From Elusimicrobiota bacterium (GTDB taxonomy: Bacteria; Elusimicrobiota; Elusimicrobia; UBA1565): 64,000 bases of DNA. Every line of letters begins with the position of its first letter. Within the stretch, counting starts at the first letter, position 1. The position numbers and the translations under genes were made by a program. Shown piece by piece: positions 1-64,000 of the stretch. The stretch covers positions 62,001-126,000 of the forward strand of contig JACPXC010000059.1 of NCBI GenBank assembly GCA_016196755.1, given 5' to 3'. The notes under the pieces are model-generated. The model was not told where the DNA came from, ran no database searches, and saw nothing but the letters and a program-made list of their open reading frames with translations.

Positions 1-108
1 ACTTTGATAGAAATAGACGAGCGCGTCGAGCTCAGCGACGGGCTCTTCGAGCAGCTGGGCCGCCTCTTGGGAGATAAAGCATGGAAGATCGAAAGCGCAT
101 CATCCTAG
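1..108 (+). CDS. 3' end of an unidentified upstream gene (partial)
   Basis: Reading from base 1 there is an open frame of 35 codons ending in TAG at 106-108. The residues include IDERVELSDGLFEQLGRLLG, an amphipathic, ordinary-looking C-terminus. It would overlap the start of the response regulator by 28 bases, longer than most overlaps here but similar to others in the window (16-32 bases). The start lies outside the window and no family is recognisable. The fragment is short, so it could be chance. Confidence 0.4.
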   Translation, partial: TLIEIDERVELSDGLFEQLGRLLGDKAWKIESASS

Positions 109-461
109 TCGCCGACGACGACCCGGACCTCCTCGAGCTCCTCAAGATGGACCTGGCGTTCCAGGGCTACGAGGTCGTCGCGGCCACCAACGGCAAGGAG
201 GCCCTGGATCTGGCCACCGTCCAGAAGGTCGACCTCGTGCTGCTCGACGTCATGATGCCCTACATCGACGGCTACCACGTGGCCGCCGAGCTCTCCGCCA
301 AGATGGGCAAGAACGTGCCCAAGATCATGATCATGACCAGCCGCGACACCGTGCGCGAGAAGGGCATCGCGCTGATGTCGGGAGCCGTCTCGGTCCTCCA
401 GAAGCCCTTCGAGATGAAGCTGCTCCATGAGCGCATCAAGGAAATCCTTGAGAAGCCGTGA
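81..461 (+). CDS. single-domain response regulator (CheY-like receiver)
   Basis: This 126-residue protein is a lone receiver domain, which takes a phosphoryl group from a histidine kinase and acts by protein-protein contact. The acidic cluster is D12-D13-D14, the phosphoacceptor is D56 in LLDVMMP, the switch Thr/Ser is T86-S87 and the conserved Lys is K108 in QKPF. There is no DNA-binding or enzymatic output domain. A GGGAG sequence 8 bases before the ATG supports this start. No histidine kinase is visible in the window. The HAMP protein at 3413 is the nearest signalling-type gene but lacks a kinase domain. Confidence 0.93.
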   Translation: MEDRKRIILVADDDPDLLELLKMDLAFQGYEVVAATNGKEALDLATVQKVDLVLLDVMMPYIDGYHVAAELSAKMGKNVPKIMIMTSRDTVREKGIALMSGAVSVLQKPFEMKLLHERIKEILEKP

Positions 462-477
462 GCGTATTGGATAGACT
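448..477 (+). promoter_or_regulatory. sigma70-type promoter for a leaderless HEAT-repeat gene
   Basis: TTGAGA (448-453) and TAGACT (472-477) are separated by 18 bases, and the -10 box ends only 6 bases before the ATG at 484. The predicted transcription start coincides with the A of the ATG. No Shine-Dalgarno sequence precedes the ATG. Part of the -35 lies in the 3' end of the preceding gene. Confidence 0.5.
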
Positions 478-483
478 AGCGCC

Positions 484-1539
484 ATGACCTCTATCCTCGT
501 CGTGACGACCCTGGCCGCGGCCGTGATGGCCGGCGAGCCCGCGAAGAAGGCCGCCCCGGCCGCCAAGCCGGCCGCGACCGCCCCCGCAAAGCGGACCGCC
601 CCCAAGACCGCCCCCAAAACCGTCCCCAAGGCCGCCCCGCTGGCCGTGCCGAAACCGCCGCCTGACGACTTCGCCACCGCGCTGGCCGGCGTCAAGGACA
701 AGAACCCGATGGCCCGGCGCAAGGCCTGCGACGAGTTCGCCCGCCTGCGCGACCCGCGCGGCGTGGCGCCGCTCTTGACCCTGCTCTCCGACGAGAACGG
801 CTTCGTGCGCTCGGCCGCGGTCGACGCCCTGGGCCTGCTGCGCTCGCCCGAGGCCATCGCCCCGGTCACCAAGCGCCTCAAGGAGGACGCCGACGCCCAG
901 GTCCGCCAGCAGGCCGCGATCGCCCTGGCCTACCTCGGCGCCCAGCAGGCCGAGGACGCCCTCATCGCCGCGCTCGAGGACTCCTCCGGCGGCGTGCGCT
1001 ACGCGGCCCTCAGGACCCTGGGTTCCTTGCGCTCCCAGAAATCCGCTCCCCGCCTCATCACCCTGCTCAAGGACGCCGACGCCGGCACGCGCCGTGCGGC
1101 GGCCGGGGCCCTGGCCCAGGTCCGCCCGCCCGAGGCGCTCGACGCCCTCCAGGCTGCCTTGAAAGACGAGGACGCCTCGGTCCGCCGCGAGGCGGTGCGC
1201 GCGATCGGCAACTTCTCCGGCGACGCCGTGAAGCCCGCCCTGCTCGAGGCGCTCAAGGACGCCGACCCGCTCGTCAAGATCGACGCCGCCAACGCCCTCA
1301 ACCGCTTCAATGACCCCGCCGGGGAGAAGGCCGTGGTCGGCCTCCTATCCCACGAGGACGCCGCCACGCGCGGGCGCGCCGCGGGCGTGCTGGGCTCGAT
1401 CGCCACCAAGGACGTCGGCCTGGAGGCCCTGGTGAAGGCCGCGGCCGCCGAGAAGGACGACACCATCAAGCGCCAGATCGAGTTCGCCGCCCAGCAGGCC
1501 CGCGCCCGCCTGGGGATCCCGGAGCCCGAGAAGAAGTGA
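484..1539 (+). CDS. exported HEAT-repeat protein
   Basis: The 351-residue product starts with a short hydrophobic stretch ending MAGEPA, which looks like a signal peptide. A low-complexity Ala/Lys/Pro linker (about residues 18-60) follows, then a continuous array of HEAT (PBS-lyase-type) repeats to about residue 345 with a period near 31 residues. Recurrent motifs are VRxxAaxALGxLxxxxA and LxxaLkDxd. Such arrays are protein-binding scaffolds, and no enzymatic motif is present. Its stop overlaps the GTG start of the beta-barrel gene, so the two are probably co-translated, and it may act in the envelope. The partner is unknown. Confidence 0.85.
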   Translation: MTSILVVTTLAAAVMAGEPAKKAAPAAKPAATAPAKRTAPKTAPKTVPKAAPLAVPKPPPDDFATALAGVKDKNPMARRKACDEFARLRDPRGVAPLLTLLSDENGFVRSAAVDALGLLRSPEAIAPVTKRLKEDADAQVRQQAAIALAYLGAQQAEDALIAALEDSSGGVRYAALRTLGSLRSQKSAPRLITLLKDADAGTRRAAAGALAQVRPPEALDALQAALKDEDASVRREAVRAIGNFSGDAVKPALLEALKDADPLVKIDAANALNRFNDPAGEKAVVGLLSHEDAATRGRAAGVLGSIATKDVGLEALVKAAAAEKDDTIKRQIEFAAQQARARLGIPEPEKK

Positions 1540-2327
1540 GTCTGCGCATCCTCGCCCTTCTCCTGGCCGCCGGCCTGGCCGCGCCGGCATCGGCCGCTCC
1601 CAAGCGCCTGCGCCAGGGCGGCGCCGAGGGCGCCCCGACCACCGACGAGGACTCCCGGCCGGTCGGCCTCCTGCCGCCCGACACCGACCTCATCGACACC
1701 CCGACGGCCGCCGTCCTCGACGTGGGCGGCTTCTCCTCGCGCACCCGCTTCTTTAACCGCGGCGGCGTCCTCGAGTGGCTGGGCTTCGGGGTCTACCCGC
1801 GCGTCAACCTGGGCGCCTCCATGCATGTCGACCAGCTCCTGGGTTCGGGCTCCCCGACCCAGCTGACCCGCCCCGAGCTCCAGGTCAAATGGCGCTTCTT
1901 CGACGGCGACCGCCTGATCCCGGCCTTCGCGATAGGCTTCGACGGCCAGGGCACCTTCTACAACCGCCGGGTCAAGCGCTACAACAACAAGCAGCGCGGC
2001 CTCTACGTCGTCGGCACCCAAGAGATCGGCCTGCCCGGCCTGCAGGCCCACGCCGGCATGAACATCTCGGACTTCGACACCGACGACGTCTTCGGCGTCA
2101 TGGGACTCAGCCTCAACCTCTACGACCGCGCCAAGCTCATGCTCGAGTGGGACAACATCCAGGACTTCTTCGAGAGCCGCATGAACATGGGCATGCGCTT
2201 CTACATCAGCCCCATGTTCCACGCCGATTTCGCCGTGCGCGCCATAGGCCAGGGCGGGACGTATTCGAACGGCGTCCCCCGCGGCCCGGAGCGCATCGCG
2301 CAGTTCAAGTTCACGGGCCACTTCTAG
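1536..2327 (+). CDS. predicted outer-membrane beta-barrel protein
   Basis: A 263-residue protein with a clear signal peptide (LRILALLLAAGLAAPASA). The body is made of alternating hydrophobic and polar strands rich in Tyr, Phe and Gly, for example GFGVYPRVNLGASMHVDQL and GMRFYISPMFHADFAVRAIG. It ends in phenylalanine, as expected for a substrate of the BAM machinery. No named family is recognisable. The GTG start overlaps the upstream TGA (GTGA), so translation is probably coupled to the HEAT-repeat gene. The barrel assignment is inferred from strand pattern and terminus, not from homology. Confidence 0.7.
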   Translation: MSLRILALLLAAGLAAPASAAPKRLRQGGAEGAPTTDEDSRPVGLLPPDTDLIDTPTAAVLDVGGFSSRTRFFNRGGVLEWLGFGVYPRVNLGASMHVDQLLGSGSPTQLTRPELQVKWRFFDGDRLIPAFAIGFDGQGTFYNRRVKRYNNKQRGLYVVGTQEIGLPGLQAHAGMNISDFDTDDVFGVMGLSLNLYDRAKLMLEWDNIQDFFESRMNMGMRFYISPMFHADFAVRAIGQGGTYSNGVPRGPERIAQFKFTGHF

Positions 2328-2345
2328 CCCTCGGAGGATCGATCC

Positions 2346-3413
2346 ATGGCCGCAAAAAACCTCAAGCGCGTCGCGCTCCTCACCGGCGGCGGCGACTGCC
2401 CCGGCCTCAACCCCGCCATCCGCGGCGCCGTCCTGCGCCTGGCCCAAGAGGGCGTCGAGTGCCTGGGCATGCGCGAGGGCTGGCGCGGCATGATCGAGGG
2501 CAAGGCCGACCCGCTGACCCCGGCCGATGTGGCCTGGATCGTCGGCAAGGGCGGCACCATCCTCGGCACCAGCCGCACCAACCCCTACAAGAAAGAAGGC
2601 GGCGTCGAGAAGGTCGCCGAGACCTTCAAGAAGCTCGAGCTCGACGCCCTGATCGCGATGGGCGGCGAGGACACCCTCGGAGTGGCCTCGAAGCTCTGGA
2701 CCGAGCGCAAGCTCCCCGTCATCGGCGTGCCCAAGACCATGGACAACGACCTCTCGGCCACCGACTACACCTTCGGCTTCGACACCGCGGCCACGGTCGC
2801 CGTCGACGCCGCCGAGCGCCTGCGCGACACCGGGCTCTCGCACCGCCGGGTCATGCTGCTCGAGGTCATGGGCCGCCACGCCGGCTGGGTAGCGCTCTTC
2901 ACGGGCCTGGCCGCCGGCGCCGACTACGTCTGCCTGCCCGAGCGCCCGGTCGACGTCAAGGACATGGCCGCCAAGGTCAAGGCCGCTTTCGCGGCGCGCA
3001 AGACCGCCCTGGTCGTGGCATCCGAGGCCGTCGACCTGCCCGGCGAGACCGTCAAGAAGGAGCTCGACGAGTTCGGCCACGAGGTCCTCAAGTCCCGCGG
3101 GGTCGCCGAGCGCCTCACGGAGGCGCTCGAGAAGGAGACCGGCCTCGAGGTCCGCTCGGCCGTCATCGGCCATATCCAACGCGGCGGGGCGCCGACCCTC
3201 TTCGACCGGATCCTGGGCACCCGTGTGGGCGTGAAGGCCGCCGAGCTCGCACTGGCCGGCGACTTCGGAAACATGGTCGCCCTCAAGGGCAACGCCGTGG
3301 TCCCGGTCTCGCTCAAGGAGGCCACCGCCAAGCTCAAGACCGTCGACAAGGAGTGGCTGGACCTCCTCGACCGCCTGACGGCCATCTCCGGCAAGACGCC
3401 GGTGGCGGCCTGA
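2346..3413 (+). CDS. pfp: 6-phosphofructokinase, pyrophosphate-dependent type
   Basis: The 355-residue product phosphorylates fructose 6-phosphate in glycolysis. The nucleotide/PPi loop is GGGDCPGLN (residues 14-22). At the phosphodonor site it reads GGEDT (106-110), with Asp at position 109, and PKTMDND (129-135), with Lys130 before the catalytic Asp133. In this family ATP enzymes carry Gly at both of these positions, while Asp plus Lys marks PPi-dependent enzymes. MGRHAGW is also present. A GGAGGA ribosome site precedes the ATG at 2346. The reaction would be reversible and use PPi. Assignment to the phosphofructokinase family is secure; PPi dependence is inferred from the two residues. Confidence 0.93.
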   Translation: MAAKNLKRVALLTGGGDCPGLNPAIRGAVLRLAQEGVECLGMREGWRGMIEGKADPLTPADVAWIVGKGGTILGTSRTNPYKKEGGVEKVAETFKKLELDALIAMGGEDTLGVASKLWTERKLPVIGVPKTMDNDLSATDYTFGFDTAATVAVDAAERLRDTGLSHRRVMLLEVMGRHAGWVALFTGLAAGADYVCLPERPVDVKDMAAKVKAAFAARKTALVVASEAVDLPGETVKKELDEFGHEVLKSRGVAERLTEALEKETGLEVRSAVIGHIQRGGAPTLFDRILGTRVGVKAAELALAGDFGNMVALKGNAVVPVSLKEATAKLKTVDKEWLDLLDRLTAISGKTPVAA

Positions 3414-3997
3414 TGGGCGGCGACGCGCCGACCCAGAAGTTCCAGCGGCGCACGGTGCTGGTCAAGCAGCACCTCCAGGTCAAGTACGCCCTGGTCGTCT
3501 TCGCGGCAGTGGTCTTCACGGCGATGATCGTCGGCGGGGACGTCTATTACACGATGGCGCGCTTCGTCAAGGAGACCGACCCCAGCCTCATGCCGCTCTT
3601 GTCGGACGCGATGCGCATGGACTTGGTCAAGCTCGTCATCTTCCTCGGCATCATGGGCATCGTCACGCTCTTCGTCAGCCACCGCTGGGCGGGCCCTATC
3701 TACCGCTTCGAGCGCTCGGCCGAGATCGTCTCCACCGGAGACCTCACCCACCGCGTCTCGCTGCGCACCGGCGACGACCTCATGGAGCTCCAGGACGAGT
3801 TCAACGCGATGATCACCAGCCTTCAGCGCCTGGTCCAGAAGGACCGCACCTTGGTCGAGCGCCTGCAGGTCCGCCTCGACGAGGCCCTCAAGCGTTTGCC
3901 CGAGACCGCGGGGGCCGCTGACCTCGAACGCCTGAAGGGGGAGCTGCGCGAGCTCAAAGACGAGCTCAAACACGCCACGAGCGCCTTCAAGGTCTGA
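3413..3997 (+). CDS. membrane protein with HAMP domain and coiled coil, no output domain
   Basis: This 194-residue protein begins at an ATG overlapping the pfp stop (TGATG). It has two membrane helices (about residues 25-47 and 71-90) flanking a short periplasmic segment. A HAMP domain follows (about 91-142, with the conserved Pro95 and the DDLMELQDEFNAM segment), then a charged coiled coil rich in Leu, Glu and Lys to the C-terminus. It has the front half of a chemoreceptor or sensor kinase but no methyl-accepting, kinase or cyclase domain. It could signal through a partner, such as the response regulator or the efflux channel next door. That role is speculative. Confidence 0.85.
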   Translation: MGGDAPTQKFQRRTVLVKQHLQVKYALVVFAAVVFTAMIVGGDVYYTMARFVKETDPSLMPLLSDAMRMDLVKLVIFLGIMGIVTLFVSHRWAGPIYRFERSAEIVSTGDLTHRVSLRTGDDLMELQDEFNAMITSLQRLVQKDRTLVERLQVRLDEALKRLPETAGAADLERLKGELRELKDELKHATSAFKV

Positions 3998-4004
3998 GGA
4001 CCGG

Positions 4005-5267
4005 ATGGTCCTTGCTTTCTTCTTAGCCCTCCTCGCCGTCCCGGCGCCCGCCCAGCCGGTCCCGCCCCCCCCGGAGACCTACACCCTCGAGGAGGCCCTG
4101 CACAAGGCGGCGCGCAACTCGCCCGAGGTCCAGGTCGCCGAGCACGACATCGTCATCGCCGAGCAGCGCACGGTCGAGGCGCGCTTCCAGTTCTACCCCG
4201 AGGTCGGCCTCCAGGCGCTGGCCGCCCGCTACAGCGCGCGCTACCCGTTCTCGCTAAGGCCGGAGTTCCGCAACATCCTGCTCTTCCCCTCGAACCGCCA
4301 GAACATCTACTCCGGCCAAGCCTACATGACGCTGTCCCTCTACGAGGGCGGCAAGCACGTCTACACCCTGCGCCTGGCCGAGACCGCCCTGAAACAGGCG
4401 CGCGCCAAGCTCGAGGCCGCCAAGCTCGACGTCAAGGCCGCGACCTCGCGGGCCTGGCACGCCTTCCTCCTGGCCCAGGAGCGCCTGGCGGCCACCGAGG
4501 AGCTGCTCGCCCAGGCCGACAAGGCCCCCTCCCGGTCCGCCGGGGGACTGGCCGGGCTCGAGATCGAGGCGCTGGAAGGCGACCTGCGCGCCCAGGCCGG
4601 CGAGGAACACCGCAAGCGCGAGGACGCGCGCCTCGACTTCCTCAAGGTCCTCAACCGCGAGCTCGACACGAGCGCGGTGCCCTCCGGCACGCTCCAGACC
4701 GAGGCGGTCGACGTCGACCTCCGCCGGGTCCTGCTCTGGGCCGTGGAGCTGCGCCCCGAGCTGCAGGCCCAGACCTACCGCGCGCACATGGACGCCATCG
4801 CGGTGAACCTGGCCCTCGGCCGGCGCACGCCCTCGGTGCTCCTGGGCCTCGACACCGAGCTGACCGGCCAGACCTTCCCGCTCAATCGGAACAACTGGGA
4901 CGCCACCGTCGCCGTCCGCCTCCCGTTCTCGCTCGACTTCTGGACCCAGCACACCCAGAAGCTCTCCGAGCAGCGCCAGAGCGAGGTGCGGCGCGCCGAG
5001 CTGCGCGACCAGGTCCACCTCGAGGTCCGCAAGGCGCACGGCGACCTCGTCCACTGGCAGGCCGAGTGGCCGCGCCGCGAGAGCGAATGGCTGCGCCTCA
5101 AGGAGCTGCGCGAGCGCGCCCAGATGGTCCCCGGCTCGGTCGACTGGCTCAAGGCCTCGGCCCTGGTGCTGGCCTCGCGCAAGCGCCTGCTCGACTCAGT
5201 GGCGGAGCACGCCGTCGCCCGGACCCGCCTGGAGCGGGCCGTCGGCCGCGCGCTCCCCGCCCCGTGA
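4005..5267 (+). CDS. TolC-like outer membrane efflux protein
   Basis: The 420-residue product has a signal peptide ending near PAPAQP, then TYTLEEALHKAARNSPEVQVAE, the typical N-terminal helix of the outer-membrane efflux (OEP) family. Long Ala/Leu/Glu/Arg-rich helical stretches (about 120-210 and 325-410) flank the strand-rich parts, matching the two-fold TolC repeat. Such proteins trimerise as outer-membrane and periplasmic channels for type I or RND exporters. No membrane-fusion or inner-membrane pump gene is adjacent, so its partner is encoded elsewhere. GAGGA before the ATG fits a ribosome site. Confidence 0.88.
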   Translation: MVLAFFLALLAVPAPAQPVPPPPETYTLEEALHKAARNSPEVQVAEHDIVIAEQRTVEARFQFYPEVGLQALAARYSARYPFSLRPEFRNILLFPSNRQNIYSGQAYMTLSLYEGGKHVYTLRLAETALKQARAKLEAAKLDVKAATSRAWHAFLLAQERLAATEELLAQADKAPSRSAGGLAGLEIEALEGDLRAQAGEEHRKREDARLDFLKVLNRELDTSAVPSGTLQTEAVDVDLRRVLLWAVELRPELQAQTYRAHMDAIAVNLALGRRTPSVLLGLDTELTGQTFPLNRNNWDATVAVRLPFSLDFWTQHTQKLSEQRQSEVRRAELRDQVHLEVRKAHGDLVHWQAEWPRRESEWLRLKELRERAQMVPGSVDWLKASALVLASRKRLLDSVAEHAVARTRLERAVGRALPAP

Positions 5268-6220
5268 CTCGCACGCCAGTATTGACGCTGGCCCTCGCCC
5301 TGGCGGCCGGGCCCGCGGCGGCGCGCACCGTCGGCCCCGACGCCCTGCTCCGCGAATCGCTCTTCGGCGAGGTCAAGCGCCTGCCCGCGGGGGAGCGCCC
5401 GGTGGTCGGCCTCGTGCTCTCGGCCGGGGCGGTCCGCGGGATGGCCCACGTCGGCGTCCTCCAGGTGCTCGAGGACGCGGGCTTCCCGGTCGACGTGATC
5501 GCGGGGACCTCGATGGGCGCCTTCGTCGGGGCCTTCGCGGCCGCCGGGACGGGGGCGGCGCGCCTGCGCGAGCTCGCGTCCAAGGTCACCCTCTCGACCG
5601 GCAGCGACCTAAACAAGGTCCGCCTCATCTCGATGCTCCTCTCCGACAGCCTGCTCTCGAGCGCCGGGATGGAGAAGGTCCTGACCGCAGAGCTCGGCGA
5701 TAAGCGCTTCGACCAGCTCCCACGGCCGTTCGCCTGCGTGGCGATGGACATCCGCACCGGCGAGAAGGTGATCTTCCGCGACGGGCCGGTAGCACCGGCC
5801 GTGCGCGCCTCGGCGAACCTGCCGGGGATCTTCAAGCCGGTGGCCTACCGCCACCGCTGGCTGGTCGACGGCGGGGTCGTCGACTACGTGCCGGTCGACG
5901 CCGCGAGGCTCCTGGGCGCGGAGTGGGTGCTGGCCAGCGTCACCGAGGGCGACTTCACCTACACCAACCCCACCAACGTGCTCCTGACCCTCGAGCAGGT
6001 CATCGACATCCGCGGCTCCATCCTCTCGCGCCAGCAGCGCCGCGAGGCCGACGCCCTCATCGAGCCGTCCGTCGGGGACGTCTCCTTCTACGAGACCTCG
6101 CGCATCCCCGAGGTCATCATCGGCGGCATGACCGCCGCGGCCAAGGGGCTGCCGGCCGCCAAGGAGAGCCTGGCCCTGTACTCGATGCCGCGCCTGTGGA
6201 GACGATGGTCCGCGCGCTGA
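5264..6220 (+). CDS. exported patatin-like phospholipase
   Basis: The 318-residue product starts at a GTG overlapping the upstream TGA (GTGA). The open frame continues further upstream, but only this start gives a signal peptide (LTLALALAAGPAAA). It carries the patatin catalytic dyad: Ser83 in GTSMGA and Asp202 in VDGG. The oxyanion region reads SAGAVRGMAHVGVL. Patatin enzymes hydrolyse acyl ester bonds of phospholipids. A location in the periplasm or at the outer membrane is inferred from the signal peptide, in the manner of RssA/PlpD relatives. It overlaps the next gene by 16 bases. Confidence 0.9.
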   Translation: MTRTPVLTLALALAAGPAAARTVGPDALLRESLFGEVKRLPAGERPVVGLVLSAGAVRGMAHVGVLQVLEDAGFPVDVIAGTSMGAFVGAFAAAGTGAARLRELASKVTLSTGSDLNKVRLISMLLSDSLLSSAGMEKVLTAELGDKRFDQLPRPFACVAMDIRTGEKVIFRDGPVAPAVRASANLPGIFKPVAYRHRWLVDGGVVDYVPVDAARLLGAEWVLASVTEGDFTYTNPTNVLLTLEQVIDIRGSILSRQQRREADALIEPSVGDVSFYETSRIPEVIIGGMTAAAKGLPAAKESLALYSMPRLWRRWSAR

Positions 6221-7158
6221 AGCTCCTGGCCCTGTGCCTCCTGGCCGCCTGCGCCGGGCGCGGCAAGCTGGCCGTCGACCCGCTGGCGCCCGAGCGCGCG
6301 CTCTTCGCGCAACGGGAGTTCGCGCGCTGCGCCGCCGCCCTGACCCCCGAGCGCCTGGCGGGCCTGCCGCGCCGCGCCCGCGCCGACGGACGCGCCCTCC
6401 TCGCCCGCTCGCTCGACTCGGACGGCCGCTTCGACGACGCCCTGGCCGCCTACCAGTACGGCGCCACGCTTCATCCCAAGAACCTCGAGCTCGTCTCCGG
6501 GCTGGCCTGGGTCCTGCACCGCTTGGGGCTCGACGACCGCGCGCGGCCGCTCTTCGAGCGCGTCCTGGCCATCCATCCCAACAACGCCTCCGGGAACCTC
6601 GGCCTGGCCGAGATCCAGCGTTCCCAGGGCGACCTGGCCTCGGCCGAGGCCCACTACGAGACCGCCCTGACCGAGGCCGGCTGGCGCGAGAACCCGACCG
6701 TCCAGCGCGACTACGCCGAGCTCCTGGCCGACCGCCAGCGCTTCGACGCCGCGGCGCGGGCGGTCGAGAAGTCCCTGTCTTTGGCGCGCACCCCGGAGGC
6801 CTACATCACCGCGGCGCGCATCGAGCGCCGGCGCCTGCGCGTCGGCGACGCCTACGCGCGCCTGGGCGAGGCCCTGGCGCTCGACCCGGGCCGCGAGGAG
6901 GCGCACCAGCAGCGCGCGCTCTGGCTGCTCGAGGACTCCCGCCTCCCCGAGGCCGCCGCCGAGGCCGAGGTCCTGCTCGCGAAGGCCCCCGGGGCCGCGC
7001 TGGCGCGCTGGGTGCGCGGCGTGGCCCGCGCGCGCCAGGGCGACCTCGCTGGCGCGCGCGCCGACCTAGCCGCCGCGGCGGCCAGCCGGCGCGAGAACCC
7101 GTTTGTGGCCAGCGCCGCGCTGGCCCTCCTCAAGGAGCTCCATGACGCGGCGCCTTGA
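6205..7158 (+). CDS. TPR-repeat lipoprotein
   Basis: A 317-residue protein starting at the ATG at 6205. The N-terminus MVRALKLLALCLLAAC is a lipoprotein signal with the lipidated Cys16. At least five tetratricopeptide-type helical pairs follow, for example ALAAYQYGATLHPKNLELV and ARPLFERVLAIHPNNASGN. It is probably a membrane-anchored scaffold facing the periplasm. The open frame extends upstream inside the patatin gene, but the lipobox fixes the start. It overlaps dapF by 17 bases. Confidence 0.87.
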   Translation: MVRALKLLALCLLAACAGRGKLAVDPLAPERALFAQREFARCAAALTPERLAGLPRRARADGRALLARSLDSDGRFDDALAAYQYGATLHPKNLELVSGLAWVLHRLGLDDRARPLFERVLAIHPNNASGNLGLAEIQRSQGDLASAEAHYETALTEAGWRENPTVQRDYAELLADRQRFDAAARAVEKSLSLARTPEAYITAARIERRRLRVGDAYARLGEALALDPGREEAHQQRALWLLEDSRLPEAAAEAEVLLAKAPGAALARWVRGVARARQGDLAGARADLAAAAASRRENPFVASAALALLKELHDAAP

Positions 7159-7915
7159 GTTCTCCAAGCTCTCCGGGGCCGGCAACGACTTCATCTTCGT
7201 GCCCGGCCCGGTGCCCGCGGCGCGGGCCCGCGCCCTGGCCCGCCGGCTGACCGCGCGCCGCGAGGGCGTCGGCGCCGACGGCCTGCTGATCGCCGCCCGG
7301 GACCGCGTGGAGCACTACAACGCCGACGGCTCGCGGACCTTCTGCGGCAACGGCGCGCGCTGCGCGGCCTGGGAGCTGGCCCGCCGCGGCTGGGCCGGGC
7401 GCGAGCACTCCTTCACGCTCTCCGGCGTGCGCGTGAGGGCCGTCGTCGGCCGCGGCGCCGCGCGGCTGTCTATGCCCGACGTCGCGCCGCCGCGGACGCT
7501 GTCCTTCTCGGCCGCCGGGCGCCGCATGCGCGCGGTCTTCCTCGACACCGGGGTGCCCCACGCCGTCGTCGAGGTGACGCCCGCGGCGCTCGCGGCGCTC
7601 GACATCGCCGTCCTGGGCCCGGCGGTGAGGCGCCATCCGGTCTTCGGCCGCCCGGGTGCCAACGCCGACTTCGTCGCCCCGGCGCGCGGCGGCCTGCGCC
7701 TGCGCACCTGGGAGCGCGGGGTCGAGGACGAGACCCTGGCCTGCGGCACCGGCGCGGTGGCCGCCGCGCTGGCCCTGGGCAAGAGCCCGTGCCGGGTCTC
7801 GGTACGCGGCGGGCTCCTCACGGTGAGTTTCGCGGCGCGCCCCGACGGCGGGTTCACGGACGTCCGTCTCGAAGGACCGGTGCGCTTGACGTTCACGGGG
7901 GAGGTCACGCTATGA
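7142..7915 (+). CDS. dapF: diaminopimelate epimerase
   Basis: DapF interconverts LL- and meso-diaminopimelate in lysine and peptidoglycan synthesis in the cytoplasm. The 257-residue product has the family hallmarks: SGAGNDF near the N-terminus, NADGSRTFCGNGARC with catalytic Cys68, GVPHAVV, and ETLACGTGA with the second catalytic Cys201. The ATG at 7142 starts directly in the conserved N-terminal strand (RRLEFSKLSGAGNDF). It overlaps the TPR gene and is joined by ATGA to dapA, so the two lysine-pathway genes are translationally coupled. Confidence 0.97.
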   Translation: MTRRLEFSKLSGAGNDFIFVPGPVPAARARALARRLTARREGVGADGLLIAARDRVEHYNADGSRTFCGNGARCAAWELARRGWAGREHSFTLSGVRVRAVVGRGAARLSMPDVAPPRTLSFSAAGRRMRAVFLDTGVPHAVVEVTPAALAALDIAVLGPAVRRHPVFGRPGANADFVAPARGGLRLRTWERGVEDETLACGTGAVAAALALGKSPCRVSVRGGLLTVSFAARPDGGFTDVRLEGPVRLTFTGEVTL

Positions 7916-8793
7916 AGCTCTCGGGGTCGATCACCGCTCTCATCACGCCGTTCAAGGACGGGGGCCTCGACGAAGCCGCCCTGCGCGGCCTGGTGCGATT
8001 CCAGCTCAAGAACGGCACCTCCGGACTGGTCCCCTGCGGCTCGACCGGCGAGGCGGCCACCCTGCACGGCGGCGAGTACCGCCGCGTCATCGAGCTGACC
8101 GCCGCCGAGGCCAGGGGCCGCGTGCCGGTCATCGCCGGGGTGGGCAGCAACGACACCGCCAAGGCCGTCGCCCTGGCCCGCGAAGCGCGCGCCGCCGGCG
8201 CCGACGCCCTGCTCGTCCTCGTGCCCTACTACAACAAGCCGACCCAGGAGGGGATGTTCCGGCACTTCTCGGCGGTGGCGCGCGCCGTCCCCCTGCCGGT
8301 CGTCGCCTACAACATCCCGGGCCGCACCGGCGTCAACATGGCCCCGGCCACGCTGGCGCGCATCGCGCGCGCCCTCCCGTCGGTCGTGGCGGTCAAGGAA
8401 GCCTCGGGCTCGCTCGACCAGGTCAGCGAGACCCTGTCCATGTGTCCCAAGGGCTTCACCGTACTTTCGGGCGACGACTCGCTGACGGTGCCGATGATGG
8501 CGGTGGGCGCCAAGGGCGTCATCAGCGTGCTCTCGAACGTCCTCCCAAAAGAGAGTGCCCTCATGGTCAAGGCCGCCTTGGCCGGCGACTACAAGGCCGC
8601 CGCGGCCCGTCACCTGGCCCTCTTCCCGCTCGTCAAGGCGCTTTTCGCCGAGACCAACCCCATCCCGGTGAAGGCCGCCGCGGAGCTCATGGGGCTGTGC
8701 TCGGGCGCCTTGCGCCTGCCGCTGACCCCGGCCGTCCCTGCCACGCGCGCGGCCCTCAAGGCCGCCTGGAAGAAGGCCGGACTCAAGCTCTGA
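7912..8793 (+). CDS. dapA: 4-hydroxy-tetrahydrodipicolinate synthase
   Basis: DapA condenses pyruvate with aspartate semialdehyde, the first committed step of the diaminopimelate/lysine pathway. The 293-residue length is typical. Motifs are GSTGEAATL (residues 43-51), Tyr133 in YNIPGRTG, and the Schiff-base Lys162 in VAVKEASG. The ATG overlaps the dapF stop (ATGA) and is preceded by a GGGGAGGT ribosome site inside dapF. No other dap genes lie in the window. Confidence 0.97.
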   Translation: MKLSGSITALITPFKDGGLDEAALRGLVRFQLKNGTSGLVPCGSTGEAATLHGGEYRRVIELTAAEARGRVPVIAGVGSNDTAKAVALAREARAAGADALLVLVPYYNKPTQEGMFRHFSAVARAVPLPVVAYNIPGRTGVNMAPATLARIARALPSVVAVKEASGSLDQVSETLSMCPKGFTVLSGDDSLTVPMMAVGAKGVISVLSNVLPKESALMVKAALAGDYKAAAARHLALFPLVKALFAETNPIPVKAAAELMGLCSGALRLPLTPAVPATRAALKAAWKKAGLKL

Positions 8794-9008
8794 TGTTCAA
8801 AGACGCCGCGGTGCACCGCGCCGGCGTATGGGTCCTGGCCGGCCTCCTGTACTGGCTCTGGCCGTTCGACGTCGTCCCCGATTTCGCCGTCGTGATCGGC
8901 TGGGCCGACGACCTGCTGGTGGCGGCCCTCACCCTCTACATGGCCTACAAGGCCTTTCAGAAGCGCCTCAAGCGCGGGCCCACGCCCGACGACGAACGCC
9001 GGCAGTGA
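8793..9008 (+). CDS. DUF1232 (YkvA-type) small membrane protein
   Basis: A 71-residue protein starting at an ATG that overlaps the dapA stop (TGATG). It contains the DUF1232 signature: a hydrophobic segment with YWLWPFDVVPDF and a following GWADDLLVA helix. A basic, Gln-rich tail ends the protein. The function of the family is unknown; it is small and membrane-associated. The GTG of the next gene overlaps its stop. Confidence 0.85.
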   Translation: MFKDAAVHRAGVWVLAGLLYWLWPFDVVPDFAVVIGWADDLLVAALTLYMAYKAFQKRLKRGPTPDDERRQ

Positions 9009-9808
9009 GACGACGCGCCACCCTCTGGCTCTTGGCCGGCCTGGCCGGCTGCACGAGCATCCCTCCCGAGGCCCTGCCCGTGGCGCATAACCCCTCGGGC
9101 GCCGTGGCGGCCGACATCCGCGAGCCCGGCCCCCCCGTCCACGCCGCCGCCGGCGCGCGCTTCGTGGTCCGCGCGGCCGACCCCGCGCGCGCCAAGGCCG
9201 TCCTCACCCTGGCCGAGGACGACTACGAGGATGTCATGGCCCATACCGGCCTCTATTCCTTTAAGCCCGCCGGGCTCTACCCGGTGTTCGTGTACTCCGG
9301 CACGCCCGAGTACCTGGCCAAGACCGGCGCCCCGCGCTGGTCGGGCGGCATCGCGGTGGGCAACGCGATCTACTCCTTCGAGGGGCCCCAGTTGGCGCGC
9401 ACCCTGGCCCATGAGATCTCCCACCTCATCTTCCACGAGTACATGGGGGCCGGGGCGGGCCTGCGCTGGTTCAACGAGGGGCTTGCCGTCTATATGGAAC
9501 TCGGGGCCGCTCCGTCTTCCGAGAAGCCGGAACTCGAGGCCTGGCTGCGTTCTTCGCACGACGCCCCCATGAGCTTCGGCTCGCTCGTGCGCTACGTCCC
9601 CGGCGACGCGCGCACCAAGCAGTGGTACGGCCAGTCGGCCTCGCTGGCGCGCTTCCTCGTCGAGGTCGGCGGGCGCGCGGGTGTGGCGCGCTTCCTGAGC
9701 GCGACGCGCGCGGGCGTCCCGCTTGAGCGCGCGCTGGCCGAGGCGTTCCCCACGATCTGCGACGGGCTCGCTTCGCTCGAACGCCGCTGGTTGCTCACCA
9801 AGGAATGA
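9005..9808 (+). CDS. zinc metallopeptidase-like lipoprotein (Peptidase_MA-like)
   Basis: The 267-residue product starts at a GTG overlapping the DUF1232 stop. The lipobox is LLAGLAGC with Cys16. The gluzincin zinc site is HEISH (residues 136-140), and Glu158 in FNEGLAVYME supplies the expected third ligand. This arrangement matches the Peptidase_MA-like group. It is predicted to be a lipid-anchored periplasmic protease or peptidase-like protein. It is the first of four consecutive predicted exported metallohydrolases between 9.0 and 13.9 kb. Confidence 0.82.
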   Translation: MRRRATLWLLAGLAGCTSIPPEALPVAHNPSGAVAADIREPGPPVHAAAGARFVVRAADPARAKAVLTLAEDDYEDVMAHTGLYSFKPAGLYPVFVYSGTPEYLAKTGAPRWSGGIAVGNAIYSFEGPQLARTLAHEISHLIFHEYMGAGAGLRWFNEGLAVYMELGAAPSSEKPELEAWLRSSHDAPMSFGSLVRYVPGDARTKQWYGQSASLARFLVEVGGRAGVARFLSATRAGVPLERALAEAFPTICDGLASLERRWLLTKE

Positions 9809-9816
9809 GAGGCTCC

Positions 9817-11565
9817 ATGAGACTTCTGCTCGCCATACTGTTCGTCGCCGCGCCCGCCTTCGCCGAGTCGGAAGGCGAACGCCTCCATGCCCTCTTCTCG
9901 CGCGAGTGGGAGTACGCGATGCGCGAGTCGCCGCTCTGGGCCTCGACGCTGGGCGACCGGCGCTACAATGACCGCTGGGACGACCGCGGCCTGGCGGCGC
10001 TCGAGCGGCGGCGCGCACACAGCGCCGAGCTCCTCGAGGAACTCGGCCGCTTCGATGAGGCCAAGCTCTCGCCCGCCGACCGCGTCAACTATAGGCTCTT
10101 CCGCCACGAGTACACGGAGTCCCTGGAGCGGCACGGCTTCCGCCTCCATTTCCTGCAGATCGACCAGCGCGGCGGCCCCCAGTCCACCGATGAGTACGTC
10201 GACAGCCTGCGCTACGAGACGGTCAAGGATTACGAGGATTGGGCGGCCCGGCTCGAGGCCTTCCCGGCGTACCTGGAACAGATCACCGAGGTCCTGCGCG
10301 AGGGGGCACGGACCAAGGTCCTGCACCCGCGTTTCGTCCTCGAACGCGTCCCCGAGCAGATCCGAGCCCGGATCCTCGACGAACCCGAGAAGAGCCGGTT
10401 CTACGAGCCCTTCAAGCGCATGCCGGCCGATTGGGCGCCGGAGGTCCGCGAACGCCTCGCCGCGCGCGGCGCGGCGGCCGTGCGAGAGGGCGTGGTCCCG
10501 GCCTTCAAGCGCTTCCTCGAGTTCTTCGAGAAGGAATACCTGCCGGCCGCCAGCCCCGAGGCCGGCCTGCGGCGCCTGCCGCGCGGCCTCGAGGCCTACG
10601 CCTTCCTGGCCCGCAGCTTCACCACGACCCCGATGACCCCGCCGCAGATCCATGCCTTAGGCCTCTCCGAGGTCAAGCGCATCCGCGCCGAGATGGAGAC
10701 GGTGAAGGAAGCCTCGGGCTTCAAGGGCTCCCTGCGCGACTACATGGACCACCTGCGCACGGACCCGCGCTACTTCTACAACGACCCGGAGGCCCTGCTG
10801 GCCGGCTACCGGGCCATTGCCAAGCGCATCGACCCCGAGATGACCAAGCTCTTCGGCAAGCTCCCGCGCGCGCCCTACGGCGTCGTGCCGATCCCCGCCG
10901 AGAGCGCCCCGCACACCACCACGGCCTACTACTGGGAGCCGGCCGCCGACGGCTCGCGCGCCGGCGCCTACTACGTCAACCTCTACAAGCCCGAGACCCG
11001 CCCAAAGTGGGAGATGGAGGCGCTGACCGTCCACGAGGCCGTGCCGGGGCACCACATGCAGATCTCCTTGGCCCAGGAGCTCGGCGAGCTGCCCAAGTTC
11101 CGGCGCTACGGCGGCTACACCGCCTTCGTCGAGGGCTGGGGCCTGTATTCGGAGTCCCTGGGCTACGAGATCGGCCTCTACCAGGACCCGGCCTCCAAGT
11201 TCGGCCAGCTGGCCTACGAGATGTGGCGCGCGGTGCGCCTGGTCGTCGATACCGGCATCCACCACTACGGCTGGAGCCGCGAGAAGGTCATCGACTACTT
11301 CCGGGAGAACACCCCGAAGACCGAGATCGACATCGCCAACGAGACCGACCGCTACGTCGTCATGCCCGGCCAGGCCCTGGCCTACAAGGTCGGCCAGCTC
11401 AAGATCAAGGCCCTGCGCGAGAAGGCCAAGGCCGAGCTGGGAGACAAGTTCGACCTGCGCTCCTTCCACGACGCCGTCCTGTCCCAGGGCGCGGTGACCT
11501 TGGACGTCCTGGAAGCCGTCGTCGACGACTGGCTCAGCGCCCGGAAGCGGATTTCGACGCCGTAG
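9817..11565 (+). CDS. exported DUF885 family protein (putative metallopeptidase)
   Basis: A 582-residue protein of the DUF885 family. Hallmarks are the long helical N-terminal half, HEAVPGHH (His406, Glu407, His412, His413) and YTAFVEGWGLYSESLG. I chose the ATG at 9817 because it follows an AGAGG ribosome site and begins a clean signal peptide (MRLLLAILFVAAPAFA). An in-frame ATG at 9805 overlaps the previous stop but has a poor ribosome site. Family members are thought to be zinc-dependent peptidases, but the substrate is unknown. Its 3' end overlaps the convergent M28 gene by 32 bases. Confidence 0.88.
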   Translation: MRLLLAILFVAAPAFAESEGERLHALFSREWEYAMRESPLWASTLGDRRYNDRWDDRGLAALERRRAHSAELLEELGRFDEAKLSPADRVNYRLFRHEYTESLERHGFRLHFLQIDQRGGPQSTDEYVDSLRYETVKDYEDWAARLEAFPAYLEQITEVLREGARTKVLHPRFVLERVPEQIRARILDEPEKSRFYEPFKRMPADWAPEVRERLAARGAAAVREGVVPAFKRFLEFFEKEYLPAASPEAGLRRLPRGLEAYAFLARSFTTTPMTPPQIHALGLSEVKRIRAEMETVKEASGFKGSLRDYMDHLRTDPRYFYNDPEALLAGYRAIAKRIDPEMTKLFGKLPRAPYGVVPIPAESAPHTTTAYYWEPAADGSRAGAYYVNLYKPETRPKWEMEALTVHEAVPGHHMQISLAQELGELPKFRRYGGYTAFVEGWGLYSESLGYEIGLYQDPASKFGQLAYEMWRAVRLVVDTGIHHYGWSREKVIDYFRENTPKTEIDIANETDRYVVMPGQALAYKVGQLKIKALREKAKAELGDKFDLRSFHDAVLSQGAVTLDVLEAVVDDWLSARKRISTP

Positions 11566-12901
11566 CCGCCAAGGACGCCGGGGGGGCCGCCGCGGCCTTG
11601 CCCATCTCCACGGCGAAGGCCACCGCGAGCTTGGCGAAGTGCGCCGAGTGCTCGGCGTTGCCGCCCGCGTTGCCCAGGGTGTCCTTGTCGGAGTGGATGT
11701 TCCGGTTCATGGCGTCGAAGGACGACTCGAACGCCGCCGAGGCCGCGAAGCCGTTCTTGGTCCACGAGGCGTGGTCCGAGCAGCCGTAGCCGCAGGCGGT
11801 GTTCGCCCAGCCCACGCCGACGTAGGCGTCGACCAGCTTGCCGAGGAACGCCGTCAGGCCCGGCTCGACGTTGTCGCTCAGCAGGTAGACCGTGTCGCCC
11901 GAGCCCTTGTAGTTGGTCATGTCGAACTGGATGACCCCGGCCACCTTGGTCCCGCCCTTGTAGGACTTGGCGATCTCGGCCGAGCCCCTGAGTCCCACCT
12001 CCTCGGCCGCGTAGCCCATGAACTGGACGGTCCGGCGCGGGCGGAAGCCGCCCTCGCCCAGCACACGGATGGCCTCGGTCAGCACCGCGATACCCGAGGC
12101 GTTGTCGTCGGCGCCCGGCGCGCGCGCGCCGGAGCCGCCCCACATCCCCGCGATGGAATCCAGGTGACCGCCCAGGACGACGACCTCCTCGGGCGTCTGC
12201 GAGCCCGCGATGGTCAGGATGACCGAGGGCTGCTTCCAGCCCGCATGCGGGAACATGCGCAGGGACGCCCCCGGGATGTTCTGCGCCAGCTGCTGCCAGC
12301 GCGATCCCACCCACTGCGCCGCCGCCACACCGGTATCGGATTGGTAGTAGCGGTTGTTGTAGGCCGCCATCGTCTCGATGGTCGCGCGCAGCTGGGCTTC
12401 CTTGACCTTGGAAACCAAAGGCTTCACCCAGGCCTCCTGGTCGAGCGTGTAGGGCCCGCCGGCCGCGGCCGGCGGCGCGGCCAGGTCGGCCTCGGCCTCG
12501 GCGCGGTTGTCATAGGCGAAGAAGCCCCCGCACTTGCCGAAGCGCTCGTGCATCATGTCGGCGATCTGGACGATGCTGTCCTCGGAGACCTTGAACACCG
12601 CGGCACGCGCGCTGGAGACGACCGGGATCCCCAGGGGCAGGACCGCTTTCGAGAGGTCCTCGCTCCCCACCGAGATCCAGAGCGCGCCCTGCTCGGGCGC
12701 GGCCGCCAGCTTAGCCTCGCCCAAAGGACCGGCGCGGCCCTTGGCCTCGGCCCGCGCTTCCTCTATATAGGGCCGCACCGGGACGCCCTGGTCGAACTGG
12801 GGAGCGACGGCGGCCGAGGCCGCCGCCAGGACGGCCGCCAGGAGCCCTAGGCTCCCGGCGGCCGACCCGACGAGCTTCGTGACCTTGGCCTTAAACGCCA
12901 C
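11534..12901 (-). CDS. exported M28 family aminopeptidase
   Basis: This 455-residue protein has a signal peptide, a propeptide-like N-terminal region (about 35-235) and an M28 catalytic domain. The two-zinc site is complete: His246 (GGHLDS), Asp265 (PGADDNASG), general base Glu300 and ligand Glu301 (AAEE), Asp327 and His403. Cys370/Cys374 in ACGYGCSDH match the disulphide of the Aeromonas/Vibrio leucyl aminopeptidases. It should release N-terminal residues from peptides outside the cytoplasm. It is the second gene of a two-gene operon, overlapping the upstream gene by 11 bases. Confidence 0.93.
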   Translation of the reverse strand: MAFKAKVTKLVGSAAGSLGLLAAVLAAASAAVAPQFDQGVPVRPYIEEARAEAKGRAGPLGEAKLAAAPEQGALWISVGSEDLSKAVLPLGIPVVSSARAAVFKVSEDSIVQIADMMHERFGKCGGFFAYDNRAEAEADLAAPPAAAGGPYTLDQEAWVKPLVSKVKEAQLRATIETMAAYNNRYYQSDTGVAAAQWVGSRWQQLAQNIPGASLRMFPHAGWKQPSVILTIAGSQTPEEVVVLGGHLDSIAGMWGGSGARAPGADDNASGIAVLTEAIRVLGEGGFRPRRTVQFMGYAAEEVGLRGSAEIAKSYKGGTKVAGVIQFDMTNYKGSGDTVYLLSDNVEPGLTAFLGKLVDAYVGVGWANTACGYGCSDHASWTKNGFAASAAFESSFDAMNRNIHSDKDTLGNAGGNAEHSAHFAKLAVAFAVEMGKAAAAPPASLAATASKSASGR

Positions 12902-13865
12902 GGCCGGACAGCGCCGCCTTGAGCGCGTCCAGACGGCGTCCGAGCGCCTGGGCTTCCGGCAGGACCGGCTTGGCGGCCATCGACGGCGCCTCGTTCTGCG
13001 TCGGCTCGTCGGCCGGAGGCTTATACCAGCAGCGCGGCCGCAAGCCGAGCTCGTAGCCGCCCTTGCGCGTGCAGGCGCCGGCCGTCGGGTCGTCGTTGGA
13101 CACGTCCTGGCTCAAAGGCGCCGTGCAGAGGGCGCCCTGGAAGTAGGTATCGAGCCGGCACTGGGTATCCGGATGGGCGTTGTCCATCCGGTCGGAGACG
13201 CTGTTGTCCGGGGTCCCGAACGTGGGCGGCGTCTGGCCGCCGCGCAGGGCCTGGAACAGGAAGGCCACCGACTGGCCGGCCAGGGCGTTGTTGCCGCACT
13301 GGTTCCGGGAAGCCTCGTCGCCGAACTGCTGGTCGCAGCCGCGTCCGGCCACCGGGTCCACCGTCCCGGACGGCGCCTTGGACGGCAGGATCAGGCGCAG
13401 GCACTTGAGCGTGGCGAAGTAGTCCGAGCCGCCCTCGTTGGTGGCCCAGCTCATCTTCGGATAGCCGCCGATATGATGTCCCATCTCGTGGCAGGCCACC
13501 AAAGCGAAGCCTTCCTCGGTGATGGCCGGATGGCGGGCCAGGCCGCCGTACATGTTGATGATGAACTTCCCGCCCGACTGCTGGGCCGAGGCGTTCACCG
13601 TCGGGTTGTCCCAGAGCCTCTTGATGACGAGCTTCCCGCCCTTAGCCGCCACGATCGGCTCGTAGACCTGCTGGATGCGGTCTAAGACGTCCTCGAAGCG
13701 GCCCTGCTCGATGCCGGCCGCGTTGACGTCGTCGACCTCGATCTTGAGGTCGTTCTCCGGCAGGAAGCCCGTGCAGAGCATCCGGTGCGAATCCGCGTAG
13801 ACGGCTAACGCCAGCGACAGGACCGTACCGGCGGCGAACGCCGCCTTCAGCGCTTTCTTTGTCAT
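12891..13865 (-). CDS. exported Cys-rich HExxH zinc protease-like protein
   Basis: A 324-residue product beginning MTKKALKAAFAAGTVLSLALAVYA, a clear signal peptide. The open frame allows a start 15 bases upstream, but this ATG follows a G-rich ribosome site and is preferred. The zinc motif is HEMGHH (His126, Glu127, His130), and a downstream TNEGGSDYFAT segment (143-151) could supply the third ligand. About ten cysteines in the mature part suggest disulphides. No specific peptidase family is recognisable. It is probably co-transcribed with the M28 aminopeptidase, giving a secreted protease plus exopeptidase pair. Confidence 0.78.
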   Translation of the reverse strand: MTKKALKAAFAAGTVLSLALAVYADSHRMLCTGFLPENDLKIEVDDVNAAGIEQGRFEDVLDRIQQVYEPIVAAKGGKLVIKRLWDNPTVNASAQQSGGKFIINMYGGLARHPAITEEGFALVACHEMGHHIGGYPKMSWATNEGGSDYFATLKCLRLILPSKAPSGTVDPVAGRGCDQQFGDEASRNQCGNNALAGQSVAFLFQALRGGQTPPTFGTPDNSVSDRMDNAHPDTQCRLDTYFQGALCTAPLSQDVSNDDPTAGACTRKGGYELGLRPRCWYKPPADEPTQNEAPSMAAKPVLPEAQALGRRLDALKAALSGRGV

Positions 13866-13885
13866 CCCCACCCCCACCACCTATT

Positions 13886-13947
13886 TCTCAGGACCCTTTG
13901 GTTGCCCAAAGGGCCCACCCCTGAGATGGGTCCTTTGGTACCAAAGG
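13886..13947. promoter_or_regulatory. nested hairpins in a divergent intergenic region
   Basis: An outer inverted repeat TCTCAGG (13886-13892) / CCTGAGA (13920-13926) encloses a perfect 8-bp stem CCCTTTGG / CCAAAGGG with a TTGC loop (13894-13913). It is followed by a perfect 16-bp palindrome CCTTTGGTACCAAAGG (13932-13947). If the minus-strand transcript starts near 13955-13965, both structures lie in the 5' leader of the protease operon. Candidate minus-strand boxes are TTGACA (13963-13958) with a weak TACCAA at -10, or TATAAA (13973-13968). Leader regulation, an operator or an intergenic repeat are all possible. Confidence 0.45.
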
Positions 13948-14010
13948 CGGCGCGGGGTGTCAACAGTTTTATAGGCCCTTAGGGCAGAAATTATTGACCT
14001 GGAGGTCCTA

Positions 14011-14040
14011 TTGTTAACTTGGGACCGCGGTCTTTACAAT
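14011..14040 (+). promoter_or_regulatory. sigma70-type promoter of the Pro-rich protein gene
   Basis: TTGTTA (14011-14016) and TACAAT (14035-14040) are spaced by 18 bases, each close to consensus. The spacer contains the perfect 10-bp palindrome GACCGCGGTC (14023-14032), a possible operator. The predicted start near 14047 gives a 20-base leader with GGAGGT at 14055-14060, 6 bases before the ATG. Confidence 0.6.
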
Positions 14041-14066
14041 GTTCTCGATAGGCTGGAGGTGCGGAC

Positions 14067-15419
14067 ATGAAGACTTTAAGGCTGGTCCTGGCTCTCGTCG
14101 TGGCGGCACCGTGGCAGGTTTTGGCGCAAGGCAACCGCGGCAACCACGGAGGCGGTGGGGGCGGCGGCAACCGGCCCGGCAACGGCGGCGGCAACCCGCG
14201 GCCTCCCGTCACGCGTCCCACCCCGCCCGTCAACCGTCTCCCCCCCCAACATCGCGACCGGCCCCAGCCGCCGGTCAACCGTCCTCAACCCCCGGTCACC
14301 CGGCCTCAGCCGCCGGTCAACCGGCCTCAGCCGCCGGTCAACCGGCCCCAGCCGCCGGTCAACCGGCCTCAACCGCCGGTCACCCGGCCCAAGCCGCCGG
14401 TCAACCGTCCTCAACCACCGGTCACCCGGCCCCAGCCGCCGGTCACCCGGCCCCAGCCGCCGGTCAATCGTCCCCAGCCGCCGGTCAACCGCCCGCGGCC
14501 GCCGGTCAATCGCCCGCACCAGCCGCCGACGCACCGTCCTCCGGTCCTGCGGCCTGAGCCCGGCCGCGGGCACATGCCGCGCCCCAACCCGGTCCAGGAC
14601 CCGCTCCGCGGCGGCGGGGGCTTCTCGAACCACCCGACCCGCGACGGACGCGGCGGCCAGCTCGGCGGGACGCACCTGTCGCATGCGCCCAACCACACGC
14701 ACCGCAGCCACACGTTCAACAACGTCACGGTCGTCAACAACATCAACGCCCGGATCGGGATGGGCGGGCACGTCGCAGGCAGCACCCACTGGTACTACGG
14801 CAACGGCCTGCGCTACGCGCACCACTACGACCACAACCACGTCCACTGGTTCGGCTTCTACCTGGCCGACGTCTACTTCTGGACGCGCTGGCACAACGGG
14901 ATGCCGTGGTGGCAGGACCCGGCGCGCGGCCGCTGGCTCTACTACCGGGACGGCTCCTGGTGGTACCAGGACGCCGGCACGACCTACATCTACCGGGACG
15001 GCGGCTACTACCGCTACACCCCGGTGCGCGGCGGCTACGAGGCCAAGCCCGAGCCGGCGCCGCCGACGTCGCCGGCCCAACCGGCCGAGCCCGACCAGAC
15101 CGACTTCATCAGCGAGGACGGCTCGCGCCTGGTGCAGGTCCTGGGCGAGCGCAACGAGGCCTTCCTCTACGACAACACCGGCGACGAACCGGCGTTTAAG
15201 GCCTACCTGACCGAAGGCGCCGAGACCGTGCAGTTCTCGGGGACCGGCGGGGCGGACCTGCAGATCCTCGTCACCGTGGCGGCCGACGGCGTGAAGTCCT
15301 TCAAGCTCTTCAACGGCGAGGGCGAGCCGTTCGGGGAGCCCGAGGACTCGGTGAACCCCGAGAGCCAACTCGAGGGCTCCGGGGCCTTCTCGGACCTGAA
15401 CGGGGCCCTGCCTAGGTAA
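14067..15419 (+). CDS. exported protein with Pro-rich heptad repeats
   Basis: The 450-residue product has a signal peptide (ending near VLAQG), a Gly/Asn/Arg-rich stretch, twelve tandem Pro-rich heptads of the form RPQPPV(N/T) (residues 65-148), then a His/Asn-rich linker. An aromatic region rich in Trp and Tyr follows (about 235-320, with [20 protein letters not shown] and [15 protein letters not shown]). The C-terminal about 110 residues are acidic. The Pro-rich array probably forms an extended rod that could span the periplasm or cell wall. I do not recognise the aromatic domain. It has its own promoter and a good ribosome site. Its stop overlaps the convergent uridine kinase gene by 8 bases. 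Confidence 0.8.
14259..14510 (+). repeat. 12 x 21-bp in-frame tandem repeat (Pro-rich heptads)
   Basis: Twelve consecutive 21-bp units, each encoding RP(Q/K/R)PPV(N/T), run without interruption. Units differ mainly at the first bases and at the AAC/ACC (Asn/Thr) codon. This minisatellite-like array is prone to length change by slippage or recombination. Confidence 0.9.
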
Positions 15420-16041
15420 GGACGAGCTTCTTTTTGATGAGGGAGAGGAGGCGCGCCTTGAAGCGCTCCTCCTCGAGCTGCGGCCAGCGCCAGGTGGCGT
15501 GCTTCGACGACGGGGCGATGAACCGCTGGTGCATGGGGCGCACGAAGCGCTCGTAGAGCCGGAGCGTCTCCTCCAGGTCGACGCGGCGCTCCACCGAGTC
15601 GCGCCGCACCCGCCGCAGGAGGCGCATGTCGTCGGGGACCTCGATGAAGACCGAGAGGTCGAGGCGCCGGCGCAGCGCGGGCTCGTGGAGCACGAAGAGC
15701 CCCTCCACGATGATGAGCGGCTGGGGGGCCACCTCGCGGGTCTCCGCGCGTCGGGCGTGGGTGGCGTAGTCGTAGACCGGGGCCTGGACCGTCCGTCCCG
15801 CCAGCAGGGCGTCGAGCTGCTTGACGCAGAGCGGGGTCTCCAGGGCCCTTGGGTGGTCGAAGTTGAGCGCCTCGCGGTCCGCGCCCAGGGTGCCTTCGTT
15901 GTTGCGGTAGTACCAGTCCTGGCAGACCACCGCGGCCCGGCCGCCCAGGCCCTCCTTAATAAAGGAGGCGAGGCGGGACTTCCCCGAGCCCGACCCCCCC
16001 GTCACGCCGAGGACCAGCGGGCGCTTGGCCTGCCGCGTCAC
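15412..16041 (-). CDS. udk: uridine kinase
   Basis: A 209-residue P-loop kinase that phosphorylates uridine or cytidine in pyrimidine salvage. The Walker A motif is GGSGSGKS (residues 15-22). The nucleoside-site segments QDWYYR, NFDHPRA and [10 protein letters not shown] are typical of Udk. The ATG overlaps the stop of the FAD oxidoreductase (ATGA), placing it last in the operon that begins at 22.87 kb. A link to NDP-sugar supply for the glycan genes is plausible but not shown. Confidence 0.92.
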
Positions 16042-17393
16042 TTGAGCGCCACCAACGGGGCCTCCGAGCGGCGGGACCGCCCGGCCTTGCGCCCGGAGAT
16101 CTCCTCGGCGCAGCGCTTGCCGTCGAGGATGGTCTCCTCCATGAAAGAGTATTTCCAGCCGCCCCAGCGCCCGATCGACCAGACCCCGCGCGAGCGCAGG
16201 TGCGCCATGACGGCGTTCACCGCCGGCGTGCGCGCGCGGTCATAGACCACGTAGCCCTTCTTGATGACGATCCAGAGCTTCTCGACGACACGGTCGGAGG
16301 CCTTGAGGACCCCCGCGCGGCGCAGGCCCGACACGCACTGGCGCTCGAGGACGGCATGGTCGACGGCCTCGCCGGGGCGGCGCGAGACCTCGATGTAGAG
16401 CGAGCTCGTCCCCTTCGGCGCCATGTCCGCGGCGAAGTTGCTGACGAATCCGGCCCGGTAGAACGGGAAGCGGTCCTCGGGGAAGTAGATCCAATGCCGC
16501 TCGGAGATGTTCGCCCGGCCCACCCCGATATTGAGGTTATGGACGTCCACCCAGCGCAGGCGCGCGCGCGCGGCGCGCACCGCGGGCGGCAGGGGCCCCG
16601 CCAGATCGAGGAAGTCGGGCAGCGGCATCGTGTTGACCAGGCGCTCGTAGCGCACCTCGCCCAGCCCCTCGAGGACGGCGGTCTTCTCGGCCAGGTCCAC
16701 CGCCACGACCTTGCAGCCCAGGCGCAGAGCCGGCACCCGGGCGGCCAAGGCGTCGGGCAGCGCCTGGCAGCCGCCGCGGACGGGATAGCGGAAGTGGGCA
16801 TTGTAGCCGAAGAAGCGCTTTTGGTCGACCAGCGCGCCGTAGAGCACCTCCTCGGGTTTGGGGCGGGGTAGGAAGCGCCCCTGCCACTCGGTGGTCAGGC
16901 GGTCGAGCGGGGTTCGCCAGAGCTTCTCGTTGTAGGGGAACATGAACCGCCGCGAGATCCCCTCCCCGAAGGCGGCCAGCGACCAGTCCTTGAAAGACGG
17001 CGAGGCCCCGAGCGTCCGCGGGCGGTAGAGGTTGCGCGCCGCCCCCGCCACGCAGTCGGCCACGGCCTCGCGCGGCAGGCCGAAGGTGTTGGCCTGGAAC
17101 GGATAGCGCGTGTCGGCCCCTTGAGAGTGGATCCAACTGGAGCGCTCGTGGAGGGCGAGGTTGCCTTTGAGGAGGTCGAGGATCAACCCCTTGCCGTAGG
17201 GGTCGTGGAGGTGGAGCAGGTGCCCGGTATGGTCGAAGAGGAATCTCCCCTTGCGCTCGGTGGCCGCCCGGCCGCCGGGCTTGTTTTCCTTTTCGGCCAC
17301 GATGACGCCGAGCGAGCCCAGCCGGCCCAAGTGGTACGCCGTCGAGAGGCCGGCCAGGCCGCCGCCCAGCACGAGGACGTCGGTCTTGATCAC
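16038..17393 (-). CDS. FAD-dependent amine-oxidase-like oxidoreductase
   Basis: This 451-residue protein has an N-terminal FAD-binding Rossmann motif LGGGLAGLSTA (residues 9-19) followed by EKENKPGGRA, the arrangement of amine oxidase, protoporphyrinogen oxidase and UDP-galactopyranose mutase-like proteins. A C-terminal GRWGGWKYSFMEETILDGK segment resembles the second FAD-contact motif. The substrate cannot be told. Its position between a WecA-like transferase and uridine kinase suggests a role in making or modifying a sugar or lipid carrier. Both gene junctions are ATGA overlaps. Confidence 0.8.
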   Translation of the reverse strand: MIKTDVLVLGGGLAGLSTAYHLGRLGSLGVIVAEKENKPGGRAATERKGRFLFDHTGHLLHLHDPYGKGLILDLLKGNLALHERSSWIHSQGADTRYPFQANTFGLPREAVADCVAGAARNLYRPRTLGASPSFKDWSLAAFGEGISRRFMFPYNEKLWRTPLDRLTTEWQGRFLPRPKPEEVLYGALVDQKRFFGYNAHFRYPVRGGCQALPDALAARVPALRLGCKVVAVDLAEKTAVLEGLGEVRYERLVNTMPLPDFLDLAGPLPPAVRAARARLRWVDVHNLNIGVGRANISERHWIYFPEDRFPFYRAGFVSNFAADMAPKGTSSLYIEVSRRPGEAVDHAVLERQCVSGLRRAGVLKASDRVVEKLWIVIKKGYVVYDRARTPAVNAVMAHLRSRGVWSIGRWGGWKYSFMEETILDGKRCAEEISGRKAGRSRRSEAPLVALK

Positions 17394-18430
17394 CGCATAT
17401 CCACCTGGCTGATGAGCCAGGTGATGACCGCGACCCAGATCCCCAGCACGATATAGATCGCCGCCGCCCAGGGTGTGGAGACCAAGGTGACGAGCCAGGC
17501 GCAGACCGACAACACCAGCGAGGCGAACAGCGACAGCGCCACGATCTGCGGGCGTGTGAATCCCATGCGCTCCAGGCGCAGCGCGAAATGGTCGCGCGAG
17601 CCCAAGAACGGCGACTTCCCCTTAGCCATGCGCACGGCCATCACGTAGAACGTGTCGTACATCGGCACCGCGAGGATGAGCAGCGGCGCGTAGACGCCCA
17701 GCGGGTTGACCAAGGTGTATTCGGTACCCAGCGCCAGGGCCGCCAGCGAGAAGCCCAGCAGCATCGAGCCCGAGTCGCCCATGAAGATCTTCCAGCGCGA
17801 CGAGAAGTTCCACGGCAAAAACCCCAACGCCGCGCCCATGAGAGCGGCCGCCGCGAAGTTGACGTAGAGGTCCTCGGAAGGCATGGCGATCAGCCAGAAG
17901 CCCAGAGCCGCGGCCGCGGCCTGCGAGGCGGCCAGCCCGTCCATGATGTCGATGATGTTGACCGCGTTGGTGATGCCGACCACCCACAGGACGGTCAGCG
18001 CGGTACCCAGGTAGTCGGGCGAGAGGAAGTTGATCTGGATGCCGAAGTGGATCAGCGCCGCCGCGGCCAGGGCCTGGACGCCCATCTTGGACTTCCAGCC
18101 GAGGCCCAGGGGCTTCTTTAAGTCGTCGATGACGCCGAGCACGAAGACCATCGCAGCACCTAGGAGCACCGCGCGCAGCCGGTAAAGCGTGCCGGTCGGG
18201 AAGTCCGTGTAGTAGCGCGTGGCCACGAGCGCCCCGGCAAAGCCTATCCAGACCGCCACGCCGCCCAGGGCCGGGACCGCCTTCTTGTGCGTCTTGACCT
18301 CGGTCTCGGGACGGTCGAGCCAGCCCATGCGCAGGGCGAACAGGCGCACCAAGGGCGTCGCCGCGGCCGACAGCACGAAGGCGGTGAAGGCGGCCCGGAC
18401 CAGGAGCTCGATGTGGGAATGGCCTATCAT
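17390..18430 (-). CDS. WecA/MraY-like undecaprenyl-phosphate sugar-1-phosphate transferase
   Basis: The 346-residue polytopic membrane protein moves a sugar 1-phosphate from a UDP-sugar to undecaprenyl phosphate, starting a lipid-linked glycan. Motifs are VIDDLKKP (Asp102/Asp103), NIIDIMDG (Asp161, Asp164) and FMGDSGSMLLG (Asp219), all typical of the WecA/TagO branch. A short SRDHFALRL stands at the usual His loop. The ATG at 18430 lies one base after the upstream stop. The open frame extends further, but only this start begins at the first membrane helix. It is probably the initiating enzyme of the locus. Confidence 0.9.
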   Translation of the reverse strand: MIGHSHIELLVRAAFTAFVLSAAATPLVRLFALRMGWLDRPETEVKTHKKAVPALGGVAVWIGFAGALVATRYYTDFPTGTLYRLRAVLLGAAMVFVLGVIDDLKKPLGLGWKSKMGVQALAAAALIHFGIQINFLSPDYLGTALTVLWVVGITNAVNIIDIMDGLAASQAAAAALGFWLIAMPSEDLYVNFAAAALMGAALGFLPWNFSSRWKIFMGDSGSMLLGFSLAALALGTEYTLVNPLGVYAPLLILAVPMYDTFYVMAVRMAKGKSPFLGSRDHFALRLERMGFTRPQIVALSLFASLVLSVCAWLVTLVSTPWAAAIYIVLGIWVAVITWLISQVDMR

Positions 18431-18431
18431 G

Positions 18432-20426
18432 TCACGGCAGGGCGTAGAGCCCGCAGCGTCCCGGCGACTCGAAGACCGGCGCGAGGACCGCGCCCAGCCC
18501 ATCCCAGACCTGGCGTCCGTGGGCGCTGAAGTCGAATACCCCGTAGCCCGCCAGGCGCTTGCCCTCGCGCGGCACCGACAAGAGGTGGGTGAAGCCCGCC
18601 CCCTTGAGCGCCGCCGCCAGCCCCTCGGGGTCGGCGGCGGCCTCGGCTAGGCGCACGAAGCGGTTGGGCGCCATCGGGGTGGTCACCTCGTGGGGCCGGT
18701 CCAGGTAGTAGCCGCGCTGTTCGCCGACGACGAGCACGCGCGCCGCGGGGTCCAAGTCGCGCCCGGCGGCGGCGCAGGCGTAGTAGTCGAACTTCGCCTC
18801 GAGGAACTCGCGGCGCGACTTAGCGCCCAGGAGGACCTCGAAGGAGCCGAACAGGACGTTGATGTAGAGGAACAGGGCCACGTTGGTCCAGACGAGGAGG
18901 CCGCCGCCGCCGGCCAGCGCCCAGCGCCCGCGCTCACCCAGGCGCTGCCAGCCGTGCCAGACGCCGTTGGCGGCCAAGAGCGAGAGTATCGGCACGAGCG
19001 GCACGAGGAAGCGCAGGACGACCCCGGTCGAGAACCACAGGAGCCAGTGTGCCGCGCAGTAGCCCGCCAAGAGGCCCATCGTCCGGCGGCCCCAGGCCGC
19101 CCAGACCGCCAGCGGGAAGAGCGCCGCGAGCGGCCCCCAGCCCAGGCCGCCCAGCACGTCGGCCCCGCCGCCGTAGCGCGGGGAGCCGGAGGCGGCGAGA
19201 TAGGGGAACTCGAGCATGTCCTTGAAGAAGGAACCCGTCGTGTGGCCGTACTCGGTCAGCACGCGGAAATAGCGCCCGCCGGCGTCGCCCTCCCAGCCCA
19301 TCCCCCAGGCCGGAAAGACCCGATAGAAGAACGGGAAGAACGGGTTGCCGACGAAGACCGCGTTCTTGATGAGCCACGGCGCCCCGGCCAGCGCGGCCAG
19401 GCCCGAGAACACGAGCAGCTCGCGGCGGCGCAGGCGCACCGCCTCGGCGTCGCCGGCGCGCAGGGCCCCGGCCAGGCGCGCGGCCAGGTAGAGCGCCAAA
19501 ACCGCCGGCGTCACGCCGGCGTAGTACTTGGTGCCGACCCCGAGGCCGGCGAAGACAGCCGAGAGCGCCAGCCAGCCGCGCGGCGAGTCGCTCTCGCCGG
19601 CGTTGACGTGCCAGCGCAGGAAAGACAGCACCGACGCCGTGATCCAGAGCATGACCTGCGTCTCGACGTAGGCGGTCGGCGTCAGCAGCATGACGGCGGT
19701 ATGGGTCAGGGTCAGGAGGCAGGCCAAAAGGACGACGACCAGCGGCGCCTCGCGCTTGCCCAGCTCGAAGAGCCACCACAAGGACAGGAAGGCGGCCAGC
19801 CAGCCGAAGAGCTGGGCCAGGATGTCCGAGCCGAGCAAGAGCGAGAGCGCGAAGAGCATCTCGCCGTTCTGGGGGAAGTTCGAGAACACCAGGTCCGGCC
19901 GCGCGAACAACGCGCCGCCCCACGCGTAGTTCTGCGCCAAGGGGAGGTGGTAGACCAGCGAGTCGTAGTGGTGCGGCGGGACCCAGCAGAGCCAAAACAG
20001 GAGGCCGAGCCCGGCCAGGAGCCCGGCGCTCAGCAGCGGCCGGTCCTTCAGGAGGCTGCGGTTGGCACCCAGCGACTTCCAGAGGTCGGCGAGCTCGGTG
20101 AAGCCCACCACCCAGAAGGCCCCGAGCAGGGCGATGACCGCCCAGGACTTGAGCAGGCCGACGGCGGCCAGCAGGAACAGGCCCTGGGTCAGGAGGCCGA
20201 GCCCGAGCGTGGCGCCGACCAGGGTGCGCTCGGACTCCGAGAGGCCGCGCATCTCGAAGCGGCGCAGGAGCAGACGTCCGCCGCCGGCGGCGGTGAAGAA
20301 GACCAGCGCCAGAAGGATGCTGGCGACGAGCCCGGGCACCAGGGCCGCGTGGAAAGCCTGGAAGCACAGGTGCACGCCCAGCGCCGCGACGAGGCCGGCG
20401 GCCAGGGCTAGCCAGCGGTCGCTCAA
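18432..20426 (-). CDS. polytopic GT-C (GT39-like) glycosyltransferase
   Basis: A membrane protein of about 664 residues with a dozen or more hydrophobic helices. After the first loops it carries HYDSLVYHLPLAQNYAWGG and SNFPQNGEMLF, the acidic loop region typical of lipid-sugar-dependent GT-C transferases. It ends in a soluble segment of about 130 residues. The start is assigned to TTG at 20426, overlapping the upstream stop (TTGA) behind an AGAGGGGG ribosome site. The open frame extends upstream inside the GT2 gene, but that part has shadow composition. It probably uses a polyprenyl-phosphate sugar made by the neighbouring GT2. Confidence 0.78.
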   Translation of the reverse strand: MSDRWLALAAGLVAALGVHLCFQAFHAALVPGLVASILLALVFFTAAGGGRLLLRRFEMRGLSESERTLVGATLGLGLLTQGLFLLAAVGLLKSWAVIALLGAFWVVGFTELADLWKSLGANRSLLKDRPLLSAGLLAGLGLLFWLCWVPPHHYDSLVYHLPLAQNYAWGGALFARPDLVFSNFPQNGEMLFALSLLLGSDILAQLFGWLAAFLSLWWLFELGKREAPLVVVLLACLLTLTHTAVMLLTPTAYVETQVMLWITASVLSFLRWHVNAGESDSPRGWLALSAVFAGLGVGTKYYAGVTPAVLALYLAARLAGALRAGDAEAVRLRRRELLVFSGLAALAGAPWLIKNAVFVGNPFFPFFYRVFPAWGMGWEGDAGGRYFRVLTEYGHTTGSFFKDMLEFPYLAASGSPRYGGGADVLGGLGWGPLAALFPLAVWAAWGRRTMGLLAGYCAAHWLLWFSTGVVLRFLVPLVPILSLLAANGVWHGWQRLGERGRWALAGGGGLLVWTNVALFLYINVLFGSFEVLLGAKSRREFLEAKFDYYACAAAGRDLDPAARVLVVGEQRGYYLDRPHEVTTPMAPNRFVRLAEAAADPEGLAAALKGAGFTHLLSVPREGKRLAGYGVFDFSAHGRQVWDGLGAVLAPVFESPGRCGLYALP

Positions 20427-21190
20427 ACGGCCCCCTCTTTGGCCTTGGGCCGAAGTATGCGATGCGTGTAAAGCCCCAGCCGCGCGGCCAGCACCCAGCC
20501 CATGACCCCCAAGGTCGAGAGGCCGTAGACGACGCTGCGCCGGAAGCTGATGGAGGAGGCCTCGTCGAAGTAGCGCGCCGCCACCGGGATGTCGCCCATG
20601 CGCAGGCCGAGGAAAGCGGCCTGATGGAGGAACTGCTGGTCGAAGACGAAGTCGTCGGAGTTGTTCTCCCAGTCGATGCGCTCGAGCGCGCCGCGCGAGT
20701 AGGCGCGCAGGCCCGAGTGCCACTCGCCGAGGTTCTGCCCGGTCCAGAAGTTCTCGAGCACGCTCAGCAGGCGGTTGAAGAGGTACTTCCACCACGGCAT
20801 CCCGCCGGCCAGCGCCTCGGCGCGCGAGCGGATGCGGTTGCCGCAGACCACGTCGCAGACGTCGTCGACGATGAGCCCGGCCAGGTAGGGCACCAGGCGC
20901 GGGTCGTACTGATAGTCGGGGTGGAGCATGATGACGACGTCGGCGCCGCGCGCCAGGGCCTCGCGGTAGCAGGTCTTCTGGTTGCCGCCGTAGCCCTGGT
21001 TGCGGGCGTGGACGATCGTGGCCAGGCCCAGCTTGCGGCTGAGATCGGGCGTGCCGTCCTTGGAGCAGTCGTCGACCACGATGATCTCGTCGGCGACCCC
21101 CGACGGGATCGAGTCGACCGTGCGCTCGAGCGTCTTGGCCGCGTTGTAAGCCGGCATGACGACGACCACCTTCTTGCCTTTCATGCTCAT
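20423..21190 (-). CDS. GT2 family glycosyltransferase (polyprenyl-phosphate type)
   Basis: A 255-residue GT-A fold enzyme. The N-terminal strand VVVVMPAYNAAKTLE, the IIVVDDCSKDGT nucleotide site and HPDYQYDP at the metal site are visible. The C-terminus has a hydrophobic stretch (GLSTLGVMGWVLAARLGLY) that may bind the membrane. The pattern resembles dolichyl/undecaprenyl-phosphate sugar synthases. It lies between two GT-C genes, with an ATGA overlap upstream and TTGA downstream, which fits a donor-making role for them. Confidence 0.88.
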   Translation of the reverse strand: MSMKGKKVVVVMPAYNAAKTLERTVDSIPSGVADEIIVVDDCSKDGTPDLSRKLGLATIVHARNQGYGGNQKTCYREALARGADVVIMLHPDYQYDPRLVPYLAGLIVDDVCDVVCGNRIRSRAEALAGGMPWWKYLFNRLLSVLENFWTGQNLGEWHSGLRAYSRGALERIDWENNSDDFVFDQQFLHQAAFLGLRMGDIPVAARYFDEASSISFRRSVVYGLSTLGVMGWVLAARLGLYTHRILRPKAKEGAV

Positions 21191-22866
21191 CGGGCGCCCT
21201 CGTCGATCCGGTAGACCTTGATGTGGGGGCCGTTGACCCTCCCCTCCTCGGGGAGAAACTCGGCCAGCAGGCGGCCCTGGCGCTCGGTCTCGTCCAGGAA
21301 GCGCCCGACGTCGGGGGTGCCGAAACCGAGGCCCATGCTGCTCAAGACCGCCACCGACGCCCCCGCCGCGCGCGCGGCCGAGAGGCCCGCGGCGACGTCG
21401 AGCGTGTCGCGCGAGGCGTCCGACCACTGCCGGTGCCAGGGGCCGGTGTCCATGTCGCCGGCGTCGCGCTTCATGCGCAGGAGGTCGTAGCCCCCGCCGG
21501 GATGCGACTCGAGCATCAGCTCGTAGTAGCGCGCCCGCGGGTGGCCGGCGGCGCGGGTCCTCTCGAGCAGGCGCGCCACCTGTTCGCGCGAGGAGCGCAA
21601 GGGGGGGGTGTCGGGCTCGGCCCCCAGCACGATGCGCGTGCCGATGGGCAGGTTGGCCTCGATCCAGGTTTGGGCGGCCAGCCGAGTATCGGGCCGGTTG
21701 AGGGCCGCGGCGTAGGCCGCCGAGCGCAGGCCGCCGGGAAACATGATGAGGGCCAGTACCGCCGCGCGCGCCGCCGCACCGGCGAGGCGCGCCCCACCCA
21801 AGGCTTCCACGCCGTGGGCGGCCACCAGGGCCAGGGCCGGCAGCGAGGCGATCAGGTAGCGCGCGGCGCCGCCCTTGTCGGAGAAGGCCAGGAAGCTCAT
21901 CTGGGCCACCGGCGGGGCCAGGAGCATCGCCGCCAGCGGCCGGTCGCGGCGCAGGAGCGCGGCCGCCCCCGCCGCCACCAGAGCTCCGCACAGCCACCAG
22001 GGGCCCGCGAAGGTAAAGGCGTTGGCGAAGGAATGCCAGCCGGCCGGCGCACGAGCGAAGTTTAAAGTCGCGTGGTCAGCCATGTCGCGCGCGAACGCCG
22101 CGTGGTCGAGCAGGATGAACGGCGAGCCGGCGAGGAACGCCGCCGGTATGAGCGCCGCGGCCGAGAGGCCGAGACCCCAGGAGGGGCGCTGACGCCCGTC
22201 CGGGACCAGGCGCCGCACGAGCCAGGCGGTGGCGGGGGCGGCGACCAGCGGGGCCGCGGTGTACTGGGTCGAGACGGCAAGACCCGTCAGGACCCCGGCG
22301 GCCAGAAGCGCCCGCGGGCGGCCGGTGACGAAGTAGCGCAGGGCCGCGGCCCAGGCGCAGGCCGACCAGAAGAACAACAGCGAGTCGGGCTTGGCGGCAT
22401 GGGCCTGCTCGACGAGCGGCAGCGAGACGGCGAGCAGGCCCGCCGCCCACATACCGAGGCGCGCCGAACCGAGCTCGCGCCCGGCCGACCAGACGCGCTC
22501 CAAGGCCAGCACCGAGAACGCCGCCGAGACCAGACGCGCGGTCAAGTAGAAGCGCTCCGGCCGCCAAACGAAGAGCTGGCCGAACTCGCGCACACTGTGG
22601 CGCAGGCCCAAGCCGGACCAGGCCAGGAAGAACAGCCCGAAGGCCCCGAAGAGGGTGTAGAACCAGAGCGAGGGGTACTTGAAGACCCCGGGGTTGAGCG
22701 TCCCGCGGCCCAGCGCCACGGCCATGTTCACGTGGTGCCCCTCGTCGCCATTGAAGAGACCGGGGAAGCCCCAGCCGATGCCCCATAGGCGCAGGCCCAG
22801 GGCGGCCGCCGCCACGGCGCCGGCCAAAGCCAGGCCCGCGCGGTCAAATCCCGCGTATTTTCCCAT
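21187..22866 (-). CDS. polytopic GT39-like glycosyltransferase
   Basis: The 559-residue membrane protein begins with a membrane helix and LGLRLWGIGWGFPGLFNGDEGHH, the acidic motif after helix 1 found in PMT/ArnT-type GT-C enzymes. About ten further hydrophobic helices follow, then a soluble C-terminal part. It would move a sugar from a polyprenyl-phosphate donor in the periplasm. It is the first gene of the minus operon, and its promoter is the palindrome at 22881-22920. With only about 7-8 bases between predicted transcript start and ATG there is no room for a ribosome site. Confidence 0.85.
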   Translation of the reverse strand: MGKYAGFDRAGLALAGAVAAAALGLRLWGIGWGFPGLFNGDEGHHVNMAVALGRGTLNPGVFKYPSLWFYTLFGAFGLFFLAWSGLGLRHSVREFGQLFVWRPERFYLTARLVSAAFSVLALERVWSAGRELGSARLGMWAAGLLAVSLPLVEQAHAAKPDSLLFFWSACAWAAALRYFVTGRPRALLAAGVLTGLAVSTQYTAAPLVAAPATAWLVRRLVPDGRQRPSWGLGLSAAALIPAAFLAGSPFILLDHAAFARDMADHATLNFARAPAGWHSFANAFTFAGPWWLCGALVAAGAAALLRRDRPLAAMLLAPPVAQMSFLAFSDKGGAARYLIASLPALALVAAHGVEALGGARLAGAAARAAVLALIMFPGGLRSAAYAAALNRPDTRLAAQTWIEANLPIGTRIVLGAEPDTPPLRSSREQVARLLERTRAAGHPRARYYELMLESHPGGGYDLLRMKRDAGDMDTGPWHRQWSDASRDTLDVAAGLSAARAAGASVAVLSSMGLGFGTPDVGRFLDETERQGRLLAEFLPEEGRVNGPHIKVYRIDEGAR

Positions 22867-22880
22867 TCTCAGTCGGAAGA

Positions 22881-22920
22881 TTTATAGCAAAATCACGCGG
22901 CCCGTGCCTTTTGCTATAAA
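22881..22920. promoter_or_regulatory. palindromic bidirectional promoter
   Basis: A perfect 12-bp inverted repeat, TTTATAGCAAAA (22881-22892) and TTTTGCTATAAA (22909-22920), brackets a 16-base centre holding a smaller CACG/CGTG repeat. Each arm presents GCTATAAA as a -10 box pointing outwards. The ATGs lie 12 bases (22933, +) and 14 bases (22866, -) beyond the boxes. Neither side has a good -35 box or ribosome site. The AT-rich arms stand out sharply in GC-rich DNA. Confidence 0.6.
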
Positions 22921-22932
22921 ATCCGCGACTAT

Positions 22933-23811
22933 ATGCTGATTTTGGTGACCGGCGCGGCCGGCTTTATAGGGAAAAGGCTCTGCGGCCTGCTCCAGGAGCG
23001 CGCCCACAAAGTGCGCGCCTTGGTGCGCGATGCGGGCAAGCTTCCGGCCGGGACCGAACCGGCTCTGGGCGACCTGCGCGACCCAGAGTCGCTCCTCAAA
23101 GCGGTGACGGGGACCCAAGCGGTCGTCCACCTGGCCGCCTTGAAGAGCGACGAGTCCGACATCTATCAAGTCAACGTCGACGGTTCCAGGGCGCTGGTCG
23201 AGGCCTGCAGGAGCGCCGGCGTGACGCGCCTCGTCAACGTCAGCACGCAGGCCACGCGCATCGGCCGGCGCGGCGACTACGGGGAGTCCAAGGCCCGGGC
23301 CGACGAGCTCATCATGACCGCCGGCCTGCGCGCCACGACCCTCATCCCCAGCCTGGTCTACGGCCCCGACGACCCCGGCGTGTTCGGCAAACTGGCGGGC
23401 GTCGTCCGCTCTATGCCCGTGGTGCCGGTCTTCGGCGACGGGACGACGTTCTACCGCCCGATCCACGTCGACGATTTCTGCTCCATCACCGAGTCCTGCC
23501 TGCGCCTCGACGCGACCGTCGGCAAGACCTACGACGTGGGCGGCCCCGCGCAGGTGAGCTTCGACGGCATGGTCGACGGTATGGCGGCGCATTGGGGCCT
23601 CAAGCGCCTCAAGCTCCACGTCCCCGGCTGGGCGGCGCTGGCCTTGGCCCACGGCCTCAGGCCCTTCTTCTATCGCCCGCCGCTGTCGGTCAGCAACATG
23701 CTGGGGGCCCTCTATAGCGCCGAAGGCGGCGACTACGAGGCCATCGTCAAAGCCACCGGGATCGAGCCGCGGAGCTTCGCGGCCGGGATCAAAGAACTGC
23801 TCCATGGCTGA
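22933..23811 (+). CDS. NAD(P)-dependent SDR epimerase/dehydratase
   Basis: A 292-residue extended short-chain dehydrogenase. TGAAGFIG (residues 6-13) binds the dinucleotide, Tyr116/Lys120 in YGESK form the catalytic pair, and NVSTQATRI holds the Ser/Thr. Segments such as LVYGPDDPGVFG and FYRPIHVDDFC match sugar-nucleotide or complex-I-NDUFA9-like atypical SDRs. Substrate unknown. It is the first gene of a six-gene + operon and overlaps the next by 8 bases. Confidence 0.85.
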   Translation: MLILVTGAAGFIGKRLCGLLQERAHKVRALVRDAGKLPAGTEPALGDLRDPESLLKAVTGTQAVVHLAALKSDESDIYQVNVDGSRALVEACRSAGVTRLVNVSTQATRIGRRGDYGESKARADELIMTAGLRATTLIPSLVYGPDDPGVFGKLAGVVRSMPVVPVFGDGTTFYRPIHVDDFCSITESCLRLDATVGKTYDVGGPAQVSFDGMVDGMAAHWGLKRLKLHVPGWAALALAHGLRPFFYRPPLSVSNMLGALYSAEGGDYEAIVKATGIEPRSFAAGIKELLHG

Positions 23812-24844
23812 GAAGCCCCTCTCGGTGGCCATCGTCGGCATGGGCAAGATGGGGCTGAGCCACGCCGCGATGCTGTCGGTCCTGGCCCCGGGCTCGCTGA
23901 CCGCCTTGGTCGAGGCCCAGAACGCCGGCCATCCCACGCTGCGCAGCCTCGGGCTCCGCATGCCGATCTATGACGACGCCGAGAGCCTGCTGGCCGCCCA
24001 CGCCGTGGACGCGGCCATCATCTGCACGCCGACCTTCACGCATACCGGCCTGACCAAGACCTTCCTCGAGCGCGGGGTGTCGGTGCTCGTCGAGAAGCCG
24101 CTGACCGAGTCCTTCGCGAAGTCCTCGGAGCTGGCCGAGCTGGCGATGAAGAAGGGCGCCATCGCCGCCGTGGGCTACTCGATCGACTACGACCCGGTGT
24201 TCCGCAAGGCCCGCGAGCTGCTGCGCGCGGGGGTCATCGGGCGCCCCCTCAAGTACGGCGCCTGGCTGGAGCACGCCGAGGTGCTGGGCCCCAAGCGCGG
24301 CTGGCTGTTCCAAAAAGCCAAGTCCGGCGGGGGCGTGGTCATCAACCCCGCGCCGCACCTCCTTTATCTGATGCTCGACGCCTTCGGCTTCCCGAAGCGC
24401 CTGTGCGCGAACCTGCGCTCGGTCTGGACCGAGGTCGAAGACGAGGCTTCCGTCGAGCTCGAGTACGAGTCGGGGCTCAAGGGGCTGTTCAAGGCCTCCT
24501 GGAGCGTGCCCGAGAAGCCGGCGCTCGAGCTCTCGCTCTTCGTCGAGGGCGAGCACGGGACCCTGGCGGCCTCCGACGACGACGTCCTGCTCGAGCTCAA
24601 TCGTCCCTCCGGGAACTTCTCGACCGGCACGCACCGCCTGCACCGCGGGGAGCTCGAGAAAGAGGCCGACGGCTTCGAGCTGGCCCCCGCGGCGCACGCC
24701 GCCAACTACTTCCGGCAGGACAAGGAGTTCCTCGACTGCGTGCGCGCGAAGGCCCAGCCCAGGAACTCCTTCGCGAACACCCTGCAGGTCGACCGCCTCA
24801 TCGACGCCATCTACCGTTCCAAGGACGGGGCATGGACCTCCTAG
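23804..24844 (+). CDS. Gfo/Idh/MocA family oxidoreductase
   Basis: The 346-residue product has an N-terminal NAD(P)-binding fold with VAIVGMGKMG (residues 8-17) and the family motif EKP (97-99) holding the catalytic Lys. The C-terminal domain GGGVVINPAPHLLYLMLD carries the expected His. Family members oxidise or reduce sugar rings, such as UDP-sugars at C3. With the preceding SDR it probably makes a modified sugar for the surface glycan. It overlaps both neighbours. Confidence 0.88.
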   Translation: MAEKPLSVAIVGMGKMGLSHAAMLSVLAPGSLTALVEAQNAGHPTLRSLGLRMPIYDDAESLLAAHAVDAAIICTPTFTHTGLTKTFLERGVSVLVEKPLTESFAKSSELAELAMKKGAIAAVGYSIDYDPVFRKARELLRAGVIGRPLKYGAWLEHAEVLGPKRGWLFQKAKSGGGVVINPAPHLLYLMLDAFGFPKRLCANLRSVWTEVEDEASVELEYESGLKGLFKASWSVPEKPALELSLFVEGEHGTLAASDDDVLLELNRPSGNFSTGTHRLHRGELEKEADGFELAPAAHAANYFRQDKEFLDCVRAKAQPRNSFANTLQVDRLIDAIYRSKDGAWTS

Positions 24845-25653
24845 GCGAGCTGCCCTCCGAGGCGCGCCGGCGCGGCAGGACCGCGGAGTTCGAGCGCTAT
24901 CTGGCTTGGCTCGATGGCATGGGCGTGAATACCCTGCTCTGGGTGCCCGAACCCGCCAAGGGCGGCGAACCACGCCCCTGGCTGGAATCCAGACCCTTGG
25001 CCGCCATCCTCCCGAACCTCCCGCTCTACGCGCGCGACGTGATGGACCGCGGGCCGGCGGGGGCGGTGCTCAAGCGGCTCTTGGCGCTCTCCCCCTTTAA
25101 GTTTCCGTCCTTGGCCGGCGCCTCGCTGGGCTGGACGCCGGGGCTGCTCAGCCGCAGCTTCGCGCAGGGCATCATGCTGCTCGTCGAGCTCGAGTACCAG
25201 GGGATCTCCCGTCTCGACGTGCGCGAGGCGGTGCTCCACAGTTCGGCGGTGGACATGGCGCTGGCCTTCGGCGCCAAGGAGCTCTTCCCGCTGTTTGAGC
25301 GCTGGGCCGAGCGCCGCGGGCTCAAGCCTGTATTCCTGACCTACAATCTGGGGCTGCTGACGTCGAGCGTCGACCGCTGGGGCTTCGACCCCCGCGGGTT
25401 GGCCTTCCCCGTCAATGAAAAGCGCTATCATGTGAGAGCCGCCTCCGACGGGACTTGGCTCCGCTGGAGCGGCCGCTCGACGGCCTGGGAGGTCGACGCC
25501 GGCGGCACGGTGCCCCTGGAGCAGGCCCTCGAGTCGCTGCGCGAGCAGGGCCTGGGACGGGCGCTGGTGCCCTACGGCTCCTTCGAGCCGGCGTCGACGA
25601 AAGAAAGGCTGACGGCGTTCAAGGACCGTTTGGCGCGCGACCTTAAACCGTGA
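24832..25653 (+). CDS. conserved-looking protein of unknown function in a glycan operon
   Basis: A 273-residue soluble protein starting at an ATG 13 bases inside the end of the oxidoreductase gene. I do not recognise a family. Visible features are [67 protein letters not shown] and [14 protein letters not shown]. The spacing of short hydrophobic strands and helices would suit an alpha/beta (perhaps TIM-barrel) fold, but that is a guess. It lies in frame and overlapped between an oxidoreductase and a GT2 gene (GTGA), so it is very probably expressed and part of sugar assembly. Confidence 0.7.
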
Positions 25654-26336
25654 AGCTCTCCGTCCTCATCCCGGTCTACAACGAGGCCCGCACGATAGCG
25701 CGGGTCATCGACGAGGTCGTGCGCAAGAATGCGGACCTCGACTTGGAGCTGGTCGTCGTCGACGACGGTTCCACGGACGGCACCCACGAGGCGCTCAAGA
25801 CCTTGAACCACCCGAAGGTCAAGCTCTTCGCCCACGAGAAGAACAGCGGCAAGGGCGCGGCCATCCGCACCGCCATCAAGCACGCCACCGGGGACATCAT
25901 CATCATCCAGGACGCCGACCTGGAGTACGACCCCGGTGATTATAAAGCCCTGCTCGAGCCGATCATCAAGGGCGAGGCCGACGTGGTCTACGGCTCGCGG
26001 ATGCTCAAGAAGGACTACAAGATCTCGTATTGGCGCTATCACCTGGGCGGCCGGCTGGTCTCCTTGTGGACGAACCTGATGTTCGGTTCCGCGTTGACCG
26101 ACCAGCCCACCTGCTACAAGGTCTTCAAAGCCGACCTGCTCAAGAGCTTCGACCTTGAGTGCACGGGCTTCGAGTTCTGCTCCGAAGTGACTGCGCTGGT
26201 GCTCAAGAAGGGCATCCCCATCGTCGAGCTGCCCATCGCCTATAACCCGCGCAGCATCACCGAGGGCAAGAAGATCCGCTGGACCGACGGCGTCATCGCC
26301 ATCTGGACGCTGACGAAGCACCGGTTCCTCCTTTGA
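25650..26336 (+). CDS. GT2 family glycosyltransferase (DPM1-like)
   Basis: A 228-residue enzyme with [33 protein letters not shown] and the DXD motif in [10 protein letters not shown], matching polyprenyl-phosphate mannosyl/glucosyl synthases. It has no membrane helices. GTG start overlaps the upstream stop (GTGA), and its own stop overlaps the TTG of the GT-C gene. It probably charges undecaprenyl phosphate for that GT-C enzyme. Confidence 0.92.
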
Positions 26337-27556
26337 CCCGGGCACCCAAGCTGCTGCTGGTCCTCATGGGCCTCGGCCTGGCCCTGCGCTGGGGTCTGGC
26401 GCTCAAGCTCCAAGAGAAGGACTACCAGCCCGACGAAGGCGTCTACATCACCATCGCCCGCAACTTCCGCGACTACGGCGTCCTGGGCGACAAGCTGACC
26501 CCCAACGCCGACAAGCCGCCCGTGACGGCCGCGGCGATCAGGACCTGCTTCGCGCTCTTCGGCGACCGCTTGTGGGCGGCCAGGATGGTGTGGGGAATCA
26601 TGGGAGTAGCCGCGGCCTGGGGGCTCTACCTCTACGCCTCCCTCCTCTTCGGCCGCACCGCGGGACTCCTAGCCGGCGGCTTCGCGGCCATCTACCCGTT
26701 CTTCATCTACTGGTCGAGCATCCTAATGAGCGAGATGCCCGCCATCTTCCTGGTCGTCTTCGCCCTGCTCTACACCGAGAAAGCACGCCGTCCCGAAGGC
26801 AAAACCTGGGAAGCCTGGCTGGCCGGCCTCCTTTGGGGGTTGGCTACGCTCAACCGAACGCAGACCCTGGGCTTCGTCCTGGTCATGCTGGTCTGGGCAG
26901 CGCTGTTCAAAGCCAAGAAGTCCGTCCTCCTAGGCTTGGCCTTGCCCGCCCTGCTCCTACCGTCCCTGTGGCTGGTCCGCAACGGCCTCTCGCTGGACAC
27001 CTGGACGCTCGACACCCACTCGGGCTATACCGCCGTCATCCGCGTCATGTTCTACGACGAGGACAACATCGACACCGGCGTGGCCGACGCGGCGCTCCAG
27101 AAGGCCCCGTTCTACGCCGAGGCCATGGCCCTCCCCCCCGCCGAGCGCGACCGCTTCTTCTTCAAGCAGGCCGTCGACTACATCAAGGCCAACCCGCTGC
27201 GCTACGCCAAGAACTGCGCGGGGAACTTCCTCCAGTTCTGGCGCTTCTACCCGCGCCCCGACAAGAGCGTGGGCGTGACGCCGGGGTCGTTCCTGCATTC
27301 CGACCGCCGCTACTTCATCTGGCTCTCGCTGCTAACCGAGCCGGCCCTCATCCTGCTGGGACTGGCGGGCCTCATCCTGGGAATCAAAGAGCGCGCCCCA
27401 GTGGCCCTGCCCATCCTCTGGATCCTAGCCAACACCGCGGTCCACACGCTGGTCATCTCCCAGATGCGCTACCGCATCCCGGTGATGCCCATGGTCATCC
27501 TGCTGGCGGCCTATGCCGTTGCGCGCAAGGCGGGCCAGATGAGAGAATCAGCCTGA
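26333..27556 (+). CDS. polytopic GT39-like glycosyltransferase
   Basis: A 407-residue membrane protein. After the first helix it has [23 protein letters not shown], the acidic GT-C loop motif, then about nine further helices. It starts at TTG (26333) overlapping the GT2 stop. The [18 protein letters not shown] segment at the end recurs in the GT-C protein at 29881 as IRYRLPLMPVMVVYAAYA, so the two are related. Donor is probably a polyprenyl-phosphate sugar. Confidence 0.83.
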
Positions 27557-28182
27557 TGGACGACTTGGCGCGCGACACAGTCCCCGAGTACTACAGCAAG
27601 AACCCCATCATCAGCGGGCTCTTCAAGCGCCGCCTGTCGCTGGCCTTCGAGCTGGGGCAGCTGGAAGGCAAGGAGCCGCTCGACGTTCTCGACCTGGGCT
27701 GCGGGACGGGGCTGCTGCTCGGGATGTTCTTGAAGGACTATCCCCAGCACCGCTACTCGGGCTGGGACGTCCACCCCGGCATCGATGACCTCCGCCCGAA
27801 GATGCCCGCCGTCGACTTCAAGCGCCTGGACTTCCGCGACCCCGCCCAGCTCCCCGCCAAGACCTTCGACCGGGTGTTCTGCTTGGACGTCCTCGAGCAC
27901 TTCGAGAATCTGGAGCCCGTGCTCGTGTCGCTCAGGCGCCTGCTAAAGCCCGACGGCCTCTTCGTCATCTCCGAGCCGACGGAAAGCTGGCTCTACCAGC
28001 TGGGCCGCCTGGCCAGCAAGGGCACGACCTCGACGGTCGACGGCCCGACCGGGACCCCGCACTACTACAACGCCGCCGGAGTGCATGCCGTCATGCTCAA
28101 AGCCGGCTTCAAGTGCCGCGAACTGCGCAAAACCCCGCCGTGGCCGATCGACCTCTTCCACGTCACGGCATACGGACTATAA
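27556..28182 (+). CDS. class I SAM-dependent methyltransferase
   Basis: A 208-residue protein. LDVLDLGCGTGLLLGMF is the SAM-binding motif, FDRVFCLDVLEHFENL is motif II/III, and RRLLKPDGLFVISEPT follows. It resembles UbiE/Coq-like small-molecule methyltransferases and may methylate a sugar or lipid. The ATG overlaps the upstream stop (TGATG). The mobile element begins at the base after its TAA stop, so the 3' end may have been reshaped by insertion, though the domain looks complete. Confidence 0.87.
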   Translation: MDDLARDTVPEYYSKNPIISGLFKRRLSLAFELGQLEGKEPLDVLDLGCGTGLLLGMFLKDYPQHRYSGWDVHPGIDDLRPKMPAVDFKRLDFRDPAQLPAKTFDRVFCLDVLEHFENLEPVLVSLRRLLKPDGLFVISEPTESWLYQLGRLASKGTTSTVDGPTGTPHYYNAAGVHAVMLKAGFKCRELRKTPPWPIDLFHVTAYGL

Positions 28183-28213
28183 TCGGTGTCAGTTGTTGAA
28201 TAGTTGAATTGTT
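28183..28213 (+). repeat. left terminal inverted repeat of the RAYT-like element
   Basis: Begins TCGGTGTCAGTTGTTGAATA and continues to GTT at 28213. It is an exact inverted match of 29157-29187. Inside it the motif GTTGA recurs three times at 7-9 base intervals, which could be iterated transposase contacts. Confidence 0.9.
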
Positions 28214-28300
28214 CGGTCCTCCTAGCACCCCCTTCCCCCAGGCACTTCATCTCCTCGACGGAAGAGGGAACTTTTTCGAGGCTTTTGCGTACTTGTGGGT

Positions 28301-29146
28301 ATGGGGCGCAAAACTCGCGAACACAAGCCGGGTGCGGTTTATCACGCCTACTCCCGCGGCAACGGGGGTAGGAATATATTCTTCGACAGCGAAGACAGGG
28401 TCTTGTTCCTGGCGATACTTGCCGACGTATGTCTGCGCACCCGCTGCAGGGTGCTGGCATACTGCCTGATGAGCAATCACTTCCATCTCTTGCTCGAGCT
28501 TGGCCTAGCCTCGCTGGAGAGCATCATGCGCCGCGTCCTATGCCGCTACTCGCGCGCCACGAACCGGAAGAACGGGCGGCTCGGACACATCTTCCAAGCC
28601 CGCTACAAGTCCAAAATCTGCCGCGGGGATCGCTATTACCAGAAGCTCCTGCCATACCTGCACAAGAACCCCGTCGATGCCGAGATGGTCGAGAACGCGG
28701 TGGACTGGAAATGGAGCAGCGCGCATCAGTTCGAAGGAGCAATCCGCTCTTCCCTGGTCGATGTGGATAGGGCCCTATCTTATCTGTCTCCCGAGCCTGA
28801 GGAAGCCCGCAGAATCTATTCGGAGGCGATGTCCGCATCCTCCGATGGGTTCGAACCCGATTACGATGAGCGCCATTACTTCTGCTGGCGCGAGAACCCA
28901 AAGCCTCCCGTCCCAGAAGGACTAGATGTCTTGGCTATGCAAATAAAGACAGAACACGGCATCGACCTTCTTGGAGGGACCCCAGGACTCCGCTTCCAGC
29001 GCCTGAGCCAAGCGCGCAGGGATTTCGCCCTGCGCGCCATCGCCGAGGGGCATCGCGGCTCTACAATCGCGCAGTTCCTTGGAATCAGCCGTAGCGCCGT
29101 AAGCCACGCGCTTCGGTTCAAAGATGGATTTCCCGGAGCGTCTTAG
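28301..29146 (+). CDS. REP-associated tyrosine transposase-like protein (HUH, COG1943)
   Basis: A 281-residue product starting at ATG 28301; an in-frame GTG lies 6 bases upstream. The TnpA_REP/Y1-transposase domain (about 1-150) has PGAVYHAYSRGNGGRNIFF, the HUH motif SNHFHLLLE (His60, His62) and the catalytic Tyr119 in PYLHKNPVDAEMV. A C-terminal extension (about 225-275) has a helix-turn-helix, RRDFALRAIAEGHRGSTIA then FLGISRSAVSHAL. Such enzymes nick and rejoin single-stranded DNA at the foot of hairpins. All catalytic residues are present, so it may be active. Codon use is less GC-biased than in neighbours, a sign of transfer. Confidence 0.92.
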   Translation: MGRKTREHKPGAVYHAYSRGNGGRNIFFDSEDRVLFLAILADVCLRTRCRVLAYCLMSNHFHLLLELGLASLESIMRRVLCRYSRATNRKNGRLGHIFQARYKSKICRGDRYYQKLLPYLHKNPVDAEMVENAVDWKWSSAHQFEGAIRSSLVDVDRALSYLSPEPEEARRIYSEAMSASSDGFEPDYDERHYFCWRENPKPPVPEGLDVLAMQIKTEHGIDLLGGTPGLRFQRLSQARRDFALRAIAEGHRGSTIAQFLGISRSAVSHALRFKDGFPGAS

Positions 29147-29156
29147 GCCGGCTCGA

Positions 29157-29187
29157 AACAATTCAACTATTCAACAACTGACACCGA
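29157..29187 (-). repeat. right terminal inverted repeat of the RAYT-like element
   Basis: Exact inverted copy of 28183-28213, ending in CAACAACTGACACCGA. One extra A just inside it (29156) breaks the match after 31 bases. Confidence 0.9.
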
Positions 29188-29200
29188 GAGGGCCGGCTAA

Positions 29201-29884
29201 TCAGCTTCCGAGGACGATTTCCCGCCACAAACCGCGCAGGAAGATGAGGCCCGTCTTGATGGCCGGGGCGCCGCTGCTTCCGCCTAGGCGCTGGCCTTCA
29301 TGGGTGGGGATCTCGACGATCTTGAGGCCGTGCTTCATGGCGCGGATGGAGAGCTGGTATTCGATGACGTAGCCCTGGGCGTCGGGCTTAAGGTCCTTCA
29401 AGACCGAGCGCTTCAAGCCGCGGAAGCCGTTGATCGTGTCGGTGACGTAAGACCCGCGGTTCCAGAGCAGGTTGGCGATCAGCGTGAACCCCTGGTTGGC
29501 CCACTTGCGGGGGCGCCACCAGTGGACGTCCTCCTCGTTGAACGCGCCTGCCATCATCCGCGAGGCGATGGCGATGTCGGCGCCCTTGTCGAGCTCGGCG
29601 AAGAGCTTGGCGATGTCCTCGGGGTCCTCGTTGCCGTCGGGGCTAAAAAAAACGATCTGCGAGCCCTGCGCCGCTTCGCCGGCCAGGATGAAGGCCTCGC
29701 CGCGGCCGCGTTTCTCTTGGACCAGGACCTTGACGCCCTTCGAGCGCAGGAAATCGGCGGTGCCGTCGGTGGACTGCCCGTCCACCGCGATGGTCTCGTC
29801 GGCGGCCGACAGCGGGATGCGGTCGAAGATCTTGGGCAGGGCCTCGATCTCGTTGCGGGCCAGGATGACCAGCGTGCGCTTCAT
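29201..29884 (-). CDS. GT2 family glycosyltransferase
   Basis: A 227-residue GT-A enzyme: RTLVILARNEIEALP, TIAVDGQSTDGT and FFSPDGNEDPED at the usual DXD site. The start at 29884 overlaps the stop of the GT-C gene upstream (ATGA). It lacks membrane helices. It is the last gene of the minus operon that begins near 42.8 kb, and the mobile element lies just past its stop. Confidence 0.88.
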   Translation of the reverse strand: MKRTLVILARNEIEALPKIFDRIPLSAADETIAVDGQSTDGTADFLRSKGVKVLVQEKRGRGEAFILAGEAAQGSQIVFFSPDGNEDPEDIAKLFAELDKGADIAIASRMMAGAFNEEDVHWWRPRKWANQGFTLIANLLWNRGSYVTDTINGFRGLKRSVLKDLKPDAQGYVIEYQLSIRAMKHGLKIVEIPTHEGQRLGGSSGAPAIKTGLIFLRGLWREIVLGS

Positions 29885-31101
29885 TTCGTCTCCTGGGGCG
29901 CGGGCTTGCCGAGCAGGCGCGCGATGGCGTAGGCCGCGTAGACCACCATGACCGGCATCAGCGGCAGGCGGTAGCGGATGGTCGCCCAACTCACCATATA
30001 GACGAACATCACCGAGCCCATCATCACGTTGACGAGTGCCGTGTCCGGCCGCCGCCAGCCGACGAAGAAGAGACCCAGGAAGCCCAAGGGCACGAGCCAA
30101 CCGTCGGACAAGAGGCTGACCCACTTCACCTTCGCATAGCCGCCGGGATAGTTCCGCGGGTACGGGTAGAGCCGCCAGAACTTCACGAAGCTGTCCCACA
30201 TGACCTTCGCAAATCCCAGCGGGTGGGCGATGATCCAGTCGACCGCGGCCCGGTAGTAGAACCGGTCGCGCTCGAGCGGCGGCAGGGCGCTGGCCTGCTG
30301 GGAGATCGGGTCGTTGGCCAGGTAGACCGTGCCCTCGGGCAGGCCCTGCAGTTCGTTGGGGACGACGAACTGCACGTAGATGTGCTGGCCGCCTTCCTGC
30401 ATGCCGGGCACGAAGCGCCCGAAGACCAAGGCGTTTCGCAGCGGCCAGAGCGACCACAGGGCCAGGGACGCCACGGTCAGTCCTATCGCCCAGCTGCGCC
30501 GCTCATGACCCAGGCGCTTGCCGGCCAGCCAGAGCGCCGGGCCGGCCAGGAACATCGCCGGCAGGAAGACCGTGTTCGTCAGCGGCAGGGCGCCCCAGGC
30601 GACGGCAGACGCGATGAGATTCCGGCGCGACGGAGCGCGCAGAAGCGCCAGCGTCGCCGCCAGCGCGGCCGCGAACAGGAAGGTCTGGAACGTCTCGCGC
30701 GCGGGATAGGCCGTGTAATAGAGGAACTGCGGGTAGCCCACCGCGAAGATGGCCGCCAGCCAGGCCTCGAAGGGGCCGAACAGCTGGCGCCCCAAGATGA
30801 AGACCAGCCAGACCGTGACTACGCCCAGCAGGCAGTGCAGGAGCCAGATGGCGTCGAAGCGCTCCCCGCCCAGAGTGTAGGTCGCCGCCAAGACCAATGG
30901 GAAGAGCGGCTCTCTTAGAGCGGTGGGCTGGCCCTGGTACTCATAGCGGCCCGTGGCGCGCAGGTTCTGCGCCAGATGCGTGTAATTGTCTACGTCCAAG
31001 ACCGGCTGGGAGCGGTCATAGGGCGAAAGCCCCCAGCAGTAGAGCGCGCGGACAGCCAGCGCTCCGGCCAGCAGGACCCACAGCGCCCGGCGAGCGGTCA
31101 C
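29881..31101 (-). CDS. polytopic GT39-like glycosyltransferase
   Basis: The 406-residue membrane protein has an N-terminal helix followed by VLDVDNYTHLAQNLRATGRYEYQ, a GT-C acidic loop, then REPLFPLVLAA and about nine further helices. The GTG start at 31101 lies one base after the upstream stop. The ending IRYRLPLMPVMVVYAAYAIA is shared with the GT-C at 26333. It probably transfers a sugar from a polyprenyl-phosphate donor made by the adjacent GT2. Confidence 0.83.
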   Translation of the reverse strand: MTARRALWVLLAGALAVRALYCWGLSPYDRSQPVLDVDNYTHLAQNLRATGRYEYQGQPTALREPLFPLVLAATYTLGGERFDAIWLLHCLLGVVTVWLVFILGRQLFGPFEAWLAAIFAVGYPQFLYYTAYPARETFQTFLFAAALAATLALLRAPSRRNLIASAVAWGALPLTNTVFLPAMFLAGPALWLAGKRLGHERRSWAIGLTVASLALWSLWPLRNALVFGRFVPGMQEGGQHIYVQFVVPNELQGLPEGTVYLANDPISQQASALPPLERDRFYYRAAVDWIIAHPLGFAKVMWDSFVKFWRLYPYPRNYPGGYAKVKWVSLLSDGWLVPLGFLGLFFVGWRRPDTALVNVMMGSVMFVYMVSWATIRYRLPLMPVMVVYAAYAIARLLGKPAPQETK

Positions 31102-31102
31102 G

Positions 31103-32296
31103 TCACTTCCGCTTGCGGCCGGCGAAGAAGGCCTTGAAGACCCCGGCTACGTAGTCGACGTCGCCCTCGGAGAGCCCGTGGTGGCAGCCGATGTAGAAGC
31201 CGCTGCGATTGACCTTGGCCGCGTTCGGGAAGCGCCGCTCGAGGCCGGACCCGAAGAGCTTGTGCAGGTAGGGCTGGTTGGTCAGCGGCAGCATGTCGCG
31301 GGTCTCGATGCCGCGCCGCTCGAGGAAGTCGGTGATGGCTGTCTTGGTTTCCGAGCGCAGGACCAGCGGGAACATCATGAAGGCATGCTCGGAGTAATCC
31401 GGCCACCAGGGCAGCTGGAGCCACTCCTCGTAAGGGCGCAGAGCCTTCATCAGGGCCAGGGCGTTGCGCTTGCGCTTGACCATCAGCGCCGCGCGTTCCT
31501 CGAGCTGGGCGACACCGAGAGCGCCTTCCAGCTCGGTGAGCCGATAGGAGTAGCCCAACCGCACGAAGCGGAAGCGCCGCGCCATGACCTGCGCGCTGCG
31601 GCCCTGGTCGATGGAAAGGTAGATCGAATCGCGCCCGTGGTTGACCAAAGAGCGCAGGTGGGTGGCCAACGGAGCCGAGTTGGTCGTCACGAGCCCGCCC
31701 ACGCCGGTGACCAACAGGTGCGCCGTGTAGGTCGAGAAGCAGGCCGCGTCGCCGAAGGAGCCCACCGAGCGGCCGCGCCAGCGCGAGAACATCGTCTCGC
31801 AGGAGTCCTCGACGACCTTCAGGCGCTTGCGCCGGGCCAGACCCATGAGCGGCCCCATCTCGCAGGGCTGGCCGAAGAGGTGCACCGGCATCATGAGCCG
31901 CGTGCGCCTGGTGAGCGCCGCCTCGGCGCGCTCCGGGTCGATGTTGTAGGTGCGCGGGTCTACGTCGACGAAAACCGGCTTGAGCCCCTGCACCAGGGCC
32001 ATGTTCGCGGTGGCCACGAAGGTCAGGGCGGGGACTAAGACCTCGTCGCCCGGCTTCCAGCGGCCGCGCTCCTGAAGGGCCGCCACCGCCACGTGCAGGG
32101 CGCTAGTGCCCGAGTTGCAGCTTACCGCGAACTTGCAGTCGTGCTCGGCGGCGAAGCGCTCCTCGAACTTGCGCAGGAAGGGCCCGTAGGCCAGGCGGTC
32201 GTTGTCTAGCGCCTCGCGCACGTAGCGCTTGGCCCGAGGCGATATCCTGACCGTACCCACCGGCACGCGCCAGCGCTGGGTCTTCTCCGTCTTCAT
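31103..32296 (-). CDS. DegT/DnrJ/EryC1-family PLP enzyme with His in place of the Schiff-base Lys
   Basis: A 397-residue fold-type I PLP protein with SCNSGTSALHVAVAALQ, LVPALTFVATANM and VVEDSCETMFSRWRG. At the site where aminotransferases have Lys (consensus PxKxxxTGEGG) it reads YTAHLLVTGVGG, with His193. A His here is the hallmark of the sugar 3-dehydratases ColD and RfbH/E1, which deoxygenate C3 instead of transaminating. It could therefore be a 3-dehydratase of NDP-4-keto-6-deoxyhexose. The neighbouring RfbE-like epimerase supports this. The ATG overlaps the upstream stop (ATGA). Confidence 0.85.
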   Translation of the reverse strand: MKTEKTQRWRVPVGTVRISPRAKRYVREALDNDRLAYGPFLRKFEERFAAEHDCKFAVSCNSGTSALHVAVAALQERGRWKPGDEVLVPALTFVATANMALVQGLKPVFVDVDPRTYNIDPERAEAALTRRTRLMMPVHLFGQPCEMGPLMGLARRKRLKVVEDSCETMFSRWRGRSVGSFGDAACFSTYTAHLLVTGVGGLVTTNSAPLATHLRSLVNHGRDSIYLSIDQGRSAQVMARRFRFVRLGYSYRLTELEGALGVAQLEERAALMVKRKRNALALMKALRPYEEWLQLPWWPDYSEHAFMMFPLVLRSETKTAITDFLERRGIETRDMLPLTNQPYLHKLFGSGLERRFPNAAKVNRSGFYIGCHHGLSEGDVDYVAGVFKAFFAGRKRK

Positions 32297-33513
32297 TCCG
32301 GCGGATTGTAACATTTGACGCGTGAGCGCTCGCGCGCCCGGAGCAGACCGGCGATCCGCGCCGCGGCCCAGAAGCCGACGAGCTGGATGCCCACCCCGGT
32401 CAAGACGCCGCCGACGATGGGGAGGGTCCAGTAGTCCCCGGATATCTGACCGGTGCGAGCGTAGGAGGCCAGCGCGGGGGCGTTGACGAGCACCCCTGCC
32501 GCAAACGACAGCGCCCCGCCCAGCGGCAGCCAGCGGACTAGGGCCCCCGCCGCGCCGGGCCCGGCGAGTTCCCCCCCACGGTCCCGGTGCACCACGCCGA
32601 CCAACACCTGAGCCAAAAGGCCGAGCGCGGCGAGAAACGCCGCCGAGGAGGCGCAGACCGCGATCAGGATGAAGCGGAAGTGCATCCACGCCTCGGCGCG
32701 TCCCTCCCGAAGGAGATGCCCGAGCGGGGCGGCCGGCCCGCCCAAGCGCAGGACGAAGAGCGCCGCGGCCAGGAGGAAGAGTCCAGCCGCCGCCCAGCCG
32801 AACAGCCGGCCAGGACGGTAGACCAGCGCCGCCTCGAGGATGACGCGCGCGAAGCGCAGCCCGTCGCGCAGCGGGGCCAGCTTCGAGTCCCCGACCCGCT
32901 CGTCATACGGCACCGGCACCTCGCCGAGCCTAAGCGCGGGGTCGAGCAGGGCCCGCGCGCTCATGGCCGGCGTGAAGCTCATCCCCTCCGGCAGCGGGAC
33001 CATGCGCTCGTAGGCCGTCCGGCGCAGGACGCGGATGCCGCTGGCCACGTCGAAGGAGCCGCGCGCGCCGAAGAGGCCGAGCAGGGTCCCGAAGAGCCGG
33101 TTGCCGAAGGCGCGGTAGCCGGGCATGCGGCTGCCGCCGTGCAGGCGCGCCCCGAGCACCACGTCGAGCTCGTCGGCCGCGGCCTTGGACATGAGCGCCG
33201 CGAAGGAGGCCGGGTCGCAGGTGCCGTCGCCGTCGAGGAAGGCCAGCCAGTCGCCGCGCGCCGCGGCAAATCCCGACATGATAGCCGCCCCGTAGCCGCG
33301 ATTATCCACGTGGCGCACCAGGCGCACGCCGGGCACCTTGCCGGCCAAAGCCGCCGAGCCGTCGGATGAGCCGTCATCGACGGCTATGACCTCGACCTCG
33401 AGAAAGCCATGCGGGCCCTTCGCCAGAGCGTCGGCCGCCGCGCAACACCGCCCCAGCACGCCCGCGATCGCCGCCTCTTCGTTATAGAAGGGGACGACGA
33501 TCGAGAGGATCAA
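32293..33513 (-). CDS. GT2 glycosyltransferase with C-terminal membrane domain
   Basis: A 406-residue protein. The N-terminal about 230 residues form a GT-A domain (SIVVPFYNEEAAI, VIAVDDGSSDGS, FLDGDGTCDP). The rest holds four or so membrane helices, as in GtrB-like or polyprenyl-phosphate glycosyltransferases. A TTG at 33513, directly after the upstream TGA, is the only start near the conserved first strand, so I use it. It is overlapped by the DegT-family gene downstream. Confidence 0.86.
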   Translation of the reverse strand: MILSIVVPFYNEEAAIAGVLGRCCAAADALAKGPHGFLEVEVIAVDDGSSDGSAALAGKVPGVRLVRHVDNRGYGAAIMSGFAAARGDWLAFLDGDGTCDPASFAALMSKAAADELDVVLGARLHGGSRMPGYRAFGNRLFGTLLGLFGARGSFDVASGIRVLRRTAYERMVPLPEGMSFTPAMSARALLDPALRLGEVPVPYDERVGDSKLAPLRDGLRFARVILEAALVYRPGRLFGWAAAGLFLLAAALFVLRLGGPAAPLGHLLREGRAEAWMHFRFILIAVCASSAAFLAALGLLAQVLVGVVHRDRGGELAGPGAAGALVRWLPLGGALSFAAGVLVNAPALASYARTGQISGDYWTLPIVGGVLTGVGIQLVGFWAAARIAGLLRARERSRVKCYNPPE

Positions 33514-34524
33514 TCAGCGCTCCAGCCAGGACCAGAGCCGCTCCAGCCCTTCCGAGACCCCGACCCTGGGAGCCCAGCCCAGCTCTTTCTTGATGTGCCG
33601 GATGTCGGAGATATAGACCTTCTGGTCGCCCGGCCGCCACGCGCCCCACTTCGTCGGAAGCGGCCGCCCCTGACGCTTGGCGATCCAGGCCAAGAGCTCC
33701 CGGAGCGACAGCGTGCTGCGCGGCCCCCCGCCCACGTTGTAGATGCGCCCGCTGGCCTTGGCCTTGCGGCGGTGGGCGGTCTCGAATGCGTCGACCAAAT
33801 CGTCGACGAAAAGCGCGTCGCGCACCTGGCGCCCGTCGCCGTAGACCGTCACGCCCTTGCCGGCCAGCGCCATCTTCATGAAGTGCGCCAGCCAGCCCTG
33901 GTCCTCGTTGCCCTGCTGGTGCGGGCCGTAGATGCAGGACTGGCGGAAGACCACCGTGGGCAGGCCGTAGATGCGCCAGTAGTCGCGGAAGTATTGGTCG
34001 GCCGCGCCCTTCGAACAGCCGTAGGGCGAGTGGAAGTCGATCGGCTCGGCCTCCGAGACGCCTTGGGGGAGGCCCACGTACGACCAGCGCCCGGCGCGCA
34101 GGGCCACCTTCACGCGCTCCATGCCGCCGTAGACCTTGTTGGTCGACGCGTAGAGCGTGAACGGCTTCTTGCCCGACTTGCGCACCGCCTCGAGCACGTT
34201 GAGGCTGGCCAGGGCGTTGCGCTCGAAGTCCGAGCGCGGGTCCTCCACCGAGGTCGTCACCGCCACCTGAGCCGCGAGGTGGAGCACGAGCTCCAGCCCG
34301 TCGCGGCGCGCGCCCACCCAGCGCTCGGCGGCCTTGGCGTCGCGCAGGTCGGCGCGCGTGAAGTCCACCTTGCCCTGGCGCTTGAGCCAGGCGATGTTCG
34401 TGTCGGTGCCTTTGCGCGAGAGGTCGTCTAGGACCGACACGCGCCAGCCGCGCGCGAGCCAGCGGTGCGCGGCGTTGACGCCGATGAAGCCCGCGCCGCC
34501 GGTGATGAGGACCCGAGGTTTCAT
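33514..34524 (-). CDS. SDR sugar epimerase, CDP-paratose 2-epimerase (RfbE/TyvE)-like
   Basis: The 336-residue extended SDR has GGAGFIG (residues 9-15) and the Tyr168/Lys172 pair. It also carries a run of segments characteristic of the CDP-tyvelose epimerase group: STNKVYG, PIDFHSPYGCSKGAADQY, VVFRQSCIYG, EDQGWLAHF and VYGDGRQVRDALFVDDL. RfbE converts CDP-paratose to CDP-tyvelose at C2. With the His-variant DegT enzyme two genes away, a CDP-3,6-dideoxyhexose pathway is possible. The cytidylyltransferase and CDP-glucose 4,6-dehydratase it would need are not in the window. The ATG overlaps the upstream stop. Confidence 0.87.
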   Translation of the reverse strand: MKPRVLITGGAGFIGVNAAHRWLARGWRVSVLDDLSRKGTDTNIAWLKRQGKVDFTRADLRDAKAAERWVGARRDGLELVLHLAAQVAVTTSVEDPRSDFERNALASLNVLEAVRKSGKKPFTLYASTNKVYGGMERVKVALRAGRWSYVGLPQGVSEAEPIDFHSPYGCSKGAADQYFRDYWRIYGLPTVVFRQSCIYGPHQQGNEDQGWLAHFMKMALAGKGVTVYGDGRQVRDALFVDDLVDAFETAHRRKAKASGRIYNVGGGPRSTLSLRELLAWIAKRQGRPLPTKWGAWRPGDQKVYISDIRHIKKELGWAPRVGVSEGLERLWSWLER

Positions 34525-36254
34525 GATGCTCTCCTGCGTCTTAGTATCTCGATGGGCGCGTTGCCGTCGAAGTCGCCCAGCGGGGGCCACAGCGCCGCCG
34601 GGCCCCAGAAATCGAAGCGTTTGACGAGCTCGTAGCGCGCGAGGAACTCCGCGCCGGCGTCCGGGCGGTCGTCGTAGCCCGGGTAGAGCAGCACCAGCCA
34701 CTCGGGGCTGCGCTCGGCCGGCAACTCGCGCGCCGAGGCCGGGACGATGAGCGTCAGACGATAGCGGTTGAGGGCGAAGTAGGGGATGTTGAGCGGCTGG
34801 GGCGCGCGCAGGACTCCCAGCTCGGCGCCGGCCGGGACGTTCGCTTCGATCCAGGCCCCGGCCTCCCAGCGGTTGGAGACCGGGTCGCGGTCGCGGGCGA
34901 AATTCGCGCAATAGACCGTCGAGGCGGCCAACGCCGGCAGGAAGGCGAGGACGGCGGCCGCCGGCATCCAGAGCCGACCGGCTACGCGATGCTCCCACAG
35001 GGCGGCAACGGCCGTGCCGGCGAGGACGGGCAGGAGCCCCGCCCCGATGAAGTACTTGAAGCCCGTCAGAGGCCCCACGCTGGCGATCGAGACGCTCAAG
35101 CCCAGCATGACGAGAAGGCCGAGGAACGCCAGACGCCGGCCGTCGTCGGAGGCCCGCGCCGCCTGGAGCGCGCCGAGCACGGCCAGCGCGTAGACCCCGG
35201 GCGTGAGCGAGGCCGGGAACACCTCGAGCAGGGCCGCGAAAGTCTTGTGGAGCCCCACGCTGAGCATCCCCGAGACGATCTTCATGGCCGCCAGCGATTG
35301 GACGGGCTGGAGGATGAAGTATGGGTTTGTGACGAGGAAGGTCCCGATCGCGGCGAGGGCGGCCAGGAGCGTCCAGCGTACGGTCTGGGGGAAAGTGACC
35401 CATCCGCCTCGCCAGGCCAGGACCAGCCCCAAGGGGACGAACACGCAGGCCGCGCCCTGGTTGATGGCGCAGCCGGCGGCCAGCCCGCCGCAGACCCCCG
35501 CCCAGACGAACAGGCGCGGCTCGCGACGGTTGAGCGCCCGCGCGCAGCAGCCGAACGCCGCGACGACGCAAGCGGCGGCCATCAGATGCGGCTTGAGGAT
35601 ATGGGCCTGGGTGACCAAGGACGGCGAGGCCGCGCAGAACATCGCCGCCCACCAACCCGCCCGCGGGCCGGCCAGCTCGGCGGCCGTCAGCCCCACGACG
35701 GCGGTCAGCACCACGAACAGGAACACCATAAACGAGCGCGCCAAGAGGTAGAGCCAGGCGATGCGCGCCGGATCCTCCATGTAGAAGGCCACCGAGCGCA
35801 CCAGTTCGGCCGGCGTCAGCGCCGCCCCCGCGACGATCCAGGCGCCCAGCGGATAGAGGTAGGCGGCCCCGTACCAATAGACGTTGGGGTTGAGTCCCTT
35901 GAGGCTGGGCTTGAGCTGGTAGAGGCCGTAGAGGATGTTGGGCTCGTCCCAGCTGCAGGAGCGCAGGTAGAACGAGCGCGCGGTGTTCTCGAGCGCGGCC
36001 GGGGGCTGGGTCCAGCCGGGCTCCACGGTCACGGCGCCCATGAAGCCGCCCGCCCAGCTCTGCGAGGAGAGGAGGATGGCGGGCCCCAGGGTCTCGCGCA
36101 TCGCCGTCCAGCCCGAGGACAGGCGCGCGCGCAGCTCGGGGGAGTCCGCCCCGGGCATGACGCGCTCGAGCCGCGCTCGCGTGGGCAGGCCCCAGTCGAG
36201 TCCCCAGCCGCCCAGCACGGCGGCTAGGAGCAGCGGCGCAGCGAGCGTCCTCAG
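34521..36254 (-). CDS. polytopic GT39-like glycosyltransferase (possible CTG start)
   Basis: A membrane protein of up to 577 residues. SCSWDEPNILYGL is the acidic GT-C loop, and about ten membrane helices and a soluble C-terminal domain follow. From a GTG at 36218 the protein would begin MLGGWGLDWGLP, missing the first membrane helix that normally precedes this motif. A CTG at 36254-36252 overlaps the upstream TGA (CTGA), the same geometry as many junctions here. It would add LRTLAAPLLLAA and restore that helix. No ATG, GTG or TTG lies in frame between the two. I give the CTG start as the better but unproven choice. Confidence 0.75.
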   Translation of the reverse strand: MRTLAAPLLLAAVLGGWGLDWGLPTRARLERVMPGADSPELRARLSSGWTAMRETLGPAILLSSQSWAGGFMGAVTVEPGWTQPPAALENTARSFYLRSCSWDEPNILYGLYQLKPSLKGLNPNVYWYGAAYLYPLGAWIVAGAALTPAELVRSVAFYMEDPARIAWLYLLARSFMVFLFVVLTAVVGLTAAELAGPRAGWWAAMFCAASPSLVTQAHILKPHLMAAACVVAAFGCCARALNRREPRLFVWAGVCGGLAAGCAINQGAACVFVPLGLVLAWRGGWVTFPQTVRWTLLAALAAIGTFLVTNPYFILQPVQSLAAMKIVSGMLSVGLHKTFAALLEVFPASLTPGVYALAVLGALQAARASDDGRRLAFLGLLVMLGLSVSIASVGPLTGFKYFIGAGLLPVLAGTAVAALWEHRVAGRLWMPAAAVLAFLPALAASTVYCANFARDRDPVSNRWEAGAWIEANVPAGAELGVLRAPQPLNIPYFALNRYRLTLIVPASARELPAERSPEWLVLLYPGYDDRPDAGAEFLARYELVKRFDFWGPAALWPPLGDFDGNAPIEILRRRRAS

Positions 36255-37102
36255 CGCGCCCCCGCAGCGGGGATCATCCGCGAAAGGAGCTCACTTAAGT
36301 CGAAACGCAGCTCGACGCCGAGGCCGCGGAGCTTGGAGACGTCGGCGCGAAGGTGGACGACGCCCTCGGCCTTCGGGACGATGACGAGGTCGTTCCGGCC
36401 CAGCCGCGCCGCGATCGCCGTGACGATGTCCTTGAGCGAGAGGGCGCTGCCCGTGCCGATGTTGTAGACGCCGACCGCGCGCTTCTCGATGAACGCGGCG
36501 ATCGCACGGCAGATGAGCTCCGGGGTCAGGAAGTCGCGCGTGCCCTCGATGCCGGGGATCTCGAGGCGCGCGCCGCGCGGCGCGGCGGCGAGCTTGCGGA
36601 TCATCGCCGGAACGAAATAGCTCTCGGGCTGGCGCTCCGAGCTGTAGCTGAAGATGCGCCCGACGCAGAGGTCCAGGGGGCGGCGCGCGGCGTAGAAGCG
36701 CGCGCACTCCTCGGCCTGGAGCTTCGTGCGGCCGTAGGCGTTGGCCGGCCCGAGCGGCGCCGTCTCGGCCAAAGGGCCCGGGGACGAGGCATAGACGTGC
36801 GAGGTCGAAGCCAGGAAGGTCCAGGGCGGCGTCCCGGCCGTTTTCGCGACGGCGTCGAAGACGCTGCAGGTCCCCTCGACGTTGACGCGCACCGCGTTGG
36901 GCAGGTCGGCCTCCACCTCGCGCAGCGGGACGACGGCGGCCAGGTGCAGAAGCCCGTCGAGACGCCCGGCCGAGGCGTACCAGTCCGAAACCTCCTTGGG
37001 CTCGCGGACGTCGCCCGTGAACTCGACCCATTCGACGTCCTTGAGGCGCGCGCGCAGGGCCGTGCCGAGGACGCCGCTGAGCCCCGTGGCGGCCAGCCTC
37101 AA
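36251..37102 (-). CDS. NAD(P)-dependent SDR epimerase/reductase
   Basis: A 283-residue extended SDR with a slightly unusual nucleotide motif TGLSGVLG (residues 6-13), STSHVYAS and the Tyr123/Lys127 pair in YGRTK. The IFSYSSERQPESYFVPAMI and GTRDFLTPELIC segments match sugar-nucleotide epimerases and dTDP-4-keto-sugar reductases. It starts at TTG (37102) overlapping the radical-SAM gene's stop. Confidence 0.85.
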   Translation of the reverse strand: MRLAATGLSGVLGTALRARLKDVEWVEFTGDVREPKEVSDWYASAGRLDGLLHLAAVVPLREVEADLPNAVRVNVEGTCSVFDAVAKTAGTPPWTFLASTSHVYASSPGPLAETAPLGPANAYGRTKLQAEECARFYAARRPLDLCVGRIFSYSSERQPESYFVPAMIRKLAAAPRGARLEIPGIEGTRDFLTPELICRAIAAFIEKRAVGVYNIGTGSALSLKDIVTAIAARLGRNDLVIVPKAEGVVHLRADVSKLRGLGVELRFDLSELLSRMIPAAGAR

Positions 37103-38619
37103 CCGGCCCTCTTATGCCCGAACGAGCGCAGGTCCTTGACCAGGTTCGTGAAGGCCCGCGCGCTCTTGTTGGAGGATTTCCCGGTGACGACGTCGCGCAG
37201 GAGGGTCAGGATGCGCCAGGGCCGGGTGGCGAAGTAGAAGAAGTAGAAGACCCCGAAGCCGACGAGGACCAGGAGCCGGATATCGCGGGCCGTGAAGCGG
37301 TCGTTGTAGGAGAACTTCGTCGCGCCCAGGTCCTGGAAACGGAACAGGTTGAGGAAGTAGTCGTCGTCGATCTCGCCGATCTTCCCGCTCCCCTTGAGGT
37401 CGCGGAAGGAGGCCGTGTTGGGCTGGGGCGAGTACGGATTCACGTTGACGCTGGCAAAGCCGTGGATCGCGCACCGGGCGATGGCCCAGTAGGTGTTGAG
37501 GATGCTGCCGTAGGTGTCCTCGGGAAAGCCGACGATGAAGAAGCCGCCGACGTTGATGCCGGCGTCCATGGCGCTCTTGGCGGACTTAAACAGCGCCGGC
37601 AGCTTCACCTGCTTCTTGATCGCCTTGAGCACGCGCTCGTCGCCGGACTCCGGGGCGAAGGAGAACTCGTGACAGCCCGCGCTCTTCATGGCCGCCGCGG
37701 TCTGGTCGTCGACCGCCTCGCTGCGCGTGCCGGAGGGCAGCTGGAAGGTGATCTTGAGCCCGCGCTTGGTGATCGTATCGCAGAAGCCGATGATCCAGTC
37801 CTTGCGCACGATGGCGGTCAGGTCCTCGAAGTGGAAGTCGGTGGCCTTGTAGCGCTCGATATAGCGCTCCATCTCGTCGACGACCAGGGCCGGGTTGCGG
37901 GGCAGCCAGGTCTGGGTCCACATCTGGGGGCTCGTGCAGAACGTGCACTTGAACGGGCAGCCGCGCGTGGCCAGCATCGGCATGAAGCGCCCCCGCGAGG
38001 CGCCGTGGGGCTGGTTGAAGGTGATGTACTCGTCGACCTTGAAGAGGTGCCAGGCCGGCAGCGGGATATCGTCGATGCCTTTGATGCGGTCGCGCCGCGG
38101 GTTCACCGTCGCGCCCGCGCTGGAGCGCGTCACGGTCCCTTTCAAGCCTTCGGCCGGCAGGCCCCGCTCGAGCCGGCCCGCCAGCTCGACGATGGTCTCC
38201 TCGCCCTCGCCGGTGACGATGTAGTCGATGGGCGCCTGCTCCATGGAGAGCTCGGGCATCCCGGTGCCGTGCTCGCCGCCGAGCACCAGCGGCACCTTCG
38301 GGAACCGGCGCTTGAGCTCGCTCAGGAGCTCGCGCACGATGAGCCACTGCGCCGAGAACATGCAGGTGACCCCGATGAGCTGGGTGTCGGCCGGCACCTG
38401 GTCGCAGATCTCGGAGACCGGCAGCCCCCTAAGGTAGACCGAGCGGTAGGGGGCGAAGCGGTCCATCCCCTGCGAGAGGGCGTCGACCACGGTGAGCTCG
38501 TGGCCGGCCGCCTCCAGGGTGCCCGCGATGTAGGCCAGCCCCAGCGGCGGGATGACCACCGTCGAGATCGGGCTGGTGGGGGAATAGTAGCGCGGGGGCT
38601 CAATGAGCGTGATCCGCAT
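37099..38619 (-). CDS. cobalamin-binding-type radical SAM protein
   Basis: The 506-residue product has a B12-binding-like N-terminal domain (PPLGLAYIAGTLEAAGHEL through VLGGEHGTGMPE), then a radical SAM domain with the [4Fe-4S] cysteines Cys221, Cys225 and Cys228 in TRGCPFKCTFC. A hydrophobic segment near 440-460 (LLVLVGFGVFYFFYFATRPW) may touch the membrane. The His-containing DxHxxG cobalamin motif is not seen, so any B12 may bind base-off/His-off or not at all. Such enzymes methylate or rearrange unreactive carbons. Placed in a glycan operon, it may modify a sugar or lipid carrier. The substrate is unknown. Confidence 0.9.
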   Translation of the reverse strand: MRITLIEPPRYYSPTSPISTVVIPPLGLAYIAGTLEAAGHELTVVDALSQGMDRFAPYRSVYLRGLPVSEICDQVPADTQLIGVTCMFSAQWLIVRELLSELKRRFPKVPLVLGGEHGTGMPELSMEQAPIDYIVTGEGEETIVELAGRLERGLPAEGLKGTVTRSSAGATVNPRRDRIKGIDDIPLPAWHLFKVDEYITFNQPHGASRGRFMPMLATRGCPFKCTFCTSPQMWTQTWLPRNPALVVDEMERYIERYKATDFHFEDLTAIVRKDWIIGFCDTITKRGLKITFQLPSGTRSEAVDDQTAAAMKSAGCHEFSFAPESGDERVLKAIKKQVKLPALFKSAKSAMDAGINVGGFFIVGFPEDTYGSILNTYWAIARCAIHGFASVNVNPYSPQPNTASFRDLKGSGKIGEIDDDYFLNLFRFQDLGATKFSYNDRFTARDIRLLVLVGFGVFYFFYFATRPWRILTLLRDVVTGKSSNKSARAFTNLVKDLRSFGHKRAG

Positions 38620-39652
38620 ATTCCTCCTTGCGGCCGCCGCGGCCCGCGTATGAGAGCCTCACGCCCTCGCGCGCGCCCACCCAGGCCTTCGGGAAGACCC
38701 GCGCGAGCTTCGACGAGTCGCAGTAAAAGCCGTTGGAGATGATCAGCGACAGCCGCCAGGCGTTGGCGGCGGCGGACTCGGGCAGCCAGCGCCACAGCCA
38801 GGACTGGAACACCAGCCAACTCGCCGCCGTCACGAGCCAGCCGGGCAGGGCGAAGAGCCGGGCCTCCTTGCCGAGGGCCTCGTGCATGAGGCGCACCATC
38901 TCTCCGACCGTGACGTCCTCCTGGTTGGCGACCAAGAAGACGCCGCCGTGGAGCTTCGGCTCCTCGAGCGCCCCGACCATCACGTCCACCACGTCCTCGA
39001 CATACACCAAGGATATCTTTCCCGGCCAGTCGATGCGGGCCTTCGGCGCCCCCGCCTCGACCCAGCGCGTGAAGTGGTCGAAGATGTGCTGCTCGCGGCA
39101 GTCGGGGCCGTACACGGTCCCCAGGCGCAGGATGCTGGTGCGGAAAGCGTGGCGGCGCGCAGCCTCGACGACGAGCTCCTCGCCGCGCAGCTTGGTCCGA
39201 CCGTAGGCCGTCCGCGGCCGGCACGGCGAGTCCTCGGTGAGGCGGTCCAGCGCGTAGGAGGGACGGTCGACCACGCCGATCGAGCTGGCGTAGACGAACA
39301 GCTTGCCCGCCAGCGTCGGCCCTAGGCTTTTTAGGAGATTCTCCGTCCCGGTGTCGTTGACCCGGATGGGCGCGCCCGCGCCCTCGTCGCGCAGGTGCAC
39401 GCCGAGCTCGGCGGCCAGGTGGAAGACGGCGTCGGCCGGCGCCGGCAGGCCCTCCAAGGCCTTGGGGTCCAAGAGGTCGGCGGCCAGCTGCCGGACCCCG
39501 AGCTCGCCCAAGCGCCGCCGGCGACGGTCCTGCTCGGGGGTCTTAAACGGGCTCGTCAGCGCGAGGACGCTCTCCGGGCCGAAGCGCCGCGCCAGGCGCG
39601 ACACCAAGCGGCTGCCCGTCATCCCCGTGGCGCCCGTGACCAAAAACCGCAT
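38600..39652 (-). CDS. NAD(P)-dependent SDR with C-terminal hydrophobic segment
   Basis: A 350-residue extended SDR: TGATGMTG (residues 6-13), YASSIGVVD and Tyr150/Lys154 in YGRTK. It resembles 3-beta-HSD-type or NDP-sugar epimerases, and near residues 275-295 it has the hydrophobic LFALPGWLVTAASWLVFQSW. The ATG overlaps the upstream GT2 stop by one base (TGATG), and its end overlaps the radical-SAM start by 20 bases. Substrate unknown. Confidence 0.84.
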   Translation of the reverse strand: MRFLVTGATGMTGSRLVSRLARRFGPESVLALTSPFKTPEQDRRRRRLGELGVRQLAADLLDPKALEGLPAPADAVFHLAAELGVHLRDEGAGAPIRVNDTGTENLLKSLGPTLAGKLFVYASSIGVVDRPSYALDRLTEDSPCRPRTAYGRTKLRGEELVVEAARRHAFRTSILRLGTVYGPDCREQHIFDHFTRWVEAGAPKARIDWPGKISLVYVEDVVDVMVGALEEPKLHGGVFLVANQEDVTVGEMVRLMHEALGKEARLFALPGWLVTAASWLVFQSWLWRWLPESAAANAWRLSLIISNGFYCDSSKLARVFPKAWVGAREGVRLSYAGRGGRKEEYADHAH

Positions 39653-40371
39653 CACGCCCCGCGCATCCGGAATTGCACCGAGTATTTGAGCAGCTTGAGC
39701 AGGAACTTGGGCGCCTCGACGAAGAGGTTGAGCTTCGACTGCCCATGGATGCGGTCGACGAAGGAGACCGGCACCTCGGCGATCTTGAAGCCGCAGTACT
39801 TGACCTTGAGGATCATCTCGAGGAGCAGCGAGTTGGTGTTCTCTTCCGTCGATATCTTCTTCCACACCTCGCGGCGGATGGCGCGGAAGTTGGCCGAGTA
39901 GTCGTGCAGGTCGAGCCCCACCAGGGCCCGCACGACGGCGTTGCCCAGCCGGCTGACCATGAACTTGAGCTTGATCTTGAGGTTCGGGGCCTCGTAGGAC
40001 CCCCCCCCGGCGTGGCGGCAGCCCAGGACCAGGTCGGCCCCCCCGTCGATGAGCTCGAGGAGCTTGAGCGCCTCGCGGGTGTCGAAGGACAGGTCCGCGT
40101 CGAGCGAGAAGAGCACGTCGTTCTTGCCGCGGTCGTAGCCGTAGCGCAGGGCCGCCCCGATCCCCTCGCGCCGCTCCTTGGTCAGGAGCTTGAGGCGCGG
40201 GTCGGTCTTGGCCATCGCCTCCACCACCTCCCCCGTACCGTCCGGGGAGCGGTCGTCGACCACCAGGATCTCGTGCTCGCGCGCCGCCAGCACCCCATGG
40301 AGTTGGGGGACGAGGATGGCGATGTTCTCCCGCTCGTTATAGGAGGGGATGATGACGGAAACGCTGAGCAT
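39652..40371 (-). CDS. GT2 family glycosyltransferase (DPM1-like)
   Basis: A 239-residue enzyme with SVIIPSYNERENIA, LVVDDRSPDGT, REGIGAALR and the DXD motif in FSLDADLSFD. The pattern ANFRAIRR and SFVDRIHGQSKL is typical of polyprenol-phosphate mannose synthases. The ATG is the first gene start after the hairpin-rich element, so its transcript may start in, or pass through, that element. A TACCAT box lies about 25 bases upstream but is weak. Confidence 0.92.
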   Translation of the reverse strand: MLSVSVIIPSYNERENIAILVPQLHGVLAAREHEILVVDDRSPDGTGEVVEAMAKTDPRLKLLTKERREGIGAALRYGYDRGKNDVLFSLDADLSFDTREALKLLELIDGGADLVLGCRHAGGGSYEAPNLKIKLKFMVSRLGNAVVRALVGLDLHDYSANFRAIRREVWKKISTEENTNSLLLEMILKVKYCGFKIAEVPVSFVDRIHGQSKLNLFVEAPKFLLKLLKYSVQFRMRGA

Positions 40372-40405
40372 TGATTTTTCGGGGATTCCCTAATGGTACA
40401 TGACT

Positions 40406-40427
40406 AATATTAACCGCGCCATACCCG
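40406..40427. repeat. 22-bp direct repeat, left copy
   Basis: AATATTAACCGCGCCATACC plus CG; an exact copy lies at 40834-40855. The right copy is the true 3' end of the GT2 gene, coding for its last residues and stop. The left copy is therefore a duplicate of the target, and the pair looks like an unusually long target-site duplication around the hairpin-rich element. Confidence 0.85.
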
Positions 40428-40443
40428 AAACAGGCCTCGGCGT

Positions 40444-40467
40444 CGCCTCGGTGCCCGCCTCGGTGCC
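40444..40467 (+). repeat. 12-bp tandem duplication at the left tip of the MITE-like element
   Basis: CGCCTCGGTGCC occurs twice back to back (40444-40455 and 40456-40467), the second copy running into the left TIR. A degenerate third copy (GCCTCGGCGTC) precedes them. It may record slippage or repeated insertion at the TIR tip. Confidence 0.8.
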
Positions 40468-40490
40468 AGTTGTTGACTTGTTGACTTTCC
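40459..40490 (+). repeat. left 32-bp terminal inverted repeat of the MITE-like element
   Basis: Begins CTCGGTGCCAGTTGTTGACT and ends in TTTCC. It shares TCGGTG-Y-CAGTTGTTGA and the downstream TTGA spacing with the RAYT-like element's TIR. It is an exact inverted copy of 40798-40829. Confidence 0.9.
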
Positions 40491-40535
40491 GGGGAAACTC
40501 AAAAAACGACGATATTTACGCGCCTCGGGCGCGTG

Positions 40536-40571
40536 GATCGAAGGATCGCCAACGACGGCGATCCTTCGATC
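40536..40571. repeat. perfect 15-bp-stem hairpin, left arm of the element
   Basis: GATCGAAGGATCGCC, loop AACGAC, then the exact complement. It follows a 7-bp-stem hairpin at 40518-40534 (ACGCGCC, TCG, GGCGCGT). Confidence 0.9.
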
Positions 40572-40676
40572 TCGAGGCAGGAACGGCAGAATCCCCGGCG
40601 AGTCGCGTGCACGCTTCGCGCACGGATTCACATCGATGATTCGAAACACGATCGAACTGTCCACGCGGACAGGCGG

Positions 40677-40698
40677 GAGCTATCCCCGGGGATAGCTC
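40677..40698. repeat. perfect 22-bp palindrome near the element centre
   Basis: Core AGCTATCCCCGGGGATAGCT with one more matching pair outside. A 6-bp-stem hairpin (CTGTCC, ACGC, GGACAG) lies just before it at 40657-40672. Confidence 0.9.
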
Positions 40699-40719
40699 TG
40701 TTCGCTGTTCATTGCTCCA

Positions 40720-40756
40720 GATCGAAGGATTGCGGCCGCATCGCAATCCTTCGATC
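40720..40756. repeat. perfect 15-bp-stem hairpin, right arm of the element
   Basis: GATCGAAGGATTGCG, loop GCCGCAT, then the exact complement. It shares GATCGAAGGAT with the left hairpin but differs in the stem top with compensating changes on both sides. The mirror copy of the 7-bp-stem hairpin follows at 40758-40774. Confidence 0.9.
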
Positions 40757-40797
40757 CACGCGCCCGAGGCGCGTAAACTGTTCCGTAAACTGGGACT

Positions 40798-40829
40798 GGA
40801 AAGTCAACAAGTCAACAACTGGCACCGAG
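40798..40829 (-). repeat. right 32-bp terminal inverted repeat of the MITE-like element
   Basis: Exact inverted copy of 40459-40490, ending in AACAACTGGCACCGAG. Confidence 0.9.
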
Positions 40830-40833
40830 ACGG

Positions 40834-40855
40834 AATATTAACCGCGCCATACCCG
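40834..40855. repeat. 22-bp direct repeat, right copy
   Basis: Same 22 bases as 40406-40427. On the minus strand it encodes the last residues VWRG and the TAA stop of the GT2 gene. Confidence 0.85.
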
Positions 40856-41563
40856 CAGGAGCAGGCGCAGGTAGCGGGGAAGCTCCCCCGCCGGCCGGAG
40901 TGAAGAGGCCCCGGGCTTCACGCCATAGTCGTAGACGAACGGCACCTCGCGGAACTCGCGGACGAAGGGGGCTAGACGCAGGAGGATCTCGGCGTTGCTG
41001 GCAAAACCCCCCACGCTCGTAAGGGCGTCGCCGTGTTCGGCAAGCGCCGCCTTGAGGGGGCCGACCCGATAGAGCCGGTAGAAGATGCTGTAGTCGCGCA
41101 CCCCCGGCAGGCCGCAGACGGCACGCAAGACGGCGTTGGCGGCCACGCTCAGGCAATGCCTCTGGAACGGGAAGCGCCGGTAGCCGCCGCCCGGGACATG
41201 GCGCGAGGCGATGACGACGTCGCAGGGCGGGGTCAGCGCGGCGGCCATCGCCGGCAGGAGCGCCGGGTCGCTGGTCCCGTCGCCCTCTAGGACCGCCACG
41301 ACCTCATCGTCGCCGGCGCCCTCGACGGCCGCTCGCAGGCCGGTCAGGAACGCCGCGGCAAGCCCGCGGTTGACGGGATGGCGTTTGAGGGTGAAGACCC
41401 TGCCTTTCGCCATCACCCGGGCGAGGACCCCCGCGGTGTCGTCGGTCGAGCCATCGTCCACGACGAATACCTTCCATGCGGGCTCGAGCCGCGCGAACAG
41501 GCCCTCGAGGCTGCGGCCTTCGTTGTAGGCGAGGATGACGAGCCGGAGCGCGGGACCGCTCAC
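40838..41563 (-). CDS. GT2 family glycosyltransferase
   Basis: A 241-residue GT-A enzyme: [36 protein letters not shown] and VLEGDGTSDP at the DXD site. The GTG start at 41563 overlaps the upstream stop (GTGA). The C-terminal codons and stop coincide with the right-hand 22-bp direct repeat of the MITE-like element, so insertion left the reading frame intact. Confidence 0.9.
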   Translation of the reverse strand: MSGPALRLVILAYNEGRSLEGLFARLEPAWKVFVVDDGSTDDTAGVLARVMAKGRVFTLKRHPVNRGLAAAFLTGLRAAVEGAGDDEVVAVLEGDGTSDPALLPAMAAALTPPCDVVIASRHVPGGGYRRFPFQRHCLSVAANAVLRAVCGLPGVRDYSIFYRLYRVGPLKAALAEHGDALTSVGGFASNAEILLRLAPFVREFREVPFVYDYGVKPGASSLRPAGELPRYLRLLLRVWRG

Positions 41564-42804
41564 GCGGCGCGCGCCGGCCCGAAGCGCAGCCAGAGGGCGT
41601 GGGCGCCGCAGACCGCCAGCAGGGCCGTCAACGGGAAGGCCATCACGATGTAGCGCGGCAGGCCCATCGTGAAGATGTGGATGTTCATGTAGAACAGCTG
41701 GAAGCCGGCCAAGAGGCCCTCGGGACGGCCGCGCACCGAGAACCAGCCGAACAGCGCCAGGCAGAGCACGCAGAACTCGAGCAGCTTGAAGGCGGCCTTC
41801 ACGGCCACGCGCCCCCACTCCCCGCGCGCGGCGTAGACGGAGACGCCTTCGATGAGGCCCGTCGTGCGCTCGGCCCAGGCGCCCCGGAACCACATCACCG
41901 GGATGCGCTTGAGGCAGTAGCCCGCGTAGCGCAGCGGATCAGCCTTGATGTTGGCCAGCGCCAGCTCCTTGGAGAGCGGGCCGATGCGCGGGTCCTTCGA
42001 GTAGAAGTAGGTGCGCAGCGGCTCGGGCAGGAGGTCGTCGGGCTGCACGCCCTCGACGGAGGTCGAGCCTTGCCAGAGCATGTGCGACCCCATGCCGTCC
42101 TCGAACGGGATCGCGCGTCCCACGACGGCCTTGTTGCGGACCATCCAGGCGGCCGTGAAAGCGTAGCAGCAGACCAGGAGCAGCGCGGCGCGGGCCCCGA
42201 CGCCCGGGCCGCGGCGGACCCAGACCAGCCCCGCGGCCAAGACCGGCGGCCAGGCCAGCATCGTCGAGCGCGTCACCAAGCCCAGGCCGAGCACGGCCCC
42301 GCAGGCCGCCCAGCGTCCCGCGCGCTCCGGGGCCTCGAGCACCCGGAAGGCGGTCAACGCGGCCAGGATGTACTCCAGGATGAAGAGCGACTCGGGACCG
42401 GCCGTGGGGTCGAGCTCGGCCAACTCGGGGTTGAGGCCGAAGAGCACGGCGGCGGCGGCCGCCCACGGCACGGGCAAAAGACGCTTGCCGGCGAAGAAGA
42501 CTCCCGCCGCCGCCAAGAGCGAGAACAGCGTGTTGAGCCCCACGATCGGCAGGTCCGACGGCGTCTGCCCGGCCAGCCGGAAGACGCCCGCGAGCAGGAG
42601 CGGATAGGCCGGCAAGCGGAAAGCCGTGGGGGTGACGCCGTCATAGGAATACGGCCGGCCCGCGGCGACGTTGCGGGCCAGCATCTCGAACTCGTTGGCG
42701 TCGTGCTGGTACTCGATCCAGGGCAGGGTGGCGCCCTGGAAGGCGCGGATGGCCAGGACCGCGGCGAAGGCCAGCCAGAGAGGCTTAGGTATCGGGTTCC
42801 GCAA
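41560..42804 (-). CDS. polytopic GT39-like glycosyltransferase
   Basis: A 414-residue membrane protein with an N-terminal helix followed by PWIEYQHDANEFEMLARNV, the GT-C acidic loop, then FRLPAYPLLLAG and about nine helices. The start is a TTG at 42804. A TAGCAT box lies only 6 bases upstream (42816-42811), so the transcript may be leaderless. It is the first gene of the minus operon running to 29.2 kb. Confidence 0.82.
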   Translation of the reverse strand: MRNPIPKPLWLAFAAVLAIRAFQGATLPWIEYQHDANEFEMLARNVAAGRPYSYDGVTPTAFRLPAYPLLLAGVFRLAGQTPSDLPIVGLNTLFSLLAAAGVFFAGKRLLPVPWAAAAAVLFGLNPELAELDPTAGPESLFILEYILAALTAFRVLEAPERAGRWAACGAVLGLGLVTRSTMLAWPPVLAAGLVWVRRGPGVGARAALLLVCCYAFTAAWMVRNKAVVGRAIPFEDGMGSHMLWQGSTSVEGVQPDDLLPEPLRTYFYSKDPRIGPLSKELALANIKADPLRYAGYCLKRIPVMWFRGAWAERTTGLIEGVSVYAARGEWGRVAVKAAFKLLEFCVLCLALFGWFSVRGRPEGLLAGFQLFYMNIHIFTMGLPRYIVMAFPLTALLAVCGAHALWLRFGPARAA

Positions 42805-42829
42805 GCCGCGATGCTACAAAACACCGTAG

Positions 42830-42859
42830 TTGCCGCTCCAGCGAGCCATTCGCTACACT
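42830..42859 (+). promoter_or_regulatory. candidate promoter for the RmlD-like gene
   Basis: TTGCCG (42830-42835) and TACACT (42854-42859, preceded by GC) are spaced by 18 bases. The expected start is near 42866, 15 bases before the ATG at 42881. The minus-strand TAGCAT box for the divergent GT-C gene lies at 42816-42811, so this 76-base gap serves both directions. Confidence 0.45.
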
Positions 42860-42880
42860 GCCGTCGGACATGGGACGAAG

Positions 42881-43801
42881 ATGAGGGTCGTCGTCGTCGG
42901 AGCCACGGGCCTGCTCGGCCATGCGTTATGGCGCGACTGGCGCGCCCGCCCGGGCTGGAGCGTGGTCGGTACGAGCCGCGCCGCGCGCGGCGACCTCGAG
43001 CGCCTCGACATGCAGGACGCCGCGCGCGCGGCCGCCTCCCTGGCCGCCTGGCGGCCCGATGCCGTGGTCATCGCCGCCTCCGAGCCCAACGTCGACTTCT
43101 GCGAGAGCGACCCCGACTCGACCCGGCGCGTGAACGTGGACGCCACGCTGGACCTGGCTCAAGCCGCGCGCGCCGGCGGCGCGCGGGTCGTGTTCTTCTC
43201 CTCGGACTACGTCTTCGACGGCTCGCGCGGCGCCTGGCGCGAAGACGACCCCCCCGCCCCGCTCAACGAATACGGCCGACAGAAGCTGGCCGTCGAGCGC
43301 GCCCTAGCCGGGTTCGGACCCGACGCACTGGTCCTGCGCGTCTCGGGCCTGTTCGGCTGGGAGTTCAAGCCGCGCAACTTCGTCCTCCGTGCGCGGGAGA
43401 ACCTGGCGGCCGGCCGGCGCCTGACGCCGCCCGACGACCAAGTTTACTGCCCAAGCTACGTGGGCTTCCTCGGCGGGCCCGTGGCGGCCCTCATCGAGAA
43501 ACGCGCCGCGGGACTCCTTCATCTGGCCGGCGCCGAGCCCTTCGCGCGCGACGCATGGGGCCGCGCCGTGGCGCGCGCCTTCGGCCTGGATGCCGGTCTC
43601 GTCGACGGCCGGCCCACCGCCTCCCTGCCCTCCGGGGCGGCCCCGCGGCCGCTGCGCTCGGACCTCGACTCGCGCCGGGCCGCCGAGCTCCTCGGGGCCG
43701 CCCTGCCCGGCGGGACGGCCGGACTCGAGCGGATGAAGGCCGACGCCGCGGCTTGGCTGCCCGAGCTCAAGGCCTGGGCCGGAGGCGACGTCGTTGCCTG
43801 A
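42881..43801 (+). CDS. RmlD-like dTDP-4-dehydrorhamnose reductase family protein
   Basis: A 306-residue SDR: VVGATGLLG (residues 5-13), FFSSDYVFDGS and the Tyr131/Lys135 pair in YGRQK, the arrangement of RmlD sugar reductases. RmlD reduces dTDP-4-keto-6-deoxymannose to dTDP-rhamnose. The rest of the rhamnose pathway is not present, so another 4-keto sugar is possible. The ATG at 42881 follows GGGACGAAG, a weak ribosome site; upstream in-frame codons are non-conserved. Confidence 0.85.
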   Translation: MRVVVVGATGLLGHALWRDWRARPGWSVVGTSRAARGDLERLDMQDAARAAASLAAWRPDAVVIAASEPNVDFCESDPDSTRRVNVDATLDLAQAARAGGARVVFFSSDYVFDGSRGAWREDDPPAPLNEYGRQKLAVERALAGFGPDALVLRVSGLFGWEFKPRNFVLRARENLAAGRRLTPPDDQVYCPSYVGFLGGPVAALIEKRAAGLLHLAGAEPFARDAWGRAVARAFGLDAGLVDGRPTASLPSGAAPRPLRSDLDSRRAAELLGAALPGGTAGLERMKADAAAWLPELKAWAGGDVVA

Positions 43802-44477
43802 GGCTCCCGACGTCTCTTTCGTCATCCCGGCGCTCGATGAGGAGGCCGCGATCGGCCGTGTCGTCTCCGAGGCGCGCACGGCGGCGGCAAGCCTCGGCGC
43901 CACCTGCGAGCTCCTGGTCATGGACGGGGCCTCCACCGACGGCACGGTCAAGGCCGCCGAGGCCGCCGGCGCGCGCGTCGTCCTCGAGACCGGGGGCTTC
44001 GCCGCCTCGCTGCGGCGCGGCATCGCCGAGTCGCGCGGCGAGTTCGTGGTCATCCTTGACGGCGACGGCTCCCATCCCGTGGACCGCCTGGGCGCGCTCT
44101 GGGAACGCCGCGCCGACGCCGAGGTCGTGGTCGGCTCGCGGCTCATCGCCGAGGGCGGCATGGCCATCCCGGCCTACCGCCGCGCGCTGACCCGGCTCCT
44201 CAACCGCTTCTTCCAGGTCGTCCTCGGCGTGCCGGTGGCCGACTCCTCGAGCGGCTACCGGCTCTACCGCGCCTCGGCGGTACGGCACCTGAAGGGCCGC
44301 GCCCGCGGCTTCGAGTTCCAGCAGGAGATACTCCTCCAGGTCCTGCACGCCGGCGGCCGCGCCGTCGAGGTGCCGATCTACTACGTCTGGCGCGAGCACG
44401 GCGTCTCCAAGGCGCGCATCCTGCCCTTGGCGCTGGGCTACCTGCGCACCACCTGGGCCTTCCTCAGGCCCGGATGA
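43794..44477 (+). CDS. GT2 family glycosyltransferase
   Basis: A 227-residue GT-A enzyme: VSFVIPALDEEAAIG, LLVMDGASTDGT and VILDGDGSHPVD at the DXD site, then SSSGYRLYRASAV. It begins at TTG (43794) 8 bases inside the preceding gene. Its stop overlaps the flippase start (ATGA). Confidence 0.9.
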   Translation: MPEAPDVSFVIPALDEEAAIGRVVSEARTAAASLGATCELLVMDGASTDGTVKAAEAAGARVVLETGGFAASLRRGIAESRGEFVVILDGDGSHPVDRLGALWERRADAEVVVGSRLIAEGGMAIPAYRRALTRLLNRFFQVVLGVPVADSSSGYRLYRASAVRHLKGRARGFEFQQEILLQVLHAGGRAVEVPIYYVWREHGVSKARILPLALGYLRTTWAFLRPG

Positions 44478-46012
44478 GCGCGGCCCACAAAGACTCCGAC
44501 GGCCGCTTCACGCGCTTCGCCGCCGGGGTGCGCTTCAACGTCTACGGCCAGGCCCTGCAGGCCGCCCTGCCGTTCTTGACCACCCCGCTCATCGTGGGCG
44601 GCCTGGGCCCCGAGCCCTACAGCCTCCTGGCCATGGTGAGTTCGCTGGTCTCCCAGCTCAACCTCCTGGGCTTCGGCGCGGCTCCGGCCGCGGTGAAATA
44701 CCTGGCCGAGCTCGACCCCGAGCGCGACCGGGCGCGCGTCGACAAGGTTTTCGGCAACACGTTCCTCTTCTACGCCCTGACCGGCCTGGCCGGGACGCTC
44801 CTGCTCCTCTCCGTCGCGCCGCTGCTCTCCTCGCGCACCCTGCACCTGACGCCGGGCATGCAGATCGTGGCTGGCTTCCTGTTCTCCTGCGGCGCCGCCG
44901 CCTTCCTCCTGCAGTCGCTGACGGCCACCTTCCAGTCCGTGCCGCGCGCCCTACAGCGCTTCGACGTGGTCAACGCCGGCGAGACCGCGGCCTCCATCCT
45001 CTCCCAGCTCGGCGCCTGCGCGCTCCTGACCATGGGGTTCTGGGTCCGCGCGCTGGCGCTCTGGCAGGCGCTGATCGCGGCCGCGGGGCTGGCGTTCTTC
45101 GTGATCGCGTCGCGGCGCCTCCTGCCCAACGCGCGCCTGGTCCCCTCCCACGACCCCGAGGTCATGGGCCGCATCGTGCGCTTCGGCGGGCCGGTGTTCC
45201 TGGCCCAGGTCTCTTGGAGCGTGCTCAACCAGCTCGACAAGGTGGTCCTGGGCTTCTACGTGCCGATGGACCAGCTGGTGCACTATTTCATCCCCTTCAA
45301 CCTGGCCCAGAAGCTCGTGCTGGTCCTGGGGCCGGTGCTGGCGGTGCTCCTGCCGCTCTCGAGCCAGCTCTCGAGCTCCGAGGACCTCCCCAACGCCCGC
45401 AAGCTCATGCTCAGCGGGACCAAGATCTCCTTTTTGCTCCTGGCCCCGCTCGTGATCCTGGGCAGCTGCTTCGGCCCGGCGTTCCTCGAGCTCTGGCTGG
45501 GCGGCAACTACTCCGAGCACGGAGGCTGGATCCTGCGCTGGCTCATCCTCGGCAACTTCGCGGCCTGCCTGTGCGGCTTCTCCAGCTTCATCGCCCAGGG
45601 CTTCGGCCGCTACAAGGTCCCCGCCGTCCTCGCCGCCGTGCTGACCGCGGCCGCGGCGCTGAGCTGGCCGGTGTTCCTGCCCCGCTACGGCCTCATCGCC
45701 GCGGCCGGGGCCTACTGCGCGGTCCAGACCCTCAACGCCGCGGGTCTGCTCTGGTGGGTCAGCCGGCGCCTCCTCCACCTGCCGCCCGGGTCCCTGGTCC
45801 GGGCGCTGTCTTGGCCGCTGGCCTGCACGGTGCCGCTCTTCATCCCCGCCGTCCTCCTGCGCAACACCCTGCGCAGCTGGCCGGAGCTCATCGGCTTCGG
45901 GGCCGCCGCCGGGCTCTATTGGGCTTGGGCGGCCTGGTCCTGGGGCCTCGATGACGCCGAGCGCGGCCGCCTGCGCCAGGCCGCGCGCCCCGTCCTAGGG
46001 GGCCTTGCGTGA
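44474..46012 (+). CDS. Wzx-like lipid-linked oligosaccharide flippase (MOP superfamily)
   Basis: A 512-residue protein with 12-14 predicted membrane helices. The N-terminal FNVYGQALQAALPFLTTPLIVGGLG and a repeated two-lobe pattern match polysaccharide-export (Wzx/PST) proteins of the MOP superfamily. Such proteins move undecaprenyl-diphosphate-linked repeats across the inner membrane. No Wzy polymerase or ABC exporter is obvious in the window. Start overlaps the GT2 stop (ATGA). Confidence 0.9.
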   Translation: MSAAHKDSDGRFTRFAAGVRFNVYGQALQAALPFLTTPLIVGGLGPEPYSLLAMVSSLVSQLNLLGFGAAPAAVKYLAELDPERDRARVDKVFGNTFLFYALTGLAGTLLLLSVAPLLSSRTLHLTPGMQIVAGFLFSCGAAAFLLQSLTATFQSVPRALQRFDVVNAGETAASILSQLGACALLTMGFWVRALALWQALIAAAGLAFFVIASRRLLPNARLVPSHDPEVMGRIVRFGGPVFLAQVSWSVLNQLDKVVLGFYVPMDQLVHYFIPFNLAQKLVLVLGPVLAVLLPLSSQLSSSEDLPNARKLMLSGTKISFLLLAPLVILGSCFGPAFLELWLGGNYSEHGGWILRWLILGNFAACLCGFSSFIAQGFGRYKVPAVLAAVLTAAAALSWPVFLPRYGLIAAAGAYCAVQTLNAAGLLWWVSRRLLHLPPGSLVRALSWPLACTVPLFIPAVLLRNTLRSWPELIGFGAAAGLYWAWAAWSWGLDDAERGRLRQAARPVLGGLA

Positions 46013-46019
46013 GCTTTGC

Positions 46020-46025
46020 TAACAT
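46020..46025 (+). promoter_or_regulatory. -10 box 6 bases before an ATG (possible leaderless start)
   Basis: TAACAT, preceded by GC, ends 6 bases before the ATG at 46032. There is no Shine-Dalgarno sequence and no clear -35 box. Confidence 0.35.
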
Positions 46026-46031
46026 CGGCCT

Positions 46032-46808
46032 ATGAAAGACGTGCCCTCCTACCGCTTCGAGGACGGTCGCCCGGCGCGCCATCCCTGGCTGGTCTACGTC
46101 TTCGCCTTCAACGAAGGGACCAAGCTGGCCGACCAGCTGGCCCGCATGCCGACCCCCGAGGCGCGCGGCTACGATATCATGCTCGGCGACGACGGCTCGA
46201 GCGACGGCTCCGCCCCCTCCTCCTTCATCGCGCGCTTCGGCTTGCGTGGCATCACCCGGCTCGAGCGCAACCTAGGGCTCTCGCCCAACATCAAGGCCGG
46301 GATGGACTGGACCCTCAAGCAGGGTTATAAGGGCGTCGTACTCATGAACGGCAACGGCCGCGACGGCGTGGAAGGCGTCCCGGACTTCCTCAAGAAGCTC
46401 GAGGAAGGCTACGGCTACGTCCAGGGCTCGCGCTTCCTGTCCGGCGGCCTGCACGAGAACACGCCGGGCTACCGCTTTTGGGCCATCCGCCTCGTCCACG
46501 CCCCGCTGTTCTCGCTGGCCGCCGGCAAGCGCTTCACCGACACGACCAACGGCTTCCGGGCCTTCTCGACCGCGGCCCTGCGCGCGATGGGCGACGGCCT
46601 GTTCTCGCCCGAGTTCCAGAAATACGAGGTCGAGCAGTACATGGCCTGGAAGACCGTGCGCCTGGGACTGCGCTCCTGCGAGATCCCCGTGGCCCGGCGC
46701 TACCCGGCCGACACCAAGACCCAGCAATTCTCGAAGATCCGACCCGGCATCGGCTGGTGGGAGATGATGAAGCCCCTGCTCATGCTGCTCACGAGGTCCT
46801 ACCCTTGA
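46032..46808 (+). CDS. GT2-like glycosyltransferase with altered metal-site motif
   Basis: A 258-residue protein with the GT-A start WLVYVFAFNEGTKLADQL and DIMLGDDGSSDGS. At the usual DXD position it reads LMNGNGRDG (Asn106-Gly-Asn108-Gly-Arg-Asp111). TDTTNGFRAFS and FEV-type acceptor segments are kept. The altered motif may mean different metal use or a lost activity. The gene lacks a ribosome site; see the box at 46020. Confidence 0.85.
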   Translation: MKDVPSYRFEDGRPARHPWLVYVFAFNEGTKLADQLARMPTPEARGYDIMLGDDGSSDGSAPSSFIARFGLRGITRLERNLGLSPNIKAGMDWTLKQGYKGVVLMNGNGRDGVEGVPDFLKKLEEGYGYVQGSRFLSGGLHENTPGYRFWAIRLVHAPLFSLAAGKRFTDTTNGFRAFSTAALRAMGDGLFSPEFQKYEVEQYMAWKTVRLGLRSCEIPVARRYPADTKTQQFSKIRPGIGWWEMMKPLLMLLTRSYP

Positions 46809-47935
46809 CCGATAAGAAAATCGTCCTCGTCACCGGCGGCGCCGGCTTCATCGCCTCGCACCTGGCCGACCACCTGCTGGCCCGCGGCTACAAGGTCCGC
46901 GCGCTCGACTCGCTGGAGCCCCAGGTCCATCCCGGCGGCAAGCGGCCGGGCTACCTCGACGCCCGCGTCGAGCTCCTGGTCGGGCGGGTCTCGGACCGCG
47001 GCCTCCTCGAGAAGGCCTTGGACGGCGTCTGGGGCGTGGCCCACCTGGCCAGCGCGGTCGGCGTCGGCCAGTCGATGTACGAGATCGCCCGCTATACCGA
47101 GCTCAACGTCCAGGACACCGCGGTCTTCCTCGAGGTCCTCTCGCGCCGCAGGGAGAAGCCCGCGCGCATGATGGTCGCCTCCTCGATGAGCCTCTACGGC
47201 GAGGGGCTCTACCGCTGCCCGGCCTGCGGCGCCGACGACGCGCCGCGCCTGCGCCCGGCCGAGCAGCTCAAGGCCCGGAAGTGGGAGCTGCTCTGCCCCG
47301 GCTGCTGGGGGCCGATGGAGCCGCGGCCCACGCCGGAGACCAAGCTCCCCTACCCGACCTCGGTCTACTCGATCAACAAGCGCGACCAGGAGGAGATGTG
47401 CCTGGCGCTCGGGCGGGCCTACAAGGTCCCGACCAACGCCCTGCGCTTCTTCAACGCCTTCGGCTCGCGCCAGGCACTGTCGAACCCCTACACCGGGGTC
47501 GCCGCCATCTTCGCGGGCCGGCTCATGAACGGCCGCGAGCCGCTGCTATTCGAGGACGGCCTGCAGAGCCGCGACTTCATACACATCTCCGAGCTGGTCG
47601 CGGGCATCCGGCTCTCCCTCGAGCGCGAGGACGTGTCCTACGAGACGCTGAACATGGGCTCCGGCCGCCCTACCAGCGTCCTGGCCGTCGCCGAGGCGCT
47701 GGCCGCGGCGTTCGGCAGCACGGTCGGCCCCAAGGTCCTCGGCGAGTTCCGCGAGGGCGACACCCGCCACTGCTTCGCCGACATGACCAAGACCGAACGC
47801 CTGCTGGGGTTCAAGACGAAGATGAGCTTCGCGGAGGGCTTGGCCGAGCTCCTGGCCTGGATGCGCACACAGAAGCCCGAGGACAAGGGCGACGCCGCCA
47901 TCGAGGAGCTGCGGCGGCACAACCTGACCGGGTGA
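46805..47935 (+). CDS. SDR epimerase with zinc-ribbon insert, dTDP-rhamnose 4-epimerase-like
   Basis: A 376-residue extended SDR: TGGAGFIASH (residues 10-19) and the Tyr188/Lys192 pair in YSINK. Between SMSLYGEGLYR and PTPETKLPYP is an insert with CPACG and CPGC (Cys138, 141, 164, 167). This insert and the following NPYTGVAAIFAGR and LFEDGLQSRDF segments are typical of the dTDP-L-rhamnose 4-epimerase group, which makes 6-deoxy-talose. The start is a TTG overlapping the previous stop (TTGA). Confidence 0.88.
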   Translation: MTDKKIVLVTGGAGFIASHLADHLLARGYKVRALDSLEPQVHPGGKRPGYLDARVELLVGRVSDRGLLEKALDGVWGVAHLASAVGVGQSMYEIARYTELNVQDTAVFLEVLSRRREKPARMMVASSMSLYGEGLYRCPACGADDAPRLRPAEQLKARKWELLCPGCWGPMEPRPTPETKLPYPTSVYSINKRDQEEMCLALGRAYKVPTNALRFFNAFGSRQALSNPYTGVAAIFAGRLMNGREPLLFEDGLQSRDFIHISELVAGIRLSLEREDVSYETLNMGSGRPTSVLAVAEALAAAFGSTVGPKVLGEFREGDTRHCFADMTKTERLLGFKTKMSFAEGLAELLAWMRTQKPEDKGDAAIEELRRHNLTG

Positions 47936-47952
47936 TTTGCAAGTGATATACT
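47924..47952 (+). promoter_or_regulatory. candidate leaderless promoter for the second oxidoreductase
   Basis: CTGACC (47924-47929) and TATACT (47947-47952) are 17 bases apart, and the -10 ends 7 bases before the ATG at 47960. No ribosome site is seen. Confidence 0.5.
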
Positions 47953-47959
47953 CGAGATT

Positions 47960-48943
47960 ATGAAGGAAACTCCGGCGATCCTCCTCATCGGGGCGGGACG
48001 GTGGGGCATGAACCACCTGCGCGCCTGGATGAAGCTCCAGGCCGCGGGGCTCTGCCGCCTGGTCGGGGTCCAAGACTCCGACGCCGACCGCCGCGACGAG
48101 GTGGCCAAGGAATACGGGATCAAGACCTTCGCCGACGACTCCGGCCTGGCCCAAGCCGACGCGGTCGACATCGTCGTCCCGACCTACGCCCATTTCGAGG
48201 TCGCCAAGAAGGCGCTCTCCGCCGGCAAGGACGTCATGGTCGAGAAGCCCGTGACGATGACCCTGGCCGAGGCCCGCGAGCTCGAGGCCCTAAAGAAAAA
48301 GACCGACCGGGTCTTCCTGGTCGGGCACCTGTTCCGCTACAACCCCGCGGCCGACTACGCGCGCAAGCTCATCGTCGAGGGCGAGATCGGCAAGGTGCGC
48401 TTCCTGCGCGGCCGCTTCATGGGCTTCCGCTTCCAGGAGCACGACGCCGGCATCCTGGCCACTACCGCGATCCACTTCCTCTACCTCTCGGACTTCTTCA
48501 TGGGCCGGCCCGCCGACTCGGTGTGGGCCAAGACCGAGCACATGCTCGGCAACAAGCTCGACGACCTCGCCCTCATCCGGCTCGGCTACGACGCGCAGTT
48601 CTCCATCGTCGAGTCCGACTACTTCACCCCGGGCAAGTGGCGCACCTTCGACATCATCGGCACCCAAGGTTCGATCGCCGTCGACCTGCTCAACCAGCGC
48701 CTCGAGCTCCACCGCAAGCGCCACGTCCGCACCGGGGAGCGCTTCGAGGCCTACGACGGCGGCGTGATCCGCCCCGAGATCACCTTTCAGGAGCCCTTGG
48801 AGCTCGAGCTCCGCCATTTCTTGAAGTGCGTCGGAGACCGCTCGGAGCCGATGACCCCGATCTCCGACGGCCGCGACGCGGTCGCCGTCGTCGAGGCGGC
48901 CTACCAGTCCGCGGAGACGGGCAAGACGGTTCGGCTCAACTAG
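47960..48943 (+). CDS. Gfo/Idh/MocA family oxidoreductase
   Basis: A 327-residue protein: AILLIGAGRWGMNH (residues 6-19) binds NAD(P), EKP is at 95-97, and HDAGILATTAIHFLYL carries the C-terminal Asp/His pair. It probably acts on a nucleotide-sugar. Its neighbours, a 4-epimerase and a C-methyltransferase, suggest a branched or deoxy sugar. The gene follows a 24-base gap with its own likely promoter. Confidence 0.9.
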   Translation: MKETPAILLIGAGRWGMNHLRAWMKLQAAGLCRLVGVQDSDADRRDEVAKEYGIKTFADDSGLAQADAVDIVVPTYAHFEVAKKALSAGKDVMVEKPVTMTLAEARELEALKKKTDRVFLVGHLFRYNPAADYARKLIVEGEIGKVRFLRGRFMGFRFQEHDAGILATTAIHFLYLSDFFMGRPADSVWAKTEHMLGNKLDDLALIRLGYDAQFSIVESDYFTPGKWRTFDIIGTQGSIAVDLLNQRLELHRKRHVRTGERFEAYDGGVIRPEITFQEPLELELRHFLKCVGDRSEPMTPISDGRDAVAVVEAAYQSAETGKTVRLN

Positions 48944-48958
48944 ACTTCCGGAGGAATC

Positions 48959-50173
48959 ATGCGCTGCCAATTCTGCAACAGCGAGAAGACCCAGCAGTTC
49001 CTGGACCTGGGCAACCACCCGCCCTGCATCTTCCTGACCCAGCCCGAGCTCAAGGACGAGAAAGCCTACCCGCTCAACGCCCACTACTGCCCGGACTGCG
49101 ACCTCATCCAGCTGGGCACCTTGGTGCCTCAGGAGATCCTCTTCGGCGAGAACTACCACCACATCGCCGCCCTGTCCTCGAGCTTCAAGGTGCACTTGAG
49201 CGAACTGGCCGCCAACTGCGCCAAGCGCTTCAACCTCGGCCCTCAGGACCTCATCATCGACCTGGGCTCCAACGACGGCGCCCTGCTCGAGGCCTTCAAG
49301 GCCAAGGGCACCAAGGTCCTCGGCGTCGACCCCTCCGACGTGGCCCAGATGGCGATCGACCAGGGCCTGCCGACGCTCCGCGAGTTCTTCACCGAGGAGT
49401 CTGCGCCGCGCATCGTCAAGGAGTACGGCAAGGCCAAGGTCATGACCGCGCTCAACACCTTCGCCCACGTCTCGAACCTGGGCTCGTTCGTCAAAGGCAT
49501 CAACGAGACCCTGACCGACGACGGGGTCTTCGTCAGCGAGAACCACTACGCGCTCGACCTGCTCCAGGGCCTGCAGTACGACTTCATCTACCACGAGCAC
49601 TCGCGCTATTACACCGTGCGGCACCTGGTGTCGCTGTTCTCCAAGTTCGGGATGGAGGTCTTCGACGTCGAGCGCATCCCGACCCACAGCGGCTCGATCC
49701 GGGTCTTCGCCTGCAAGAAGGGCGCCTACCCGGTGTCGAAGGTCGTCACCGACCTCCTCAAGGCGGAGGACGACTTCGGCCTGGCCAAGGCCGACACCTA
49801 CAAGGCCTTCGCCCAGAAGGTGACCGAGCACAAGAAGGCCTTCGTCGACCTCCTCAAGGGCATCAAGGCCAAGGGCCAGCGCATCATGGGCCTGACCTTC
49901 CCGGCGCGCGCGGTCACCCTGCTCAACTTCTGCGGCATCGGCCCCGAGACCTTCGACGCCATCACCGAGGGCAGCACGATCAAGATCGGACGCTACTCCC
50001 CCGGCACCCACATCAAGGTGGTCGACCAGGAGGTCCTCTTCGGCAAGGACGCTCCCGAGTACGGGGTCCTGCTCTCCTGGCACATCCAGAAGGAGATCGT
50101 CCCCAAGTTCCGCGCCAAGGGCTTCAAGGGCAAGTTCATCATCCCGCTGCCCACGCCCACCATAATTGACTGA
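48959..50173 (+). CDS. NDP-sugar C-methyltransferase (TylC3/TcaB9-like)
   Basis: The 404-residue protein has three parts. The first is an N-terminal zinc-binding domain with CQFC (Cys3, Cys6) and CPDC (Cys44, Cys47). The second is a SAM domain with LIIDLGSNDGALLEAF (98-113). The third is a C-terminal methyltransf_14-like domain. YHEHSRYYT holds Glu213-His214, matching the catalytic pair of sugar C3-methyltransferases. These enzymes add a methyl branch to 4-keto deoxysugars. A strong GGAGGA ribosome site precedes the ATG. Confidence 0.9.
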   Translation: MRCQFCNSEKTQQFLDLGNHPPCIFLTQPELKDEKAYPLNAHYCPDCDLIQLGTLVPQEILFGENYHHIAALSSSFKVHLSELAANCAKRFNLGPQDLIIDLGSNDGALLEAFKAKGTKVLGVDPSDVAQMAIDQGLPTLREFFTEESAPRIVKEYGKAKVMTALNTFAHVSNLGSFVKGINETLTDDGVFVSENHYALDLLQGLQYDFIYHEHSRYYTVRHLVSLFSKFGMEVFDVERIPTHSGSIRVFACKKGAYPVSKVVTDLLKAEDDFGLAKADTYKAFAQKVTEHKKAFVDLLKGIKAKGQRIMGLTFPARAVTLLNFCGIGPETFDAITEGSTIKIGRYSPGTHIKVVDQEVLFGKDAPEYGVLLSWHIQKEIVPKFRAKGFKGKFIIPLPTPTIID

Positions 50174-51158
50174 GGCCCCGTTCTTCAGCATCAACATCCC
50201 GACCCGCAACCGGGCCGGGATGCTGCGCGCGGCGCTCAAGAGCCTGCTCTGGCAGACCTGCGGCGACTTCGAGTGCCGGGTGATGGACGACGGCTCGACG
50301 GACGCCACCCCCGAGGTCTTCAAGGAGTTCTCGGGCGACGCGCGCTTCATCTGGGAGCGCTTCAGCGAGCATAAGGGCGTCACCTTCGGCCGCAACCACG
50401 CGGCCCAACAGGCGCGCGGGCGCTTCATCACCTTCCTCGATGACGACGACATCTGGCTGCCCGAGCGCCTGGCGCGCTTCAAGGCCGAGGCTTTGGCCAA
50501 GCCCGAGGTGGGCTTCTGGTTCTCCAACGCCTACGTCTGGCGCTATGACCGCATCATCGGCCGCCTCTTTACGCCCGGCCGCCCCATCCCCGAGGGCGTG
50601 GTGCCCGGCTACTACGCCATCGGCGACCGCTACCTGCCCTACGTGAGCTCGCACATGGCCATCGCCCGCGCGGCCTTCGAGAAGGTCGGCTACTTCCGTC
50701 CCGAGCTCGACATCATGGTCGACACCGAACTGGCCGTGCGGGTCATGGCCGGGGGCTTCCCGGTCGGCGCCATCCACGAGCCGATGGCGATCCGGCGCCT
50801 GCACGACGCCCAGGTCACCCGCGACCACCAGAAGGCCCTGCGCGAGTGCATGAGGGTGCTCGAGACCGCCGCCGCCCCGCCCGAGGTCGACCGCGCCTAC
50901 CGGAGGGAGCTCACCCTCGACGCCGCGGTCTACACGCTCAAGAACCTGGAGCCCGCGGTCGCCCGGCGGCTTCTGGCCGACTCGAGCATCCCGCGCGACC
51001 TCAAGTACCGCGCGTTGACCTTGGCCAGCTATCTGCCGGTCCCCGCGCTGGCCGCCCTGCGCCGGCTGCGCACCGCCGTCCTGCTGGGCGCGCCCCAGGA
51101 GCCTGAGCGGAAGGCCGAGTTCAAGGCCGTCGAGGACGCCGTCAGGAAGATCCTCTAG
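50166..51158 (+). CDS. GT2 family glycosyltransferase (paralogue of the one at 55036)
   Basis: A 330-residue GT-A enzyme: FSINIPTRNRAGMLR, VMDDGSTDAT and FLDDDDIWLPER at the DXD site. Segments PGRPIPEGVVPGYYAIGD, YLPYVSSHMAIARAAFEKVG and AIRRLHDAQVT recur closely in the protein at 55036. The TTG start at 50166 lies 8 bases inside the methyltransferase gene. Confidence 0.9.
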   Translation: MTEAPFFSINIPTRNRAGMLRAALKSLLWQTCGDFECRVMDDGSTDATPEVFKEFSGDARFIWERFSEHKGVTFGRNHAAQQARGRFITFLDDDDIWLPERLARFKAEALAKPEVGFWFSNAYVWRYDRIIGRLFTPGRPIPEGVVPGYYAIGDRYLPYVSSHMAIARAAFEKVGYFRPELDIMVDTELAVRVMAGGFPVGAIHEPMAIRRLHDAQVTRDHQKALRECMRVLETAAAPPEVDRAYRRELTLDAAVYTLKNLEPAVARRLLADSSIPRDLKYRALTLASYLPVPALAALRRLRTAVLLGAPQEPERKAEFKAVEDAVRKIL

Positions 51159-51186
51159 TTCAACCCCAGGATCGCAGTGTTGCGGT

Positions 51187-52653
51187 TCAGCGCTTTCCGG
51201 CCCGCCCCTTCGTCCACCTCTGAAGTTCCGCGTGCCCCATGAGGAAAGTGAATATGGTGGCCGGGACCTGGAACGCATCCTTCCCCCCGACCTTGACGGG
51301 TCCGAAGTCCGCTGCATTCTTGGTGACTATATAGGAGCGCTCCGGCGGCTTGTCGCCGGCCAACAGTACGCCGAGCCCTTCCTTGGCGCCGACAGCGGGC
51401 GACTGCCGGTATTTGGCCTCGAATGCGAAGCGACCTCCGCTGGGGAACATGAGGAGGAAGTCCACCTCCCGGCCCGTCTTCGGGTCGCGCCAGTATCCGA
51501 ACCGCGGACGCTCAAGGTAGTAGTAGGCGTAGAGGTGCTTGAACACGCAGCCTTCGATGACGTCGCCCAGCTCCTTTTCATTCTCAAAGAGGTTTTCCCC
51601 GCGCAGGATGACGGCATTGCGCAAGGTCGGGTCGGCCACATAGACCTTTGGCCGCGGCTTGAGAGACTTCTTTCCCTCCAAGCTGTACGGCGGCAGCCGA
51701 TAGATGAGGTGTGCGTCCTCAAGGCGGGCCAGATGATTCTCCACCGTCGCGGCGGCGACGCCGAGTTCCTTGGCCAGGTTGTTCTTCTCGACGATCCCGC
51801 CCGAGTTGAAGCATAGGTACACGAAGATCTGGTCGAGCTCTCCCAAACTTCGGGCGCCGTAGAGATGCGCCATGTCGCGCTTGAGGACTTTGTCGACGAC
51901 GTCCTCGCGAATGAGGCGTTGAGCGAGCGGCAGGCTCATGTTCACCGCGGCCGGAAAGCCTCCCTGGAGCAGGTACCGGTTGAACTCGAGATTCAGCTCA
52001 CCGCAGGCGCCCAGGATGTCGCTTCGCGCCTTGGCATCACTCTTGATCAGACGCCCGAGGCTCATATCCTGAGGTAGGGACGGAATCCGGCCATCCCTAA
52101 GCTGCATGTACTCGAAGAACGAGAGCGTCGGCACGTGAACCGAGACCCAGCGGCCGGCGGCGGATTCTGACTGCTCCACCGAACGGAGGAGGACGGCAGC
52201 CGACCCTGTCGCGATGATGCGCACTTTCGGATGCTCTCTGAGCAGCGTCATCAGCCAGCGCGCCCAATTCGCCGTGTAGTGCAGTTCATCGAGAAGAATC
52301 AGCGTTCCTTCGCCGACCGGGGCGATGTTCTTCTCATAAAGGCCTACGATCTCGCGCAGGTTGGCCTGGGTCAGCGTCGGGTCCTCGAAGGTCACATAGA
52401 GGATGCGCTTCGCATCCAACCCGTTTTCGATCGCATCCTCGGCGACCTGGTGCAGTAGGCAGGTCTTACCCACTCGGCGCGCGCCGCTCAGGATGATGGC
52501 GCGCTTCAAGTCGGGCTCCGCCATGAGGCTCTGAATCTCGTAATACGCGAGGCGCCTGAACCTGGGGGCGAAGTCCTCGGGAATTCGTCCAGTCTGCCAC
52601 CAGGTGTTCTGGCGACGCAACACTTCTAGGATTTGGCTCTCGGAGGCGAGCAT
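51187..52653 (-). CDS. AAA+ ATPase with DUF4143 domain
   Basis: A 488-residue protein: Walker A GARRVGKT (residues 57-64), Walker B LILLDELHY (Asp122/Glu123), a winged-helix region with VAAATVENHLARLEDAHLIYR, and a C-terminal DUF4143/nuclease-like domain with GREVDFLLMF and FEAKYR. This D-x-K pattern resembles PD-(D/E)XK folds. The family is widespread, often single-copy and mobile, with no settled function. It is alone on the minus strand between two + operons, and its codon use and upstream DNA are less GC-rich, which suggests horizontal transfer. Confidence 0.9.
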   Translation of the reverse strand: MLASESQILEVLRRQNTWWQTGRIPEDFAPRFRRLAYYEIQSLMAEPDLKRAIILSGARRVGKTCLLHQVAEDAIENGLDAKRILYVTFEDPTLTQANLREIVGLYEKNIAPVGEGTLILLDELHYTANWARWLMTLLREHPKVRIIATGSAAVLLRSVEQSESAAGRWVSVHVPTLSFFEYMQLRDGRIPSLPQDMSLGRLIKSDAKARSDILGACGELNLEFNRYLLQGGFPAAVNMSLPLAQRLIREDVVDKVLKRDMAHLYGARSLGELDQIFVYLCFNSGGIVEKNNLAKELGVAAATVENHLARLEDAHLIYRLPPYSLEGKKSLKPRPKVYVADPTLRNAVILRGENLFENEKELGDVIEGCVFKHLYAYYYLERPRFGYWRDPKTGREVDFLLMFPSGGRFAFEAKYRQSPAVGAKEGLGVLLAGDKPPERSYIVTKNAADFGPVKVGGKDAFQVPATIFTFLMGHAELQRWTKGRAGKR

Positions 52654-52684
52654 AATGTAAGGGTAACATGGATTCCGATTAAAA

Positions 52685-52700
52685 GCAATGTATACATTGC
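52685..52700. promoter_or_regulatory. perfect 16-bp palindrome upstream of the DUF4143 gene
   Basis: GCAATGTATACATTGC lies 32 bases upstream of the ATG at 52653, in an AT-rich stretch (about 52665-52745) that stands out from its surroundings. It overlaps the likely minus-strand promoter (TTGCTT then TACCCT, 17 bases apart), so it could be an operator. Confidence 0.45.
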
Positions 52701-52813
52701 ATTTATACTTTATCCTATTTTTTACTGCGAAATTCGATTTTCTGCGGGCTGGAGTATTACTTGCGAGAGCTTGTTTCCCGCCACCGGCGAAGAGGGGTCA
52801 AGGTCATATGAGG

Positions 52814-52819
52814 TAGAAT
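52814..52819 (+). promoter_or_regulatory. -10 box 7 bases before an ATG (possible leaderless start)
   Basis: TAGAAT ends 7 bases before the ATG at 52827. No ribosome site is present; the nearest GAGG is about 14 bases upstream. The -35 region is not clear. Confidence 0.45.
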
Positions 52820-52826
52820 CCCGCCA

Positions 52827-53960
52827 ATGCGCGTCGCCGTCGAGGCCAGCACGGTTTTCGGCCAGCCCTGCGGGATGCGCACCTACACGCTCGAACTCCT
52901 GCGCGCGCTCTGCGCCCAAAACCCCGCCGACGAGTACCTCTTCTACGCCGCGCGCTGGGCGCCCTTCCCCGCCCCCGAGGCCGCCTGGCCGGGCCCGCGC
53001 CCGGCCAACCTCAAGCTACACCTAAAGAAATTCCCCTATACGCCGATGCTGAGCCTCGAGCACCATCTGCGCGTGCCCGTGGAAGAAGCCCTCCTGCTGC
53101 CCAAGCTCGACGTCTACCACGGCGCCGGACAGTTCCTACCCCGCCTGCGCAAGACGCCTTCCGTCCTGACCCTGCATCACTGGCAGGACCGCCGCTACCA
53201 GCGCGGGTCACTCAACACCTTCTACTACGAGACGGTCTACGAGCAGTCGATCAAGTGGGCCGACCGCATCATCACGGTCTCGAACTTCACCAAGGCCTTC
53301 CTGCTCGAGCGCTTCAAGTTCCCCGAGGAGCGCGTGCGCGTGGTCTACCACGGCATCTTCGACCCGCTGCCCGCGGTGACGCCCGAGGCCGTGGCGGCCC
53401 TGCGCGCCAAGTACGGCCTGCCCGAGCGCTTCGTGCTCTGCCTCTCGCGCCTCAACCGCGGCAAGAACAACCAGCGCCTCATCTCGGCCTTCCGCGGCGT
53501 CGTCGCCAAGGACCCGGACGTGGCCCTGGTCCTGGCCGGGCACTGCGACGAGGACTTCCTGCCCGAGGTCCGCGCCGCGGTGGCCGCGGCGGGCCTCGAG
53601 GGCAAGGTCCTCTTGACCGGCGCGGTGTGGGACGAGGAGGTGGCGGCCTTCTACGCGGCCTGCGACTCCTTCGTCTTCCCCTCCACCTCCGAGGGCTTCG
53701 GCATCCCGGTCATCGAGGCCATGTCGATGGGCAAGCCCGTGTCCGCCTCGACGGCCTGCTCGCTGCCCGAGGTGGTCGGCGACGCCGGCTTGCTCTTCGA
53801 CCCCTTAGACGAGGAGGCCATGACGGCCGCCATGCTCGAGAACCTCGACGACGAGGGCACGCGCCGCCGGCTCGTCGCCCTGGGCTTGGCCCGCGCCGCG
53901 CGCTTTACCTGGACCGAGGCCGCGCGCGCCACGCGCGCGGTCTACGCGGAGCTGGCGTGA
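52827..53960 (+). CDS. GT4 family glycosyltransferase
   Basis: A 377-residue GT-B enzyme. The N-terminal domain has MRVAVEASTVFGQPCGMRTYTLEL. The C-terminal donor domain has FVLCLSRLNRGKNNQRLISAF, VALVLAGHCDED and FVFPSTSEGFGIPVIEAMSMG with the E-x7-E motif. It transfers a sugar from a nucleotide donor with retention. It is the first gene of a five-gene + operon, and its stop overlaps wecB (GTGA). Confidence 0.93.
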   Translation: MRVAVEASTVFGQPCGMRTYTLELLRALCAQNPADEYLFYAARWAPFPAPEAAWPGPRPANLKLHLKKFPYTPMLSLEHHLRVPVEEALLLPKLDVYHGAGQFLPRLRKTPSVLTLHHWQDRRYQRGSLNTFYYETVYEQSIKWADRIITVSNFTKAFLLERFKFPEERVRVVYHGIFDPLPAVTPEAVAALRAKYGLPERFVLCLSRLNRGKNNQRLISAFRGVVAKDPDVALVLAGHCDEDFLPEVRAAVAAAGLEGKVLLTGAVWDEEVAAFYAACDSFVFPSTSEGFGIPVIEAMSMGKPVSASTACSLPEVVGDAGLLFDPLDEEAMTAAMLENLDDEGTRRRLVALGLARAARFTWTEAARATRAVYAELA

Positions 53961-55039
53961 GACCCCTCCTGCTCGTCTGCGGCACGCGGCCCGAGGCCGT
54001 GAAGCTGGCCCCGGTGGCGCGCGCCTTGAGCGCCCGCGGCCTGCCCTGGCGCCTGCTCGCCGCGGGACAGCACGGAGCCCTGCTCGACCGCGCGCTGACG
54101 TCCATGGGCCTGCGCCCGCACCGCCGCCTGCGCCTCATGAGCTCCGGGCAGACGCCCAGCCGCGTCGCCTCCGAGGGCGTGCGCCGCATCGGCGCCGTCA
54201 TCGCGGCCGAGCGCCCGCCTCTCGTCGTCGTGCAGGGCGACACCACGACCGCCGCCGCGGCGGCCTGGGCCGCCTGCTACGCCAAGGTCCCCCTCGCCCA
54301 CGTCGAGGCCGGCCTGCGCACCGGCGACCTCCTGGACCCCCACCCCGAGGAAGTCAACCGGCTCGTCATCGACCGCCTCGCCTCCCTGCACTTGGCTCCC
54401 ACAGAGGAGGGCGCCCGGAACCTGAGCCGAGAGGGGATCGCCGGCGCTGTCGTCACCGGCAACACCGCCGTCGACGCGGCGCGCTGGGCCGCCGGGCGCG
54501 CGGCCGCGGCGCGCCTTGCCGCCCCGACCGTATTGCTCACCCTACACCGGCGCGAGATCCTCGGCCTGCCCCTGACCGCCCTCCTGCGCGCCGTCTCCCG
54601 CGCGCTGACCTCCGCCCCCGGGACCAGGGCCGTCCTGCCCGTCCACCCCAACCCCGCCGTGCGCGCCGCGGTGCGCGCCGCCGAGCGCCTGCCGGGCATC
54701 GACGTCAGGGCGCCGCTCGACTATCTGCCCTGCATCGCCCTGCTGCGCGCTTGCCTGTTCGTCGTCACCGACTCCGGCAGCCTTCAAGAAGAGGCCTCGG
54801 CGCTCGGCAAGGCCGTGGTCGTGGCGCGCGAGAAGACCGAGCGCCCCGAGCTCTTGAAGGCCGGAGGGGCTCTGCTCGGCGGACGCTCGCCCGCCCCCCT
54901 CGAGGCCGCGGTGCGCCGCCTGCTCGGCGACGCGACGCTGCGCCGACGGCTCGAGCGCGCGCCCTGCCCGTTCGGTGACGGCCGCGCGGGCGAGCGCTGT
55001 GCCGCGGCTATCGCGCGTTTTCTGCGAGGAAGGAATTGA
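53957..55039 (+). CDS. wecB: UDP-N-acetylglucosamine 2-epimerase (non-hydrolysing)
   Basis: A 360-residue GT-B-fold epimerase making UDP-ManNAc. Motifs are CGTRPEAVKLAPV, VQGDTTTAAA, HVEAGLRTGD, HPEEVNRLVID, GNTAVDA, VHPNP and TDSGSLQEEASALGK. The GTG at 53957 overlaps the GT4 stop. The open frame extends far upstream, but that part is the shadow of the GT4 gene. UDP-ManNAc would feed ManNAc-type sugars into the surface glycan. No wecC-type dehydrogenase is present. Confidence 0.93.
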   Translation: MRPLLLVCGTRPEAVKLAPVARALSARGLPWRLLAAGQHGALLDRALTSMGLRPHRRLRLMSSGQTPSRVASEGVRRIGAVIAAERPPLVVVQGDTTTAAAAAWAACYAKVPLAHVEAGLRTGDLLDPHPEEVNRLVIDRLASLHLAPTEEGARNLSREGIAGAVVTGNTAVDAARWAAGRAAAARLAAPTVLLTLHRREILGLPLTALLRAVSRALTSAPGTRAVLPVHPNPAVRAAVRAAERLPGIDVRAPLDYLPCIALLRACLFVVTDSGSLQEEASALGKAVVVAREKTERPELLKAGGALLGGRSPAPLEAAVRRLLGDATLRRRLERAPCPFGDGRAGERCAAAIARFLRGRN

Positions 55040-56034
55040 GCGCCCCCCTATTCTCGGTGGTCCTGCCGTCCTACAACCGCGCGAGGCTCCTGCGCACGGC
55101 GCTCAAAACCGTCGACTGGCAGACCGAGCGCGACTTCGAATGCTTCGTGGTCGACGACGGCTCGACGGACGGCACGGCCGAGGTCCTCGCGCGCTACGAG
55201 AGCCGCCCGGGCTTCACGGTCCTGCGCTCGGGCCACAACCAGGGCATGAACGCCTCGCGCAACCTGGCCATCCGGCAGGCCCGGGGGCGCTTCGTCACCT
55301 TCCTCGACTCCGACGACCTCTGGCTCCCCGACCGGCTGGCGGCCTTCCGGCGCCGCGCCGAAGAGGCCCCCGACGCGGGATTTTTTTTCTCAAACGCCTG
55401 GGTCCTGCGCTTCGGCCGGATCCTCGGTACGCTCTTCGACCCGTCCCGCCCCATCCCGGAAGGGCGCGTCCCGGGCTCCTACGCGGTGGGCGACGCCGAG
55501 CTGCCCTATGTGACGACCAACGTCGCCGTGGCGCGCGCGGCCTTCACGGCCCACGGCCTGTTCAAGACCGAGATGCGCACGCTCGACACCGAGCTCTTCG
55601 CGCGCGTCTTGGCCGCGGGGATACCGGTGGCGGTCCTGCGCTCCCCGCTCTCGGTGCGCCGCCTGCACGACGACCAGCTCACCGACCGCTACGAGGAGAA
55701 CTTCCGCGAGTCGATGCTGGCCCTCGACTCCGCGGATGCCGCCCCCAAGGAGCGCGCCGCGCTGCGCCGGCGCACCGCGTCGGAGGTGGGGCTCTACCTG
55801 GTCAAGGCCGGCCGGCCCGCCGAGGCCCGGGCGTTTTTGTCCCGCGAATTGGGGACCGCGGCGCCGCGCTCGCAGGCGTGGCCCTTGACCACCCTGCCGG
55901 CAGGGGCGCTCAAGGCGCTCAAGGCCGCGCGCGCGGCCCTGCTCAAGGCCGGCGCCCATCCGCTCCTGGCCGGGCCCGGGGCCCGCGCGGCCTGGGAACT
56001 CGTCCGTCCGTTGTTAGCCGAGGAGGAATCGTGA
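55036..56034 (+). CDS. GT2 family glycosyltransferase (paralogue of the one at 50166)
   Basis: A 332-residue GT-A enzyme: [25 protein letters not shown] and FLDSDDLWLPDR at the DXD site. PSRPIPEGRVPGSYAVGD and LPYVTTNVAVARAAF match the 50166 protein closely, so the two arose by duplication. Start TTG overlaps the wecB stop; a GTG of the next gene overlaps its own stop. Confidence 0.9.
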   Translation: MSAPLFSVVLPSYNRARLLRTALKTVDWQTERDFECFVVDDGSTDGTAEVLARYESRPGFTVLRSGHNQGMNASRNLAIRQARGRFVTFLDSDDLWLPDRLAAFRRRAEEAPDAGFFFSNAWVLRFGRILGTLFDPSRPIPEGRVPGSYAVGDAELPYVTTNVAVARAAFTAHGLFKTEMRTLDTELFARVLAAGIPVAVLRSPLSVRRLHDDQLTDRYEENFRESMLALDSADAAPKERAALRRRTASEVGLYLVKAGRPAEARAFLSRELGTAAPRSQAWPLTTLPAGALKALKAARAALLKAGAHPLLAGPGARAAWELVRPLLAEEES

Positions 56035-57170
56035 AGATCTTCATCGAGGAGCCGCTCCATGGGTCTGGTCGCGGCGGCGTGACGGTCTACAAGCGCAAGA
56101 TGGCCACGCTCATCTCGGGCATGGACCCCGCCAACGAGTACTTCCTCTTCACCTACTGCTTCCGCAAGCGCCCCGAGGTCTGGGCCCGCATCACCCCGGC
56201 GCAAGGTGCTAAGTATAAGCACGTCCATGCGCGCTGGCCCGAGTCGCTGGTGCGCAAGCTCGAGTGGGGCGCGCGCGTGCCGTTCATCGAGTCCTACCTC
56301 AAGGGCCGCGGCGCCGCGCTCTACCACGCCCACCGCCTGCCGGTGACCAAGAAAGTCCCGCTGGTCACGACGATCTACGACCTCTTCCCGGTCATCCACT
56401 CGAACCTCTCCCCTTGGCTCGGCCGCCTCTTCGAGGAGATCATCCGCCCCGGCCTCTCGCGCTGCGAGCGCATCATGGCGATCTCCACGCACACCAAGCG
56501 CGACATGATCGAGGTCTGGAAGGTCCCCGAGGAGCGCATCGACGTCGTCCTTTGGGGCGTCGACCGCGCGCTGTTCTCCCAGCTCCCGGCCGAGCGCCTG
56601 GCGGCGGTGCGCGCCCAATACAAGCTGCCCGAGCGCTTCCTGCTCATGGTCGGACCCTTCGACGCCTGGAGCGACCCGCGTCCCTCTATCGAAGCCTTCG
56701 CGGCGCTGCCGGCGGCGCTCAAGGACGTCCACCTCGTCATGGCGGGCCCGCGCGGCACCTGCGCCGACGCGGCGCAGAAGCGCGCCGAGGAGCTGGGCCT
56801 GGGCAAGCGGATGCGCTGGCTGGGCTTCGTTCCCCAGCCGGACCTGGCCGGCGTCTACAACCTGGCCCAAGCCCTGCTGTTCCCCTCGCGCTACGAGGGC
56901 TTCGGCCTGCCCGTGCTCGAGGCCATGGCCTGCGGCTCGCCGGTCATCACCTCTACGACGAGTTGCCTGCCCGAGGTGGCCGGCGGGGCGGCGCTCCTTA
57001 GCGACCCCGCCGACGTCGAAGCCCTGCGCGCCGCGATGATGACCGTGCTCGACGACCCGACCGCGCGCGCCGCCCTCAAGGAGAAGGGCCTCAAGCGCGC
57101 CGCCGAGATGACCTGGGAAGCCACCGCGCGCAAGACCTGGGAGATCTACAAGAGCGTGCTGGGCCGCTAG
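56031..57170 (+). CDS. GT4 family glycosyltransferase
   Basis: A 379-residue GT-B enzyme: N-terminal FIEEPLHGSGRGGVTVYKRKMA, then ERFLLMVGPFDAWSDPRPSIEAF, VHLVMAGPRGTCA and LLFPSRYEGFGLPVLEAMACG with the E-x7-E motif. AGGAGGAATC precedes the GTG start, which overlaps the GT2 stop (GTGA). The open frame runs further upstream through the GT2 gene but has shadow composition. Confidence 0.93.
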   Translation: MKIFIEEPLHGSGRGGVTVYKRKMATLISGMDPANEYFLFTYCFRKRPEVWARITPAQGAKYKHVHARWPESLVRKLEWGARVPFIESYLKGRGAALYHAHRLPVTKKVPLVTTIYDLFPVIHSNLSPWLGRLFEEIIRPGLSRCERIMAISTHTKRDMIEVWKVPEERIDVVLWGVDRALFSQLPAERLAAVRAQYKLPERFLLMVGPFDAWSDPRPSIEAFAALPAALKDVHLVMAGPRGTCADAAQKRAEELGLGKRMRWLGFVPQPDLAGVYNLAQALLFPSRYEGFGLPVLEAMACGSPVITSTTSCLPEVAGGAALLSDPADVEALRAAMMTVLDDPTARAALKEKGLKRAAEMTWEATARKTWEIYKSVLGR

Positions 57171-58384
57171 TGAAGGTCTTCCCGCGCCGCGCCGCGGCCG
57201 CGCTGTTTTTGCGCCGCCAGCACCTCGAGCGGCCGCGCGCCGTGCCCTTGAGCGCCCGCGCCCTCTCGCGCTTCGCCGAGGACGCCGGCGGCGTCCAGCT
57301 CGACTCGATCAACGTCGTCGAGCGCGCCCACCGGCTGACCCTGTGGAGCCGCTTCGGCGCCTACGACCGCGCCGCCCTCGACGCCCTGCTCTACGAGCGC
57401 CGTCTGCTCTTCGAGTACTGGGCCCATGCCGCCTGCCTCGTCCCGCGCGCCCACCTGCCGGCCTGGAAGCGCGCCATGCTCGACTACAAGACCAAGCACA
57501 CCGGCTGGTCGGTCTGGCTCAAGAAGCATGGCAGGACCGTAAAGACGGTCGAGGCCGCCGTGCGCGAGAAGGGGCCCATCACCGGCGGGCATTTCGAGCG
57601 CCCGCTGGGTGCCAAGCCCGGCCAGGGCTGGTGGGATTGGAAGCCGGCCACCCATGCCCTGCACTACCTTTGGATGACGGGCCGCATCGGCGTCCACGGG
57701 CGGGTCAACTTTCAGAAGCACTGGGACCTTTCGGAACGGCTGCTGCCCGAGGTCGCCCCGCTATCCTCCGAGGAGTTCCGCCGCTGGCACCTCAGGGCCT
57801 CGTTGCGGGCCATGGGGGCGGCCAGCCAGAAAGACCTTTCGATGTATATGACTTTCCCGAAGCTCCCCCCCGCCGACCGGAAGCGGGCACTGAGCTCCCT
57901 TATAAAGGAGGGCACGGTCGTGGAGATCCGACTGGAAGGGTCCGCAGCGCCCTGGTACGCCCTCAGCGCCGACCTGCTCGAGCTCGAGGCGTTGGCCGCC
58001 GGCGTCACCCACGGCGGCACGACCTTCCTGTCCCCGTTCGACTCCCTGCTCTGGCACCGGGCTCGGGCCATCGAGCTCTTCGGCTTCGACTACAAGATCG
58101 AGGTATACACTCCCGGCCCCAAACGCCGCTACGGCTACTACGTCCTCCCTATCCTCCACGACGGGAAGCTGGTCGGCCGCCTCGACCCCAAGCTCCATCG
58201 CGAGGAAGGGCGGCTCGAGGTACGGCAATACCACCTCGAGAAGGGGACGGATGCCGAGGCCGTGGCCGCCGGCGGCGCGGAGGCCCTGGCCTCCCTGGCG
58301 AGATTTCTCGGCGCCAAGACCGTCGACGTCACCGCGCCCGGCGCCGCCGCCGCCAAGCTGAAGAAACGCAACATCAAGGCCTGA
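57170..58384 (+). CDS. YcaQ/AlkX-like winged-helix DNA glycosylase family protein
   Basis: A 404-residue protein of the HTH_42 family. VQLDSINVVERAHRLTLWSR contains the Q-x-D catalytic signature of YcaQ. Downstream are TFLSPFDSLLWHRARAIELFGFDYKIEVYTP and KRRYGYYVLPIL, also diagnostic. YcaQ/AlkZ enzymes remove DNA interstrand crosslinks and bulky adducts. Its GTG overlaps the GT4 stop by one base, so it shares the glycan operon although its role is DNA repair. Confidence 0.88.
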   Translation: MKVFPRRAAAALFLRRQHLERPRAVPLSARALSRFAEDAGGVQLDSINVVERAHRLTLWSRFGAYDRAALDALLYERRLLFEYWAHAACLVPRAHLPAWKRAMLDYKTKHTGWSVWLKKHGRTVKTVEAAVREKGPITGGHFERPLGAKPGQGWWDWKPATHALHYLWMTGRIGVHGRVNFQKHWDLSERLLPEVAPLSSEEFRRWHLRASLRAMGAASQKDLSMYMTFPKLPPADRKRALSSLIKEGTVVEIRLEGSAAPWYALSADLLELEALAAGVTHGGTTFLSPFDSLLWHRARAIELFGFDYKIEVYTPGPKRRYGYYVLPILHDGKLVGRLDPKLHREEGRLEVRQYHLEKGTDAEAVAAGGAEALASLARFLGAKTVDVTAPGAAAAKLKKRNIKA

Positions 58385-58428
58385 CCCCTTGCGCAACAGA
58401 GGGACGCGCCCTACCCTAATGGCACCCC

Positions 58429-58749
58429 ATGTTCACGCTACTCTCGTGGATCATACAGGCCGTGCTCGGCGGGGTCGTGGCGGTCGGGACGATGCAGCTC
58501 GTCAAGTCCAAGGTGGGCTGGCAGCGCGCGCTGGGCTGGTTCGTCGGCGTGCTGTTCTCCTGGTGGTGCCTCAAGTGCGTGTTCTGGGACATTCGGATGG
58601 TGCTCGCGGGCCAGCTCAGCCAGCTCGTCACGCTTGGAATCCACGGCTGGCTCGGCTCCGCAACCGTCGCCTGCCTGATCAAAGGCGCCCGGGAAGCCTC
58701 GGGAAGCCTGCCCTACAAGCCCGGCCAGCTGCGCAAGCTCAGGGACTGA
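58429..58749 (+). CDS. small membrane protein of unknown function
   Basis: A 106-residue protein. The first 25 residues (FTLLSWIIQAVLGGVVAVGT) and a second segment (ALGWFVGVLFSWWCLKCVFW) are likely membrane helices, and LVTLGIHGWLGSATVACLIK may be a third. No family is recognised. A weak TTGCGC/TACCCT pair (17 bases apart) lies just upstream, with no ribosome site. Its 3' end overlaps the convergent Cys-rich gene by 11 bases. Confidence 0.6.
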   Translation: MFTLLSWIIQAVLGGVVAVGTMQLVKSKVGWQRALGWFVGVLFSWWCLKCVFWDIRMVLAGQLSQLVTLGIHGWLGSATVACLIKGAREASGSLPYKPGQLRKLRD

Positions 58750-59212
58750 CGGCTTTGCTGCAGGCGGGCTCGAGCTCGTCCTTCTGCTCGCTGAGGCATT
58801 TCTTGACGGCCCGGACGCCGCGCACCGAGCGGCATAAGGCGGCGATCTCGTTGTAGCAGGCCTCGGCGACGGCGGCATCGGCGGCCGCCGCGTCTTGGGA
58901 GGCGGCGAGGTCTTCCGCGGCGGCCTTCGCGGCCGCGTCCGCTTGCGCTTTCGCCGCGGCCTCCGCCTTGGCCTGGACCTCGGCCTTGGCCTGGACCACG
59001 GCCTTGGCCTCGGCCTGGGCCTTGGCCTGGGCCGCCGCTTCCGCCTCGGCCTTCGCTGCGGCCTTCGCCGCGTAGAAGCGCCAGCCGCCAAAGCCGGCCA
59101 GGCCCACGACGGCGACGATGACCAGGGGCTTGATGAACTTCTTGGCGCCGCCGCCCGGCGCGGGCGCGGTGATCTTGAGGGGCGCGGTCGGCGTCGGCTG
59201 GTCTTCCGGCAT
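58739..59212 (-). CDS. membrane-anchored Ala/Lys coiled-coil protein with Cys-rich (GLG1-like) repeat
   Basis: A 157-residue protein. A single membrane helix (about 28-44) follows a short N-terminus. Then comes an Ala/Lys/Glu/Gln coiled coil or helix (about 48-110), and at the end one Cys-rich unit with Cys119, Cys127, Cys139 and Cys151 spaced like the GLG1/Cys_rich_FGFR repeat (C, LC, CL, then a final C). Function unknown; the Cys unit would lie outside the cytoplasm. GGAGG lies 6 bases before the ATG. The start is 11 bases after the asnB stop. Confidence 0.75.
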   Translation of the reverse strand: MPEDQPTPTAPLKITAPAPGGGAKKFIKPLVIVAVVGLAGFGGWRFYAAKAAAKAEAEAAAQAKAQAEAKAVVQAKAEVQAKAEAAAKAQADAAAKAAAEDLAASQDAAAADAAVAEACYNEIAALCRSVRGVRAVKKCLSEQKDELEPACSKAVSP

Positions 59213-59223
59213 ATGGGCCTCCG

Positions 59224-61140
59224 TCAGAAGCCCTTGAAGTCGGGCTTGTACTGCTTGTGCCAGAGCTCGAGCATCATCAGCGCCCAGAGGCGGTAGCCGT
59301 TGTCGCGCTTGCCGGCCTGGTGCTGGTCCCACATCGCCCGCACGGCGTCCGGGTTGAAATAGTCGCGCCCCAGCGCCTCGGGGGAGAGCACGGTCTCCTC
59401 CCAGTACTTCTTGAGCTTGCCGCGGAACCAGGGTGCCAGCGGGATGCCGAAGCCCATCTTGGGGCGCTTGATGATGCTCGGAGGCAGTTTGTCGGCGAAG
59501 GCGCGCTTTAAGATCCACTTGTGCCCGCGCAGGCCCTTGAGCTTCCAGTCGCCGGGCATGCGAAAGGCCAGCTCCATGAGCTCGTGGTCCAGAAACGGCG
59601 AGCGGCCCTCCAGCGAGTTCGCCATCGAGGCGATGTCGATCTTGGCCATCAGGCACTCGGGCAGGTAGGTGACGACGTCGGTGTAGAGCATCTGGTTGAC
59701 GAAGTCCTCGTCCTTGGCGCGCTCAAAGCCCTGCGCGAGGTAGAGCGCGGCGTCGGGGCGCTCGCCCACGCGGCGCTCCCCCATGGCCGAAAGCATGGCC
59801 GGGGAGTAGAGCCCAACCTTGTCCTCCTCGGAGAAGTAGCAGATGACCTTGAGGTGGCGCTGGGCGATGTCGGTCGCCATCATCGCGCGCAGGAAGCGCT
59901 TCGCGCGCCACAGCGTGCTAAACGGCGCGTCCCGGTCGGGCAGGCGCTCGGCGCCGGCCAGTATGGCGCGCTTGAGCGGGGTCGGCACGTTGTCGTAGAG
60001 CCGCGCGGCCTTCATCGCGAAGTAGCGCACGTAGCCCGCGAAGTCCTCGTCGCCCCCGTCGCCGTTGAGGGCCACCGTCACGTGCTTGCGGGTCTCGCGC
60101 GAGACGTAATAGGACGGCAGGGCGCTGGAGTCGGCGTAGGGCTCGCCGTAATGCCAGGCCAGCTTTGGCAGGACATCGGTCATCTCGGCCTTGACGACGA
60201 ACTCGCGGTGCTCGGTGCCGTAGCGCTCGGCTACCTCGCGCGCGAAGGGCAGTTCGGTGAACTGCTCGTGGTCGAAACCGATCGAGAAGGTCTTGACCGG
60301 CCGGGACGTGAGCTCGGCCATGGCCGCCACGACGATCGAGGAGTCGACGCCGCCCGAGAGGAAAGCCCCCAGCGGCACGTCCGAGATGAGGCGGACCCTC
60401 ACCGCCTCCATGACCTTGGCGCGCAGACGCTCGGTGGCCTCGCCCAGGTCGGTGAGCTTGGGGCCGGCGTCGAGCAGGTCCCAGTAGCGCTCCACCGTCG
60501 CCCGCCCGTCCTCGTAGGTCAAGGTGTGGGCCGGCGGCAGCTTCTGGACGCCTTTGTAGATCGAGCGCGGGCTGGGGATGTACTGCAAGGACAAGTACAG
60601 GTCCACGGCCTTCGCGTTGACCGCGGTGTCGACCCCGTCCCAGACCAAGAGCGAGCGCAGCTCCGAGGCGAAAGCCAGACCGCCGGGCAGGAGCGCGTAG
60701 ACCAGGGGCTTCTTGCCGACGCGGTCGCGGGCGATGAAGAGCCGGCGGCGGCGGTTGTCCCAGACCGCGAAGGCGAACATCCCGCGCAGGCGTTTGACGC
60801 AGGAGGCACCTTCCTTCTCGTAGAGCGCCAGGACCACCTCGGTGTCGGTCCGGGTCTTGAAGGGGTAGCCCTCTTTCTCGAGCCCGGCGCGCAGCTCGGG
60901 GAAGTTGTAGACCTCGCCGTTAAAGACGATGACGAGGCTGCCGTCGCGGCTCTCGATGGGCTGATGCCCGCCGGCCACGTCGATGATCGAGAGACGGCGC
61001 ATGGCCAGGCCGACGCGCTCGTCGACGTAGGAGCCGCCCTCGTCGGGCCCGCGGTGGCGCAGGAGCTCGTTGGCGCGCTCGAGGCGCGCCTTGTCTACCT
61101 TGCCGTCCGAGGAGAATACTATGCCGGTGATGCCGCACAT
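59224..61140 (-). CDS. asnB: asparagine synthase (glutamine-hydrolysing) family protein
   Basis: A 638-residue class II glutamine amidotransferase. Cys2 in MCGITGIVF is the nucleophile of the glutaminase domain, which includes RHRGPDEGG and VIVFNGEVYNF. The C-terminal ATP-pyrophosphatase domain has FLSGGVDSSIVVAA. In O-antigen and capsule loci such proteins (for example WbpS-like) amidate sugar acids. Which substrate is used here cannot be told, so AsnB is the family name only. Confidence 0.9.
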   Translation of the reverse strand: MCGITGIVFSSDGKVDKARLERANELLRHRGPDEGGSYVDERVGLAMRRLSIIDVAGGHQPIESRDGSLVIVFNGEVYNFPELRAGLEKEGYPFKTRTDTEVVLALYEKEGASCVKRLRGMFAFAVWDNRRRRLFIARDRVGKKPLVYALLPGGLAFASELRSLLVWDGVDTAVNAKAVDLYLSLQYIPSPRSIYKGVQKLPPAHTLTYEDGRATVERYWDLLDAGPKLTDLGEATERLRAKVMEAVRVRLISDVPLGAFLSGGVDSSIVVAAMAELTSRPVKTFSIGFDHEQFTELPFAREVAERYGTEHREFVVKAEMTDVLPKLAWHYGEPYADSSALPSYYVSRETRKHVTVALNGDGGDEDFAGYVRYFAMKAARLYDNVPTPLKRAILAGAERLPDRDAPFSTLWRAKRFLRAMMATDIAQRHLKVICYFSEEDKVGLYSPAMLSAMGERRVGERPDAALYLAQGFERAKDEDFVNQMLYTDVVTYLPECLMAKIDIASMANSLEGRSPFLDHELMELAFRMPGDWKLKGLRGHKWILKRAFADKLPPSIIKRPKMGFGIPLAPWFRGKLKKYWEETVLSPEALGRDYFNPDAVRAMWDQHQAGKRDNGYRLWALMMLELWHKQYKPDFKGF

Positions 61141-61148
61141 GGCTGGGT

Positions 61149-62282
61149 CTAACGATTATAGAGCTTGAGCGCCCGCTCGGCCACCGCGTCGAGCGAGTAG
61201 CGCGCGAGGGCGCGCGCGCGCCCGGCCTCGCCCAGACTCCGGCGCAGGTCGGGGTCGGTCATGAGACGCCCGAGAGGGCCCTCGGCGGCCGCCACGTCCT
61301 CGGGCGAGAAGAGCAGACCGCTGACCCCGTCCGACACCGCCTCGGCGGTGCCGCCCACCCGGCTGCCGAGCACCGGCAGGCCCGAGGCCATGGCCTCGAG
61401 CAGGGCGTTCGAAAGCCCCTCCGAAACCGAGGGCAGGACAAAGGCGTCGCAGGCCTTGTATAGCGGGGCCGGGTCGCCCTGGGGTCCCACCAGCCGCAGG
61501 TCCGTCCCCGCGGCGCGCGCCGCCGCCTCGAGCTCGTGGCGCAGCGGCCCGTCGCCGGCCACCACGAGTGCCGCCTTGCAGCCCGCCGTGCCCGCCGCGC
61601 GCGCGAACACCGCCGCGAAGGCGGGCAGGCGCTTCTCGATGGCGATTCGTCCGGTATAAAGGAAGGCCGGGCCGGGGCCCAGACCATAGCGCGCGCGCAG
61701 GGCCTCCTTCTCGTTGGGAGCCGCGGGCGCAAAGCGCACGGCGTCGACGCCGTTGGGGACGACCTCGGCGGGGCCGAGCCCGTGCTCGGCGAGCTCGGCG
61801 GCCAGGTCCGCGGTGACGGCGATGAAGCGCGGCTCGAGCATGCCCAGCAGGGTGAGCTTCAGCCGCCCCGACCAGGTGCGCGCGGACAGCGCGATCTCGC
61901 CGATCCCGCGCCCCCCGCCGACCTTGACCACGACGGCCTTGCCGGTGAGCCGGCCCACCGCCGCCGCGGCCAGCGCCGGCGAGCTGGCCAGATGGGCGTG
62001 GATGGCGTCGTACTCGCGGGCGTGGAGCAGGAGCCAGGCGGTGCTCGCGGCGAGAAACGACGCCGCGTTGAGCAGGCCCGACCCCCAGGCCGGCAGGCGG
62101 CGCACCGGGATCCCGTCGACGAGCCCGCGCGCCGCGGTCCCCGGCAGGCGGCGGGTCAGCACGCGCACCGACGCGCCGCGCCGCGCCAGCGCCTTCGAGA
62201 GCTCGAGCGCCTGGTTCTCGGCCCCGCCCACGTGCGGGTGGAAGCTGGCGCTGAGCATCAGCACCGACGGCCCGGCGCTCAT
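61149..62282 (-). CDS. GT4 family glycosyltransferase
   Basis: A 377-residue GT-B enzyme: VLMLSASFHPHVGGAENQAL (N-terminal GGAE motif), FLYTGRIAIEKRLPAFAAVF, AALVVAGDGPLRHELE and FVLPSVSEGLSNALLEAMASG with the E-x7-E motif. The ATG overlaps the methyltransferase stop (ATGA). It is 8 bases upstream of asnB. Confidence 0.93.
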   Translation of the reverse strand: MSAGPSVLMLSASFHPHVGGAENQALELSKALARRGASVRVLTRRLPGTAARGLVDGIPVRRLPAWGSGLLNAASFLAASTAWLLLHAREYDAIHAHLASSPALAAAAVGRLTGKAVVVKVGGGRGIGEIALSARTWSGRLKLTLLGMLEPRFIAVTADLAAELAEHGLGPAEVVPNGVDAVRFAPAAPNEKEALRARYGLGPGPAFLYTGRIAIEKRLPAFAAVFARAAGTAGCKAALVVAGDGPLRHELEAAARAAGTDLRLVGPQGDPAPLYKACDAFVLPSVSEGLSNALLEAMASGLPVLGSRVGGTAEAVSDGVSGLLFSPEDVAAAEGPLGRLMTDPDLRRSLGEAGRARALARYSLDAVAERALKLYNR

Positions 62283-63301
62283 CGCCGGCGGCCGAGGAAG
62301 CCTATCTTCGGGACGACCCCGTGCGGCAGTTGGGAGAGCGGCTCGTAGCCGGCGGCCGTAAACCAAGGCCGCACCTCTTCCTTCGTGTGCTTAGTCTGGA
62401 ACGGCGGCGCCAGCCAGTCGAAGTTCTCGATCAGGCGCACCTTGAACTGCGGGTCGACCGAGTAGGTCAGGAACTTGACGAGCGGCAGCGCCCCCAGCAC
62501 GGTCAGCGGCCAGCACAGCGCGTAGAGCAGCCAGACCGGAAGGCGCGTCGTCACCACCCGCAGGGAGTCCGAGACGATCTGCCGGGCCCAGACCACCAGC
62601 CAGACCAGCCACAGGACGTCCTTGAGCCAGGCGCGCGTCGAGCGCAGGGGGTTGGTCTTGAAGCTAGACCACGGCCCCGGCGTGCCGTAGACCCAGACCG
62701 AGAGCAGGCCCCCGCGCTTGACTAGCTTCGCCACCGCGTCGAAGGCGCCCTTGGTGTCGGCGGTGTGGTGGATCACGCCATGGCTGAACACCAGGTCGAA
62801 GACGCCGGGCTTGAAGGGCGGGTGGAGCAGGTCGCCCTGGACGACGTGCAGGCGCGGGTCCGCCTTCATCGCCCCGATGAGCCGGGTCAGCGCCTCGGAG
62901 AGGTCCATCGCCACGACCTCGGCGCCCAAGCCGCGGGCCGCGGTCGTAAAGCGCCCCATCCCGCAGCCGGCGTCAAGCGTCAGCTTGCCCTTGAGCGCCT
63001 CGGGAGGCAGCTGGACCTCTTCCAGGAAGATCGCTTCGTCGACCGGGCGCGAGCCCGGGTAGCGGTGCCACTCGAAGCCGAAGCTCTCGGCCGTGCGCGC
63101 CACGCGGCCGTCGGCCAGCGCGTCGCCGGGGCGCAGACGCGGGATGCCGTCGACGATCGGGAAACTCTTGCCGCAGCCGACACAGCGCAGGGAGCCCGAG
63201 TCGAGGTCGACGTCCTCGCGCGGGTGCTCGCGCAGGGCGGCGAACTCCAAGGCCGCGGCGCAGCCGGGGCAGGCCAGCAAGGGGAGCAGCGTCAGCTTCA
63301 T
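62279..63301 (-). CDS. SAM-dependent methyltransferase with N-terminal zinc ribbon
   Basis: A 340-residue protein. The first 50 residues form a Trm112-like zinc ribbon (CPGC at 11-14, CVGC at 40-43, then PIVDGIPRL). A class I methyltransferase domain follows with LTLDAGCGMGRFTTAA and FDLVFSHGVIHHT. A hydrophobic region near 230-280 (LWLVWLVVWARQIV) may touch the membrane. The substrate is probably a lipid-linked or sugar acceptor. The ATG overlaps the upstream stop (ATGA). Confidence 0.87.
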   Translation of the reverse strand: MKLTLLPLLACPGCAAALEFAALREHPREDVDLDSGSLRCVGCGKSFPIVDGIPRLRPGDALADGRVARTAESFGFEWHRYPGSRPVDEAIFLEEVQLPPEALKGKLTLDAGCGMGRFTTAARGLGAEVVAMDLSEALTRLIGAMKADPRLHVVQGDLLHPPFKPGVFDLVFSHGVIHHTADTKGAFDAVAKLVKRGGLLSVWVYGTPGPWSSFKTNPLRSTRAWLKDVLWLVWLVVWARQIVSDSLRVVTTRLPVWLLYALCWPLTVLGALPLVKFLTYSVDPQFKVRLIENFDWLAPPFQTKHTKEEVRPWFTAAGYEPLSQLPHGVVPKIGFLGRRR

Positions 63302-64000
63302 GGGCGCAGCCTCGGACGGCGCACGGCCCTGAGGCGCTCGACCGCCTTCTTGAGACCCTCGATCGTATGTCCGAGGCGATAGAGGAAGACGACCCCCAGG
63401 ACGGTGACGATCGTGTACATCACAAGATGCGTGAAGGCCGCGAAGGCGAAGGCCTCGGCGGGCGCGGCGCCGAAGCGCACCAGCACCCATTTGACCGCGG
63501 CCTCGAAGTTCCCGAAGCCGCCCGGCGCGGTGGGGAAAGCGGTGGCGGCCGACGCGATGGTGACGACGGCCACGGCCTGGCCGAAGCTCAAGAGCGGCTC
63601 CAAGTCGATGGCGCGCGCGGCCGACCAGAAGACCAGGGCATCGATCGTCCACAAAGCGTAGCTAAGGAGCGCGACGCGCCACCAGGCGCCCGGCGCGCGC
63701 AGGCCTCGGGTGCCGGCGGCCAGATCCTCGGCCAGATGGGCCAGGCGCGGCCAGGGCCTGAGCCTCTCCTGCGCCAGCCTCACGAGGAACTTCTCCGAGT
63801 AGGCCGCCGCGACGAGGACGACGACGATCCCGGCCGAGAGTCCCGCGGCGGCCAGGCGCACGACCGGGTCGACCGGCACCCCGGTCAGCGTGGTCACGAC
63901 CGCGAACAGCGAGAACAGGGCGCAGGCGTCGCAGAGCCGCTCGACGACGATCGTGGCCAGGACGGCGAAGGCGTGGACCTCGAGCTCGAGCCCGCAGAGT
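63298..64000 (-). CDS. UPF0104/LPG-synthase-TM-like membrane protein (N-terminus beyond the window)
   Basis: The 3' part (at least 234 codons) of a polytopic membrane protein. The frame stays open to the window edge and includes the TIVVERLCDACALF segment, typical of the UPF0104 / lysylphosphatidylglycerol-synthase transmembrane family. Later helices contain TAFPTAPGGFGNFE, also characteristic. An internal GTG at 63897 could be mistaken for the start, but it would remove the first conserved helices. Members act on or transport lipids, and the function here is unknown. Confidence 0.8.
   Translation of the reverse strand, partial: LCGLELEVHAFAVLATIVVERLCDACALFSLFAVVTTLTGVPVDPVVRLAAAGLSAGIVVVLVAAAYSEKFLVRLAQERLRPWPRLAHLAEDLAAGTRGLRAPGAWWRVALLSYALWTIDALVFWSAARAIDLEPLLSFGQAVAVVTIASAATAFPTAPGGFGNFEAAVKWVLVRFGAAPAEAFAFAAFTHLVMYTIVTVLGVVFLYRLGHTIEGLKKAVERLRAVRRPRLRP

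Follow-up and report, generated by a model that had tools for sequence, protein, structure and literature searches.

REP doublets (REPINs) have been described together with their RAYT transposases (Bertels and Rainey 2011, PMC3116915). In the TIRYT/TIRtron pattern, a TIR flanks a Y1 gene and recurs as dimers dispersed over the genome (Di Nocera et al. 2013, PMC3733652). We compare with these systems a 406-bp unit, at 40428-40833 of a 64-kb window (the whole stretch of DNA analysed), which consists of two mobile pieces, one nested in the other. The outer layer is, to judge by its sequence, of an already known kind, a TIRYT (Y1-transposase) TIR pair. The inner piece, the core, is a new variant: a REPIN-like element in which each arm carries two hairpins, hp1 and hp2.

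Like REPINs, the core is an inverted pair of hairpin units of high copy number, extragenic and non-autonomous, for which no TSD is seen, and it shares with them compensatory changes and a clover-like alternative fold. Unlike REPINs, it has two hairpins per arm and a spacer of 100-400 bp, its arms vary independently, it rides in the ends of other transposons and no RAYT lies alongside. Moreover, no consensus for a GTAG-type tag beside the hairpin could be found in the core arms, where the sequence leading up to hp2 is GTG and then G or C. In IS200/IS605 elements the end hairpins are recognised as single-stranded DNA and no TSD is made. The core as we propose it below resembles them in its hairpin ends and in the lack of a TSD; however, IS200/IS605 elements encode TnpA and their ends are not inverted, whereas the core has no transposase gene and its arms are inverted copies.

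The unit in the window and its outer TIRs

The interior of the core is mirrored (hp1-hp2 ... hp2-hp1) around two central palindromes, and a third hairpin, GTGCACGCTTCGCGCAC, is confined to the left (Table 1). An earlier note on this DNA had reported perfect 32-bp TIRs having TCGGTG-Y-CAGTTGTTGA in common with a TIR at 28183, and within them a mirror layout of 7-bp and 15-bp hairpins with central palindromes; all of these features are present and the hairpins are perfectly paired. Folded as DNA, the unit has a minimum free energy of -140.9, compared with -74.6 ± 4.1 for dinucleotide shuffles (z = -16). The exact 22-bp direct repeat AATATTAACCGCGCCATACCCG stands on either side. In its right copy the minus-strand gene 40838-41893 ends, stop codon included, and the entire unit has therefore probably been inserted at that gene end. 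Relatives possess the downstream gene, but the last 80 bp and the left neighbour differ. No covariance model of Rfam 15 gave a match above its gathering score in 40200-41050, and known plasmids and IMG/VR viral contigs contained no match.

Table 1. Features of the 406-bp unit and its flanks, in window coordinates
Feature	Position	Strand	Remarks
22-bp direct repeat, left copy	40406..40427		Duplicated target; identical to 40834-40855; just two copies in window
Tandem partial copies of TIR start (GCCTCGGCGTC GCCTCGGTGCCC)	40434..40456	+	Comparable partial end duplications at TIR dimers L259, L268, L271
Outer TIR, left (TIRYT type 1)	40459..40490	+	Same TIR around Y1 transposase G000:C26 (L056); short dimers elsewhere
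Inner core element, 281 bp	40506..40786		Ends ACGACGATATTTACG / ACGGAACAGTTTACG; consensus end ACGGMGNNATTTACGCGC in >100 arms
hp1, left arm (hairpin of conserved sequence)	40518..40534	+	17 nt, perfectly paired, 7 pairs including closing pair
hp2, left arm (15-bp stem; sequence variable, pairing conserved)	40536..40571	+	Perfectly paired
Inner hairpin GTGCACGCTTCGCGCACGG	40607..40625	+	In G000 usually in both arms; in window unit left only
Central palindrome CTGTCCACGCGGACAG, one central mismatch	40657..40672		Similar CTGTCC/CTATCC palindromes central in other copies
Central perfect palindrome GAGCTATCCCCGGGGATAGCTC	40677..40698		Seen in window sequence
hp2, right arm	40720..40756	-	15-bp hairpin, perfectly paired
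hp1, right arm	40758..40774	-	17 nt, perfectly paired, 7 pairs including closing pair
Outer TIR, right	40798..40829	-	Perfect 32-bp partner of 40459..40490
22-bp direct repeat, right copy	40834..40855		Overlaps 3′ end and stop codon of minus-strand gene 40838-41893

The outer TIR shares 28/28 bases with the TIRs of a Y1 gene on another contig of the window's genome, G000 (G000:C26:5745). The earlier note had partnered the unit with the RAYT-like gene at 28183. The TIR of that element is related to the window TIR but is not the same; the matching transposase is the one on C26, with which the 28183 protein shares 67% identity. In G000 the type-1 TIR forms compact 65-82-bp inverted dimers on contigs C6, C10, C14 and C58, with clusters on C18 and C37, and the 65-82-bp dimer is its usual non-autonomous form in this genome. 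The outer layer is thus like TIRYT/TIRtron dimers in that the same TIR surrounds a Y1 gene and dimers are dispersed in the genome. Unlike such dimers, which have a spacer of ~7-25 bp, the window unit holds a 281-bp foreign core and is flanked by a 22-bp duplication; its arm spacing is 307 nt as against ~7-25 nt in the other TIR dimers, and it is not compact. The 22-bp duplication is atypical of Y1 chemistry and was not seen at other TIR dimers; template switching at the hairpin base is a possible source. Tandem duplications of 11-47 bp, comprising flank and TIR start, occur at the outer edges of dimers (L031/L271, L034/L259, L032/L268 and window 40434-40456), which suggests that the hairpin base is prone to slippage or is processed repeatedly. 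At L263 (G000:C18 ~10886-11017) a GGTGTCAG-type TIR dimer has been inserted into a GGTGCCAG-type dimer, with partial end duplications at the boundaries, and nesting is therefore not confined to the window.

Copies and carriers of the core

When the 406 bp were searched against the window's own genome (G000; 4.59 Mb, 67 contigs), almost all of the 117 matches fell in the inner part. A scan of a genome collection located the core in the Elusimicrobiota MAGs FW305_bin.15 (same genus), CG_4_9_14_3_um_filter_62_55 (same family) and NC_groundwater_1680, which we infer to correspond to G001, G005 and G002, respectively. With a covariance model of one arm we counted 68 arms in G000, at least 127 in G001, 23 in G005 and 5 in G002; a few more were found in other members of the family and in a sister one. 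Throughout the phylum, 9 of 295 genomes match at E <= 1e-6 and 286 lack a match. There are 63 complete inverted pairs and more than 190 arms in two genomes, extragenic and at gene ends; complete elements are mostly 196-450 bp long (median 275). The core is on this distribution an independent and previously unnamed Elusimicrobiota repeat family of ~200-450 bp with two inverted arms. It has no transposase gene. The earlier description of the unit as non-coding and non-autonomous is supported, and so is the resemblance to a large REPIN, likewise pointed out before.

The distribution of the outer TIR in G000 differs from that of the core. The window unit is the sole type-1 TIR pair with a core; type-1 TIRs occur at ~7 other places without core and cores at ~30 other places without type-1 TIR. 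Most cores in G000 lie inside other transposon ends, of at least three unrelated kinds. One kind (type 4: TIR GGCTCATGGCAC, 288-453 bp) has perfect 8-bp TSDs at 4 of 5 places, indicating that the composite moved with the core inside. Type-4 composites, which carry the core, are in these respects like the bacterial MITEs of DDE transposons; the core itself is unlike them, since it also occurs without those ends and without TSD. Members of this miniature transposon family, with GGCTCATGGCAC TIRs, perfect 8-bp TSDs and the core as cargo, were seen at L014, L038, L010 and L012 (G000 C39, C57, C60 and C13), and a search with the 13-base pattern revealed no autonomous partner for them. Further ends around G000 cores are of the kinds GGGACAGTCCCTGAAGTTCTGATT, CTCCCAGTTCCCGGGGTTT and GGTGCCATACATTGAGAAGTTGAGAAG, and at L020 the core lies in a type-4 piece that is itself enclosed by a TIRYT-like pair. 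In G001 cores are mostly bare, with L103 and L127 inside another TIRYT-like TIR pair. TIRs and hairpins, which the earlier note took for one element, thus part company: the hairpin core is a separate family, found bare or inside several other transposon ends, and the composite is more general than first noted.

Three elements of G001 have flanking genes that are adjacent or nearly so in G002 with the element absent between them, and in one case also in G000. These empty sites are presence/absence differences between congeners, from which we infer the direction. Bare cores have no TSD, the flank LCS being 3.89 against a shuffled null of 3.74 ± 0.12 (n = 44).

Some copies contain other material. 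IS110-like transposase genes, from a group of IS that favour REPs, lie within or beside core or TIR palindromes at L024 and L005/L022, the centre of the L024 core carrying an IS110-like insertion. L037 (490-1215, G000:C16) is a rare core with protein-coding cargo, a DUF6998 gene with a core arm on either side, all within GGGACAGTCCCTGAA-type TIRs. The centres of L084, L092, L111 and L117 (G001) hold a further nested inverted module, AAGTGGGC ... TTTACCGCCAAAATGGCGGTAAA ... GCCCACTT.

Conservation of the hairpin stems

Across the copies hp1 is near-invariant in sequence and hp2 is invariant in pairing. In 65 arms, a seed set picked partly for good stems, 12 of the 14 hp2 pairs showed changes on both sides and 98.4% of cells were paired, compared with 25-45% for slid partners. 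Because of the bias of this set, arms were collected anew by hp1 alone. Among the resulting 178 arms, hp2 is strong in 170 and perfect in 134, whereas random sequence almost never forms such a stem. Moreover, in copies from other families (L176, L177 and L178) hp1 is kept and the hp2 sequence is entirely different yet paired. The 2505 hp2 pairs include 12 G.T, 20 A.C and 15 other mismatches. This absence of a wobble (G.T) preference argues for structure at the level of DNA, not RNA. Selection on stem structure had been called plausible in the earlier note, and the stems are indeed conserved as structure, with inner stems paired across ~170 copies. An alignment of copies had also been proposed there, with stems that decay while TIRs stay as the contrary pattern; copies of the inner part are abundant, their stems co-vary and stay paired, and the outer TIRs are the variable part. 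On this evidence, some enzyme appears to recognise the fold as such.

The left and right hp2 stems of one element differ at a mean of 2.7 of 13 positions and are identical in 2 of 63 elements, whereas mismatches within single hairpins average 0.14 and 0.22. In G001 and G005 together, left and right arms show the degree of identity expected from the shuffled null (z -0.5 to 0.9). Arms of the same element are no more alike than those of different elements, and each arm is therefore separately maintained. Of the mirror-image design, then, the layout stands, but the notion of one big palindrome does not, as the two arms vary independently. The minimum-energy fold favours cross-arm pairing into one giant cruciform, but the lack of correlation between left and right arms led us to reject this as the conserved structure.

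Proposed mechanism and alternative readings

We hypothesise, with a probability of roughly 0.6, that the unit is a nested composite whose core, non-autonomous and REPIN-like, is recognised in the form of single-stranded DNA hairpins. The outer layer would be a non-autonomous TIRYT TIR pair moved by Y1 (HUH single-tyrosine) transposases that have these TIRs, and the core would be separate from, and wrapped by, these independently mobilised ends. An enzyme working in trans would recognise each arm as a folded single-stranded DNA end, as is known for the ends of IS200/IS605 and has been proposed for REPINs; hp1 would be the specific recognition site and hp2 a structural handle whose sequence does not matter. 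The lack of TSD would follow from integration into exposed single-stranded DNA, and gene 3′ ends may be where insertion is tolerated or favoured. At the window site the composite would have arrived as one unit, leaving the 22-bp duplication. A fuller version, in which hp1 of the composite ends is read by sequence and hp2 by shape alone by an enzyme that is neither RAYT nor TIRYT, and in which the element travels bare or as a passenger in unrelated transposons and settles at gene ends, insulating convergent genes there, is speculative and we regard it as doubtful.

RAYTs usually adjoin their REPs. Core arms, however, flanked 0 of 30 Y1_Tnp loci in five genomes (G000, G001, G002, G005 and G007), and G159 has core arms without a Y1_Tnp match. 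L051 (G000:C41:102240-103190) encodes, in single copy and without TIRs, a Y1 (RAYT-like) protein that has a DnaA-C-like tail. About 30 genomes of the order contain close homologues, 46-85% identical to it, and from its sequence it looks like a domesticated transposase. As a candidate mobiliser of the core it is present in most core-bearing genomes, but close homologues also occur in genomes of the order that lack the core and thus it is not diagnostic.

That the whole 406 bp is one co-evolved MITE, its TIRs and hairpins moved together by a transposase of the 28183 type, deserves next to no credence: the similarity of the window TIR to that at 28183 and the 22-bp duplication around the entire unit would fit, but the separate distribution of type-1 TIRs and cores largely refutes it and the matching transposase is at C26. 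It is also very unlikely that a DDE transposase moves the core with the variable outer ends as real termini. Type-4 composites with their perfect 8-bp TSDs, and type-3 ends of similar appearance, speak for this; however, copies in G001 and G005 are mostly bare, with ACGG ends and no TSD, and several unrelated kinds of outer end occur.

Two further readings concern why the stems stay paired, and both are unlikely. If the core were kept as a functional gene-end element, such as a two-way transcription terminator or a stabiliser of mRNA 3′ ends, its position and not its mobility would explain stem conservation. In G001, G005 and NC, 20 of 38 elements lie between convergent and 2 between divergent genes, as called by a simple codon-position GC rule, and 53 stop codons fall 0-53 nt from the first hairpin. 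REPs nevertheless share this bias towards gene ends (PMC3733652), two elements scanned held no T-tract intrinsic terminator, the G.T tolerance expected of RNA-level selection is missing from the stems, and G000 cores are mostly within other transposon ends. Template-switch (quasi-palindrome) correction during replication, as opposed to selection on structure, would agree with the near absence of all mismatch classes rather than of A.C alone, and with two features of G000 that are typical of hairpin-driven slippage, perfect palindromes at the centre and tandem, partial duplications of the ends. Against it, the position and stem length of hp2 and the sequence of hp1 are kept across two families despite a replaced hp2 sequence, and the arms do not correct one another. 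Perfect stems could still owe something to such templated correction rather than to selection.

Whether RAYT/REPIN-like recognition works by sequence, by shape or by both is hard to test with few well-studied families. Here, ~170 hairpins with dozens of different stems beside a near-constant hp1, across genera and two families, make a ready substitution series for shape recognition. Moreover, the same core has been captured repeatedly, in Y1-type TIRs and in a transposon with 8-bp TSDs, which illustrates the assembly of bacterial mosaic repeats by nesting.
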